From: a virus
Length of the DNA stretch: 43,223 nt
IMG/VR virus record: IMGVR_UViG_3300020459_000022
Span: 1-43,223 of that record
Reading direction: 5' to 3' (one strand)
This document shows positions 1-43,223 of the stretch, one piece after another. The notes under the pieces are model-generated. The model had not been told where the DNA came from, searched no databases, and saw only the letters and a program-made list of their open reading frames with translations. Made by a program: the position numbers and the translations under genes. Each line of letters opens with the position of its first letter. Position 1 is the first letter of the stretch.

Positions 1-1052
1 TCCTATCTGGATGGTCTGAGTTCTGTGACTGGGTAACATCAACAAACAACAGAATCTATGTTGGTTGGTTCGGTGTTCTTATGATCCCATGTCTATTAGC
101 AGCAACAACATGCTTTATCATAGCATTCATCGCTGCACCTCCTGTCGATATCGATGGGATCCGTGAACCTGTAGCAGGTTCATTCATGTATGGTAACAAC
201 ATCATCTCTGGTGCTGTAGTTCCATCTTCAAACGCAATTGGTTTACACTTCTACCCTATATGGGAAGCAGCAACCATTGACGAATGGCTTTATAACGGTG
301 GTCCTTACCAACTCGTTATCTTCCACTTCCTAATCGGAATCTCTGCTTACATGGGCAGACAGTGGGAACTATCATATCGTTTAGGTATGAGACCTTGGAT
401 CTGTGTAGCATATTCTGCTCCAGTATCTGCTGCATTTGCAGTCTTCTTAGTATATCCTTTTGGTCAGGGTTCATTCTCTGATGGTATGCCTCTCGGTATA
501 TCTGGTACGTTCAACTTCATGTTCGTATTCCAAGCAGAACATAATATCCTTATGCATCCTTTCCACATGGCAGGAGTAGCAGGTATGTTCGGTGGAGCAC
601 TCTTTAGTGCTATGCATGGTTCACTTGTAACATCTTCTCTAATCAGAGAAACAACTGGGTTAGATTCTCAGAACTATGGTTACAAGTTCGGTCAAGAAGA
701 AGAAACATATAATATCGTTGCAGCACACGGTTATTTCGGAAGACTTATTTTCCAATATGCATCTTTCAATAACTCAAGAAGTTTACACTTCTTCCTTGCA
801 TCATTCCCAGTTGTATGTGTATGGTTGACCTCTATGGGTATCTGTACAATGGCATTCAACTTGAATGGATTCAACTTCAACCAGTCTGTCGTAGACGCAT
901 CTGGTAAGGTTGTACCTACTTGGGGTGACGTTCTAAACAGAGCAAACCTTGGTATGGAAGTAATGCACGAGCGTAATGCTCACAACTTCCCACTTGACCT
1001 AGCATCTGCTGGTTCATCTGAAGTTGCACTCGTTGCTCCTAGCATAGGTTGA
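1..1052 (+). CDS. psbA: Photosystem II reaction centre protein D1 (5'-truncated by window edge)
   Basis: D1 core subunit of photosystem II, made by the phage to replace photodamaged host D1 in the thylakoid during infection. The frame is open from base 3 and reads directly into the known D1 N-terminus ([11 protein letters not shown]), so only about 10 codons are missing upstream; the internal ATG at 81 is not the start. Ligands are intact by standard D1 numbering: His92, Tyr161, Asp170, Glu189/His190, His198, His215, Ser264, Glu333, Asp342. Residue 130 is Gln, the form associated with low-light D1 variants. The mature end is Ala344, followed by a 15-residue C-terminal extension normally removed by host CtpA. 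No intron is present in the visible part. The stop codon overlaps the -35 box of the purC promoter. Confidence 0.98.
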
Positions 1053-1077
1053 TCTTTACAGAACAATCTGTTATAAT
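1049..1077 (+). promoter_or_regulatory. Sigma-70-like promoter for purC
   Basis: TTGATC at 1049-1054, 17-base spacer, perfect TATAAT at 1072-1077. The -35 overlaps the psbA stop codon. A start near 1084 would lie inside the left arm of the psbA terminator hairpin, giving an mRNA leader of about 21 bases without the complete hairpin. Confidence 0.65.
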
Positions 1078-1079
1078 AA

Positions 1080-1104
1080 GAGGGTCTCACGACCCTCTTT
1101 TTTT
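1080..1104 (+). terminator. Rho-independent terminator of psbA
   Basis: Seven-base arms GAGGGTC (1080-1086) and GACCCTC (1091-1097), TCAC loop, then seven T. The purC ATG follows directly after the last T. Confidence 0.9.
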
Positions 1105-1833
1105 ATGCCAAATGAAATAGCATCACCATTGTATCAAGGTAAAGTGAAAGCTTTATATGAAACAGGTGATCCAGATGAACTCTTGATGATCTTTGAAGAC
1201 AAAGTTACTGCTGGTAACGGTGAGAAAGAAGATTACCCTCAAGGTAAAGGTGCTCTCTGCTGTGATATATCTACGTTTCTATTCAGGAACATGGAACACA
1301 ATGAGATCAGGACTCACTTCATACGTTCACCAGGTCACGGTGCTATGGTAGTAAAGAACCTTGACATGATACCTATAGAAGTTATCTGTAGGAACATTGC
1401 TGCTGGTTCTATACTAAAGCATACTGGGGTTGAAGAGGGTACGAAGATAGAACCTCCTGCTATTGAACCTCATCTAAAAGATGATAGTCTCAATGATCCC
1501 TTACTTACATGGGATAGGGTGCGTATGATGGGCATCAATGCTCAACCAATAGTACGTAACACAATTATAATCAATAAGATACTGACAGAAATCTTCTCTC
1601 GGTGTGGTATTGATCTTGTAGATTTCAAATTAGAGTTCGGACTCGATGCTGATAAGAATGTATACTTGGCAGATGAATTATCACCTGACAATATGCGACT
1701 ATGGCAGAAGGGAAGTAAGGAGAACTATGATAAGGATTTATTTAGGAAAGGTAATGGAGACATTATGGAAGGTTATAAATATATTTTGAAATCACTTAGC
1801 CAACTTCAAACAAGCAATGAACCAACCGACTGA
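1105..1833 (+). CDS. purC: Phosphoribosylaminoimidazole-succinocarboxamide synthase (SAICAR synthetase)
   Basis: Joins aspartate to CAIR with ATP, a step of purine synthesis; common in T4-like cyanophages, presumably to raise nucleotide supply. The 242-residue length is normal. Visible family features are the N-terminal YQGKVKALYE strand-turn, the Ala-Gly-Asn substrate loop (VTAGNGEKE), EVICRNIAAGS in the centre and the acidic LADELSPDNMRLW near residue 195. The ATG comes immediately after the psbA terminator T-run and has no Shine-Dalgarno sequence, so initiation must rely on a short leader. The last 17 bases overlap the next small gene. Confidence 0.96.
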   Translation: MPNEIASPLYQGKVKALYETGDPDELLMIFEDKVTAGNGEKEDYPQGKGALCCDISTFLFRNMEHNEIRTHFIRSPGHGAMVVKNLDMIPIEVICRNIAAGSILKHTGVEEGTKIEPPAIEPHLKDDSLNDPLLTWDRVRMMGINAQPIVRNTIIINKILTEIFSRCGIDLVDFKLEFGLDADKNVYLADELSPDNMRLWQKGSKENYDKDLFRKGNGDIMEGYKYILKSLSQLQTSNEPTD

Positions 1834-1963
1834 TTTATATGAAGACATGGCTACACTAAACTCCTTGTATGAGGAACTATGTTGGAGTCATGATGGAGAG
1901 ATCCAGTTCCACGCAGACTATGAGAATGATAGGATAATCATTACTCTCAAGAAAGATAAATAG
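1817..1963 (+). CDS. Small acidic protein of unknown function (48 aa)
   Basis: An open frame of 48 codons (starts MNQPTDLYEDMATL, ends TLKKDK) begins inside the end of purC and stops just before the next gene. Composition is acidic with a regular hydrophobic pattern, as in a short alpha/beta protein. Position, tight overlap and lack of another gene in this gap support it. Function unknown. Confidence 0.6.
   Translation: MNQPTDLYEDMATLNSLYEELCWSHDGEIQFHADYENDRIIITLKKDK
1955..1962 (+). promoter_or_regulatory. Late-promoter-like box (GATAAATA)
   Basis: One base off the T4 late consensus TATAAATA, 23 bases ahead of the ATG at 1985, the gene for a putative packaged capsid protein. Confidence 0.45.
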
Positions 1964-1984
1964 TTTTGGGTTTGTATTAGATAA

Positions 1985-2521
1985 ATGAAAACGTTTAGTC
2001 AATTTATAAGTGAAGCATTAGACATCCGAGAGGGTGGTATAAATCGTATTGCACAACACTCTAAGAGTCGCAACACTGCTGTACTTACTGCTAACCGTGG
2101 TGATAAGTCTAACAAAGAAAACAAGAAAGCAAACAAAGACCTAGGGAAGAAGGTTCGTAGCATGGGATACGGATATAAGAAAGTCAAAGGAGAATATCCT
2201 GAGAAGGATGAGAAGACAGGTGAAAAGAAGACAGTAAAGGAACCTTCCATAGTAGTCAATGCACCCAAAAAGAAATTCAAAAAGTTCAAGAAGCAGATGA
2301 AGCGACTTGGTAAAGAACATAACCAAGATGCAGTCATCACTAAGAAGGGTAAGGGTGATGCAACTCTAAATCCTACCACTAAGAGAGGACGTAGCACTCC
2401 AACAGGACCTTCAAGGAAGGGAACCAAGTTGGGTCAGGTGAACAAAGATAAGAAAGGTGAATACGGACAAACAAGAGTCAAGTCACGTACATATACATAT
2501 GAGGAACATGAACGCACGTAA
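1985..2521 (+). CDS. Lysine-rich putative internal capsid protein with capsid-targeting-like N-terminus
   Basis: The 178-residue product is strongly basic throughout. Its N-terminus MKTFSQFISEA closely matches the capsid targeting sequence of T4 internal proteins (IPIII begins MKTYQEFIAEA), with an I-S-E/A site of the type cut by the prohead protease gp21. This suggests a protein packaged with DNA in the head. A C-terminal stretch (RLGKEHNQDAV..., about residues 110-125) recalls a small-domain family seen in phages and bacteria that I cannot name with certainty. It is preceded by a late-type promoter box, which fits a virion protein. The capsid role is inference from the leader. Confidence 0.6.
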   Translation: MKTFSQFISEALDIREGGINRIAQHSKSRNTAVLTANRGDKSNKENKKANKDLGKKVRSMGYGYKKVKGEYPEKDEKTGEKKTVKEPSIVVNAPKKKFKKFKKQMKRLGKEHNQDAVITKKGKGDATLNPTTKRGRSTPTGPSRKGTKLGQVNKDKKGEYGQTRVKSRTYTYEEHERT

Positions 2522-2684
2522 AAAGAAAGCAGCACTAAACGCTAAGAAGAAAGCACTCAAAGAAGACAAGTATGTGAGTGAGGTAAAACCTTGGGATTCT
2601 GATTGGAAACCAAGTAACCTATCACAAGCTTGGATCAAAGATGCTTACATGAGAAAGCAGAAGAGGAATGAAAACAACAGGTGA
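2508..2684 (+). CDS. Small basic protein of unknown function
   Basis: About 58 residues, starting MNARKKKAALNAKKK, with tryptophans in the middle (KPWDSDWKPSNLSQAW). ATG 2508 was chosen because GAGGA lies just upstream; an in-frame ATG at 2499 or 2457 would add residues but deepen the overlap with the preceding gene, which it already overlaps by 14 bases. Overlaps the following gene by 17 bases. No family recognised. Confidence 0.55.
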   Translation: MNARKKKAALNAKKKALKEDKYVSEVKPWDSDWKPSNLSQAWIKDAYMRKQKRNENNR

Positions 2685-2850
2685 AGTCATGGGTAATCCA
2701 CTCTGGTTTACCCCAGTCATGATGTTAGCAGTTCTCTTATTGATAGAGGGTCTTCATACCTCTGCACATCTTCATCAAGAGATTGATGTGCATGGTATCT
2801 GTAGGCAGAACAAAGAGTTTATTGAGTCACTTGACGAAGAAGACTATTAG
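2668..2850 (+). CDS. Small membrane protein (60 aa)
   Basis: One clear transmembrane segment (PLWFTPVMMLAVLLLIEGL, about residues 11-29), followed by a His/acidic tail. AGAGGA lies directly before the ATG. The 3' end of this gene contains the -35 box of an internal promoter for the next gene. Function unknown; probably inner-membrane. Confidence 0.6.
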   Translation: MKTTGEVMGNPLWFTPVMMLAVLLLIEGLHTSAHLHQEIDVHGICRQNKEFIESLDEEDY

Positions 2851-2859
2851 CAGTATAAT
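2831..2859 (+). promoter_or_regulatory. Sigma-70-like promoter inside gene end
   Basis: TTGACG at 2831-2836, 17-base spacer, perfect TATAAT at 2854-2859. Predicted start near 2866, giving a leader of about 16 bases to the GTG at 2882. The -35 sits in the last codons of the preceding membrane-protein gene. Confidence 0.7.
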
Positions 2860-2881
2860 ATGTACCAAAGCAATACAGGAA

Positions 2882-3442
2882 GTGAAAAGAACACTAGCAG
2901 TACTAACTGCTCTGATGCTGTTACCTACAACGGTAATGGCATCTTCTATTAGACCAGGATCCAGAGTTACACACAAGTCATTGAATAGTTCTCCATCATC
3001 TAAATATGACGGAGCATTATGCAAGAAAGAAGATAGGTTCATAGAGAAATGTGACATCATTATAGATGACACAGGAGTCAGAGGACCAGAGGGACACATC
3101 ACTAGTGTAGTTAGATGGAGTTCTAAAGAGGATGCACCCAGTGCAGGAGGAGCAGTTGCTGGAGCAGCAGGAGGTGCAATTGTAGGTGGTGCTGCTGGTA
3201 TAGGTACTTGCTTTCTTGTAGGTCCACTTTGCCTCATCACAGCACCTGCAATTATGGGTGGTGGTATGGGAACAGGAGCAGAGTGGGGTGCAAAGAGTGG
3301 TGCTAGAACATTTACTATAGTAGGTGATGATGCACAAGGAGAACGTATCATACAGTTCTTCAAGGTCAAGAGATCAGGAGTAGAGAAAACAGAAGAACAA
3401 TTATTACTAACAACTAAACTAGCAGAGGGAGAAATAAGATGA
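2882..3442 (+). CDS. Exported glycine-zipper protein
   Basis: Starting at GTG 2882 gives 186 residues with a typical signal peptide (MKRTLAVLTALMLLPTTVMA, cleavage after VMA). The upstream in-frame ATG at 2783 would bury this signal and overlap the previous gene by 68 bases, and a strong promoter lies just before 2882, so GTG is preferred. Residues about 85-145 are rich in small residues with GxxxG-type spacing (AGAAGGAIVGG, MGGGMGTGAEWG), as in glycine-zipper membrane or envelope proteins. It contains four or more Cys. Likely exported to the host periplasm; role unknown. Stop overlaps the next start (ATGA). Confidence 0.65.
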   Translation: MKRTLAVLTALMLLPTTVMASSIRPGSRVTHKSLNSSPSSKYDGALCKKEDRFIEKCDIIIDDTGVRGPEGHITSVVRWSSKEDAPSAGGAVAGAAGGAIVGGAAGIGTCFLVGPLCLITAPAIMGGGMGTGAEWGAKSGARTFTIVGDDAQGERIIQFFKVKRSGVEKTEEQLLLTTKLAEGEIR

Positions 3443-3744
3443 TTTTTTTATCAAGACCGTCAGTATATAATTTACCTGGCACATGGGAGAAGCAACCTGA
3501 TGCGATCATTCCCCATCTAAATCTAACACCAGAACAAGGATTCATTTTATTCTTTGGTCTACTCCTATTATCTTTGGTCATCTACGGTGTCTATATGACC
3601 TTTGGAGCAGGTAAAAAGGATCTAAGGGATGCTATTGATGAACATGCAAAGATGCATGAACTGGGCATCGCACACGGTCATGGTGGCAACAAGGAAGCGT
3701 ATGAAATGTCTGGTAAACTCAGGCATGATCATGACGAGGTTTGA
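3439..3744 (+). CDS. psbN: PsbN-like photosystem II assembly protein with extensions
   Basis: A single transmembrane helix (about residues 34-55) is followed by YMTFGAGKKDLRDAIDEHA, which matches the C-terminal signature of PsbN (YxxFGPPSxxLRDPFDEHED). PsbN is a thylakoid stromal-side protein needed for photosystem II assembly and repair. Usual PsbN is about 43-46 residues; this one is 101, with about 30 extra residues in front of the helix and a His-rich tail (HGHGGN). A strong GAGGGAG ribosome site lies 8 bases before the ATG. It shares the window with psbA, consistent with a photosystem role. The assignment rests on this motif alone. Confidence 0.6.
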   Translation: MIFLSRPSVYNLPGTWEKQPDAIIPHLNLTPEQGFILFFGLLLLSLVIYGVYMTFGAGKKDLRDAIDEHAKMHELGIAHGHGGNKEAYEMSGKLRHDHDEV

Positions 3745-3768
3745 CACCAAATAAATTTATGCTATAAT
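3741..3768 (+). promoter_or_regulatory. Sigma-70 consensus promoter interleaved with terminator
   Basis: TTGACA at 3741-3746, 16-base spacer, TATAAT at 3763-3768. The -35 overlaps the stop codon of the PsbN-like gene. The predicted start near 3775 is inside the left arm of the terminator hairpin. Confidence 0.7.
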
Positions 3769-3770
3769 TC

Positions 3771-3796
3771 GAGGGTCGCAAAGACCCTTTTTCTTT
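3771..3796 (+). terminator. Rho-independent terminator of the 2.9-3.7 kb operon
   Basis: AGGGTC (3772-3777) pairs with GACCCT (3783-3788), GCAAA loop, followed by a T-rich run that ends at the next ATG (3797). Confidence 0.85.
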
Positions 3797-4477
3797 ATGT
3801 CTTTTACACAGAAAATATTTACACCAGAACAATGTGATGCTATCTATGATGCATCACAGAAACTTCCTGTCAAGGAAGATGAACTCAAAAGATTCTCCTA
3901 CATGGGACAATCTGATAAGGATGATCCTTCACAACAAGAGTTAGCAAAGAACTTTTACAATCTATTCTATGGATTCCTTCAGGACTCTAGTGCATATGTA
4001 AATGGATGTGCTCCAGCACAGACATCTATTCCTATCATATCTACTTCAACACCTAAGTTAGGTAAGGAGTGGCAGTATCATAGGGATGACTTTGAAGACA
4101 AGCAGATGAAGAGAGAGTGGACTGTTATACTTTCTCTATCTGATCCAGATGATTATGAAGGTGGTGAAGTTGTCATGCTAGGTAATGGTAGCGAGTCTAT
4201 ATTGAAGATGCCTAAAGGTTGGATGGCAATCTGTCCTGCTGAGAATTATGTAAAGTATAATGAGGTCACTGGTGGGCAGAGAAGACTTGCTCGTTGGTGT
4301 ATCATTAGTGGTATCAAAGACAAACAGCACTTTGAAATCAACATGAGATATCAACAGTTGTATGATGCATTCCAAGAGAACCTTTCGGAGCAAGCAGATG
4401 AATTATTCAAACTTGCAAACAACATGCTTCTAAATGTTTTCTTAGATAAAACAGAAACCTATTCAGATGATAAATAA
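3797..4477 (+). CDS. 2-oxoglutarate/Fe(II) oxygenase-fold protein lacking the distal His
   Basis: The 226-residue product has the prolyl-4-hydroxylase-like double-stranded beta-helix pattern: His95-x-Asp97 (QYHRDDF), WTVILSLSDPDDYEGGEV (about 108-125), and a C-terminal GGQRRLARW with Arg162 where 2-oxoglutarate is usually held. Aligned without gaps to the common form (FPSxxLHRVTPVTxGxR), the distal iron ligand His is Val152. So the fold is present, but the iron site looks incomplete; it may be a scaffold, use a different ligand, or be inactive. Start: ATG directly after the terminator T-run, with no ribosome site. Such proteins are common in cyanophages. Confidence 0.8.
   Translation: MSFTQKIFTPEQCDAIYDASQKLPVKEDELKRFSYMGQSDKDDPSQQELAKNFYNLFYGFLQDSSAYVNGCAPAQTSIPIISTSTPKLGKEWQYHRDDFEDKQMKREWTVILSLSDPDDYEGGEVVMLGNGSESILKMPKGWMAICPAENYVKYNEVTGGQRRLARWCIISGIKDKQHFEINMRYQQLYDAFQENLSEQADELFKLANNMLLNVFLDKTETYSDDK
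4469..4476 (+). promoter_or_regulatory. Late-promoter-like box (GATAAATA)
   Basis: One mismatch to TATAAATA; overlaps the stop codon of the oxygenase-like gene, 15-21 bases ahead of the glutaredoxin start. Confidence 0.35.
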
Positions 4478-4490
4478 ATCTTTAGGATAG

Positions 4491-4736
4491 TTGCCAGTGC
4501 TAAATTTTACGGTGTATAGCAAAGAAGGATGCCCTTATTGCGACAAGGTAGTTGAGTTATTTGCTATGAAGGGTTTCAGTTTTGTTGAATATAAATTAGA
4601 ACAAGACTTCGACAAAGCAGGATTTGAAGGTCAGTTTGGTAAAGAAAGTAAGTTCCCACAAGTTACCTTGAATGGTGAAAACTTGGGAGGTTGCACAGAT
4701 ACAATAACCTATCTAAGAGAACACAAATTAGTTTAG
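4491..4736 (+). CDS. Glutaredoxin
   Basis: Thiol-disulfide oxidoreductase, likely electron donor for ribonucleotide reductase as with T4 NrdC. The 81-residue protein has the active site CPYC (Cys14, Cys17), the cis-proline FPQVTLNGE and the GGCTD glutathione-binding turn. There is no ATG: the choices are TTG 4491 (3 bases after AGGA) or GTG 4497 (9 bases after AGGA), the latter giving a protein two residues shorter. Spacing slightly favours GTG. Confidence 0.93.
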   Translation: MPVLNFTVYSKEGCPYCDKVVELFAMKGFSFVEYKLEQDFDKAGFEGQFGKESKFPQVTLNGENLGGCTDTITYLREHKLV

Positions 4737-4741
4737 AAACA

Positions 4742-5116
4742 ATGTATGTAGATGATGTCCTTGAATTAGTAGAGAAGGCTGTTGATGAAGTCTTCAAACG
4801 TGATGTATACTTACTAAAGATGTATGACGTTTTGAAGAACAACAAGTCAACCCAAAAAGAAGCAAAGATTTATCTTACTTCCTCTACTTACGAAAATTTA
4901 CGTCTAACAACAGATGATCTTGATCATTATCTGTCATTAGGTAAGAAAGATAAAACATATGGTGAAGCATATGGTTACTTATCTAAACCACAGGCGAGAA
5001 AGATCAGAGACTATCTAAAACAAATCGTGATTGATACGGAGCATTATATTGATGACAGAAAACCAGGCAGAAAAAAAGGATCCAAAAATAAAGCAAGAAA
5101 TACTCGCAATAAATAA
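4742..5116 (+). CDS. Helical protein with basic AT-hook-like tail, unknown function
   Basis: 124 residues from ATG 4742, largely helical and charged, ending in a basic tail RKPGRKKGSKNK that resembles AT-hook or other DNA-contacting tails. No catalytic motif. It begins 6 bases after the glutaredoxin stop, so the two are probably co-transcribed. Function unknown; nucleic-acid binding is inference from the tail. Confidence 0.65.
   Translation: MYVDDVLELVEKAVDEVFKRDVYLLKMYDVLKNNKSTQKEAKIYLTSSTYENLRLTTDDLDHYLSLGKKDKTYGEAYGYLSKPQARKIRDYLKQIVIDTEHYIDDRKPGRKKGSKNKARNTRNK
5108..5115 (+). promoter_or_regulatory. Late-promoter-like box (AATAAATA)
   Basis: One mismatch to TATAAATA, 15 bases ahead of ATG 5130. 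It overlaps the previous stop codon. Confidence 0.3.
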
Positions 5117-5129
5117 AGGTGTAGAGATA

Positions 5130-5237
5130 ATGCTACCTAGGAGGAAGGTTCCCAAAGTATATTTGTTCAACAAAACTTTGAAGGTTACACTTTTTTCTAA
5201 GACGTTTACCTTCACTATTCACATAGAAGAGGAGTAA
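5130..5237 (+). CDS. Very small basic beta-rich protein (35 aa)
   Basis: ATG 5130 gives MLPRRKVPKVYLFN followed by alternating hydrophobic/polar residues and an IEEE end. The frame is open further upstream to 5031, but that would overlap the preceding gene by 86 bases. The tail encodes GAAGAGGAG, which serves as ribosome site for the next gene. May be a real small gene or just a leader. Confidence 0.4.
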   Translation: MLPRRKVPKVYLFNKTLKVTLFSKTFTFTIHIEEE

Positions 5238-5242
5238 TCTAA

Positions 5243-5488
5243 ATGGAATTATCCAATGAATTAGTACCGACAATACTAGTTTTTTCCGTCCTAATATGTT
5301 TAGGTGGACTTTTACTCGGTTTTATGTTAGGATGGGTATCACATAGTTATTACGATACACATACTACCGTAGCTGCATCGAAACAGCTAACACACCCAGA
5401 ATTTTATGATGAGGAAGGCAACATGCTTGCTAACCAATTACTCACAGTAAGATTTGAAGGTGACAATGAATTTTATGAAGACGATTAA
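5243..5488 (+). CDS. Small membrane protein (81 aa)
   Basis: N-terminal transmembrane helix (about residues 9-33, rich in Leu/Gly), then a polar tail HPEFYDEEGNMLANQLLTVRF ending in acidic residues. A strong AGAGGAG lies 9 bases before the ATG. I recall similar proteins in other T4-like cyanophages, function unknown. Likely inner or thylakoid membrane with a cytoplasmic tail. Confidence 0.75.
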   Translation: MELSNELVPTILVFSVLICLGGLLLGFMLGWVSHSYYDTHTTVAASKQLTHPEFYDEEGNMLANQLLTVRFEGDNEFYEDD

Positions 5489-5493
5489 TCATC

Positions 5494-6021
5494 ATGCCAA
5501 CTGCAACTAAATCATCAAGAAAAGATCTACCTTTACCTGAGTTGTTACTCAGTGAGGTCTTGCAAAAAGTATCTAACGCAAAGACTAAAGTAGAAAAGAT
5601 AAAACTACTTCAGAAGTTCAATAGTCAAGCACTTAGAACATGTTTGATATGGAATTTTGATGAAAGTATTTACAGCAATGTTCCAGAAGGAGAAGTACCT
5701 TACACTCCTAATGACGCACCTTTAGGTACAGATCACACTCGTTTATGGAGTGAGTACAAAGGTCTATATCGTTTCGTGAAGGGTGGTGCTGATAAACTAA
5801 CCAGAACACGTAGAGAGAATTTATTCATTCAACTCTTAGAAAATCTACATCCAGATGAAGCAGAGATAGTTGCTCTCATAAAGGATGGTGGTTTGCAGTC
5901 TAAATATAGAGTAACAAGGGCTGTAGTAGAAGAAGCCTTCCCTGAGATTACTTGGGGTAAAAGAGATGAGTATCCACGAGCACAACAACCAATACCGCAA
6001 AATGTCAGACGCAACGCCTAA
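5494..6021 (+). CDS. DUF6433-type phage protein, copy 1
   Basis: 175 residues with the family pattern from memory: VSNAKTKVEKIKLLQKFNSQALR near the start, EVPYTPNDAP in the middle, and LFIQLLENLHPDEAEIV near residue 115. Conserved in many T4-like phages; function unknown. The next gene is a diverged copy of the same fold and overlaps its last 20 bases. Confidence 0.7.
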   Translation: MPTATKSSRKDLPLPELLLSEVLQKVSNAKTKVEKIKLLQKFNSQALRTCLIWNFDESIYSNVPEGEVPYTPNDAPLGTDHTRLWSEYKGLYRFVKGGADKLTRTRRENLFIQLLENLHPDEAEIVALIKDGGLQSKYRVTRAVVEEAFPEITWGKRDEYPRAQQPIPQNVRRNA

Positions 6022-6433
6022 TGTTTACGAGGTGCTGGAAACAGTATCTAAAGCAAAGACAAAAGCAACTAAAGCAAAACGATTAAAGGAAGGTGATAGC
6101 ACTGCACTTCGTACTGTCTTGCTTTTGAATTATCATGATGGGATAAACCTTATTCCATTTGATGCGGCTGACTATACAAAAACAGATTACCCTACTTCGT
6201 CTTTATACGAGGAGTATAAGAGACTTGGTAAGGTAACTGATGGTGGTGGTAAGTTAGATGGTACTGAAGAGCAGGTACGTCAGGAATACGTGAAGATACT
6301 TTCTTCTATACACCAGAAGGATGCAGAGGTTGTAGTGATGGCAGGACAAGGTAACTTAGACGATAAGTATAAGGTTGGACTACCTGCGGTGAAGTCTGCT
6401 TTTCCTGAACTAGATTTTGACACCGAAAATTGA
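6002..6433 (+). CDS. DUF6433-type phage protein, copy 2 (diverged paralogue)
   Basis: 143 residues from ATG 6002. It matches copy 1 along its length: VSKAKTKATKAKRLKEGDSTALR, LYEEYKRLGKVTDGGGKL, QEYVKILSSIHQKDAEVV, and a terminal YKVGLPAVKSAFPEL. The PYTPND segment of copy 1 is replaced by DYTKTDYP. An earlier in-frame ATG at 5966 would only lengthen the overlap. Arose by tandem duplication; function unknown. Confidence 0.65.
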   Translation: MSDATPNVYEVLETVSKAKTKATKAKRLKEGDSTALRTVLLLNYHDGINLIPFDAADYTKTDYPTSSLYEEYKRLGKVTDGGGKLDGTEEQVRQEYVKILSSIHQKDAEVVVMAGQGNLDDKYKVGLPAVKSAFPELDFDTEN

Positions 6434-6493
6434 CTTTTAGTTTCAAAAAAGGTCGGAAAAAATCTCCAGTAAAAAATTCACGTAGAGGATTTT

Positions 6494-6751
6494 ATGCCAT
6501 TACCAGAAATCCATTATGATGAGTGGTTCCATAAACCTCACCCCCATGACAGTATGCCAATAGCAACTGACCCAGAAAAAGAACAAATTGATACTATGCC
6601 TTCAGAATATCAGCCACCAGGCGTTGACGAAGAAATTGAAGAAGAAGAGGAAATACACGAAAAGATGTATAGGATTGCTACTGCGAAGTACAATCCTTTT
6701 GCAGTAGGAGGATCCGAACAGTTGGGTAAACCAAATAAAAAAAGAGCTTGA
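6494..6751 (+). CDS. Small acidic protein (85 aa), unknown function
   Basis: Starts MPLPEIHYDEWFHKP, has a Glu-rich stretch (EEIEEEEEIHEK, about residues 46-57) and a basic end. AGAGGA sits 4 bases before the ATG. The 60 bases before it hold no other gene. No family recognised. Confidence 0.6.
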   Translation: MPLPEIHYDEWFHKPHPHDSMPIATDPEKEQIDTMPSEYQPPGVDEEIEEEEEIHEKMYRIATAKYNPFAVGGSEQLGKPNKKRA

Positions 6752-6776
6752 CTATATAGTACAGATATGTTAGCAT
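6748..6776 (+). promoter_or_regulatory. Sigma-70-like promoter of the riboswitch transcript
   Basis: TTGACT at 6748-6753, 17-base spacer, TAGCAT at 6771-6776. Predicted start about 6783, exactly one base before the first pairing base of the riboswitch-like leader. Confidence 0.55.
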
Positions 6777-6783
6777 ATCCATA

Positions 6784-6851
6784 CGTTCAACCTGATACAT
6801 TCAGGTCGCAAGTAAGCCGACTCGGAACGGATCGTTCATTCTTATGCTTAC
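6784..6851 (+). promoter_or_regulatory. Glutamine riboswitch-like leader (Downstream-peptide/glnA class)
   Basis: P1: CGTTC (6784-6788) with GAACG (6825-6829). P2: ACCTGA (6790-6795) with TCAGGT (6801-6806), loop TACAT. Between them is CGCAAGTAAGCC, resembling the conserved GGAAGTAGG core of this class. Pseudoknot: GTAAGC (6812-6817) with GCTTAC (6846-6851), which covers the last base of the ATG at 6844. The Downstream-peptide class is known in marine Synechococcus and cyanophages and precedes short ORFs, exactly as here. Likely binds glutamine and gates translation of the 58-residue peptide. Confidence 0.85.
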
Positions 6852-7020
6852 ACCACTTCTCGCATCACTAATTGCATTGAACAATCCTATGGATTGCGAA
6901 TTTGCTACAAAGCTGATCAACAACATTGGTCAATCAGTTGAAGCTCGTCTTGAATTGATAGAACTAATTCAGTTGAATAGTGAGGAAGGGTGTTTTCCTG
7001 AGAACGCACAAGTTGACTAA
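6844..7020 (+). CDS. Small protein controlled by the glutamine riboswitch (58 aa)
   Basis: Starts MLTPLLASLIALNNPMD and ends PENAQVD, with a helical middle (ATKLINNIGQSVEARLELIE) and two Cys. It follows the riboswitch-like leader, whose pseudoknot overlaps its start codon; there is no Shine-Dalgarno. Proteins in this position are generally of unknown function; a link to nitrogen status is inferred from the leader. Confidence 0.75.
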   Translation: MLTPLLASLIALNNPMDCEFATKLINNIGQSVEARLELIELIQLNSEEGCFPENAQVD

Positions 7021-7059
7021 AGGAACGGATTAAAACCCCTACTACTTTGGAGAAACCCA

Positions 7060-7209
7060 ATGGCAAAAGTCACATACCGTGGTGTTACTTATGACACCGA
7101 AAATCGTCCTAATAAGACAGTACGCCCAGTCGAGGCAAAGGAAGTTTACAGAGGTGTAAAATTCCTTGTTGATTCTGAAGGTCACAAACGTGTCCTAACT
7201 ACTGCGTAG
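7060..7209 (+). CDS. DUF4278-type small protein (49 aa)
   Basis: MAKVTYRGVTYDTE is the hallmark start of the DUF4278 family (TYRGVxY), common in cyanobacteria and cyanophages; the rest (KEVYRGVKFLVD) repeats the YRGV motif. TGGAGA precedes the ATG by 6 bases. Lies 39 bases after the riboswitch-controlled gene and before a terminator, so probably in the same transcript. Function unknown. Confidence 0.75.
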   Translation: MAKVTYRGVTYDTENRPNKTVRPVEAKEVYRGVKFLVDSEGHKRVLTTA

Positions 7210-7233
7210 GAACATTTTCTTACTTGACAAAGA

Positions 7234-7260
7234 GGAGGGTATTGACTACCCTCCTTTTTT
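7234..7260 (+). terminator. Rho-independent terminator
   Basis: GGAGGGTA (7234-7241) pairs with TACCCTCC (7247-7254), TTGAC loop, six T. Ends the riboswitch/DUF4278 transcript. Confidence 0.9.
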
Positions 7261-7270
7261 ATGCTATTGT
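7242..7270 (+). promoter_or_regulatory. Weak sigma-70-like promoter overlapping terminator loop
   Basis: TTGACT (7242-7247) occupies the loop of the terminator hairpin; TATTGT (7265-7270) follows after 17 bases. Start near 7277 would give a leader of about 13 bases to ATG 7291. Confidence 0.35.
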
Positions 7271-7290
7271 ATATACATTGAAACAGCATA

Positions 7291-7653
7291 ATGCAATTCA
7301 CACTGGAATCAGCTCGTAAGCATTTGAAACGAGCTATCAAGGATACTGAAAAGAATCCTTTCAATTATACAGAAGAAGAAGTTCGTAAACTAAAAAATGA
7401 ACTTCGTGGTGTAAACGAAAAAATTACAAACAATCGCAGAGAACTAAAAAACGGATTTGGTTATGACCCAGTTATCGAAGAAGGATGGATCTCAGCAGCA
7501 GATATCCCAGTCAGACCAGTTGTCGAATCAGGCAGTGACATTGATCTCGGTGACTCCGAAAGCGGAGGAGATGATGGGGTACATAGCGAGAGTGTCGAAC
7601 CCGAACAATCAGAAGAACCCGAAAGTGTCGGGTCTCCTAAAGTACTGTTGTGA
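7291..7653 (+). CDS. Unknown protein overlapping the thyX start
   Basis: 120 residues: a basic, helical N-terminal part (MQFTLESARKHLKRA; EEVRKLKNELRG) to about residue 80, then a very acidic tail of D, E, S and G. The tail (bases 7535-7653) lies in a different frame over the first 119 bases of thyX, the longest overlap I see in this window. The N-terminal part looks like a real protein; the tail may be read-through after loss of an earlier stop, or real dual coding. Function unknown. Confidence 0.6.
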   Translation: MQFTLESARKHLKRAIKDTEKNPFNYTEEEVRKLKNELRGVNEKITNNRRELKNGFGYDPVIEEGWISAADIPVRPVVESGSDIDLGDSESGGDDGVHSESVEPEQSEEPESVGSPKVLL

Positions 7654-8164
7654 TCACGGTCATTGGTCTGTTTTTGAACAGGCACATATGACAGTTCAAA
7701 TAGAAACAACTAGAGGACTTGCTGCACAGATACTAAGACATAGAAGTTTTACTTTCCAAGAATTCTCACAAAGATATGCTGACACTAATTTGTTAGCAGA
7801 AGAGATTCCTATGTTTGATCTTCGCAGTCAAGATCTAAAAAATAGACAAAATTCAATAGATGATATCCCCAAAAATAAGAAGGCAGACTTACAAGAAAGG
7901 ATTGCTGAGTACTTTGTTGAATCAATGGATCTCTACAATGAACTCTTGGCTAACGGTATTGCGAAGGAGTGTGCGAGATTTGTTCTCCCACTAGCAACAC
8001 CAACACGTATCTATATGACTGGTTCATGTCGTTCTTGGATTCATTATATCAATCTAAGATCTGCACATGGTACTCAGAAAGAACATATGGATATTGCAGA
8101 GGGATGTAGAAGGGTATTTACCGAACAATTCCCTCTAGTATCTGAAGCACTCCAATGGAAATAA
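7535..8164 (+). CDS. thyX: FAD-dependent thymidylate synthase
   Basis: Makes dTMP from dUMP using FAD and methylene-tetrahydrofolate. The ThyX signature RHRx7S is intact (Arg68-His-Arg70 ... Ser78 in RHRSFTFQEFS), followed by RYAD. The C-terminal SWIHYINLRSAHGTQKEH matches the family. GTG 7535 gives MTLISVTPKAE, the usual ThyX start, and 209 residues, a normal length; the open frame continues back to 7457 but those codons do not look like ThyX. It starts deep inside the previous gene, so expression may be translationally coupled. Confidence 0.95.
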   Translation: MTLISVTPKAEEMMGYIARVSNPNNQKNPKVSGLLKYCCDHGHWSVFEQAHMTVQIETTRGLAAQILRHRSFTFQEFSQRYADTNLLAEEIPMFDLRSQDLKNRQNSIDDIPKNKKADLQERIAEYFVESMDLYNELLANGIAKECARFVLPLATPTRIYMTGSCRSWIHYINLRSAHGTQKEHMDIAEGCRRVFTEQFPLVSEALQWK

Positions 8165-8167
8165 ATA
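8160..8167 (+). promoter_or_regulatory. Late-promoter-like box (AATAAATA)
   Basis: One mismatch to TATAAATA, overlapping the thyX stop and 21 bases before ATG 8188. Confidence 0.35.
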
Positions 8168-8187
8168 CTTTTGTAAACTAACTTATT

Positions 8188-8436
8188 ATGGCAACGTACC
8201 CTGTTATCAATAAAGAGACTGGTGAACAAAAGGAAGTCTCTATGAGTGTCCATAAATGGAACGAATGGTGTAATGAAAATCCCGACTGGACTAGAGATTG
8301 GAGTGATCCATCTACTGCTCCAATGGCAACAGATGTCGGAGATTGGAAAGACAAACTAAGAAGAACTAAACCAGGATGGAATGACGTTCTTCATAAAGCA
8401 TCACAAGCACCAGGCGCACCTAAACTAACACTATAA
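8188..8436 (+). CDS. Conserved small phage protein (82 aa)
   Basis: YPVINKETGEQKEVSMSVHKW, then NPDWTRDWSDPSTAP and PGWNDVLHKAS. I recall near relatives in many T4-like phages, placed near phoH; some annotations link them to FmdB zinc-ribbon proteins, but this copy has a single Cys and cannot form a zinc site. It ends 1 base before the phoH start. Function unknown. Confidence 0.7.
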   Translation: MATYPVINKETGEQKEVSMSVHKWNEWCNENPDWTRDWSDPSTAPMATDVGDWKDKLRRTKPGWNDVLHKASQAPGAPKLTL

Positions 8437-8437
8437 T

Positions 8438-9202
8438 ATGTCAACACCACGCAAAAAGAAAAACGGCAACGGTAACGGCAACGGTTCTACCTCGACAAGA
8501 GTTATGAAACGAAAGAAACCAATTAATCTGGAGTTGATGGTTGATATAAAACCATTGACTGATACACAACAAACTTTGTTTGATGCATATAAAGAAGGTA
8601 AGAATATCTTTGCATATGGGTGTGCTGGTACTGGTAAAACCTTTATTACATTGTATAATGCACTAAGGGAAGTACTGGATCCTACTAGTCCGTATGAGAA
8701 AGTATATATTGTTAGATCTTTAGTTGCTACTCGTGAGATTGGATTCTTACCTGGTGATCATGATGATAAATCATATCTTTACCAGACACCATACTCAAAT
8801 ATGGTGAAGTATATGTTTGGGTTGCCTACTAATGAGCAATTTGATATGCTATATGGGAACCTAAAAGGACAGGAGACTATTAGTTTCTTGAGCACATCCT
8901 TTATTAGGGGTACTACTTTTGATAACTGTATACTATTGGTTGATGAGTGTCAGAACTTGAATTTCCATGAATTAGATTCTATTGTTACTCGTGTGGGTGA
9001 TAATACAAAGATTATGTTCTGTGGTGATGCAATTCAGACTGACTTGACCAAAACTCATGAAAAGAATGGTATAATAGATTTCATGAAGATAATGGAAGCC
9101 ATGACTGATGACTTCAAACTTATTGAATTTACCATACCCGATATTGTTCGTTCTGGATTAGTACGAAATTATATTATTGCGAAAATGAATCTTGCCTTAT
9201 GA
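8438..9202 (+). CDS. phoH: PhoH-like ATPase
   Basis: P-loop ATPase of the PhoH family, a widespread cyanophage auxiliary gene of uncertain role (RNA metabolism or phosphate stress). Walker A GCAGTGKT at 61-68, Walker B ILLVDECQN at 165-173, sensor-like MFCGDAIQTDL at about 193-203. The first 20 residues are a low-complexity Asn-Gly repeat linker (NGNGNGNG), unusual and probably disordered. 254 residues is normal for the phage form. Its stop overlaps the next ATG. Confidence 0.93.
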   Translation: MSTPRKKKNGNGNGNGSTSTRVMKRKKPINLELMVDIKPLTDTQQTLFDAYKEGKNIFAYGCAGTGKTFITLYNALREVLDPTSPYEKVYIVRSLVATREIGFLPGDHDDKSYLYQTPYSNMVKYMFGLPTNEQFDMLYGNLKGQETISFLSTSFIRGTTFDNCILLVDECQNLNFHELDSIVTRVGDNTKIMFCGDAIQTDLTKTHEKNGIIDFMKIMEAMTDDFKLIEFTIPDIVRSGLVRNYIIAKMNLAL

Positions 9203-9858
9203 CTTTCACACACATTGAGACTCCTACATTTGAACTAAATAGGTTACATGAAGGACAAACACGTTATTATGTAACTCCAGAGAATAACAAGTATCCATCC
9301 ATAACTACGATTACAAGTCATAGAAATCGTGAGATATTTGCTAAATGGAGAAAGAAAGTTGGTCTTGAACATGCAAATGCCAAGACTAAAAGAGCAACAA
9401 ATAGGGGAACTGCTACACATACGTTGATAGAGCATTACCTGAAAAACGAAGACGTTCCTAAGTCAGATCCATTACCATCTTATTTGTTCAAGCAAGCAAA
9501 ACCTACACTCGACAAGATTGATAACATTCACTGTTTAGAAGGAACACTCTACAGTGATCAATTACATCTAGCAGGACAAGTAGATTGCATTGCTGAATAT
9601 GAAGGAGAACTTGCTGTAATAGATTTCAAAACATCAGAGAAAGTCAAACCAGAGAAGTGGATTGAACACTACTATGTTCAGTGCATGGCATATGGTATGA
9701 TGTACTTTGAACGGACACAATTACCCATCAAAAAATTAGTCATTATTATGACATGTGAAGATGGTGACGTGAAAGTTTATGAACAACGTGATAAACTTAC
9801 ATATATGAAACTCTTGAAAGATTATGTAGAAGATTATGTTAACTTTACTCATGCCTGA
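9199..9858 (+). CDS. RecB-type PD-(D/E)XK exonuclease
   Basis: 219 residues with the RecB-family nuclease motifs in order: RGTATHTLIEHY (His74), LEGTLYS (Glu114), GQVDC (Asp129), IDFKTS (Asp142, Lys144), and QCMAYGMMY (motif QxxxY). These form the two-metal active site. Likely a DNA exonuclease in phage recombination/replication or host DNA degradation. Sits between phoH and gp33/gp59/gp32 with 4-8 base overlaps, so it is part of the replication operon. GCN-rich residues 60-70 are basic, fitting DNA contact. Confidence 0.88.
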   Translation: MTFTHIETPTFELNRLHEGQTRYYVTPENNKYPSITTITSHRNREIFAKWRKKVGLEHANAKTKRATNRGTATHTLIEHYLKNEDVPKSDPLPSYLFKQAKPTLDKIDNIHCLEGTLYSDQLHLAGQVDCIAEYEGELAVIDFKTSEKVKPEKWIEHYYVQCMAYGMMYFERTQLPIKKLVIIMTCEDGDVKVYEQRDKLTYMKLLKDYVEDYVNFTHA

Positions 9859-10114
9859 AGATAAAAAAGTTGAGAAACTTATTGAAGAGAAATTCATGAC
9901 ACAAGAAAAGTTCAGTAAAGATATTGAACAACTTGTACAAAATGAAAGAGACTTCAATTATATCGAAGCAGTATGTCATTACTGTGAAGAAAATGATATT
10001 GAGATCGAAAAGGTCAATAAACTAATATCTAAACCTCTAAAAGAAAAGATCAAATGTGAAGCTCTTACATTGAACTTCATGAAGAAAACTTCTCGTGCTA
10101 AATTGCCGATATGA
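9851..10114 (+). CDS. gp33: gp33-like late-transcription co-activator
   Basis: 87 residues from ATG 9851, all helical: FSKDIEQLVQNERDFNYIEAV, then YCEENDIEIEKVNKLISKPLKEKIKCEALTLN (about 45-76) and a short C-terminal LPI. This pattern (help-turn-like CEENxIExExVxxLI ... LKxKIxxEAxxLN) is what I recall for gp33 of T4-like cyanophages, which bridges RNA polymerase and the sliding clamp at late promoters. T4 gp33 is 112 residues. Gene order (before gp59 and gp32) agrees. Late-promoter boxes in the window would be its targets. Confidence 0.6.
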   Translation: MPEDKKVEKLIEEKFMTQEKFSKDIEQLVQNERDFNYIEAVCHYCEENDIEIEKVNKLISKPLKEKIKCEALTLNFMKKTSRAKLPI

Positions 10115-10701
10115 AACTATCTGGTTTTGAGTGTTATCGTAAATATCTTGCACTAAAAAACCATTTCGGATCTTCTAATTATGATTACTTCCTTTATGGT
10201 GGTAAAACAAGTGTGAAAGAACAAACTTTCAAAATGAGAAAGGATAGATACTTTTTCGAGGCAATGTCACGAAAGAGGAGTGAGAAGGAAGTTATAGACT
10301 TTTTTCTATCAAACTTTGTTGCGTCTGATGATCCTGCTAAGTTATGGATCAGATCTATACTAAAAGACGGTGAAAGTAATTATAACTCTTGGAGAAAAAG
10401 GAATAGGAATCTGACATATCAGTTCTCCAATGATATAGATGAAATTTTTGAGGGTGGACTTGAAAAGGGAATGGAGTGTAAACCCAACAGTCATCCAGTA
10501 ATATTGAAAAAATACCTTTCTGGTAAGATATGCATAGAGACTCTTATTATATTGAATAAGATTCTTAGATTCCAGAAAGATTATGATAAAACACTAAACG
10601 ATCCCATATGGGATACTGTCTCTACTAAGATGAAAAAGTATGATCCCTTCGTGAAAGTAGAGATGCCAAAATTTGTACAGATAGTAAAAGGAAAAGCATA
10701 A
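10111..10701 (+). CDS. gp59: gp59 DNA helicase loader
   Basis: Loads the gp41 helicase onto gp32-coated forked DNA. The 196-residue sequence aligns with T4 gp59 (217 residues): GFECYRKYLALKNHF at the start, MRKDRYFFEAMSRKRSEKEVIDFFLSNFVA (about 42-71), FSNDIDEIFEG, and ILNKILRFQKDYDKTLNDPIWDTVSTKMKKY near the end. Strongly basic in the middle, as needed for DNA binding. Starts by ATGA overlap with the previous stop; next start overlaps its stop. Confidence 0.88.
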   Translation: MKLSGFECYRKYLALKNHFGSSNYDYFLYGGKTSVKEQTFKMRKDRYFFEAMSRKRSEKEVIDFFLSNFVASDDPAKLWIRSILKDGESNYNSWRKRNRNLTYQFSNDIDEIFEGGLEKGMECKPNSHPVILKKYLSGKICIETLIILNKILRFQKDYDKTLNDPIWDTVSTKMKKYDPFVKVEMPKFVQIVKGKA

Positions 10702-11033
10702 TGTCTTTTTTTGATTCACAACAAGTGAAGGATTCGATAGATGAGATCCAGAAATTACAAGGAGAAGTATATCAAGCTTCTGTTGGATTTTATGGAATGA
10801 CAACAGCACAAAGAGTTGAGCATATTGATAAGATGGAGATATTACTTGAAAAACAAAGAATACTTCACACAAGAATGGAGTTGGATCCTGATCCTGCTGC
10901 TAAAGAGATGCTCAACAAAATGAGGAAGGTTGCAGTAGGTCTAGGTATACCAGAAGAGATCTCTTTCAATGAACTGTTTCAGCAAATGGAACATATCATC
11001 AAAACCATGAAAATGGGAATGCAGTCAACTTGA
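10701..11033 (+). CDS. DUF1825 family protein
   Basis: MSFFDSQQVKDSIDEIQKLQGEVY and the rest (RVEHIDKMEILLEKQRIL; DPAAKEMLNKMRKVA) match DUF1825, a small helical family of cyanobacteria and cyanophages with unknown role. 110 residues is typical. Its place between gp59 and gp32 is notable and could mean a function in replication or host takeover, but that is only context. Confidence 0.85.
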   Translation: MSFFDSQQVKDSIDEIQKLQGEVYQASVGFYGMTTAQRVEHIDKMEILLEKQRILHTRMELDPDPAAKEMLNKMRKVAVGLGIPEEISFNELFQQMEHIIKTMKMGMQST

Positions 11034-11058
11034 CAATATAAATAATAAGTGCTACGAT
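11030..11058 (+). promoter_or_regulatory. Dual promoter of gp32: sigma-70-like plus late box
   Basis: TTGACA (11030-11035), 17-base spacer, TACGAT (11053-11058). Inside the spacer is a perfect T4-late-type TATAAATA (11037-11044). Two overlapping promoters would allow early and late expression of gp32. The -35 overlaps the DUF1825 stop. Confidence 0.6.
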
Positions 11059-11098
11059 TATACAGTAGCAACTAATACAACAAATACGAGGAATACAA

Positions 11099-12007
11099 AT
11101 GCCTTTTTCAGATCTAAAACGCAACAACAAATCTGTTTTTGCAAAACTATCTGATGAACTAGAAAAGTCCAAACAGGGTGGTCAATCCAATGGAAAGGAT
11201 GAGAGACTCTGGAAACCAGAATTAGACGCATCTGGTAATGGATACGCAGTGATACGATTCTTACCAGCACCAGAAGGTGAAGACCTTCCTTGGGCAAAGT
11301 TATGGAGTCATGCGTTCCAAGGTCCAGGTGGATGGTATATTGAGAATAGTCTTACTACACTAAACCAGAAGGATCCAGTATCCGATCATAACCGTGATCT
11401 ATGGAATAGTGGTAGTGATAAAGATAAAGAAACTGTTCGTAAGCAGAAGCGTAAACTTTCTTACTACAGTAACATACTCGTTGTTCAGGATCCTAAAAAT
11501 ACTGAGAACGAAGGTAGAGTTTTCTTATTCAAGTATGGTAAGAAAATCTTTGACAAGGTTCAGGAAGCAATGCAACCTGCATTCCAAGATGAGACACCAG
11601 TAAATCCATTTGATTTCTGGGAAGGTGCAGATTTCAAACTAAAGATCCGTAAGGTCGATGGTTATTGGAATTATGACAAGTCTGAGTTTGCTACACCAAC
11701 ACCTGTTGCAGGTGGAGATGATGATAAACTTGAAGCACTTTGGAAGACTCAATATCCACTTGCTGAAATTACAGACGCAGATAAGTTCAAGTCTTATGAA
11801 GCACTTCAGAATCGATTAGCATTGGTTCTAGGTGGAAGGAAGAAGCAAGTAGTAATTGCAGATGAAGATACAGGAATAGATGGTGCAGAGGAAGTAGTTC
11901 CTCCAACGCAATCACCTCTACAAGAGAAGGTGAGAGCAGCAGCAGTCACAGCAGATGCAGATGAAGACGAATCATTATCGTACTTTCAACGACTAGCAGA
12001 AGCATAA
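11099..12007 (+). CDS. gp32: gp32 single-stranded DNA-binding protein
   Basis: Coats ssDNA in replication, recombination and repair. The N-terminal basic segment (MPFSDLKRNNKSVF) fits the LAST motif/cooperativity domain; core VIRFLPAPEGEDLPWAKLWSHAF, WYIENSLTTLN and VFLFKYGKKIFDKV are gp32-like; the C-terminus is acidic (ADADEDESLSYFQRLAEA) as in T4, where it recruits partners. 302 residues against 301 in T4. The T4 zinc finger (one His, three Cys) is absent: the corresponding loop reads DPVSDHNRDLW and has no Cys, as I recall for other cyanophages. Confidence 0.93.
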   Translation: MPFSDLKRNNKSVFAKLSDELEKSKQGGQSNGKDERLWKPELDASGNGYAVIRFLPAPEGEDLPWAKLWSHAFQGPGGWYIENSLTTLNQKDPVSDHNRDLWNSGSDKDKETVRKQKRKLSYYSNILVVQDPKNTENEGRVFLFKYGKKIFDKVQEAMQPAFQDETPVNPFDFWEGADFKLKIRKVDGYWNYDKSEFATPTPVAGGDDDKLEALWKTQYPLAEITDADKFKSYEALQNRLALVLGGRKKQVVIADEDTGIDGAEEVVPPTQSPLQEKVRAAAVTADADEDESLSYFQRLAEA

Positions 12008-12010
12008 AGA

Positions 12011-12035
12011 AAAGGGGTCTTACGACCCCTTTTTT
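12011..12035. terminator. Terminator after gp32, possibly bidirectional
   Basis: Nine-pair stem AAAGGGGTC (12011-12019) with GACCCCTTT (12024-12032), TTAC loop, T-run to 12035. Convergent minus-strand genes end within it, and an A-rich left flank gives a weaker T-run on the minus strand. Confidence 0.85.
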
Positions 12036-12118
12036 ATTGTCCTCATATCAGGTCTGGATGCTTTTCCAGGTTTATGAATCCATTTTACAGGTTTTGCTTG
12101 TTTAGGTGTTTTAGCCAT
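12020..12118 (-). CDS. Tiny basic protein (32 aa)
   Basis: MAKTPKQAKPVKWIHKPGK..., ending RTIKKGS, with the stop codon inside the gp32 terminator hairpin. Start overlaps the stop of the upstream DUF6321 gene by one base (TAATG), indicating translational coupling. Very basic, Pro-rich; no family recognised. Real coding is likely from the coupling and lack of other use of this DNA, but unproven. Confidence 0.45.
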   Translation of the reverse strand: MAKTPKQAKPVKWIHKPGKASRPDMRTIKKGS

Positions 12119-12381
12119 TAGCATTTCCATTTTCTAAGGGACTTAGATAATCTATCATCTCCAGTATTATTAGATGGTTTTTGTCTCTTTCTCATACCTT
12201 TCATACGAGCACAGAAAGATTTCTTTCTAGGACCACCTTCAGGTTGTGGTGCTTTGAGATCAGAACCAGGATTCTCACGTTCGTAAGATTTCCTACCCTT
12301 CTCATTCAAACCACCTTCCTTATTCTTTCCTGCTTTCTTAGTCCAAGCAGCACCTTCTTGAAATTCTTTGAATGTTTTCAT
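12118..12381 (-). CDS. DUF6321-type basic protein with capsid-targeting-like N-terminus
   Basis: 87 residues: leader MKTFKEFQEGA, then AWTKKAGKNKEGGLNEKGRKSYERENPG, KSFCARMKGMRKR and a terminal SKSLRKWKC. The body is what I recall as DUF6321, small basic Cys-containing proteins of phages. The leader resembles T4 capsid targeting sequences (MKTYQEFIAEA), though the cleavage-site P3 residue is Phe rather than Ile/Leu. Together with its basic body this suggests a protein packaged in the head. Downstream of gp53 with a one-base overlap. Confidence 0.7.
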   Translation of the reverse strand: MKTFKEFQEGAAWTKKAGKNKEGGLNEKGRKSYERENPGSDLKAPQPEGGPRKKSFCARMKGMRKRQKPSNNTGDDRLSKSLRKWKC

Positions 12382-13076
12382 TAGTAATACTTCCGTACAA
12401 GATCGATTGCAGTTTTCTTAGTTTTCTTATCTTCTAAGTCGGAGTTAGAATCGTAAGAAGTAATATCCTCAAAGTCTTGAACAAACCTTGTAAGATATGA
12501 TGGTTTTAGTAATTCAATTTCACGTTTGTCATCATTGAGACGCACTTCATAATCAAAGTTAGTTACCTCTACACAATCAGATTCAATAGTTAGGGTTCTA
12601 GTTACTTGAGGATTGGATGAGAATGTATATTCTTGAGTCCATCCTGATTCTACTTGTAACCCTGCTCTCATAATAACATTCCCTTCACTATCTTTCCTTT
12701 CTAATGTTTCATAGTGGTGACGACCATCTAATCCAGGAAAGGAAGTTTCACTACTGGGGATTGCGTACTTCTCCTCAGATAACTTTTGTAGTACATCCCT
12801 ATCCTTTGGCCAACCTTCATATACATCTATAATCTCGTTGACCATTAGAACTACCCAATGGTAATTAGGACTATTGTATATATCCATTGCTACCATTTCA
12901 GGTGTAGACCCTTCTGGAATAGTATACTTATAGAATTGCAGAGCATGACGCTTTGCATTATCACTAAGTTTATACATCCTGAATAGATTTTTTATCCTAG
13001 TATAATCACCAAAACCAGACTTAGTGATTTTAGATGCATATAATAAATCTGGTAATTTTTGAAAAAATTTAGCCAT
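12381..13076 (-). CDS. gp53: gp53 baseplate wedge subunit
   Basis: Structural baseplate protein joining wedges around the hub. 231 residues (T4: 196). Diagnostic segment FYKYTIPEGSTPEMVAMDIYNSPNYHWVVLMVNEIIDVYEGWP at about residues 47-90 is the LysM-like core of gp53 proteins. The C-terminal FDYEVRLNDDKREIELLKPSYL matches the usual end domain. Start shares bases with the gp48 stop. Confidence 0.9.
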   Translation of the reverse strand: MAKFFQKLPDLLYASKITKSGFGDYTRIKNLFRMYKLSDNAKRHALQFYKYTIPEGSTPEMVAMDIYNSPNYHWVVLMVNEIIDVYEGWPKDRDVLQKLSEEKYAIPSSETSFPGLDGRHHYETLERKDSEGNVIMRAGLQVESGWTQEYTFSSNPQVTRTLTIESDCVEVTNFDYEVRLNDDKREIELLKPSYLTRFVQDFEDITSYDSNSDLEDKKTKKTAIDLVRKYY

Positions 13077-14116
13077 TAGAATCCTGCTCCTTGTGAACCA
13101 ATAATATCGTCTGCATAAAGAAGTTTGATTTCTTTGAGGTTGATCTGCATCACATATGATACTGGTGTACCATCATCATGTACAACGTATTGATTATCTG
13201 GTGTGTAAGTTGCAGCTACATTTTCAATAACCATAGGTTTGAACTTATTCAATCGTTCATTTTCCCTAGATTTATGCATGTATCTCAATTGTACTGCAAG
13301 TGGATATGAAACAAATCTTCCACCAACGTCAGCAGCACTACTACTATTTTTTGATGGATGCATTGCAACTTTGAAAGTCTTTATTATATTCTCAATCTCT
13401 CTTGCTTCAGACTTACTCTTAGGAGCCATTGCTATAGTAATGTTGGTTCTTCTTTGACCACCATGACCAGACCAGAATAATTCTACTGTATTGTTTATTC
13501 CTACTCCTTGACTCATACCTATAAGTGAATTAGCATTCACTCCAGAAGATCCAGTTGCATTGATTGCCTTAGCAAATAGTCCAGCAGCAACAGTTTTACC
13601 AGCACCATCTAAAAGGTTTTTATTTAGATAACCAGAGACTGAATCTCTACTAGCACCTTCTGCTGCTTGGTTCAAAGCATTCATAACAACTCTTCCACTA
13701 GGACTAAGAGTTGACTCACCCCATTTTGCTCCGTACTGAGTTCTAACATTAGATGGCATGTAGGTTAGTATAGAACCTAATTTAGAACCTTGTATACCAC
13801 TTCCACTTGGATTTTGTAAGTATGGTCCAAATTCATAGAAGTCAAATGATAAGTAATCTGTACTGTTAGTGAAAAGATCTCTAGGATATTTTAGTGTACT
13901 GCCAGCAGTTCTAGTTACAAAGTTCTTTGCTTTACCACTTCTTTCTATTCTATTACTTTCTCTAAAACTCAATCGCTGCTTTTTCGCTTCTGCATTAGCG
14001 ATTTGTTCGTTTTGTAGAATAGTCTTTTCTTTTTCGGCAGCACGTTGTGATTCTCGTTCCTTAGATAGGGTTGAGAATAACTTTCTATCTGCGTCTGTTA
14101 TACCAGCAATACTCAT
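13076..14116 (-). CDS. gp48: gp48-like tail tube cap / baseplate protein
   Basis: 346 residues (T4 gp48: 364). A charged coiled N-terminus (about 1-60, KERESQRAAEKEKTI) precedes a tube-like fold: KYPRDLFTNSTDYLSFDFYEFGPYL, VELFWSGHGGQRRTNITIAMAPKSKSEAREIENIIKTFKVAMHP, and a C-terminal PVSYVMQINLKEIKLLY. This is the pattern of tail-tube paralogues that cap the baseplate. Placement between gp4 and gp53 on the minus strand agrees. Confidence 0.82.
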   Translation of the reverse strand: MSIAGITDADRKLFSTLSKERESQRAAEKEKTILQNEQIANAEAKKQRLSFRESNRIERSGKAKNFVTRTAGSTLKYPRDLFTNSTDYLSFDFYEFGPYLQNPSGSGIQGSKLGSILTYMPSNVRTQYGAKWGESTLSPSGRVVMNALNQAAEGASRDSVSGYLNKNLLDGAGKTVAAGLFAKAINATGSSGVNANSLIGMSQGVGINNTVELFWSGHGGQRRTNITIAMAPKSKSEAREIENIIKTFKVAMHPSKNSSSAADVGGRFVSYPLAVQLRYMHKSRENERLNKFKPMVIENVAATYTPDNQYVVHDDGTPVSYVMQINLKEIKLLYADDIIGSQGAGF

Positions 14117-14569
14117 TTATTTGATGCCTAATTCTTTTTCGGTTAGTATTTTGAATTTCATCTGCCTATTGGCACAATAAATTTCAGCAGCTCGCCACTT
14201 AGCTTTATTTATGGCAAAAGTCTTCGCTTCATTGATATATCGTTTAGTCCTTCTAATTTTTTCTTTCTTAGGACCTACAACTTGATATCGTGGTTTTATC
14301 TCAATAATATATCTCGTAATAGCACCTTGATTATTCGTCAGTTTCATATAGAAATCTGGGAAGTATCTATGTACTTTATCATCCTTGGGAGAACGATATG
14401 GTATAACAGTTTCTTCGGAACCCCATTCAAGGACTTGTGGATTAGAATCACACCAGACCATGAACTTCTTTTCCCATAAAGAACGGTATATTACATTAGT
14501 GGGATCACCCTTGTACTTTTTATAGTTTCTAGGTGAGTATTTTCCTTTGTAAGCCAAGCTAAATAACAA
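14117..14569 (-). CDS. gp4: gp4 head completion protein
   Basis: 150 residues, same as T4 gp4. YKGKYSPRNYKKYKGDPTNVIYRSLWEKKFMVWCD is the family start; the later RYFPDFYMK ... YIIEIKPR carries the PD-x(n)-ExK nuclease-fold core (Asp in FPDF, Glu-Ile-Lys). Needed to finish filled heads before tail joining. No ATG is available: TTG at 14569 is preceded by AGGG with a 5-base gap, so TTG is a credible start; a second in-frame TTG lies at 14557. Divergent from gp54 with only 22 bases between starts. Confidence 0.9.
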   Translation of the reverse strand: MLFSLAYKGKYSPRNYKKYKGDPTNVIYRSLWEKKFMVWCDSNPQVLEWGSEETVIPYRSPKDDKVHRYFPDFYMKLTNNQGAITRYIIEIKPRYQVVGPKKEKIRRTKRYINEAKTFAINKAKWRAAEIYCANRQMKFKILTEKELGIK

Positions 14570-14591
14570 TAATACCCTAATTAGTATTTAG

Positions 14592-15458
14592 ATGAGTATA
14601 CATGAAAACGTCACTAAATTATTAGCGTCTGGAGTAGCTTCTGCCAATAGGTATGAAGTGATATATTCTGGTCGTGCTCTGGGTGCAACATTGACAAGAG
14701 AATTGAATGAGCATTCAAAATACCTTGTAAGTTCAGCTACATTGCCTGGTAGAAGTTTTACGTCAGGGCAAATTCGTGGTGATCAAGGTTTGGGAGTTGA
14801 GAGGAAATATGTAACAGGTGTAATGTTCAATGAGTTTACTTTGACATATACATTGACTGGTGATATGGCAACTCATCAAATTATGAATGAATGGTTTGAG
14901 ACATGTGCTCCCAGACTTGGTGGTCCTCATAGTGCAAGAAAGGATATAAGGATTGGTTACTATAATGATTACGTTGATCCTAAAATCATCATCAAGAAAA
15001 TGGAGAGGGATGGTAAGGTATCAATGACAACTGAAGTATATAATGCTTATCCTATTATGGTTGCTGACCTTTCCTTATCGTCAGGTGCAAATAATTCTGC
15101 ACTAGAATTTTCAGTGCAGTTTGCATATGAAACATTCAACAACATCTATGGTGGATTATCAAGTGAGCAAGTTTCTGGTGGTAATAGTGGATTCGGTCCT
15201 GCTGTAACCGATGCTGGTTATGAAAAAGGAAAGGCTGCACTTACGATCTCTTCATTCAAAGAGAAACAGAATGCTGATAATATAGAAACTGGTTATGAAG
15301 AGGCTGTTGGACCAGTACAAGCTGTTATTCAAAGATCTCTTATTGGAAATCCTGATGATGGTGGTTCTGGTAGTGGATCTGGTGATAGTTACTCCTCTGG
15401 CAAGGGAACTGGATCAGGTGGAGGTTCAGAAGAAATAGTTGATCAAACAGCGTCCTAA
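14592..15458 (+). CDS. gp54: gp54-like baseplate tail tube initiator
   Basis: 288 residues (T4: 320). Tail-tube-type fold: SSATLPGRSF near residue 50, VERKYVTGVMFNEFTLTYTLTGDMATHQIMNEWFETCAP (about 76-114) corresponding to the T4 region around ISFRMDSEACNYRAMQDW, and a strand-rich end SALEFSVQFAYETFNNIYGG. The last 45 residues are a Gly-Ser-rich, probably disordered tail (GSGSGSGDSYSSGKGTGSGGG) not present in T4. It nucleates tube polymerisation on the baseplate. No ribosome site seen. Confidence 0.82.
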   Translation: MSIHENVTKLLASGVASANRYEVIYSGRALGATLTRELNEHSKYLVSSATLPGRSFTSGQIRGDQGLGVERKYVTGVMFNEFTLTYTLTGDMATHQIMNEWFETCAPRLGGPHSARKDIRIGYYNDYVDPKIIIKKMERDGKVSMTTEVYNAYPIMVADLSLSSGANNSALEFSVQFAYETFNNIYGGLSSEQVSGGNSGFGPAVTDAGYEKGKAALTISSFKEKQNADNIETGYEEAVGPVQAVIQRSLIGNPDDGGSGSGSGDSYSSGKGTGSGGGSEEIVDQTAS

Positions 15459-15465
15459 TAACCCC

Positions 15466-15473
15466 GATAAATA
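15466..15473 (+). promoter_or_regulatory. Late-promoter-like box (GATAAATA)
   Basis: One mismatch to TATAAATA, 23 bases ahead of gp26. Confidence 0.5.
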
Positions 15474-15495
15474 GAATTACATATCATATTAAATT

Positions 15496-16206
15496 ATGAC
15501 TTTACCAAAGATTGCAGCTCCGACATATGAGTTGAAATTACCGTCTAGTGGCAAAGCAGTTCGTTATAGACCATTCCTTGTAAAAGAAGAAAAGGTTTTG
15601 ATGCTTGCTTCAGAATCGGAGAATGAAAAAGATATTGCAAATGCAATAAAACAGATCATCAAGTCCTGTATCGTTACTAAGAATATAAAGATAGATACTT
15701 TATGTTCCTTTGACATTGAATATATTTTCCTCAATATAAGAGGTAAATCAGTAGGAGAAGTTATTGATCTAAGGGTTCCATGTCCTGACGACAATGAAAT
15801 ACTTGTAAACACAACAATCAACGTTGATGAGATTCAAGTTACTTTCCCTGAAGGTCACAATCCTGAAGTCGATCTAGGAAATGAGATCACTCTTTATATG
15901 AAGTATCCAAGCATGGATGCGTTCATTGAAGCAAACTTCCAAGGAAAAGATCAAGATCCTTTTGATGTTGTTGTCAACTGCATTGATAAGATCGTACAAG
16001 GAGAAGAGGTTCATGAAAGTACAGATTGTACTAAGAAAGAACTCAGAGACTTTATCGATTCTATGACAGCAGATCAGTTCAAGAATATTCAAACATTCTT
16101 TGAAACTATGCCTAAACTACAACACAAGGTGATGATTACAAATCCTAAATCTGGTGTTGAAAGTGAAATCACACTACAAGGATTAGGAGATTTTTTCGGG
16201 TCATAA
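15496..16206 (+). CDS. gp26: gp26-like baseplate hub assembly protein
   Basis: 236 residues (T4 gp26: 208), T4_baseplate family pattern: YELKLPSSGKAVRYRPFLVKEEKVLMLASES at residues 10-40, DTLCSFDIEYIFLNIRGKSVGEVIDLRVPCP (about 68-98), and a C-terminal SMTADQFKNIQTFFETMPKLQH. In T4 this protein helps hub assembly and is likely a chaperone-like factor for the tape measure. Next gene starts on its stop codon. Confidence 0.88.
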   Translation: MTLPKIAAPTYELKLPSSGKAVRYRPFLVKEEKVLMLASESENEKDIANAIKQIIKSCIVTKNIKIDTLCSFDIEYIFLNIRGKSVGEVIDLRVPCPDDNEILVNTTINVDEIQVTFPEGHNPEVDLGNEITLYMKYPSMDAFIEANFQGKDQDPFDVVVNCIDKIVQGEEVHESTDCTKKELRDFIDSMTADQFKNIQTFFETMPKLQHKVMITNPKSGVESEITLQGLGDFFGS

Positions 16207-16391
16207 TGGGGTACATCTCCCTTGAGTCATATTATGAAACTGTCTTCTCAATGATACAACACCACAAGTGGTCTATTACTGAGATTGAAAATTTGATTCC
16301 TTGGGAACGAGATGTCTATGTGCAGATGTTGTCAGATCATCTAAAAGAACAAGCAAAGAAAAACCAAGCAGAAGCGATGGGTGCAAAATAA
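16206..16391 (+). CDS. Small tail-assembly protein between gp26 and tape measure
   Basis: 61 residues: ESYYETVFSMIQHHKWSITEIENLIPWERDVYVQML, then a Lys/Gln-rich tail. Similar short proteins follow gp26 in many T4-like phages; in lambda-type phages the equivalent slot holds the tail-assembly chaperone. Occupies the place of T4 gp51 but is far shorter. Overlaps gp26 by one base and abuts the tape measure start. Confidence 0.65.
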   Translation: MGYISLESYYETVFSMIQHHKWSITEIENLIPWERDVYVQMLSDHLKEQAKKNQAEAMGAK

Positions 16392-19142
16392 ATGGCAAAA
16401 ACTATAGACCTAACCTCAGCAGTTATCAATATCACCCCTACTAAAGCGGTGAAATTTGGTGGTGGTTCGACATCAGGTATTGGTTCCGATTTTAGTGTCA
16501 CTGATAGTTACTTCAAGAAAAATGGTAAAGTGTTTACCACGGCTCTTACTAGTATCAGTAATATTGACAATAATATAAAGGAAATCAAGACTATATTGTC
16601 TACTGGTCTAAAGGCAGATGCAGTTGCACGTAAAGCAGAAGCAAGAAGGGTAAAGGAAGAAAGAATAGAGAAAGCGAGAAATATTGCTAAAGGTGGATTA
16701 TCAAATCTGGGTAAAGCAACAGGTGCAGCAGTAGGTAAAGCAAAAGGTTTATTGGATGCTTTAGGTATTCTTGGTGCGGTTGCTAATATTGCTGGTGGAT
16801 TTCTTGCTGCTAGTGCTATAAGGAAATTATCGAATAGTAATTTCTTAGGAAATATCATCAAAGGATTCATGGGTGCTATCAAAGGTATCATGGATGCTGT
16901 TAGTGCTATTCCTACTAATACCCTGAATAAGATTGGTAAGTTTGCTGGTAAGTTTATAAAGTTTATTGGAAATATCCTTGGTTGGGGTATAGGAAATATT
17001 AGTAAGGGATTAGATAAGATCCTTGATAATAATGGTAATCTGAAGATGAGTATTGGAGGTATATTCCAAGTCTTAGGAGGAGTAGCAGGATTAGCTCTGA
17101 CTTTTAGATACCTCAAGAATCCTACAAAACTAATTACTGATTTCACTGACACTGTTGGTGGTATCGCATCTATGTTGGGTCTTAGGATTCCAGGATTGAT
17201 GGGTGGAAGAGGTGGAAGAGGTTGGCAGAAATTGGGAACTAGAAATAACCCAATGAATGTCTATGTTGTCAATCAGGGTGGTGGATTTGGTGGTGGTAAT
17301 AGGTTGAGTCGAGGTTTGAATATTGCATCAAGATTCGCTGCTCCAAGAGGAAGTGGTCTAAACTTCTCTAAGAATTTTATTAGTGGTGGTCCTTCTGGTG
17401 GTAATATTGCTAGGATGGGAAGTCTTGTCAATTCAAGCAGTGGTAATGCAACGAGAATGTTGGGTGCTGATAAAGCAATTGATGTTACAAATAGTTTGAA
17501 AACTGGTGGAGTATCTAAAGTAAATAGAGCACGTGTACTTGGTGGAGAGATATCACAAGCACAAGCACTAAAGATTGCTCAAGAGGGTGGACCTCAAGGA
17601 ATAAAGGGAGCACTAGCAAAAGGTGGTAACTTTGGAAGAGGAATGTGGAGTAGGATGAAAGGAATAGGTAGTTGGGGTAAGGGATTATTGAAAGGTGGTG
17701 TAAAAAACTTTCAGAATCTTGGTGCTACCTTATCTAATCTAAACCCAATGCAACTCTTTGAGAACTTGAAGGGTCAGATAGGTAGTAAACTTGATGATCT
17801 TATGAAGAATAATCAGATCCTCAAAGGTGTAAAGAATTTGAAGAATACTAAACCTAAAGATGTAGGTAAGGCAATAAAAGGATTAGTAACTAAGGCAGGA
17901 AAGAGTGCTAAACCAGCATTGAAGAGTATAAAGAGTGCAAGAAAAGCATTCCCAGTACCAGGATTAGATGCACTAATAGGTGCGTTGACTGCTGTTGGTG
18001 AGATTGCATTATTCAAAGCATCGCCAGGTAATGCTATTTTTGGTGCATTAGGTGGTGTTCTAGGTTCAGCAGCAGGAATGGCAGCAGGATCAGCAGCATT
18101 ACCTGGACCTGGTACTTTTATTGGATCATTAGCAGGAGGTATTGCTGGTGAATTACTTGGTCGTGGATTAGCAAGAGGAGTTGGTGGTGCTTTACCTCCA
18201 AACATTAGAGATAAGGATATATTTGGTACTGGTGCTCCACTGTTCGCTACTGAAGGTAATGGATACGGTAAAAGTGAAGGAATGCAAAGAGGTGGTCAAA
18301 TATTTGGTGGAACACCTACTGGTGATAGTGTTCCTGCATATCTGGAACGTGGAGAATATGTTCTCAATAGAAATGCAGTAGCAGCAATAGGACCACGTAA
18401 TCTAAATGCTCTAAACTATGGTATTCCTAGATTCCAAGAAGGTGGAATGTGGTCAGGATTTGGTGGATCCACTCAGAAAAAAGGATTCCTAGGAACTGAT
18501 AAACAAACATTCCCAATTGGAAGTCTTGGACATAGTGGGTTCTTGCAAGTAGACAAAAAGAATGGTAATATGGAGATATGGCATAATCATTGGGGATCTG
18601 ACAAATACGTTGGTCTACTCAAGAAGAATGGTGATATTGATTTCAACCATGCACTATGGGGTGGAGCAAATGCTAAAGATAAGGCATTCTATAATAAGCA
18701 GAGTACTAAAGATATGGTATATGCTCATGCTGCTCAAATAATTACAGCAGCACATAAAGAGAATCCATCTAAGTATCCAGTTGCATCAACTAACCAGTTA
18801 CTCAAACAGGTTCCTAATGGTGAGAAGCATCTGATAGCAGAGGCATCCAAATCTACTCAAGGTCTTTTGAGTATGTTAGATCCAGAAGCAGGAAAGATGA
18901 CTAAAGCAGGAGTAGGTGCTTTGACAGATCTTGTTATGATGGCAAACACAGGAATGTCTGGTGGTGGAACAAATGCAACTGCAATGAATAACCTAATGAA
19001 CAATGCTCAGGCAGAAACCAGTACAGGTGATACTACTAACACTACTACTGAAACTTCAGTAAGTGCTACTGGTGTATCACATACAAATACAAATGAAGCA
19101 TTGAGTCTTCTACAAGCAATGGAATTGAGTGCTACAAGATGA
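16392..19142 (+). CDS. gp29: Tape measure / gp29-like tail length protein
   Basis: 916 residues (T4 gp29: 590). Order: Gly-rich start; charged coil RKAEARRVKEERIEKAR (about 77-95); hydrophobic segments (about 118-145, 155-215, 535-595) of the kind that can enter membrane; Gly-rich repeats to about 350; then TGDSVPAYLERGEYVLNRNAV (about 643-663), the typical C-terminal tape-measure tag; and a unique C-terminal domain (WHNHWGSDKYVGLL, about 710-800) ending in a Thr-rich tail. Position after gp26 and before the hub is as expected. It sets tail length and probably helps DNA cross the membrane. Confidence 0.85.
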   Translation: MAKTIDLTSAVINITPTKAVKFGGGSTSGIGSDFSVTDSYFKKNGKVFTTALTSISNIDNNIKEIKTILSTGLKADAVARKAEARRVKEERIEKARNIAKGGLSNLGKATGAAVGKAKGLLDALGILGAVANIAGGFLAASAIRKLSNSNFLGNIIKGFMGAIKGIMDAVSAIPTNTLNKIGKFAGKFIKFIGNILGWGIGNISKGLDKILDNNGNLKMSIGGIFQVLGGVAGLALTFRYLKNPTKLITDFTDTVGGIASMLGLRIPGLMGGRGGRGWQKLGTRNNPMNVYVVNQGGGFGGGNRLSRGLNIASRFAAPRGSGLNFSKNFISGGPSGGNIARMGSLVNSSSGNATRMLGADKAIDVTNSLKTGGVSKVNRARVLGGEISQAQALKIAQEGGPQGIKGALAKGGNFGRGMWSRMKGIGSWGKGLLKGGVKNFQNLGATLSNLNPMQLFENLKGQIGSKLDDLMKNNQILKGVKNLKNTKPKDVGKAIKGLVTKAGKSAKPALKSIKSARKAFPVPGLDALIGALTAVGEIALFKASPGNAIFGALGGVLGSAAGMAAGSAALPGPGTFIGSLAGGIAGELLGRGLARGVGGALPPNIRDKDIFGTGAPLFATEGNGYGKSEGMQRGGQIFGGTPTGDSVPAYLERGEYVLNRNAVAAIGPRNLNALNYGIPRFQEGGMWSGFGGSTQKKGFLGTDKQTFPIGSLGHSGFLQVDKKNGNMEIWHNHWGSDKYVGLLKKNGDIDFNHALWGGANAKDKAFYNKQSTKDMVYAHAAQIITAAHKENPSKYPVASTNQLLKQVPNGEKHLIAEASKSTQGLLSMLDPEAGKMTKAGVGALTDLVMMANTGMSGGGTNATAMNNLMNNAQAETSTGDTTNTTTETSVSATGVSHTNTNEALSLLQAMELSATR

Positions 19143-20482
19143 GTAACATGGTAGGAGCAGGTGATTTCACCTATAAACTAACAATAAAAGATAAAGTAAT
19201 TGGAGACGGTAAAATAGCCTCCATGATCTATAAGGAAGGTATATCCTACCCTACAATAGAATGCGATATTGGTATTGTAGATACCAGTTCTAAGAGTATG
19301 CTATCAGATTTGCCATTGAGAAATGGTGAGGAAGTAAAATTGAATTTCTCTACAGGTGATGGTGAAGACTTAGAAGCAAACCTAGTAGTATATGCTGTTG
19401 AAGGTGGAGGTCCATCTGCAGCCGATAAATCTGCATTGGTATTGAGATGTATGAGTAAGGAAGCAATGATGAATCTTTCTACTCGTATTGAGAAATTATA
19501 TAAGGAGATGTCTCCTAATGATATTGTCAAGAATATATTATCTGATGGTCTAAAGAGTACACAGGAAGTGAATACAGGATTAGATGCTGAGTCATTGACT
19601 ATCACTGCTATGAGAGATAGACCACTTGATTTCATATGTAAGATAGTATGTCATAAGTCTATACCGTCAGTAACAAATACTAAAGGTGAAGGTGTAGGAA
19701 CTGCTGGATATCTTTTCTGGCAAACAAGTGATGGATATAATTTCAAAGCAATGGATGAGTTGATGGGTGCTAGTAGTGCTGGTAAAGAGGCTGCCCCTAC
19801 CAATTCTAAAATCAAAGGTGATGGATCTGTAGACACTTATACTTTCAATACTGTTGTAGCAGCAGACGATGCAGATGCTAAAGAAGAAAGTAGAACAGTT
19901 AGAAAACTTACATTCTTATCTAATAACAATATTGAATCTCAGTTGATAAAGGGAACCAGATCTAATTTGGTAGGGTTCTTTGATATATCCTCACTCAGAT
20001 ATAATGAAGCGATATATAAATTGGATGGAGGTAACTTCAAAGCAATGGGTCACTTAGGTGATTCTGACAAACCTTCTAGTGATAAGAATGTATCTACGCT
20101 CTGGGAGGATAAACCGACCAGAGTTATGACACGTATTCTCAACAATGAGATGTACGAATCAACAAAAGAGAAGGCAAAAGAGGATAGATATGATAAAATA
20201 AGACAGTCATTGGCTCAACAAGTAGTTCGAGCAGATCTATTCAAGAACCAAAAAGTCGAGATAAATATACCAGGTAACGCTAAACTACGTGCAGGAGATA
20301 AAATCATTCTCCAAATATATAAATCAGAAAGCGGATCCGATACAGCAGATGAAGATCGAATTGACAAAAAGCAAAGTGGTTATTACCTAATTGCTAAGGT
20401 GGTTCATTCTATAGAACAAAGAATGGCAATGACACATTTACTACTCCTTCGGGATCAACACAACGAGGTTTCTGATGACTGA
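19139..20482 (+). CDS. gp27: gp27-like baseplate hub protein
   Basis: 447 residues (T4 gp27: 391). Features of the hub tail-tube-like ring: FTYKLTIKDKVIGDGKIASM start, EKLYKEMSPNDIVKNILSDGL (about 118-138), the conserved PLDFICKIVCHKSIP ... GYLFWQTSDGYNFKAMDEL (about 160-212), and AKLRAGDKIILQIYKS near residue 380. It forms the hub on which the gp5 spike sits; the spike gene follows. Start overlaps the tape measure stop. Confidence 0.82.
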   Translation: MSNMVGAGDFTYKLTIKDKVIGDGKIASMIYKEGISYPTIECDIGIVDTSSKSMLSDLPLRNGEEVKLNFSTGDGEDLEANLVVYAVEGGGPSAADKSALVLRCMSKEAMMNLSTRIEKLYKEMSPNDIVKNILSDGLKSTQEVNTGLDAESLTITAMRDRPLDFICKIVCHKSIPSVTNTKGEGVGTAGYLFWQTSDGYNFKAMDELMGASSAGKEAAPTNSKIKGDGSVDTYTFNTVVAADDADAKEESRTVRKLTFLSNNNIESQLIKGTRSNLVGFFDISSLRYNEAIYKLDGGNFKAMGHLGDSDKPSSDKNVSTLWEDKPTRVMTRILNNEMYESTKEKAKEDRYDKIRQSLAQQVVRADLFKNQKVEINIPGNAKLRAGDKIILQIYKSESGSDTADEDRIDKKQSGYYLIAKVVHSIEQRMAMTHLLLLRDQHNEVSDD

Positions 20483-20741
20483 AAAAACACATGACTTAGA
20501 CCATGAGGTCTATTTGGATCCAAAGGATCATAAAGAACATATCAATCATGGTATGCTTGAATATTCTGAGGCAGATCTAAAAGATGTTCATGCTAATTAT
20601 GATGAGTATCATAAAGGGGAAAAGGTAGAGCCAAACGATGGTAAGATAAATGATTATCACACAAGGCATGAGGATCAGCACTTAGAAGTGTATTGCGACA
20701 ATCATCCTGATGCCTTTGAATGTAGAGTGTATGACGACTAA
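20475..20741 (+). CDS. Small His/Asp-rich acidic protein (88 aa)
   Basis: Very acidic and rich in His (HDLDHEVYLDPKDHKEHINHG; YHTRHEDQHLEVYCDNHPD), which might bind metal. Inserted between hub and spike genes with 8- and 1-base overlaps, so it is probably a small tail/baseplate component or chaperone. I recall relatives in the same place in other cyanophages; function unknown. Confidence 0.65.
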   Translation: MTEKTHDLDHEVYLDPKDHKEHINHGMLEYSEADLKDVHANYDEYHKGEKVEPNDGKINDYHTRHEDQHLEVYCDNHPDAFECRVYDD

Positions 20742-23362
20742 TGAGTGTACTAGCTAACTCACTTATAAAACCAAACTTTATCGGTAGAGATCAATTTGTT
20801 TGGTGGATAGGTCAAGTAGAAAAATCTGTAGATACCGCTAAGAACTCCAACAGAGTCAAGGTAAGAATATGTGGATATCATTCCAATAGGACTGATGTTC
20901 CATCTGATGATTTGCCTTGGGCTCAGATAATGACTCCTGCCACTCTATCTCAAATAAGTGGACAGGGTAACAAATCTATGTTGGTTCCTGGTCAATGGGT
21001 AATAGGATTTTTCTTAGATGGTGAGGACGCACAGATACCTATTGTTCAAGGTTGTTTAGGAGCAGTCTCAAAGACTGATAATTTTTCAGCAGTACCAGGA
21101 GCTACATTCTCAGCTCCTGAAAATATCTACAGTAAACCTAATTGGATCTCACCTAAATCTATTCAAAAAGAGGTATCACAGAAAACAGTAGATCCAACAA
21201 GTGATCAACCACATCATTCAGTATTTCCTACTGGAACATTTGAGGAAGTTGAAGCAGGAACAGTAAAAGCAAAAGAAATAGTAACTGATGCAGCAGCTGC
21301 AAAAGCTGCTGTGAACCTTGCTAAGTCAGAAGAATATGAAGTAGCAGAAGCTGATGGTGTTTGTTCAACAGAGGCTACTAAAGATCATATGCTGGTTGAA
21401 ATGTCTGAGTTTGTTGCATCAATGGAGAATGCACAGCAGATAGGTGAAAAGTGGATCAATACCCAAACTGGGGGTATTATAAACATGACCAGTAAGATAC
21501 AGAATTACTCACAAAAAATGAGTAATATTATGCAGTCTCCAATGACTGCTGTTAGTAGACTATTACAGGATGAAGTACAGAAAAAATTCCCTGATGTATA
21601 CCAAGCAGTAACTACTGCAAACCCTTTTGAATTGGAAGCACTGAAGGAAAAGAACTCTGGAATACTTGGAGTATTGAAGTGTGCTTTTGAGGATGGCATT
21701 CTAAGCAAGTTGCAAGGAATGTTCAAAAATATTATGAATGGTATGCTCAAGAATCTTTCTAAAGTCATAAACAATGCTGATTGTCTCTTATCTGCTATTA
21801 CGGATAAGTTATTTGGTGGTATCTTAGATAAAATCAGTGGCATTATGGGTAAGATTCAGGGACTAATGAAGGGCATAGGTGGAGCATTAGGAAGCATCAC
21901 AGGAATTATGAATAAGGTTGGTGGATTCCTAAAGAAAGTTCTTGGTATTGCTTCTTGTGTAAATCCTGAACTTAGCAAGTGTGTAAGAAGTAAGTTATTC
22001 AATACAAAGTCTGGAAAGCAAAGACCAAAACCATTATTCCCTGATCTCAGTAATCCTAATCTAGATGCAAAATTACAGAAGTTAGCTGGTGGTCCTTTAC
22101 CAATATGTGATGATGCTACAAAAGATAAGGAAAATACTATGGATGTTATTGCATCCGCATTTGGAATTGGTATCACTGATATGGATGGTATGAATCAGGT
22201 TGGAGAGAAACTATGTGGTTTCCTTCCATCTGAAGTAATTACTGATTATCTTGATCGTGAACTTGATGTAGAAGCAGCGATCAAAGCAACTGGTGTAACA
22301 AATCAAGTTGAAGTTGATGCAATAATGGCAACTCTTGCAACTAACATGGGATTGTCTACATCAAATCCTCAAGCAGCATATACAGCAACTAAGATATTGG
22401 GTGATATAGGTCTACTTACAAACTATAGATCTGTATCTGGTACTGGACCTGAGTATGCTATATCAGGAATACTAAAAGAATATTTCCCATTAGATAAGAA
22501 ACATAAGGTTTCTGGACTAGAAAATCCATTTGTTGCAGGTGCATGGGTAAGAACATGTGGTAATCCTGATTACTATTTCCAAGTAGCAGGATCTAGTGCA
22601 TTCATACCTAAGGCTAACTCCAAAGGTGGTGGTGCTTGGGTTGTGTTACCTATTGATGAAAATGGTTATCCACATAAGGATGCTATAATATATGATGGTG
22701 GAAAAGATTATGGTAATGGTGCTAATGGTAACTGTGCTCCTGATGCATTTGTATCAACACCAATGTATGATCCATTGACAGATGAAGAAGTACAAGATCA
22801 TTACCTGAAAGGAACTGCGTTCGTGGATGGAGATGGAAGTATTACTGCTGTATCATTCGCTAATGATGAAGGATATATTTTCAAAGAGACTCCTACAGTC
22901 AATCTAACCCCTTGTGGTGGAGACGTTGGAGACCCAAGTAGTGATGAAGCAGTCAAGGATCCTAATACTTTGACTAATCAAACTGATACTACATTGATTA
23001 TATCCTCAACAAATAAGGGTATAGTTGGTGTTATTCAGAATTTCGCCATCAAGAATGTTGGTCAGGGTTATATAAATCCTGTAATAACTATCGAAGGTGG
23101 TGGTGGAGACGGTGCTACTGCTGAATGTGTTGTCACGTATGGTAGAATAACAGATATCAAGATTACTAACTCTGGTACTGGTTATACGTCCATGCCCACT
23201 ATATTCATCAAAGATGAACCTATTACTGGTACTCCTATTGATCAATATAGAGGTGTATCTGCGAAGGTATATCCTATAATCAGATACATGTCTGCAACTG
23301 ATCCTGATCTTGTCAAGAAGATTGAAGGTCAAGAGTCCATTATGTCTATAGATTGTCCATGA
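20741..23362 (+). CDS. gp5: gp5-like baseplate hub spike protein without lysozyme domain
   Basis: Residues about 10-112 match the gp5 OB-fold: DQFVWWIGQVEKS, RVKVRICGYHSNRTDVPSDDLPWAQIM, MLVPGQWVIGFFLDGEDAQIPIVQG. After that the protein differs: Ala/Lys helical linker (about 170-200), Met/Ile/Gly-rich segments (about 315-410), and a C-terminal beta-rich part with GQGYINPVITIEGGGGDG and GTGYTSMPTIFI repeats (about 772-825). No T4-lysozyme catalytic motif is seen, unlike T4 gp5 (575 residues). Stop overlaps the next gene, which looks like the missing needle. Confidence 0.85.
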   Translation: MSVLANSLIKPNFIGRDQFVWWIGQVEKSVDTAKNSNRVKVRICGYHSNRTDVPSDDLPWAQIMTPATLSQISGQGNKSMLVPGQWVIGFFLDGEDAQIPIVQGCLGAVSKTDNFSAVPGATFSAPENIYSKPNWISPKSIQKEVSQKTVDPTSDQPHHSVFPTGTFEEVEAGTVKAKEIVTDAAAAKAAVNLAKSEEYEVAEADGVCSTEATKDHMLVEMSEFVASMENAQQIGEKWINTQTGGIINMTSKIQNYSQKMSNIMQSPMTAVSRLLQDEVQKKFPDVYQAVTTANPFELEALKEKNSGILGVLKCAFEDGILSKLQGMFKNIMNGMLKNLSKVINNADCLLSAITDKLFGGILDKISGIMGKIQGLMKGIGGALGSITGIMNKVGGFLKKVLGIASCVNPELSKCVRSKLFNTKSGKQRPKPLFPDLSNPNLDAKLQKLAGGPLPICDDATKDKENTMDVIASAFGIGITDMDGMNQVGEKLCGFLPSEVITDYLDRELDVEAAIKATGVTNQVEVDAIMATLATNMGLSTSNPQAAYTATKILGDIGLLTNYRSVSGTGPEYAISGILKEYFPLDKKHKVSGLENPFVAGAWVRTCGNPDYYFQVAGSSAFIPKANSKGGGAWVVLPIDENGYPHKDAIIYDGGKDYGNGANGNCAPDAFVSTPMYDPLTDEEVQDHYLKGTAFVDGDGSITAVSFANDEGYIFKETPTVNLTPCGGDVGDPSSDEAVKDPNTLTNQTDTTLIISSTNKGIVGVIQNFAIKNVGQGYINPVITIEGGGGDGATAECVVTYGRITDIKITNSGTGYTSMPTIFIKDEPITGTPIDQYRGVSAKVYPIIRYMSATDPDLVKKIEGQESIMSIDCP

Positions 23363-24060
23363 GCGAATTATCATCACCTCCAATTCCAAATGAGAAAGGG
23401 CAACCTTCTCATACCTACGGAGCTACCTTTTTTGACGGATCACAATTTACTGTCAACTGTACTCCTGATTCCAACTGCACAACTTTCACTCACCAGTCTG
23501 GAAGTAGTATAAAGTTTCAATCTGATGGCACTATAAGTATCATTGCTGCAAAGCAATTGTTCCTAACTGCTAATGGTGAAGAAACCAATACTATGAGATT
23601 CAAAGGTGAGTTGAAAGTAGAAGTTGGTAAAGATTTTGGTTTTACTCATAAAGGTAAGTTAGCAGACTACCAATACTCTGGTACTGTTAGAACTGGTGCA
23701 AAGAATCAGAATACTATTATAGCTAACTCATCATTACATGCATCTAATGAAAGGACAGTTACATGTACCACTCAACTCAAGACATATTGTAACCATTGGG
23801 AGTTACAGTCAAATACATATAAGTCTGAACAGCAAGGATCCAACCTGACAACAGCTCATGCTGGATTTGCTGTCAAACAGACTAATGATAAAAATGCGAT
23901 CAACCTTGAATCTGCTGGTACTATGGCAGTAAACGTAGTAAAGGACTATAATACTACCGTAACTAAAGGAAAATGGACAGTCGATGTCCTTGATAATACT
24001 GGAACAGTAAATATCAAGAAAACTCTCCGTATGAAAGGGAGTAAAATCTACCTCAACTAA
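23359..24060 (+). CDS. Beta-helix needle-like protein of the tail spike
   Basis: 233 residues from ATG 23359 (ATGA overlap with the gp5-like stop; a TTG at 23353 is less likely). Almost entirely short beta-strands with regular repeats (SSIKFQSDGTISIIAAKQLFL; NAINLESAGTMAVNVVKD; TGTVNIKKTLRMKGSKIYLN), as in the C-terminal triple-stranded beta-helix of T4 gp5 and VgrG-type spikes. It probably supplies the membrane-piercing needle as a separate polypeptide. Confidence 0.65.
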   Translation: MSELSSPPIPNEKGQPSHTYGATFFDGSQFTVNCTPDSNCTTFTHQSGSSIKFQSDGTISIIAAKQLFLTANGEETNTMRFKGELKVEVGKDFGFTHKGKLADYQYSGTVRTGAKNQNTIIANSSLHASNERTVTCTTQLKTYCNHWELQSNTYKSEQQGSNLTTAHAGFAVKQTNDKNAINLESAGTMAVNVVKDYNTTVTKGKWTVDVLDNTGTVNIKKTLRMKGSKIYLN

Positions 24061-24064
24061 TACT

Positions 24065-24280
24065 ATGGACAAACAAGACGAATGCCTATCAAGAGTCGTA
24101 GTCAACCCTATGGCAAGAGAATTTCATCTATATTCAGATGATGGTGACTCTAGACATGTCAGATGTGAAACCTTAGAAGAATTTATGAATGTACTAGATT
24201 TCTGTAAGAGGTTACTTGATGAGGATACACTCAAATATGTTGACCCAACACAACCAATAATGGGACAACCTGACCACTAG
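24065..24280 (+). CDS. Small protein of unknown function (71 aa)
   Basis: MDKQDECLSRVVVNPMAREFHLYSDDGDSRHVRCETLEEFMNVL, then a helical KRLLDEDTLKYVD. Follows the needle gene by 4 bases and precedes the tail-fiber promoter, so likely part of the baseplate operon. No family recognised. Confidence 0.6.
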   Translation: MDKQDECLSRVVVNPMAREFHLYSDDGDSRHVRCETLEEFMNVLDFCKRLLDEDTLKYVDPTQPIMGQPDH

Positions 24281-24296
24281 ACTGATAGTAGGAATG

Positions 24297-24304
24297 TATA
24301 AATA
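24297..24304 (+). promoter_or_regulatory. T4-type late promoter (TATAAATA)
   Basis: Exact consensus, 36 bases before the tail-fiber ATG. Confidence 0.7.
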
Positions 24305-24340
24305 TCATTATAGGATTGGTATGCCCACTGGAAATTAAAG

Positions 24341-27300
24341 ATGTCATTAACTCGCTTATCAAATCTCATTAGTTCAACTGAAGGACGTTTCTTGTATGTT
24401 GATCCTAATGAGTTCAATGCTTCGGATCTAATTACGAATAGGGGTAACTCTCCTACAAGACCTTTCAAGACTCTGCAAAGAGCTTTACTTGAAGTTGCAC
24501 GTTTTAGTTACGTTGCTGGTCCTGATAGAGGAAACGACAAGTATGATCAATATACAGTATTACTGAGTCCAGGAGATCACTGGATTGATAATAGACCAGG
24601 ATATTTTGTAAATTGGGATACAACAGCGAATTATTGGGATACCGATCAACAGATAGCAGGTGTAGATGTAATACCTCAACTAACAGACCAATCCAACTTT
24701 GACATCTTTGATGACGATAATGACCTTTTCAAGTTCAACTCTGTAGAAGGTGGTATTATCATTCCTAGGGGTACATCACTTGTAGGTTCTGATCTAAGAA
24801 AGACTAGAATCAGACCAAGGTATGTTCCCGATCCAATGTATGCTGACTACTTGGAAGAGAAGGGTTCAGGTACATATGAAGAAACAACAGATTATAAATT
24901 ACCAAATGTATATCTTGAAGAAGCACCTTCTGTTACATTACCTAGAGCATCATTCTTTAGGGTAACTGGTGGTTGCTACTTCTGGCAGTTCTCTATATTT
25001 GATGCAGTACCAACTAATACTGGTGGTATTTTCAGGTATGCATCTAACGATCCTTCTGATAGTATCAAGTTTACAAAGTATAGTCAGAACTACGAGTGGA
25101 AGACAACTAAAGAATCACTAACCAATACTGATACAACTGGTCTAGGTTCTCACCATAAGTTGACTGGATTCGCATTCGCTAATGGAATGACGGTTCCTGA
25201 TATTACATTATCTGCTAATGTAGCAAGTGCGGATACATCAATCAATCTGAACAAGATCAACAGTGGTTCTCAAGCAAGAATCCATATGGGTGATTATCTA
25301 TTGATAGATAACGCTACCAATGCTAGTAAAGAAATTGTCAAGGTAAAGAAAGTATATACTGCCTTGAGTAAAGTAGATGTATATAGAAGTCAGTTAGGAA
25401 CGAGTGCTCCAGTACAGCATGATATCAATACTACAGTAACTAAGCTAAATGATCTAGGATTATTCTATGCTAAGATTGCAAGAGGATTCTCTTCTACAGC
25501 TATTGAAGATGCTATTGTTGATGCTCAAGGTGAAGTAGAGGCAAGACAACAGGAGAATAGAATTGTTGGTCCTCTAAACGTAGACAACAAGATCGCATCC
25601 ATATCTATTACTAAGGTTGTAGGTACTAAGTATAAGCTTAGTGTCAATACAAGAGGTTCTCATGGTCTATTCAAAGGACAGATCATATCTCTTATCAATC
25701 TAGATGCTACACAGACATCACAATCCTCTGGATTTGGTGGTGATATCAATGGTACAGTGTTTGTATCAAGTGTTTTGAATGCAACTACTATTGAATGTGA
25801 GAAGATATTAGCACCTAATACAGTTCAGCAGACGTATGTATTCAATCAAACTGCTGCTGCAACATTGATTGCTGATATTGATACTGTTGACTCAGCATCA
25901 CCATACATATTCAACTGTTCTATTAGATCAGTGTTTGGTATATGTGGTATGTTCTGTGATGGATCCAAAGCAACTGGATTCAAGTCAATGGTTGTGGCAC
26001 AGTACACTGGTGTGTCTCTACAGAAAGATGATAGAGCATTCATCAAGTACATGTATCAGAATTTAGGTAATCCTGATATAGGTAATAATGTATTGATGGA
26101 ACCTGTGTTCTTGAAAGAGGGTGAGACAGGAAATGTATTACCTTCTGATCCTACACCTACTAAAGTTTCTACACTACACAGTGATGGAGCAGCATATTAT
26201 CAGGATAACTGGAGAACATTCCATATTCATATTAGATATGAAGGATTGATTCAGGCGGTGTCTGTGTTCGCTGTTGGATTCTGTGATCACCATTTGATTG
26301 AGGATGGTGGTGATATATCTATTACTAACTCCAACTCTAACTTTGGTAACACTGCATTGAGAGCAGTCGGATTTAGAGAGAAATCATTCCCACAAGATAA
26401 AGTTGGTAAGATTACACACATCATACCACCTAAGAAATTAGATCCTGATGAGGTAAAAGAATTCAGTTGGTATCCATTTGATACTAAGAAGACTCAAGCA
26501 TCTAATACTAGCAACAGAAAGACAAGGTTGTATCTATTTGGTGCAGATCTTCCAAGCAAGACACCAACATACATATTTGATAACAAGTTTATCTTTGGTG
26601 GTAAGGCGAATGAGTTTGTATATTCAGATGAAAAGGTTGGTAATAAGACAGAGAGATTGGAAACATATCTTGCTACCAATACTGACTCTGATGGTGTCTA
26701 TGAGCACGTACAGATCAAGACATTCAATGTCAATCCCAATACAGACATATGTAAACTAAAGACCACTGGTGACTCATACAGGTGGTATACAGGTACTCCA
26801 GTAAGAATATCATCTGAAGTTGGATACTTACCTGATGGTATGACTCCAAATACTACTTACTATATCATTACAGAAAATGGTAGTAGGTGGAAGGATGCTA
26901 ACTGGACTGATGGAACTGGTAATATAAGCAATGTTGCTAATGAATTCAAGTTAGCAAAGACTATTGAAGAAGCAAGAGCTGGTACTTCTATTGATCTAAG
27001 ATCTCAGAACCCACCAACAAATGCTGACATCAACAACCCTAACAAGTGCGAACTGAAAATCTATCAGTACACTTCTGATGTCAAACCCATACCTATCAAG
27101 CATGAGTTCAAGACAGAATCTACAACTAACGAGTTTATTTGTGTAAACGATGGTACTTCACCAAGTCCTACCGAGATTGCTCATGGATTTGATGCTGGTC
27201 AACCCATATACTTCTCTAAGGGAATATCAAGTGACACACTACCTTCACTATCAAGTGGAGCACTAAGTACACAACAATTCTACTATGCATATCCTACAAG

Positions 27301-30300
27301 TAGAACTAGGTTCAAGATAACTCAGGATGATCCTACCACTGGTGGAGGTCGTGCTGCTGCTATTGCTGGTAACTCCTTGATAACTCTTGGACCTACTATG
27401 GCAGCAGGTTCAACTACTGTTTGGGCTAACAATGGTCAGTGGACTACTGATACTGAATATGCTGGTGCTAATGGTACATCATGGGAATCAAGACAACCAT
27501 TACAGTATGACCCTACAAGACTAAACAATCAGGTTGTAAGTGATATTCTTACATATGGTAACTGGTGTATTCTAACAGAGAATAACCACGTTCCTGTTGC
27601 TGGTACTACTCAACAGAGTGGAAATAAGATCCTCAATCTAATGCTGACTGATAATCAGTATACAAGTGCAGAAGGAGCATCAAAAACATCAAGACTATCA
27701 TATATTACTAGGCAGAAAGATAATAGACCAAACTATGATAGAACATACAGATATCGTTATGTTCTACCTAAAGATAATAGAGATGCACGTGCTCCATTCT
27801 TAGGATATATTGTCAAACTAAGGACAAATGATGATGGATATGTGATGGATACGTGGACAGGTGGTGCTCCAGCTGATTACACACAGTATGAAAGAACATA
27901 TTATATCTACAATATTGATGAGATTCAGGACTTCATTCCACAGGTTCAGGATGGTGTATACTACCTAACCTTGATCTTAGGTGATATTGAAATTGATCAT
28001 GGTAAGATGGTTCGTGGTGAGAGTGGAAACTTAGCACAGAACTGGTTCAAGAAGCATAAGTTTAGTCAGAGTACTGCTGAGTTATATCCTGCTTTGGATG
28101 CTGATAACCCAATTGATAACCCTGATGCATCTAAGTCATGTGCTGACCATAGAGTTCATGGATTTGTATACTCTGATATTAGAACCAATAGTACTACAAG
28201 AGAAGGTGCTGAAGCATTCTTACTTGACAACAAATATACTACTGCTCAAACAGGAACTATATGTGTAGCAAGGGATGGTTTCGCAAGAAGAGGTAGAGAA
28301 GATCAATCTAGATTATATCCAATTGGATATCTAAGAGGTAACTCATCAAATAGAAGTGATGATGTTGGTATTGAAGTAGAACTTAGACGACCATCACTTA
28401 TCAGATCTGGAAACCATACATTTGAATATGTTGGTTATGGACCAGGTAACTACTCAACTGCATTCCCATCTAAGCAACAACGAGATCTATCTGATAGAGA
28501 GATAGTTGTATCACAGGCTAAGAAGGAAGATGCTGGTGTTGTATTCTATTCAGGTCTAAACTCACAAGGTGACTTATACGTTGGTACTCAGAAGATCAAC
28601 GCTGTTACTGGACAGATTGAAATTATTGATGAATCTATACTTGAGATATCATCTATACCTGAAGAAGAAAGGAAAGCAAATGATGAAGAGAATGAGAATG
28701 AAGATACAGAATTACCAGATTCTCCTGAGTTCCATGACCTAACAGTCAAGGGTATTCTAATAGTTGAGAACTCTGATGATCCTTCACTACCAAGTTCTCA
28801 AAGGATAAAGGGATCTACTAGAAGTCATAGTGTATACTATGGTGGTATCCAATTCAATACACCAATGGAAGCGGATAATCCAAAACAGAGGATCAACTTC
28901 TATGGTGCTCCTAATGGATATGATCCTGCTGCTGGTGGAGAATATCATGGTATTCATGGTTTACTATCAACCAATAACCTCAATATGAGGGCTATTAGGG
29001 TAGTCAATAGGAATAATGAAGATAATATAGACACTGAAGTTGCTGGTGATGCTTACACAAAAGATATTACTTTATGGGGATCAACAACAAGACCAACAGC
29101 ATATGCTAATGGTGGTGGACAATCTATTGTCAACTTGTTTAGTCCTGCTGGTGGTTCAGTCACATCAAACTGGGCATTAGGTAAGAATCATGGTGACATT
29201 GCATATAAACCTAAAGGATCGTTTGGTAGTGCTGGAAAGAATAACCACTCATGGATATACTTACCCTCTGGTACTGGTGGTACTCTTGGTCATTGGTATT
29301 GCACAGGTCTAACTCAGACAGGTGGTATATATCCTTTTGAAGATCAGTCTACTGCTGGTAATACTGGTTCTCTAGGTATCAATGCAATTTATAGGGCAGA
29401 GACAAGAAGATCAGAACTATATGTCAAAGGATCAGGTCAGACAGGAGCAAATCTCAAGAGAGATTATTACATAGGTATTGATGATCAAACTAACAATCCT
29501 ATATTCTGGATGAAGAAGGATGGATCAGGAGCGAGTGCTGCTGAGCCTTCTGCACTATTCTTTACTAATTCACCATCAACTGAGATATCTCAGATGGTTA
29601 GTGGTGGTACTGAACTCCATTCATTTGAAGTTGCTAATGGTCACACTGCAAAGTTTGGTGATGAAGTTCTATTGAACAGTCATGTTTATATTCAAAGCAA
29701 TGCTGAGTTCTTAGGTGCAACTAGTGGTATAATCATACCAACTAATCACAATTCATTGCAAAGTTTCCAGAATTCAAGTGATGGATGCTTCTTGAGAATG
29801 GATGGAACTACTTCAGTAATGGAACCTTCTATCAGTACTACTGACCCATTAGGTGATGCTGGATCAAATCCACAGAAGTCTAATGTATATGGTAACTGGT
29901 CTAATTCAGGTAAGGAATTCACCTCAGCAGCACCAACAGTATTTGATGCTCATATAAGGGATGATATTCAGAACCAAGCATTACCAGTTGGAGGAATTAT
30001 ATTGTGGGGTGGAGCATATTCAAATATGCCTAAAGGATATTGTTTATGTGATGGTGGAACTCATAAGGATAGATTTGGTAATACTATTACAGTACCAGAC
30101 CTTAGAGATAAGTTTGTAAAGGGTGGAAGCACAACTGCTACTGGTACAATGACTGGTGGTTATGATGAGAACGAGGTCAAAACTAAGTTATCAATCTATG
30201 GTCACGAACTATCAAGACCTGAAACTCCTGCTCACTCACACGGATTGAACGAGAACTACTTTAGACACTCTCATGGTATTACAGTTCAAGTTGGTTTGAA

Positions 30301-31669
30301 TGACTTGATTGGTGCTAAAGCTGGTAATGATAACCCTGATGCTGCATTTGGTACTAACTGGGGATCTGCTGCTCATACTTTGGTAACAATACAACCTGAT
30401 CCAATATATGATGGTCAGAACTCTAAGGGTAATACTGATCCTGCATCTAACGCTGGAGCATTCTTAGATCTATCTGGTGTAGGTAATATGAGAACTGGAC
30501 CTGGTGTTGGTGGTGGATCAGGTGGTGGTGGTGGATCTACTACTTGGAACACAATATATGGACCTGGTTATACATCACAAAATTATGTTGAACTATCAGG
30601 ACAATCATCTGGTTCATGGCAAGTAACTTATCCTTTCAATGTACTCATATCTCCTGTTAGAGCTATGGCTGTGAGGACTACTGCCACATCAACTACATGG
30701 TCACAACCACCTACTGTAACAGTAGATATTGATTATGATCTTGGTGCTGCTACTCAGGTATCAGTAAATGGTATTCATACAACTAATACAGGTTGGACAA
30801 CAGTATGGGATAATGCTGCTGATGCTAACAACTACATGGAGACTACAGTAAGTGCTGCTGGTCTTGCTGGTTCAGGCATGATGGGTTTCCACTTCTTCTA
30901 TCAAGGACAGTTGAGAGCGATCAACCCATATGGAACAAATGGTCCATCATATCTAAATGGTACATGGAACTACTGGGGAGTTTATAGATTCAAGGGTGAA
31001 GGTCTAGTATCTGGTAACACATACAAGATGACTGTTCAAAGAATGACCTTTGGAACTTATACTCATAGTGCTACTAAGAGATATGAAGTTGGTGATGTCT
31101 GGAATATTCCTGGTAGTGCTACTCATACTACTGCAAGTCAGATGTCTTTCACTCATGAGATTCAAGAGGAGACATTCTCTGGTGGTGGAAGTGGTGGAAC
31201 CTATAACTTCTACTATAATGGTTCTAATGTAGGATCTAATACCACTGGTGGTATATTGACAGTAGGAAGTCTAAGGTATACAATGGGATCCTCTGTTGGT
31301 AATAACCAATATCAGATCAAGGTAGAGCAACAGCAGACAAGTGGTGGATCAGGTACTGATTGGCATGACTTATCAGCAAATCCAGGTCGTGATGACCCAC
31401 GAAGAACTGATACTCCTAGTGGTTCTGCTAATGCTGGTAACTCACTTGGTAAGTCTACTACGGACTTCAAAGCGTTACATCACCATCACCCATTCCAATT
31501 CAGTGATGATAGCAGTAGTGCTGGTGTAACTGTAACCACAGCAGGATCAAGTGGATATGGTCAGGGTATAAATTCATACGGAGCAACTCTGGATGAGTTC
31601 AGTACCTTATCATTCACCCTTGATAACAGACCTGCATACTTAGAACTCTGTTATATCTGCAAACTATAG
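24341..31669 (+). CDS. Giant tail fiber/baseplate protein with tail-collar tip
   Basis: 2442 residues. The N-terminal ~150 residues (YVDPNEFNASDL, RPFKTLQRALLEVARFSY, LLSPGDHWIDN) look like a pectate-lyase-type beta-helix start and probably attach to the baseplate. A long beta-rich shaft follows, with an acidic linker (about 1437-1460, EEERKANDEENENEDTE). At about 1880-1985 is a phage tail-collar domain: LPVGGIILWGGAYSNMPKGYCLCDG, PDLRDKFVKGG, PAHSHGLNENYFRHSHG. A ~300-residue beta-rich module with Gly-Ser linkers follows, then a HHHH segment (about 2380) and the collar end DNRPAYLELCYICKL. Likely receptor-binding. Late promoter upstream, terminator downstream. Confidence 0.85.
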   Translation: MSLTRLSNLISSTEGRFLYVDPNEFNASDLITNRGNSPTRPFKTLQRALLEVARFSYVAGPDRGNDKYDQYTVLLSPGDHWIDNRPGYFVNWDTTANYWDTDQQIAGVDVIPQLTDQSNFDIFDDDNDLFKFNSVEGGIIIPRGTSLVGSDLRKTRIRPRYVPDPMYADYLEEKGSGTYEETTDYKLPNVYLEEAPSVTLPRASFFRVTGGCYFWQFSIFDAVPTNTGGIFRYASNDPSDSIKFTKYSQNYEWKTTKESLTNTDTTGLGSHHKLTGFAFANGMTVPDITLSANVASADTSINLNKINSGSQARIHMGDYLLIDNATNASKEIVKVKKVYTALSKVDVYRSQLGTSAPVQHDINTTVTKLNDLGLFYAKIARGFSSTAIEDAIVDAQGEVEARQQENRIVGPLNVDNKIASISITKVVGTKYKLSVNTRGSHGLFKGQIISLINLDATQTSQSSGFGGDINGTVFVSSVLNATTIECEKILAPNTVQQTYVFNQTAAATLIADIDTVDSASPYIFNCSIRSVFGICGMFCDGSKATGFKSMVVAQYTGVSLQKDDRAFIKYMYQNLGNPDIGNNVLMEPVFLKEGETGNVLPSDPTPTKVSTLHSDGAAYYQDNWRTFHIHIRYEGLIQAVSVFAVGFCDHHLIEDGGDISITNSNSNFGNTALRAVGFREKSFPQDKVGKITHIIPPKKLDPDEVKEFSWYPFDTKKTQASNTSNRKTRLYLFGADLPSKTPTYIFDNKFIFGGKANEFVYSDEKVGNKTERLETYLATNTDSDGVYEHVQIKTFNVNPNTDICKLKTTGDSYRWYTGTPVRISSEVGYLPDGMTPNTTYYIITENGSRWKDANWTDGTGNISNVANEFKLAKTIEEARAGTSIDLRSQNPPTNADINNPNKCELKIYQYTSDVKPIPIKHEFKTESTTNEFICVNDGTSPSPTEIAHGFDAGQPIYFSKGISSDTLPSLSSGALSTQQFYYAYPTSRTRFKITQDDPTTGGGRAAAIAGNSLITLGPTMAAGSTTVWANNGQWTTDTEYAGANGTSWESRQPLQYDPTRLNNQVVSDILTYGNWCILTENNHVPVAGTTQQSGNKILNLMLTDNQYTSAEGASKTSRLSYITRQKDNRPNYDRTYRYRYVLPKDNRDARAPFLGYIVKLRTNDDGYVMDTWTGGAPADYTQYERTYYIYNIDEIQDFIPQVQDGVYYLTLILGDIEIDHGKMVRGESGNLAQNWFKKHKFSQSTAELYPALDADNPIDNPDASKSCADHRVHGFVYSDIRTNSTTREGAEAFLLDNKYTTAQTGTICVARDGFARRGREDQSRLYPIGYLRGNSSNRSDDVGIEVELRRPSLIRSGNHTFEYVGYGPGNYSTAFPSKQQRDLSDREIVVSQAKKEDAGVVFYSGLNSQGDLYVGTQKINAVTGQIEIIDESILEISSIPEEERKANDEENENEDTELPDSPEFHDLTVKGILIVENSDDPSLPSSQRIKGSTRSHSVYYGGIQFNTPMEADNPKQRINFYGAPNGYDPAAGGEYHGIHGLLSTNNLNMRAIRVVNRNNEDNIDTEVAGDAYTKDITLWGSTTRPTAYANGGGQSIVNLFSPAGGSVTSNWALGKNHGDIAYKPKGSFGSAGKNNHSWIYLPSGTGGTLGHWYCTGLTQTGGIYPFEDQSTAGNTGSLGINAIYRAETRRSELYVKGSGQTGANLKRDYYIGIDDQTNNPIFWMKKDGSGASAAEPSALFFTNSPSTEISQMVSGGTELHSFEVANGHTAKFGDEVLLNSHVYIQSNAEFLGATSGIIIPTNHNSLQSFQNSSDGCFLRMDGTTSVMEPSISTTDPLGDAGSNPQKSNVYGNWSNSGKEFTSAAPTVFDAHIRDDIQNQALPVGGIILWGGAYSNMPKGYCLCDGGTHKDRFGNTITVPDLRDKFVKGGSTTATGTMTGGYDENEVKTKLSIYGHELSRPETPAHSHGLNENYFRHSHGITVQVGLNDLIGAKAGNDNPDAAFGTNWGSAAHTLVTIQPDPIYDGQNSKGNTDPASNAGAFLDLSGVGNMRTGPGVGGGSGGGGGSTTWNTIYGPGYTSQNYVELSGQSSGSWQVTYPFNVLISPVRAMAVRTTATSTTWSQPPTVTVDIDYDLGAATQVSVNGIHTTNTGWTTVWDNAADANNYMETTVSAAGLAGSGMMGFHFFYQGQLRAINPYGTNGPSYLNGTWNYWGVYRFKGEGLVSGNTYKMTVQRMTFGTYTHSATKRYEVGDVWNIPGSATHTTASQMSFTHEIQEETFSGGGSGGTYNFYYNGSNVGSNTTGGILTVGSLRYTMGSSVGNNQYQIKVEQQQTSGGSGTDWHDLSANPGRDDPRRTDTPSGSANAGNSLGKSTTDFKALHHHHPFQFSDDSSSAGVTVTTAGSSGYGQGINSYGATLDEFSTLSFTLDNRPAYLELCYICKL

Positions 31670-31690
31670 GACAGATTACAAAGTGTCACA

Positions 31691-31716
31691 TACCCCCTAT
31701 ACAAGGGGGTATTTTT
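31691..31716 (+). terminator. Terminator of the tail operon
   Basis: TACCCCCT (31691-31698) pairs with AGGGGGTA (31704-31711), ATACA loop, then five T. Confidence 0.9.
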
Positions 31717-31731
31717 ATGGCATTATATAAA

Positions 31732-31979
31732 TGTTGAGGGATATGTGGTTCTCTAGCCCCAAACCTTCCGACTACTCTGACACTTGACTTAGTACCTTCT
31801 TTGAAAGGTGAAGCACCTCTTGAGCAAGTAAGAAGCAGAGACATGACGTTGGAAGAAACCTATCACAGCACACAGATGACTGATGGTTGAAAGTGGTGGG
31901 GGTTCAGGTGTAAGCGATTCCCTAGAGGTAAATTTGGGCAACTGGGTGAAACCTAGATCATTGCCCCACTCCCTCAACA
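31732..31979 (+). ncRNA. Candidate structured noncoding RNA (~250 nt)
   Basis: No convincing reading frame; many mutually compatible helices. P1: ten perfect pairs, 31732-31741 with 31970-31979 (TGTTGAGGGA/TCCCTCAACA). Long hairpin domain: CTTCC 31765-31769 with GGAAG 31851-31855, CTCTG 31775-31779 with CAGAG 31836-31840, CTTCTT 31796-31801 with AAGAAG 31830-31835, AGGTG 31806-31810 with CACCT 31814-31818. Second hairpin: AACC/ATCA 31857-31865 with TGAT/GGTT 31881-31888. Third helix: GTGGGG 31896-31901 with CCCCAC 31964-31969. Possible pseudoknot CTCTAG 31751-31756 with CTAGAG 31922-31927. A TATAAATG box (31726-31733) lies at the left edge. It matches no RNA class I recognise (not tRNA, tmRNA, RNase P, 6S or SRP). 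Strand assumed from neighbours. Confidence 0.6.
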
Positions 31980-32001
31980 CAATATTCTTTACAATTCTAA
32001 C

Positions 32002-32139
32002 ATGGAACGTGAGTACAACTACTTCAGAGATGAAGATGATTACAGCAACTTAGACCTTGTTGAAGTATTCAGTCAAGAGGAAGGTTTCCAAGACAACTTG
32101 GATGCTGACACACTCAAACTACTAAAGAACTTCAAATGA
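32002..32139 (+). CDS. Small acidic protein (45 aa)
   Basis: MEREYNYFRDEDDYSNLD... ending LKLLKNFK; acidic with aromatic residues. Stop overlaps the next start (ATGA), and the same pattern continues to the SprT-like gene, forming a coupled trio. Starts 22 bases after the candidate RNA. Function unknown. Confidence 0.6.
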   Translation: MEREYNYFRDEDDYSNLDLVEVFSQEEGFQDNLDADTLKLLKNFK

Positions 32140-32255
32140 GCAAGTATTCTGGCAGTGAAAAGTTACTATTCATTGCGTCATTCTTCTGGTTGATGAACTG
32201 GGGTGTTAGACTAACCACCTTAGCACTATCTTCCTTACAACTAAGTTATTTCTAA
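32136..32255 (+). CDS. Small membrane-like protein (39 aa)
   Basis: MSKYSGSEKLLFIASFFWLMNWGVRLTT..., hydrophobic over most of its length and able to form one transmembrane helix. Overlaps both neighbours by 1-4 bases (ATGA, TAATG). Function unknown. Confidence 0.6.
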   Translation: MSKYSGSEKLLFIASFFWLMNWGVRLTTLALSSLQLSYF

Positions 32256-32680
32256 TGTACACCATTTCCATAAGAAGCAACTACGGATTCAAGAAGGACA
32301 TCAGAGAAACTATTGATTGGTTTGTTGACTACCACTCACTCAATAGATTCAAGATTGACTTTGATGTCGTTGTTCGTGGAATGCTTAGAGAGGGATGTTT
32401 TGGTGGATGCACCGTCATGGATGCACAGCACAGACCCAGACATTTCCTTATTGAATTACATTCTGGTCTTGACAGATATGAATTTATCAGTACCTTGATG
32501 CATGAGTTAGTTCATGTGAAACAATGGGTACTCAAACATAAAGCACAGAGGTATGCTAAACAGTTGTGGCATGGCAAAGTAATTGATCGATCCACACCAT
32601 ACCAAGATGAACCTTGGGAGATTGAAGCATATATGACTGAGGGTGAACTGACCAAGCAGTTCATCCAATTTAGAAACTGA
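32255..32680 (+). CDS. SprT-like zinc metallopeptidase
   Basis: 141 residues with the zincin motif HELVH at 83-87 (STLMHELVHVKQW) and the downstream acidic PWEIEAYMTEGEL (about 120-132) that would supply the third zinc ligand. Resembles SprT/DUF45-type small peptidases found in phages; the target is unknown (host or phage proteins, perhaps DNA-protein crosslinks as for SprT). Followed by a terminator, ending the small operon. Confidence 0.82.
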   Translation: MYTISIRSNYGFKKDIRETIDWFVDYHSLNRFKIDFDVVVRGMLREGCFGGCTVMDAQHRPRHFLIELHSGLDRYEFISTLMHELVHVKQWVLKHKAQRYAKQLWHGKVIDRSTPYQDEPWEIEAYMTEGELTKQFIQFRN

Positions 32681-32687
32681 CACATAG

Positions 32688-32709
32688 GAACCCCATAAGG
32701 GGTTCTTTT
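32688..32709 (+). terminator. Terminator after the SprT-like gene
   Basis: GAACCCC (32688-32694) pairs with GGGGTTC (32699-32705), ATAA loop, four T. Confidence 0.85.
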
Positions 32710-32725
32710 GCTATATTATGAATAC

Positions 32726-33901
32726 ATGGTAAAACTTCGTCCACATCAATCACGTGCTCTTGCTGCAATGGCAGAGCATAAAAAAGGTCAGATCATCGTG
32801 CCTACAGGCGGTGGTAAGACATTCATTATGATACAACATGCTATGAGAGTATCAGGTAAGACTATTGTTGTAGTTGCACCTCGTATTCTATTAGCAAAGC
32901 AACTACGCTCTGAGTTCTTAGAGCACATCGACTGTGACTATCTACATGTACACAGTGGTGAGAAGAATGGTACTACTAACCCTGATGAAATAAGAAGATG
33001 GGAGCAGTATAATTATCACAGACCTAAACTTATTTTTACAACCTACCACTCATTGAATCGTGTTATCTCTTCTGGTATTGATATTGATTGTACTTACCTT
33101 GACGAAGCACATAACTCCGTTGCAAAGTCTTTCTTTGGGAGTATTGTTGCTTGTTCTAAGTTATCAACCCATTTCTACTCTTTTACTGCTACTCCTCGTA
33201 TTGCTCGCAAGCATGATCGTGGTATGAACAATGCAGATGTGTATGGAACTGTCATTGAGAATTGTCCTGCACCTGAGTTGATCAATAACGGTAGTATCAT
33301 TCCTCCTACATTAGTACCATTTACTTCTGATGGTGAGGATCATGAGAATGTAATCAATATGGTTGATGAACTACAAGGTAAGAAGATCCTTGTATCATCA
33401 CCACCAACAAAAAGACTATGGGCAATGCTCACAAGGTCAGATCTTTATGCACAACTCAAAGAAAGAGGTTATCATGTCCTCCACATTACATCCAAGTATG
33501 GAGCGTATATTAATAAAAAGAGGGTTGATAGAGAAACCTTCTTCCAAGCACTCAAGGACTGGGGTGAGGATGTACGTAAGAAGTTTATTGTCTTCCACTA
33601 TTCGATCCTTTCGGAAGGTATTGATGTACGTGGACTCACTCATAGCATCTTGCTACGCAACCTCGGTATCGTGGAAATGGCACAGACTATTGGACGTGTT
33701 ATCAGGATGGACAGACAAGATACCAAACGCATTCAAGATGGTACTTTGTGCTCTGGCAATTTTAGTATGTATCGTAAACCCACTGGTTTCGTTGGCATTC
33801 CTGTTCCTGCTAACAGTAATTCAAAGATCGTAAAGAGATTACAAAAGGTTACTGATGCTATCTTTACTGATGGTATACCTCCTGTATCATATGTTTCCTA
33901 A
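32726..33901 (+). CDS. SF2 DNA helicase (UvsW/Res-like)
   Basis: About 391 residues from ATG 32726. Motifs: LRPHQ (Q-like), VPTGGGKT (Walker A, about 25-32), VVVAPRILLAKQL (Ia), YLDEAHNS (DEAH box), FTATPR (III), SEGIDVRGL (V) and QTIGRVIRM (VI). This is the complete core of a Res/UvsW-type helicase, shorter than T4 UvsW (587). Likely fork remodelling, recombination or R-loop removal. An upstream in-frame start at 32708 would fall in the terminator T-run. TATATT at 32712-32717 may be the -10 box. Confidence 0.88.
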   Translation: MVKLRPHQSRALAAMAEHKKGQIIVPTGGGKTFIMIQHAMRVSGKTIVVVAPRILLAKQLRSEFLEHIDCDYLHVHSGEKNGTTNPDEIRRWEQYNYHRPKLIFTTYHSLNRVISSGIDIDCTYLDEAHNSVAKSFFGSIVACSKLSTHFYSFTATPRIARKHDRGMNNADVYGTVIENCPAPELINNGSIIPPTLVPFTSDGEDHENVINMVDELQGKKILVSSPPTKRLWAMLTRSDLYAQLKERGYHVLHITSKYGAYINKKRVDRETFFQALKDWGEDVRKKFIVFHYSILSEGIDVRGLTHSILLRNLGIVEMAQTIGRVIRMDRQDTKRIQDGTLCSGNFSMYRKPTGFVGIPVPANSNSKIVKRLQKVTDAIFTDGIPPVSYVS

Positions 33902-33922
33902 AATAAATATCTATGGTATAAT
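33902..33922 (+). promoter_or_regulatory. Late-like box plus -10 element
   Basis: AATAAATA (33902-33909, one mismatch to the late consensus) and a perfect TATAAT (33917-33922) without a clear -35. Both lie ahead of ATG 33943. Confidence 0.45.
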
Positions 33923-33942
33923 ATGTACAATGGAGTAATAAC

Positions 33943-34143
33943 ATGAGAGAACAACTAATAAAAGCACTCTTAGCACATGCTCAGGGTGATATTGCCAAAC
34001 ATAAAGCAAACGTAGAAATATATCTCACTAACCCTGTGGGTATAGGTGAGCATTCTAATGTTGTTGAAGCAATAGAAGAAGAACTAAATCAAATAGCAAA
34101 GTACCAAGATCAAATTGATGTAATCAACAAGTATTTCAAATGA
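33943..34143 (+). CDS. Conserved small cyanophage protein (66 aa)
   Basis: MREQLIKALLAHAQGDIAKHKANVEIYLTNPVGIGEHSNVVEAIEEEL...: two helices joined by a conserved NPVGIGEHS turn. I recall close relatives in nearly all T4-like cyanophages; function unknown. GGAG sits 8 bases before the ATG; the stop overlaps the next start. Confidence 0.8.
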   Translation: MREQLIKALLAHAQGDIAKHKANVEIYLTNPVGIGEHSNVVEAIEEELNQIAKYQDQIDVINKYFK

Positions 34144-34502
34144 GCATTCATTCTAATATTACTATCACCATTGATGTCAATGGTCTGGTGTGGGATAGAG
34201 CAGAGTTCCTAAAGCAAGAAATGTCAGTCACACAGAATGACCACCTTGCTGAGAACTTACGAAGAACTCTAACATTTGATACACTATATCATATGGTAGA
34301 TACATCTATCTTAGAGTTCTTTGATAATCATGAGCACCCTGAGATATGGGATCCTCATTATGGTGAAACAGCAGGTAATGAACCAGCAGCATCATTTGAG
34401 AAAGCAGCAAAGGATAGAGAGAAAGCAAAGAAAGAATTTGAAATGGTGGATCTCGTATCATCTGCATGGACAATCAAAGTACCTAGAAGAATAAAGAAAT
34501 GA
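34140..34502 (+). CDS. Unknown protein upstream of heme oxygenase (120 aa)
   Basis: Beta-strand start (ITITIDVNGLVWDRAEFL), helical middle, acidic-basic helical end (EKAAKDREKAKKEFEM). Coupled to both neighbours by ATGA overlaps, so it is in the heme oxygenase operon. No family recognised. Confidence 0.65.
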   Translation: MSIHSNITITIDVNGLVWDRAEFLKQEMSVTQNDHLAENLRRTLTFDTLYHMVDTSILEFFDNHEHPEIWDPHYGETAGNEPAASFEKAAKDREKAKKEFEMVDLVSSAWTIKVPRRIKK

Positions 34503-35164
34503 GTTTATCAGTAGAGATAAAAGAAGGAACAAAACAATCACACTCAGCAGCAGAGAATACTAAGTTTGTTAGTTCATTCCTCAAAGGTGTGGTAGACAGA
34601 GAGAAGTATAAGCAATTGATTGCTAATTTCTACTTTGTTTATAGTGCTATGGAGGAAGAAATAGAAAAACGTAGGGGTGATAGTACCCTAGGAAAGCTAT
34701 TTTATTCTGAACTAAATCGTGTTGATGCATTAGAAAGAGATTTGAGATACTTCTATGGACCTATCTGGAGATCTATTGTAGAACCAACAGAGGAAGCACA
34801 GAGATATGTGAATCGTATACGTGAGGTAGCGAAGGATGAACCTGAACTATTGATAGCACATCACTATACAAGATACATTGGAGATCTATCTGGTGGACAG
34901 ATACTAAAGAAGATAGCACAGAGAGCAATAGGTGATGAAGGACTGAACTTCTATGATTTCCCTCTTATTGATGATAAGAAGGGATTCAAGCAGTCATATA
35001 AATCAATGCTTGATACATTAGACCTTGACCAACACCAGATTAATGCTATAATAGTAGAGGCTAATTGGGCATTTCGTTTGAACATGTTCATGTTTGAGGA
35101 ACTTGAGGGCAGTGCGTTCTTAGGTTTCGTCAAGTTTATTATAGGTAAGTTATGGCACAGATGA
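34499..35164 (+). CDS. ho1: Heme oxygenase (biliverdin-producing)
   Basis: Opens heme to biliverdin IXa, iron and CO with ferredoxin; the first step of phycobilin synthesis for light harvesting. 221 residues. Proximal His region KEGTKQSHSAAENTKFVSSFLKG (His15 is in the expected place), distal helix HHYTRYIGDLSGGQILKKIAQ with the GDxSGG motif (about residues 128-133), and FRLNMFMFEEL near the end. No bilin reductase (pebS/pcyA) is visible in this window. Overlaps the next gene by 13 bases. Confidence 0.95.
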   Translation: MSLSVEIKEGTKQSHSAAENTKFVSSFLKGVVDREKYKQLIANFYFVYSAMEEEIEKRRGDSTLGKLFYSELNRVDALERDLRYFYGPIWRSIVEPTEEAQRYVNRIREVAKDEPELLIAHHYTRYIGDLSGGQILKKIAQRAIGDEGLNFYDFPLIDDKKGFKQSYKSMLDTLDLDQHQINAIIVEANWAFRLNMFMFEELEGSAFLGFVKFIIGKLWHR

Positions 35165-35553
35165 AACGATATCTTGAACAGATTCAAGATGACGATCAAT
35201 TAGAACCAACTCGTAGACAAAAACTAATGAGCAGGTTAGCACCACGCTGGTTGTTCAGAAATTTCGGTCAACTCCTAGACACTCCTGAAGTGCATAGGCA
35301 AACTGCTAATCCTGGAAATGATCCCTTACGTCAAAATAAGGTGATCAGATATGAGGATGAGTTCGGTCTCAGTCTACCTGATAAGGGATTTCATTTCAAT
35401 ATCTCTAAGGGTAGATATGAACGTGAATGGTCTGCTAAGGGAGATCAGCATGGAGGACTTGATACTATAACAGAGTCATATCAAAAACGTGAGTCTGGTT
35501 GGTTTCAAGTTATGGAGACTGATGAACGCATATTCTATGAGGATAGAGCATGA
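35152..35553 (+). CDS. Unknown protein coupled to heme oxygenase (133 aa)
   Basis: MAQMKRYLEQIQDDDQLEPTRRQKLMSRLAPRWLF, then RYEDEFGLSLPDKGFHFNISKGRYEREW and an acidic end. The first 13 bases overlap ho1, so translation is coupled. A second ATG lies at 35161. It does not look like a bilin reductase. A role with heme or bilins is only suggested by position. Confidence 0.65.
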   Translation: MAQMKRYLEQIQDDDQLEPTRRQKLMSRLAPRWLFRNFGQLLDTPEVHRQTANPGNDPLRQNKVIRYEDEFGLSLPDKGFHFNISKGRYEREWSAKGDQHGGLDTITESYQKRESGWFQVMETDERIFYEDRA

Positions 35554-35711
35554 ATGCGAGAGCGAAGGAACTAATAGAACTGGGTGTTACCTTACTTGAT
35601 GGGAAGTATGAGGTAGTGCATGGTTTGAATTCTGTAGGTAAATCCTATGACAAAATTATTATCACATACAATGAAAAACAGAGAGAAGATCAGAGCACAA
35701 GTGAAGAGTAG
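35550..35711 (+). CDS. Small protein (53 aa), unknown
   Basis: MNARAKELIELGVTLLDGKYEVVHGL..., with a compact alpha-beta start and an acidic end. ATGA overlap with the previous gene; its last 41 bases overlap the following membrane-protein gene. No family recognised. Confidence 0.5.
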   Translation: MNARAKELIELGVTLLDGKYEVVHGLNSVGKSYDKIIITYNEKQREDQSTSEE

Positions 35712-35901
35712 ATTTTACTATCTCTTCTGGGGCATTGCAACATTCAGTGTAGTTGCTGGTCAAACATACGTTGGTACTGGATACAGAGCATTTGCTAATG
35801 CTTTGAATAGAGTATTTGACACCATTGAGGTGGAAGTTCAAAGAGATCCTATGACTATAGATGCATGGGATGATAACATAGGAGCGATATGGACTAAATA
35901 G
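35671..35901 (+). CDS. Small membrane protein (76 aa)
   Basis: From ATG 35671: basic start MKNREKIRAQVKSRF, one transmembrane segment YYLFWGIATFSVVAGQTYVG (about 15-34), then a polar tail. An earlier in-frame ATG at 35647 would add eight residues and more overlap. Likely inner membrane with the basic end in the cytoplasm. Function unknown. Confidence 0.65.
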   Translation: MKNREKIRAQVKSRFYYLFWGIATFSVVAGQTYVGTGYRAFANALNRVFDTIEVEVQRDPMTIDAWDDNIGAIWTK

Positions 35902-35930
35902 TTTGTTACGAAATCGATACAAACTAATAC

Positions 35931-36068
35931 GTGAAAGACAAGAAAGCAGCAAAATTATTACTAAAACGAGCAAAGAAACATCCTGAGTTATACACTAAAC
36001 AAGAAGTATATTACGCTAAAGAACTCAAGAGGCAGATGAAGGCACAAAAAAAAGACCCCATTGAATGA
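35931..36068 (+). CDS. Small basic protein with GTG start (45 aa)
   Basis: GTG start, then KDKKAAKLLLKRAKKHPELY ... YYAKELKRQMK. I recall the KAAKLLxKRAKKHPELY motif from other cyanophages. Its stop codon lies inside the hairpin that terminates the convergent minus-strand gene. Function unknown; possibly nucleic-acid binding because of charge. Confidence 0.7.
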   Translation: MKDKKAAKLLLKRAKKHPELYTKQEVYYAKELKRQMKAQKKDPIE

Positions 36069-36074
36069 GGTCTT
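36046..36074. terminator. Terminator between convergent genes
   Basis: AAGACC (36052-36057) pairs with GGTCTT (36069-36074). Reading the minus strand, the hairpin is followed by an eight-base T-run (plus-strand A run 36046-36053), so it best serves the minus-strand gene; on the plus strand only a weak T-rich end follows. Confidence 0.6.
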
Positions 36075-36098
36075 ACTTTATCATACATAAACCATGTA

Positions 36099-36257
36099 CT
36101 ATGTAAACACTTCTGAGCAGATCTTTCTGCATGTGCTTTGATCTTCTGAACATTCAATCAGACATTCAAAGTAACTATCTATTTCTGCATCGGTGTCATT
36201 TATAGTATGTTTCCAGTTATTGAGTTGATTGTAGGATATTAGGTTGTGTTGTTTCAT
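36099..36257 (-). CDS. Twin CX3C small protein (52 aa)
   Basis: MKQHNLISYNQLNNWKH..., then DSYFECLIECSEDQSTCRKICSEV. The end carries two CX3C motifs six residues apart (CLIEC, CRKIC), a spacing fit for a disulfide- or metal-linked helical hairpin. I recall similar Cys-patterned small proteins in cyanophages. AAGGA precedes the ATG by 5 bases. The open frame extends upstream to 36626, but that part is an antisense shadow of plus-strand genes. A perfect late box lies 57 bases upstream on the same strand. Confidence 0.7.
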   Translation of the reverse strand: MKQHNLISYNQLNNWKHTINDTDAEIDSYFECLIECSEDQSTCRKICSEVFT

Positions 36258-36313
36258 GGTTCCTTGTATGTATTTTGGATGAGGACTTAGTTCTCTCCTG
36301 TGAACATCACCTC

Positions 36314-36321
36314 TATTTATA
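36314..36321 (-). promoter_or_regulatory. T4-type late promoter on minus strand (TATAAATA)
   Basis: Exact consensus on the minus strand, 57 bases upstream of the twin CX3C gene. Lies between divergent genes. Confidence 0.6.
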
Positions 36322-36351
36322 CAAAATGTCAGTATTTCGACACAAAAATTT

Positions 36352-36591
36352 ATGCCTAGTGAACAGAATTGGAGAGAAGAATATAAAGCATACACAAGTA
36401 GCAAAAGGGAACTTGAGTTACTTGAGAATGGTCCTAAATCCTTAGCACAATCATGGTTGATGCAAGCATTATATAATAAGTGGAAGAAGGTCAAGGGTAT
36501 ACCACCTGATCCTGATCCACCTGATTGCAGTTCATCGATGAAAGAGTGGGAAGAAAGCATAAAGAAATACAAGGACAATAACAATGTATGA
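36352..36591 (+). CDS. Small protein (79 aa), unknown
   Basis: NWREEYKAYTSSKRELELLENGPKSLAQSWLMQALYNKWKKVKG then a Pro/Asp turn (PPDPDPPDC) and a charged helix. Mostly helical. I recall related sequences in cyanophages; no function known. No clear ribosome site. Overlaps the next gene by 8 bases. Confidence 0.65.
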   Translation: MPSEQNWREEYKAYTSSKRELELLENGPKSLAQSWLMQALYNKWKKVKGIPPDPDPPDCSSSMKEWEESIKKYKDNNNV

Positions 36592-36943
36592 TACAATAAG
36601 ATCAGAGTATGGTTATCCATTACCACGCAAACTCCGCACTGAAGACCTGATGGGTATCATGGCAGATCTATGGTTAGATCCTAATGGTCAGTTGTGGGAG
36701 ATAGACTACGCAGATACGCATAGTTTCGTGGATGCCAAGTGTGCTGACATGGTTCCTAATGGACATCATGGGAAGGTCAAACCATACCATGTGACCAAAG
36801 AGGTGTCAGCATACTGTGGACAGTCTCCAAACCGCACATCTTTCCGCTTGCATTTTCAGGAGGGTGTGCTACAATATTATCAAGCGGAACAAAGAACCGC
36901 ACAATCTGGAAAAACCAATGACAACATTACCATTGACTCCTGA
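36584..36943 (+). CDS. Unknown protein (119 aa)
   Basis: MYDTIRSEYGYPLPRKLRTEDLMG, then LWLDPNGQLWEIDYADTHSF; a mixed alpha-beta small protein with several His and Cys. Coupled to both neighbours by overlaps (8 and 26 bases). No family recognised. Confidence 0.65.
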   Translation: MYDTIRSEYGYPLPRKLRTEDLMGIMADLWLDPNGQLWEIDYADTHSFVDAKCADMVPNGHHGKVKPYHVTKEVSAYCGQSPNRTSFRLHFQEGVLQYYQAEQRTAQSGKTNDNITIDS

Positions 36944-37445
36944 TCAAGCAAACCTTACGCAGATCGTTGAGTCCCTTCCTATCTTCCAAAAGTGGGAAGC
37001 AGCAAAGCAAAGCATCTGGGCAGACTCTAAGTTTGAGTCTTTCCGCAACATCCCTTCACCTAAGAGCAAAGGGGCGCAAGGTGAGAAACTTGTTTCACAA
37101 ATCATGGAGCAGTTTGGATATGAAGTTGAGAAACCACTAAACTCTGACCATGATAGAATCATCGGTGGATACAAAACAGAGATCAAGTTGAGCACTACAT
37201 GGAATGAAACACTCTTCAATTGGACTTGGCAGCAGATCAGAGACCAAGACTATGAGCGTATCATATTTGTAGGCATCAACCCAAATGAGTGCTATGTATA
37301 CTGGGCAACTAAGGATGATCTACGTAAGCACATCTTAGGTCAGGATCAGCACAGACAACATGCTGGTAAGGACGGTGGACAAGAATTATACTGGATTCAA
37401 GGATCTGGTAAGCAGGACTGGTTCAGGGACATCAGCACATTCTAA
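36918..37445 (+). CDS. PD-(D/E)XK restriction-endonuclease-like protein
   Basis: 175 residues from ATG 36918. Nuclease-fold signature: GAQGEKLVSQIMEQFGYEVE (Glu56), SDHDRIIGG (Asp77/Asp79), TEIKLSTTW (Glu88-x-Lys90), then helical TWQQIRDQDYERIIFVGIN. This resembles type II restriction-enzyme cores and small host-DNA-degrading phage nucleases. No methylase gene is next to it. An upstream in-frame ATG (36816) lies deep in the previous gene and is unlikely. Followed by a terminator-like hairpin. Confidence 0.78.
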   Translation: MTTLPLTPDQANLTQIVESLPIFQKWEAAKQSIWADSKFESFRNIPSPKSKGAQGEKLVSQIMEQFGYEVEKPLNSDHDRIIGGYKTEIKLSTTWNETLFNWTWQQIRDQDYERIIFVGINPNECYVYWATKDDLRKHILGQDQHRQHAGKDGGQELYWIQGSGKQDWFRDISTF

Positions 37446-37455
37446 CCCTGTGCCA

Positions 37456-37477
37456 CCCCTGTAACCGTCTACAGGGG
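37456..37477 (+). terminator. Hairpin after the nuclease gene
   Basis: CCCCTGTA (37456-37463) pairs with TACAGGGG (37470-37477), eight pairs. There is no T-run; instead the -35 box of the next promoter follows directly, so it may act as an attenuating or mRNA-stabilising stem. Confidence 0.5.
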
Positions 37478-37478
37478 G

Positions 37479-37507
37479 TTGACAAATCACTCTGATGGTG
37501 ATATATT
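37479..37507 (+). promoter_or_regulatory. Strong sigma-70-like promoter
   Basis: TTGACA (37479-37484), 17-base spacer, TATATT (37502-37507). Predicted start about 37514, leader of about 50 bases to ATG 37565. Confidence 0.75.
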
Positions 37508-37564
37508 ATATTTGTGGCATTCATCGATGTAAGTCCACGATTGCAAACCCCGACTTATTTTATT

Positions 37565-37690
37565 ATGTCATTCGATGTATCTTTCGTTTCACCTAACTTC
37601 GCTGAGTTCTTACTCGATAGTGCAGTTGATGGTAATGAGATCCTAGCAGTCCTTGAGGACATTGTAGAGGTAGAAGATACAGCACTGTAG
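37565..37690 (+). CDS. Small acidic protein (41 aa)
   Basis: MSFDVSFVSPNFAEFLLDSAVDGNEILAVLEDIVEVEDTAL is an acidic helical peptide driven by its own strong promoter and closed by its own terminator, so it is a single-gene unit. I recall similar short proteins in cyanophages. Function unknown; strong expression suggests an early regulatory or host-directed role (inference). Confidence 0.75.
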   Translation: MSFDVSFVSPNFAEFLLDSAVDGNEILAVLEDIVEVEDTAL

Positions 37691-37698
37691 ATAGTGGT

Positions 37699-37719
37699 GG
37701 GGAGCTTTTGCTCCCCTTT
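37699..37719 (+). terminator. Rho-independent terminator
   Basis: GGGGAGC (37699-37705), TTTT loop, GCTCCCC (37710-37716), TTT. Confidence 0.9.
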
Positions 37720-37723
37720 CTAC

Positions 37724-37731
37724 TATAAATA
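37724..37731 (+). promoter_or_regulatory. T4-type late promoter (TATAAATA)
   Basis: Exact consensus directly after the terminator and 35 bases ahead of ATG 37767. Confidence 0.7.
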
Positions 37732-37766
37732 TACTGTATATTGAAACAATCAATTCAACTGAGACT

Positions 37767-38213
37767 ATGGCAAGAGCAAAGAAAACGACAGTATCCAAAG
37801 CAAAGACTCCAACTACCGCAACTAAGGTAAAGGATGGAGTACAAGCAATTGTGGATGCACTCAATACTGATTATGCTGCTGTATGTAAGCGTGTACATGA
37901 GCAGGAAGCAAACAACGAGGGACTTGAGAGTCGTGACAGAGCAGCAGCAAAGGCACGTCTTGAGGAGATAGAGAGTGGAAACTATGAGTATTCACGCAAG
38001 TTTACTACTAAGAAGAGTGGTAAGTTTACTCAAATACAGTATGAGAGTGATGGTAAGGTACAACCAATTGGTTATGTGAATGCTAAAGGTCAAGTAGTAT
38101 CTGATCCTGAAAGCGAAACAGTGAGGTATGAACTTACTAATGATGTAAGTTTAGCAAAAGCAGTCGAACAAGCAGACTGGGGTGGAAATTTCATCGCTTA
38201 CGAGCAGGAGTAA
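37767..38213 (+). CDS. Unknown protein with Lys/Ala/Thr-rich N-terminus (148 aa)
   Basis: MARAKKTTVSKAKTPTTATKVK is a histone-tail-like basic stretch; a helical charged part (about 25-70) and a beta-rich part follow (KKSGKFTQIQYESDGKVQPIGYVNAKG). Exact late promoter upstream suggests a virion or late protein. No family recognised. Confidence 0.7.
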   Translation: MARAKKTTVSKAKTPTTATKVKDGVQAIVDALNTDYAAVCKRVHEQEANNEGLESRDRAAAKARLEEIESGNYEYSRKFTTKKSGKFTQIQYESDGKVQPIGYVNAKGQVVSDPESETVRYELTNDVSLAKAVEQADWGGNFIAYEQE

Positions 38214-38216
38214 TTT

Positions 38217-38453
38217 ATGGAGAAGTATTCTGAAGAGTATTTGAGAGTGCGTCAAGAAGCATATCGCATATTGATAGCACAATTCAAAGATAGCAAATCA
38301 GTATACGAATGTGCAAATGACTGGGTTGATCATGGTCAAGTCACGACCAACGGCATAGTAAACTACTACAAAACCTATTTCGCAGGTAAATCTCACTACA
38401 ATCAGAACCATGACAGTTCCAAAGGAATACAAACTAACTCTCAACCTCAATGA
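38217..38453 (+). CDS. Small protein (78 aa), unknown
   Basis: MEKYSEEYLRVRQEAYRILIAQFKDSKS..., helical start with Tyr and Trp and a polar Asn/Gln-rich end. AGGAG sits 6 bases before the ATG. Overlaps the next gene by 44 bases in another frame, so its last 14 residues may be non-essential tail. Confidence 0.6.
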   Translation: MEKYSEEYLRVRQEAYRILIAQFKDSKSVYECANDWVDHGQVTTNGIVNYYKTYFAGKSHYNQNHDSSKGIQTNSQPQ

Positions 38454-38643
38454 AGCAATAGAGGATTTCAATTCTGATCTTACAGCAGAGCAGGTTGAAA
38501 TGATCGCAAGAGATATATGTCTCAAGTGGTCTTATAGTGATATGTACAATGAAGTTGAACATAAAGCACTTCAGTACATGAAGTTAGCAGATTTTGGTAT
38601 TGAGACTGAGCATGAATCAGTTGACCATGAGATGCATCGATGA
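38410..38643 (+). CDS. Small acidic helical protein (77 aa)
   Basis: MTVPKEYKLTLNLNEAIEDFNSDLTAEQVEMIARDICLKWSYSDM..., consistent with a compact helical domain; His/Glu-rich end. Starts inside the previous gene; its stop overlaps the next start. Function unknown. Confidence 0.6.
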   Translation: MTVPKEYKLTLNLNEAIEDFNSDLTAEQVEMIARDICLKWSYSDMYNEVEHKALQYMKLADFGIETEHESVDHEMHR

Positions 38644-38825
38644 AGGATAGACAGATCCTCGCAGGTTTGGATCACGTGATAAAGAATGATGCTGCATCAC
38701 GTGTTGAGTTATTAGAGGACTACATCAGTAAACTGACTGACGTAGAAAAAGATATACTATACGATATACTGTTTCCACCACCACAGTGTGACGGTGAAAC
38801 AAGTGTAACAGTAGGGGTCGTGTGA
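38640..38825 (+). CDS. Small protein (61 aa), unknown
   Basis: MKDRQILAGLDHVIKNDAASRVELLEDYISKLTDVEKDILYDILF, helical, ending in PPPQCDGETSV. ATGA-coupled to the previous gene. The stop codon sits within the right arm of the terminator. Confidence 0.6.
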   Translation: MKDRQILAGLDHVIKNDAASRVELLEDYISKLTDVEKDILYDILFPPPQCDGETSVTVGVV

Positions 38826-38834
38826 CCCTTTTTT
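38813..38834 (+). terminator. Rho-independent terminator
   Basis: GGGTC (38815-38819) pairs with GACCC (38824-38828), GTGT loop, six T. Short stem but good T-run. Confidence 0.75.
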
Positions 38835-38870
38835 AGTGTTATTATATAAGAGTAAAGAACAAAGCAATCA

Positions 38871-39236
38871 ATGACAACAGCAATCCCAACAATCGCAGTC
38901 CTCCAAGATGAGCAACTCACCCTTGATCAGAGAATTGAGAAGTGGGTGTTCTTCTACATGAAAGCATTAGCAGATAACTACACTTCACGTTATCCTGATT
39001 CTCATTCACCAGTTACATTTCAACTTGAAGCAGGTCGTAAGTATTGGAAGATCAATCAAGTTGATGGTGGTGTACATGCATTTGTGAATCGTAAGACTGG
39101 TGAGGTATACAAACCAGCATCATGGCGAGGACCAGCAAAGCATGTAAGATTCGATCTAAGACTTATCAAAGATCGTGAACTACTACACAATCCTAGGTTT
39201 ACAGACTGGGCAGGTGGTTATCTCTACATGAGGTAA
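38871..39236 (+). CDS. Conserved unknown protein (121 aa)
   Basis: Helical front (LTLDQRIEKWVFFYMKALADNYTSRY) and a beta-hairpin core GRKYWKINQVDGGVHAFVNRKTGEVYKPASWRGPAKHVRFDL. The AFVNRKTGEVYKPASWRGPAKHVRF segment is one I recall as widely shared among phages; function unknown. A TATTATATAAG stretch upstream (38840-38850) may be a -10 region. Confidence 0.7.
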   Translation: MTTAIPTIAVLQDEQLTLDQRIEKWVFFYMKALADNYTSRYPDSHSPVTFQLEAGRKYWKINQVDGGVHAFVNRKTGEVYKPASWRGPAKHVRFDLRLIKDRELLHNPRFTDWAGGYLYMR

Positions 39237-39240
39237 TCAC

Positions 39241-39471
39241 ATGAAAGTCATTATCACCCCTGATCACGTTACTCTATCAAAACCAATGCCAATAGTCAAT
39301 CAAGAAGATCGCATGACACCAGCAGAGTGGCAAGTGTTACATGAAACACTTGAACAATCCTATATGGATCATAGTGTGATCCAAAGAAAGTTATGGGAAT
39401 TGGAGCAGGAGGACAATGCTCTGACTGCATTACAGGAGTTAGACAACCTTGATAACATGGAGGTAACATGA
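39241..39471 (+). CDS. Small acidic protein (76 aa)
   Basis: MKVIITPDHVTLSKPM, then a helical Glu/Leu-rich stretch (QVLHETLEQSYMDHSVIQRKLWELEQ). Acidic end encodes GGAGGT, the ribosome site for the next gene, and its stop overlaps that gene's ATG. Confidence 0.55.
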   Translation: MKVIITPDHVTLSKPMPIVNQEDRMTPAEWQVLHETLEQSYMDHSVIQRKLWELEQEDNALTALQELDNLDNMEVT

Positions 39472-39653
39472 CAATCTATTCAGTAAAGTGTAATCAAGTA
39501 AACAGATATACACGTGCTGGTAAGAATGGGAAACAAATTGTATGTCCCAAATGCTTTTCATCACGTAGAGTATATCATTTCAACTTCTCAGGACTGACAT
39601 GTCCTGACTGTAAAGAATCTATCCCCAAATACGACTGGAGCATCGCACAATGA
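39468..39653 (+). CDS. Zinc-ribbon small protein (61 aa)
   Basis: Two CxxC pairs, CPKC (about residues 26-29) and CPDC (about 45-48), separated by 15 residues (FSSRRVYHFNFSGLT), form a classic zinc ribbon; one further Cys near residue 8. Probably binds nucleic acid or protein. ATGA overlaps with both neighbours. Confidence 0.7.
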   Translation: MTIYSVKCNQVNRYTRAGKNGKQIVCPKCFSSRRVYHFNFSGLTCPDCKESIPKYDWSIAQ

Positions 39654-39943
39654 CTATTCAATTTGACAACAGAAAAGTACCACACACAGTCACATTGACT
39701 GAAGGTCAGATCTCTACCATCCTGTTTCATTTAGAAGGAGCAGTGAGTAAGAATGCAAAGAACCTTGATGAAGTTCATGGTATCTTTGAGGTATTAGAAG
39801 GAGCGATTGATCGTTGGTATGATGACCATCATGGTATTCAAGGTAAGAAACTACAGTCTACTCAAATTGCATCACCAGTGACAGTGATGAAGGAACCACA
39901 GTTACCAAACTTGAAAACTCCACCTGTAAGGAGGATACCATGA
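39650..39943 (+). CDS. Small protein (97 aa), unknown
   Basis: TVTLTEGQISTILFHLEGAVSKNAKNLDEVHGIFEVLEGAIDRWYDD (about 14-60) looks like a helical hairpin; the end is Pro-rich. Coupled to both neighbours. No family recognised. Confidence 0.6.
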   Translation: MTIQFDNRKVPHTVTLTEGQISTILFHLEGAVSKNAKNLDEVHGIFEVLEGAIDRWYDDHHGIQGKKLQSTQIASPVTVMKEPQLPNLKTPPVRRIP

Positions 39944-40110
39944 CTGATATCGATTATGCAGCAGTATGTGAATTCTTCAACAATGCACCATATGAGTTGA
40001 CACAATGCACATTTCCGAGTATAATAGAACAGCGAACTACAAGATCTGAATTGCTCAGTGATTGTACTCTCGCATCAGTCTCTAACAAGAGTGCTGGTAA
40101 GGGGAAGTGA
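39940..40110 (+). CDS. Small protein (56 aa), unknown
   Basis: MTDIDYAAVCEFFNNAPYELTQ..., with three Cys and a basic Ser/Lys end. A strong GGAGGA lies 4 bases before the ATG, and the start overlaps the previous stop. No family recognised. Confidence 0.6.
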   Translation: MTDIDYAAVCEFFNNAPYELTQCTFPSIIEQRTTRSELLSDCTLASVSNKSAGKGK

Positions 40111-40173
40111 ATATCTTTTATTATGCTCACAATGGGTGGTGGCAACATCACCTTTTTTTCTTTCTTCAATAAT

Positions 40174-40455
40174 ATGAAAGCAGAAGAGTTAGAAGTAGAT
40201 ATGCCAGTCATCTTTGATAATGGTCAGATGCATGGCAGAAACGAAGGGCATATTGCATTTATATGTGATGAATATATAAGTTTATTACTGAGTGCAGGAT
40301 GTAGATTACTGATCTATGCACATGATTACAAACATCTTTCAATAAATAAAAATGGACAAATCATACCGAATTGTGGTTACAGAAGCACAGCTAGATACGC
40401 TGATCCAAAGTCTACGATTACTCAAGGAGACAGTCAAGGAAATGAGTCATGCTGA
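40174..40455 (+). CDS. Small protein (93 aa) with doubtful C-terminus
   Basis: From ATG 40174: MKAEELEVDMPVIFDNGQMHGRNEGHIAFICDEYISLLLSAG..., a small beta-barrel-like pattern, which reads as real protein to about residue 60. Its last 104 bases overlap the next gene in another frame, and that tail (CGYRSTARYADPK) looks unlike the rest. An upstream ATG (40123) would precede a weak hairpin/T-run (40136-40160). Confidence 0.5.
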   Translation: MKAEELEVDMPVIFDNGQMHGRNEGHIAFICDEYISLLLSAGCRLLIYAHDYKHLSINKNGQIIPNCGYRSTARYADPKSTITQGDSQGNESC

Positions 40456-40576
40456 TGAAAGTATAACAACAGCAATGAGTGAGACATATTATAAACTTAC
40501 CAACGCAACCCCAGTTGAAAATGTTTATGACACAACCACAGCACCCGAAGGAACAACCTTCACATCAACCCTCTAA
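40352..40576 (+). CDS. Small helical protein (74 aa), unknown
   Basis: MDKSYRIVVTEAQLDTLIQSLRLLKETVKEMSHADESITTAMSETYYKL is a convincing helical sequence; the Thr-rich end is weaker. Starts within the previous frame and overlaps the next, forming a three-gene overlapping run. Confidence 0.55.
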   Translation: MDKSYRIVVTEAQLDTLIQSLRLLKETVKEMSHADESITTAMSETYYKLTNATPVENVYDTTTAPEGTTFTSTL

Positions 40577-40772
40577 ATATGATGATTTACTGAGTAAGTT
40601 ATCGAATGGAGGATTGACCGATCTTACACAATATATTGATCTGTTTCAACATTTGTTGGATACTGATCTTATATTTCATATGTCAGATCAAATGAGAAAA
40701 ACAGCAGATTACTTAGTCAAGGAGGGTTTTTGCTATTATGTCCCATCACAAGATATGGAGCAGAGGGAATGA
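40527..40772 (+). CDS. Small protein (81 aa), unknown
   Basis: From ATG 40527 (ATG 40521 is possible): Pro/Gln-rich start, then SKYDDLLSKLSNGGLTDLTQYIDLFQHLLDTDLIFHMSDQM, a helical core. Overlaps neighbours by 50 and 35 bases. No family recognised. Confidence 0.5.
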   Translation: MTQPQHPKEQPSHQPSKYDDLLSKLSNGGLTDLTQYIDLFQHLLDTDLIFHMSDQMRKTADYLVKEGFCYYVPSQDMEQRE

Positions 40773-40926
40773 TCCTTATCGAAGAAATGATAAGGGTAAG
40801 AAAGCAACTGCTCGAATTCGCCAACTGAAGAAGAGAACCAAACAGACAGTTAAGCGGTTGAAGGACAATAGATCCGACAACCGCATTTTTATTAGTGATT
40901 ACCATGTACCAAGCATTACCAAGTAG
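40738..40926 (+). CDS. Small very basic protein (62 aa)
   Basis: MSHHKIWSRGNDPYRRNDKGKK..., with a long Arg/Lys helix (RIRQLKKRTKQTVKRLKDNR), likely nucleic-acid binding. GGAGG at 40722-40726 lies 11 bases upstream. Overlaps the SET-domain gene by 23 bases. Confidence 0.55.
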   Translation: MSHHKIWSRGNDPYRRNDKGKKATARIRQLKKRTKQTVKRLKDNRSDNRIFISDYHVPSITK

Positions 40927-41194
40927 ATTACATGTCAAGGATAGCACAGTAGCAGGTCAAGGCATCTTTGCTAAAGAAGAGATACCTGAAGGGATGGTGT
41001 TAGGCATGTCCCATATTGTAGTAGATGAAGTTATATACAGAACACCATTAGGAGGATTCATCAATCATTCCGAAACGCCCAATTGTGTGAAATGGAATGA
41101 AGATGATAAGTGGTTTGTAAAAACTCTCAAGCATATACACATAGGAGAAGAACTTACACTGAAGTATACATTCTATCAGATATCACAGTTATAA
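40904..41194 (+). CDS. SET-domain protein (lysine methyltransferase-like)
   Basis: 96 residues, a minimal SET fold: GQGIFAKEEIPEGMVL (19-33) for the start, GGFINHSETPNC (50-61) for the SAM-binding/pseudoknot NHSxxPNC motif, and IGEELTLKY (80-88) for the closing strand with Tyr88 as catalytic candidate. SET proteins transfer methyl groups from SAM to lysines of proteins. The target is unknown. GTG 40895 is an alternative start. Convergent with, and overlapping by 19 bases, the next minus-strand gene. Confidence 0.85.
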   Translation: MYQALPSRLHVKDSTVAGQGIFAKEEIPEGMVLGMSHIVVDEVIYRTPLGGFINHSETPNCVKWNEDDKWFVKTLKHIHIGEELTLKYTFYQISQL

Positions 41195-41415
41195 TCAACA
41201 TCTCTTTCAATATTACTCTTACGTAAGGTATTACAGTATGCAGTAATCTCTTGCTTTATACTCATGAGTTCATCATAACATTTTTGATTATGAGCACATG
41301 CACGTAGGTGATGATCAGGTTTATGTAATGACTCTATGAATAGGTCAAGACCTCTATTATACTTCTCCACCTTAGTCTCTACATTATCAATAGTACGTTG
41401 GTCTTTACTTGCCAT
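41176..41415 (-). CDS. Small helical protein (79 aa), minus strand
   Basis: From ATG 41415: MASKDQRTIDNVETKVEKYNRGLDLFIESL, then a His/Cys-containing turn (HHLRACAHNQKCYDEL) and another helix. AAGGTGA lies 6 bases upstream; start overlaps the stop of the gene before it. Its end overlaps the SET gene. No family recognised. Confidence 0.6.
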   Translation of the reverse strand: MASKDQRTIDNVETKVEKYNRGLDLFIESLHKPDHHLRACAHNQKCYDELMSIKQEITAYCNTLRKSNIERDVDYNCDI

Positions 41416-41680
41416 TGTTATCACCTTGTTGTTGTCTGTGTGTGTTTAGTTTCAACCAATCTTCAGCAGTCTCATAATCATCGAAGTATCTTTGCTTACC
41501 CTCCCAGAAGAAGGTAAACTTATCAATCAATGCTTCATGTTTGATAAATGCGCCAGGTTCCGCTTCCCATACTTTATCATTGTCATAACAGTCTTTTACG
41601 AAGTTATCAATGTCTGCTTTCTCAGATGATATCCAAGGTATATCAGAGGGTATAGCACCAATTTGGTTAGGATTATTCAT
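41405..41680 (-). CDS. Small acidic protein (91 aa), minus strand
   Basis: MNNPNQIGAIPSDIPWISSEKADIDNFVKDC..., then KFTFFWEGKQRYFDDYETAEDWLKL (about 54-78), with many aromatic and acidic residues. First gene of the leftward transcript from the 41.8 kb promoter, with a leader of about 118 bases. No family recognised. Confidence 0.65.
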   Translation of the reverse strand: MNNPNQIGAIPSDIPWISSEKADIDNFVKDCYDNDKVWEAEPGAFIKHEALIDKFTFFWEGKQRYFDDYETAEDWLKLNTHRQQQGDNNGK

Positions 41681-41728
41681 TTATGTGGAAATAAAATAAA
41701 TGTATCTAAAAATATGTATGTGTTGTTT

Positions 41729-41745
41729 ATACTATCGGATAGTAT
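41729..41745. promoter_or_regulatory. Operator-like perfect palindrome
   Basis: ATACTATC-G-GATAGTAT, 17 bases with eight-base arms and a single central base; too tight for an RNA hairpin without opening pairs, so a dimer-protein binding site is the simplest reading. A second palindrome AGAAT-G-ATTCT follows at 41750-41760. Both are in the leader of the leftward transcript. Confidence 0.5.
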
Positions 41746-41804
41746 CCTTAGAATGATTCTCAATAAGGATAAACACCACGGAGATTCGTTGTCTTAGCGA
41801 GCAC

Positions 41805-41833
41805 ATTATAGCACGAACGCCCGAAAATTGCAA
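41805..41833 (-). promoter_or_regulatory. Leftward sigma-70-like promoter
   Basis: On the minus strand TTGCAA (41833-41828), 17-base spacer, perfect TATAAT (41810-41805). Start about 41798, driving the two leftward genes. Confidence 0.65.
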
Positions 41834-41857
41834 GGATTCGTCATAATTCTATAAAAA

Positions 41858-42175
41858 CTAGTCGAGAATACTCATAATTCATATAATCTCGACTAGCTTG
41901 ACATCTAGACTAGAATATCTTATAATATCTCTACTAGCCTCTATAATCTCGACTAGATGTAACTAGAAAATCTCTACTAGCTCATAACACATATGCACTA
42001 GGCGCATCATTATCTCGTCTAGCTCATACATATGTACTAGCTCGTCTATACTTGTACTAGCCCATACATCTGTACTAGCTCGCATGTATAATCTCGTCTA
42101 GCTCATACACCTATACATATGTACTAGCTCATGTGTATAAACGTGAACATACTTGCACTAGCCCATAAGCATATG
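41858..42175. repeat. CTAG-headed degenerate repeat array in gene-free DNA
   Basis: Sixteen CTAG tetramers in 304 bases (41858, 41893, 41905, 41910, 41934, 41953, 41963, 41977, 41998, 42019, 42037, 42057, 42075, 42098, 42124, 42158). From 41977 on, units of mostly 18-26 bases follow the pattern CTAGCYCATACAnnTGTA. Left part also shows TATAATCTCGACTAG copies (41882, 41942) and a perfect ten-base inverted repeat CTAGTCGAGA/TCTCGACTAG (41858-41867, 41887-41896). The 530-base interval holds no gene. Most copies lie downstream of a perfect promoter and so would be transcribed. Confidence 0.85.
41898..41926 (+). promoter_or_regulatory. Perfect consensus sigma-70 promoter inside repeat array
   Basis: TTGACA (41898-41903), 17-base spacer, TATAAT (41921-41926). 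Start near 41933; first gene at 42211, so the leader would be about 280 bases and carry most of the repeats. Confidence 0.75.
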
Positions 42176-42182
42176 TTATAAT
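42153..42182 (+). promoter_or_regulatory. Second rightward sigma-70-like promoter
   Basis: TTGCAC (42153-42158), 18-base spacer, perfect TATAAT (42177-42182). Start about 42189, leader of about 22 bases. Flanked by inverted CTTGCA (42152-42157) / TGCAAG (42187-42192). Confidence 0.55.
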
Positions 42183-42197
42183 TAGATGCAAGTACAT

Positions 42198-42212
42198 ATG
42201 ATACAATATCAT
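42198..42212. promoter_or_regulatory. Palindrome over a start codon
   Basis: ATGATA-CAA-TATCAT, six-base arms, overlapping the ATG at 42211. Could be an operator or a start-occluding hairpin. Confidence 0.4.
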
Positions 42213-42450
42213 GTCAGATACACGCCCCGAACCCCTGATAAGCAGGAAGGAATATTATGAAGATTTCAAGGTGCGGTTACAGATACATAACAGAGAATTT
42301 ACAGAATTTGTAGTAGAGGTGGGCAACTTCGTCAACTGGACTAAACCCCACGTAAAATCTATGATCAGTACTGTAAAAAATAAGATTGATGGTACAAATC
42401 CAGAACTGGCACAATCCAGCCAGAATTCTGATGAGGATCGTGTAGAATAG
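42211..42450 (+). CDS. Small protein (79 aa), unknown, likely early
   Basis: MSDTRPEPLISRKEYYEDFKVRLQIHNREFTEFVVEVGNFV..., helical, acidic end (SDEDRVE). Downstream of two host-type promoters and the repeat array, which suggests early expression. No family recognised, no ribosome site. Confidence 0.6.
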   Translation: MSDTRPEPLISRKEYYEDFKVRLQIHNREFTEFVVEVGNFVNWTKPHVKSMISTVKNKIDGTNPELAQSSQNSDEDRVE

Positions 42451-42469
42451 GGGCAACCGAGAGAAAAGT

Positions 42470-42760
42470 ATGACCAAACCCAATGACGACCATGAAATTG
42501 CACTGACCAGTGCTCACTGGGGTGAGTTGAAGGATCGGTGGGCAGAACTCGTATGTGATTCGATGGACCCCAAGAGCATGGAGCAATTCGTGTATGAGAC
42601 AATTCGTGAGGGTTTGGATGATCTCACTGCGACTGAATCGGTTCGTCAATTTGAGGATGCGTTTGACCGTGAGACTGTGGACCAAGTGGTTCGTGATATC
42701 ACATCGGAAAAATCCAGCCGCCTGGGCATAGTCATCGGAGACGATCCCTGTTACAGTTGA
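42470..42760 (+). CDS. Small acidic protein (96 aa), unknown
   Basis: DHEIALTSAHWGELKDRWAELVCDSMDPKSMEQFVYETIREGLDDL, helical and acidic; base composition is more GC-rich than most of the window. A GAGAGAAA stretch precedes the ATG. No family recognised. Confidence 0.6.
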   Translation: MTKPNDDHEIALTSAHWGELKDRWAELVCDSMDPKSMEQFVYETIREGLDDLTATESVRQFEDAFDRETVDQVVRDITSEKSSRLGIVIGDDPCYS

Positions 42761-42813
42761 CGTAGTGGCACACTCCGTGACCACAGCACCTGATTTTCGT
42801 GTATTATAAGAGT

Positions 42814-43005
42814 ATGAAATTCACAGATCGCTTTTCCATCGTTCTTGACTCCCAAGAACAATCCATGCTCGAAGAAATGGCATCATTTTGTGCTCAGTTC
42901 GATTTCACGGAGCATAACGACCCTGAAATCTTTGAGAGAGTCTGGGATAAAATCCTTGACGCACATCTCGAAATCGTTGACCAAGACGACAGAGCAAAAT
43001 CATGA
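42814..43005 (+). CDS. Small acidic protein (63 aa), unknown
   Basis: MKFTDRFSIVLDSQEQSMLEEMASFCAQFDFTEHNDPEIF..., helical, acidic. GTG 42799 upstream is possible, but TATTATAAG (42802-42810) there looks like a -10 region, so ATG 42814 is preferred. Stop overlaps the next start. Confidence 0.6.
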   Translation: MKFTDRFSIVLDSQEQSMLEEMASFCAQFDFTEHNDPEIFERVWDKILDAHLEIVDQDDRAKS

Positions 43006-43220
43006 TCATGTCACTTCACTTCGGTAGGCATTTCTGGTTAGATGAAAATGATGATTTTTGTTCGTGTCCAACGTTCGTTGATGGCACACCTGACAAAGAT
43101 CTCTGGGATTACGTTTCAGAATGGACTGACCTTGAGGATGTCAACCTTGACAAACTCTTTTTCATTCACAAGTCATTGGTTACAGATGCTGTCACTGAGT
43201 ACGAACAGATGAGAGCATAA
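43002..43220 (+). CDS. Small acidic protein (72 aa), unknown
   Basis: MIMSLHFGRHFWLDENDDFCSCPTFVDGTPDKDLWDYVSEW..., with CSC and many acidic residues. ATGA overlap with the previous gene; a second ATG lies at 43008. No family recognised. The window ends 3 bases after the stop. Confidence 0.6.
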   Translation: MIMSLHFGRHFWLDENDDFCSCPTFVDGTPDKDLWDYVSEWTDLEDVNLDKLFFIHKSLVTDAVTEYEQMRA

Positions 43221-43223
43221 GAA

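What the first reader, a model, noticed from the sequence alone, without database searches (positions are those of the whole stretch)
31732..31979. Candidate new structured RNA between tail operon and SprT-like operon
About 250 gene-free bases are closed by a perfect ten-pair helix and hold at least three nested hairpin domains plus a possible pseudoknot (CTCTAG/CTAGAG, 31751 and 31922). It follows a terminator, with a TATAAATG box at its edge, so it may have its own late transcript. I cannot match it to tRNA, tmRNA, RNase P, 6S, SRP or known phage RNAs.
Basis: partly seen in the sequence, partly recalled or inferred. Interest (0 to 1): 0.78.

Follow-up and report, generated by a model that had tools for sequence, protein, structure and literature searches.

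The report
Swappable-module RNA leaders of ocean cyanophages
The stretch encodes a real, previously uncatalogued structured RNA that forms the very start of a virus messenger RNA; the same RNA occurs in more than a hundred marine-virus sequences (the named ones infect ocean cyanobacteria), built there from interchangeable modules nested inside one another, probably to shield the virus's messages from decay.

Summary
Window 31733-31978 is one copy of an RNA family ("A") found in P-SSM2, P-SSM5, single-cell Kyanoviridae contigs and over 100 IMG/VR contigs, but in none of 84,980 prokaryote genomes by exact 21-mer search. Rfam has no match. Covariation is decisive: 91 compensated cells against 34 in shuffles and at most 9 in slid controls. 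G.U mismatches outnumber A.C 22:1 and 40:1, so the structure acts as + strand RNA. The "TATAAATG box" is better read as an extended -10 promoter placing +1 at G31733, the first base of the closing helix. The element is therefore most likely the 5' end of the downstream operon's mRNA rather than a separate late RNA; the start site is inferred. Its tip is a docking site where other conserved RNA modules are nested. In the window module B sits inside K inside A; elsewhere the same modules occur inside one another, in tandem or alone, before unrelated genes. Best mechanism (inferred): a cis-acting folded 5' cap that protects phage mRNA from 5'-end-dependent decay. Rivals are put-like antitermination, ribosome recruitment and ligand sensing.

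The parts
31690..31716 (+). intrinsic terminator of the upstream tail-fibre gene
   Evidence: stem 31690-31712 plus T run
31718..31726 (+). extended -10 promoter TGG-CATTAT; predicted +1 is G31733
   Evidence: TGn-TATWMT at fixed distance before 51 of 89 A copies (window hexamer is CATTAT, one base off)
31733..31978 (+). element A (whole structured 5' leader RNA, window type A[K[B]])
   Evidence: alignments and covariation; covariance model built without the window finds its 3' half at E 3e-15
31732..31741 (+). P1 5' strand, pairs with 31970-31979
   Evidence: 45 of 47 promoter-proximal copies have +1..+6 fully complementary to the 3' arm
31970..31979 (+). P1 3' strand
31745..31747 (+). P1b GTG, pairs with CAC 31967-31969 (ACG/CGT in others)
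   Evidence: 10 of 26 sequences changed on both sides
31751..31756 (+).
   Evidence: 5 of 6 and 4 of 6 pairs covary
31757..31760 (+). P3 CCCC, pairs with GGGG 31898-31901; apical docking site for modules
31765..31855 (+). K domain: K1 31765-31772/31848-31855, K2 31775-31779/31836-31840
   Evidence: K2 4 of 5 pairs covary, K1 2 of 8
31782..31829 (+). module B docked in the K loop (ACTTAGTACC..GGTGAAGCACCTCTTGAGC)
   Evidence: same core in other leaders with different closing helices
31857..31888 (+). K3 hairpin arm AACCTATCA..GATGGTT
31901..31921 (+). near-invariant strand GGTTCAGGTGTAAGCGATTCC between P3 and P2
   Evidence: conserved also in copies found by blastn
31927..31937 (+). invariant linker GGTAAATTTGG
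   Evidence: not part of the search pattern
31936..31966 (+). P4 hairpin GGGC..GGGTGAAACC..GCCC
   Evidence: GGC/GCC, GUC/GAC and GAC/GUC versions
31980..32001 (+). short AU-rich linker without Shine-Dalgarno to the first ATG
32002..32139 (+). first gene of the led operon, 45-aa hypothetical protein
32136..32255 (+). second gene, 39 aa hypothetical
32255..32680 (+). third gene, phrog_10499, SprT/zincin-like (MHELVH motif; Pfam SprT-like below cut-off)
37479..37538 (+). second modular leader: TTGACA-N17-TATATT promoter, +1 G37514, then GTGGCATTCATCGATGTAAGTCCAC (GGCA..GTAAGTCC module)
   Evidence: precedes orthologue of P-SSM2 PSSM2_071 (ATG 37565), which in P-SSM2 carries this module plus A plus B

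Best explanation
Window 31733-31978 is the folded 5' leader of the mRNA of the small operon at 32002-32680. Host RNA polymerase starts at G31733. The nascent RNA folds so that its first bases lie in the closing helix P1. Inside is a three-way scaffold (P1/P1b, the P2-P3 arm, the P4 hairpin) with near-invariant single strands, and the tip of the P2-P3 arm carries nested plug-in modules (here K, with B inside it). A short unstructured AU-rich linker then presents the first AUG. The same modules are reused, nested, chained or alone, as leaders of many unrelated cyanophage genes, so the function must be generic rather than gene-specific. Most likely the compact 5'-terminal fold stabilises phage mRNA in cis by hiding the 5' end from RNase E and the 5'-to-3' exonuclease RNase J while leaving the start codon open. 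Shown here: RNA structure, strand, family, modularity, leader position relative to genes and promoter motif. Inferred: the start site itself, and protection from decay.
For: Covariation: 97.7% of cells paired, 91 compensated cells against 33.9 shuffled and at most 9 slid; window-type copies 80 against 28 and at most 15. G.U exceeds A.C 22:1 and 40:1, so it is + strand RNA. Leader position: extended -10 at fixed spacing before 51 of 89 copies; 285 of 287 large flanking ORFs co-oriented, ATG 22-47 nt behind the simplest copies. 5' end paired: +1..+6 fully complementary to the 3' arm in 45 of 47 copies against 22% of shuffles; pairing probability of +1..+3 0.62 against 0.34 in shuffles and 0.33 at other -10 sites, window 0.97. 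Modules B and C conserved across different hosts and independently covarying. Diverse downstream genes argue for a generic role. Cyanobacteria have both RNase E and RNase J (PMC10989914), and cyanophage P-SSP7 raises host RNase E while its own transcripts are thought to be protected by antisense RNA (PMC9692554).
Against: No transcript, start site or stability was measured. A plain hairpin would suffice to block a 5' end, so near-invariant unpaired strands suggest specific binding of something. Many phage genes do without such leaders. 38 of the 89 copies lack the extended -10 as scored: some sit behind another module or an unidentified upstream signal, and a few (the window among them, with CATTAT) miss it by one base, so A is not always clearly at +1. 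P-SSP7 is a podovirus and this RNA was not found in it, so the RNase E parallel is indirect.
Confidence: 0.5

Rival explanations
1. put-like antitermination: the nascent leader folds and stays bound to the elongating host RNA polymerase, letting it pass pauses and terminators in the phage operon.
For: Phage-only, 5'-proximal, co-oriented, generic for downstream genes, near-invariant unpaired strands; HK022 put is the known precedent for an RNA that acts alone on RNA polymerase (PMC9378689). Position at +1 and variable distance to the ATG fit.
Against: The led operon in the window ends in its own terminator and the next gene has its own promoter. HK022 put is far smaller; module swapping is not known there.
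Confidence: 0.17
2. Ribosome recruitment: the leader binds the 30S subunit or a translation factor and gives phage messages lacking Shine-Dalgarno sequences priority.
For: Several leaders end in an AU-rich linker without Shine-Dalgarno 22-30 nt before the AUG.
Against: Distance from A to the AUG ranges from 22 to several hundred nt, often with other modules between; several other leaders do have GGAG-like sites.
Confidence: 0.15
3. Ligand-sensing leader (riboswitch or tandem riboswitches), each module an aptamer.
For: Compact cores with near-invariant strands and variable peripheral helices look like aptamers; manA and wcaG are cyanophage 5' UTR motifs proposed as riboswitch candidates (PMC2864571).
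Against: No expression platform seen in the simplest copies: no terminator and no sequestered Shine-Dalgarno between A and the ATG. Downstream genes share no pathway. Nesting an aptamer in another's tip at will is unusual.
Confidence: 0.1
4. Mobile RNA/DNA parasites: modules are small elements that spread by copying into loops of one another, with no benefit to the phage.
For: Near-identical C copies at two sites of one leader (L043) and in many hosts; B, C, H and N nested in each other. PSSM2_071 leaders differ by whole modules.
Against: No target-site duplications or encoded enzyme seen; strict strand bias with genes, promoter phasing and covariation in every module tested show selection for RNA structure.
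Confidence: 0.08

Closest known systems
5'-terminal stabilising stem-loops (E. coli ompA and papA leaders)
   Same: Base pairing begins at or near +1 in cis ahead of the start codon
   Different: Those are simple hairpins; here a 110-330 nt scaffold with near-invariant strands and nested swappable modules, in phages; stabilisation untested
HK022 put RNA
   Same: Phage-encoded structured RNA near the 5' end of phage transcripts, generic for downstream genes
   Different: No sequence link tested; larger, modular, widespread in cyanophages; action on polymerase untested
manA (RF01745), wcaG (RF01761) and PhotoRC-II (RF01717) cyanophage leader motifs
   Same: Conserved structured RNAs in cyanophages, manA and wcaG described in 5' UTRs
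   Different: Rfam scans find none of them here; those are associated with particular gene classes, these are not; nested module exchange not described
CfrI antisense RNA and the cyanophage glutamine riboswitch (glnA, RF01739)
   Same: Non-coding RNAs reported from T4-like cyanophages
   Different: No Rfam match; element A lies in intergenic leaders on the coding strand, not antisense
Viral exoribonuclease-resistant RNAs (xrRNA)
   Same: Would work alike if RNase J is blocked: compact folded RNA as a roadblock
   Different: Recalled analogy only; no shared sequence or tested fold; xrRNAs are not located at +1

Membership tests
Any Rfam family (incl. tmRNA, RNase P, 6S, SRP, manA, wcaG, PhotoRC, glnA, self-cleaving ribozymes) | covariance-model score above the gathering threshold | tested here: not met
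   zero matches at the gathering threshold in the window and 14 related loci
tRNA/tmRNA | cloverleaf or tmRNA fold | tested here: not met
Structured 5' leader (cis element) | on the coding strand, behind a promoter, ahead of a start codon | tested here: met
Structured RNA | compensatory base changes beyond controls, G.U tolerated over A.C | tested here: met
5'-terminal mRNA stabiliser (ompA-like) | first transcribed bases paired | tested here: met
   on an inferred start site
5'-terminal mRNA stabiliser (ompA-like) | longer mRNA half-life | not testable with these tools
   needs wet work
HK022 put RNA | direct binding to elongating RNA polymerase and terminator read-through | not testable with these tools
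   -
Riboswitch | expression platform (terminator or sequestered ribosome site) downstream of the aptamer | tested here: not met
   none in the window copy or visible in the simplest copies
T4-type late transcript | TATAAATA late promoter | tested here: inconclusive
   window has TATAAATG, but homologues conserve TGn-TATWMT instead

The most novel reading that the evidence does not exclude
Cyanophages use a construction kit of RNA: a set of small conserved RNA modules (at least A, K, B, C, F, H, N plus others) that evolution plugs into one another's loops and chains in front of genes to make 100-600 nt mosaic 5' caps for phage mRNAs. This would be an RNA counterpart of mosaic protein domain shuffling and a previously unknown layer of phage mRNA control.
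Probability: 0.4. Interest if true: 0.92.

Novelty: new variant of a known kind. Interest (0 to 1): 0.82.

Why it matters
P-SSM2, a published cultured cyanophage, carries these RNAs as unannotated intergenic DNA, and over 100 ocean virus contigs share them, yet Rfam has no family for them. They show whole-module exchange and nesting in natural RNA, with orthologous leaders that differ by entire modules, so the evolution and folding logic of composite RNAs becomes testable. If they cap and protect messages, they would help explain how these phages keep their mRNAs while host RNA is degraded. The modules would also be candidate portable 5' stabilisers for cyanobacterial expression work.

Tried and rejected
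Single-sequence folding: not significant (z -1.35; antisense strand z -0.01), so energy alone was rejected as evidence. Pseudoknot: rejected, P2 nests. T4 late promoter: not what is conserved. DNA cruciform or antisense RNA: rejected by G.U against A.C bias and strand lock. Short gene: ORF 31883-32053 has no Pfam match and homologues carry insertions of varied length inside the element. Host origin: exact 21-mers of A and of module C absent from GTDB genomes. A weak 18-base hit of module C to the S-CBWM1 psbA group I intron (E 4) was taken as chance. Other large intergenic regions of P-SSM2 showed no module by eye. The first 14-mer scan gave mostly chance matches and was filtered with blastn. 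An automatic classifier of module sites left most copies 'other', mainly because tandem and stand-alone sites were not coded; the host sites quoted come from reading. Covariance model R1 misplaces the 5' half of the window copy because of the long insert. Literature searches found no description of this RNA, but the library excludes most subscription journals and preprints.

Full report
Check of the observation. The closing ten-pair helix, the upstream terminator, the nested domains and the CTCTAG/CTAGAG match are all at the stated places. Rfam gives nothing for the window, and a permissive scan of the element gives only chance-level matches to the preceding terminator. ARAGORN finds no tRNA or tmRNA. 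On its own the sequence folds only slightly better than shuffles (z -1.35), so the case rests on comparison.

Homologues. Blastn against phage records finds the same non-coding element in P-SSM2 (NC_006883.2, about 56700-56817, between PSSM2_070 and PSSM2_071), in P-SSM5 and in four single-cell marine virus contigs. The 3' half is 92.7% identical to P-SSM2 over 81 bases. That 21-mer is conserved partly by choice of pattern, but copies found by blastn carry it too, and other strands that were not in that pattern (GTAAATTTGG, GGTGAAACC) are equally fixed.

Structure. Twenty-six minimal copies of about 110 nt (window excluded) align without trouble. The structure P1, P1b, P2, P3, P4 pairs in 97.7% of cells, with 91 cells changed on both sides against 33.9 in shuffles and at most 9 when the partner is slid. 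RNAalifold finds the same helices unaided. Sixteen window-type copies with the K domain give 80 against 28 and at most 15, with K2 and P2 strongly covarying. Non-canonical cells are G.U rather than A.C by 22:1 and 40:1, which identifies + strand RNA rather than DNA or antisense. The sequences are related, so the shuffles are not independent tests; the slid controls, which keep relatedness, agree.

Position. Aligning 89 copies at the helix start shows three contexts. In 51 there is an extended -10 (TG at -18/-17 in about 80%, the outer bases T, A and T of the hexamer in about 90%) exactly 6 nt before the first G of P1; L168 and L226 also show TTGACT at the -35 spacing. In the window this reads TGG-CATTAT-ATAAAT-G31733. 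A second group follows a different conserved signal (GGGGGGACGCxTAAAGTGTxxTATAGTGT), and a third follows another module. Of 287 large ORFs within 4 kb, 285 run in the direction of A. In the simplest 18-19 copies the ATG lies 22-47 nt after A; in the window it is 32002, after an AU-rich linker. First genes are diverse: UvsW-like helicase, relatives of PSSM2_072 (its window relative is DUF7717), phrog_1987, small hypotheticals and the SprT-like operon of the window. In promoter-proximal copies +1..+6 are fully complementary to the 3' arm in 45 of 47 cases, against 22% with shuffled 5' ends, and the first three bases are paired with mean probability 0.62 against 0.33-0.34 in controls (window 0.97).

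Modules. The tip of the P2-P3 arm is a short hairpin in minimal copies and a docking site in others. The K domain in the window also occurs as the core of a separate leader in P-SSM7, S-SSM4/S-SSM6b and P-SSM2, again directly behind a -10. Module B, inside K in the window, follows A in P-SSM2, follows a K leader in L005 and L175, sits in A of L200 and is the first element after a -10 in L226. Its core is constant while its closing helix changes completely and compensates, and its loop holds module H, N or C in different phages (43 compensated cells against 12.8). Module C is near-identical inside A, K and B, in a second site of L043, in tandem, and alone behind a -10 in L230 (30 compensated cells against 9.9). 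The PSSM2_071 leader is module + A + B in P-SSM2 but only a 25-nt version of the first module in the window (37514-37538). So whole modules come and go at orthologous leaders.

Mechanism. Function must be generic, since downstream genes share nothing obvious. No expression platform is visible in the window copy or the simplest ones, so a riboswitch is less likely. A fold that starts at +1 is what blocks 5'-end-dependent decay in known bacterial leaders (literature cited within PMC3997798). Cyanobacteria have RNase E and the 5'-3' exonuclease RNase J (PMC10989914), and a cyanophage is known to raise host RNase E while its own transcripts are thought to be protected by antisense RNA (PMC9692554). 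I therefore favour a folded protective 5' cap at about 0.5, with put-like antitermination (PMC9378689), ribosome recruitment and ligand sensing as rivals. The leader position and RNA structure I hold at about 0.9; the mechanism is inference.

Novelty. I found no description of this RNA in Rfam 15 or in the papers searched, which is not exhaustive. As a cis-acting structured leader it belongs to a known kind; the nested, exchangeable build from many conserved modules is what is new.

Noticed in passing
window 37479-37690: Second leader of the same style: strong promoter TTGACA-N17-TATATT, +1 G37514, module GTGGCATTCATCGATGTAAGTCCAC, then a 41-aa gene orthologous to P-SSM2 PSSM2_071.
   Followed up: partly
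window 1069-1105 and 3760-3797: Extended -10 promoters (TGTTATAAT, TGCTATAAT) run straight into a G+C hairpin with a T run and then an ATG within about 30 nt, as if terminator, promoter and 5' hairpin were fused.
   Followed up: no
L140 about 2510-2440 (- strand), L004 2877-2905, L198, L236: Recurrent signal GGGGGG(A/T)CGCxTAAAGTGTxxTATAGTGTGAG directly before leaders that lack the extended -10; a possible second phage promoter class or processing site.
   Followed up: partly
L140 about 1920-1870 (- strand), L001 2312-2360 and about 25 sites: Module J, GAGGAGATGGATGTGCCTC..GAAGAAAGAACTAACATCC, often last before the gene; contains a Shine-Dalgarno plus ATG (MDVPLGSQPKKELTSA) and could be a leader peptide or a pseudoknot.
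   Followed up: no
L005 about 3300-3350, L165 about 1230: tRNA T-arm-like stretch (GTGGTTCAATTCCACTT) inside long multi-module leaders; ARAGORN calls no tRNA in L005 (L165 not scanned).
   Followed up: no
P-SSM7 about 39700-39810 (L239), S-SSM4 about 1270-1375 (L240): K-type leader in cultured phages without A; GAAAACAAACGAG pairs with a distal GTTTTGTTTTC just after a TATATT/TATAAT box.
   Followed up: partly
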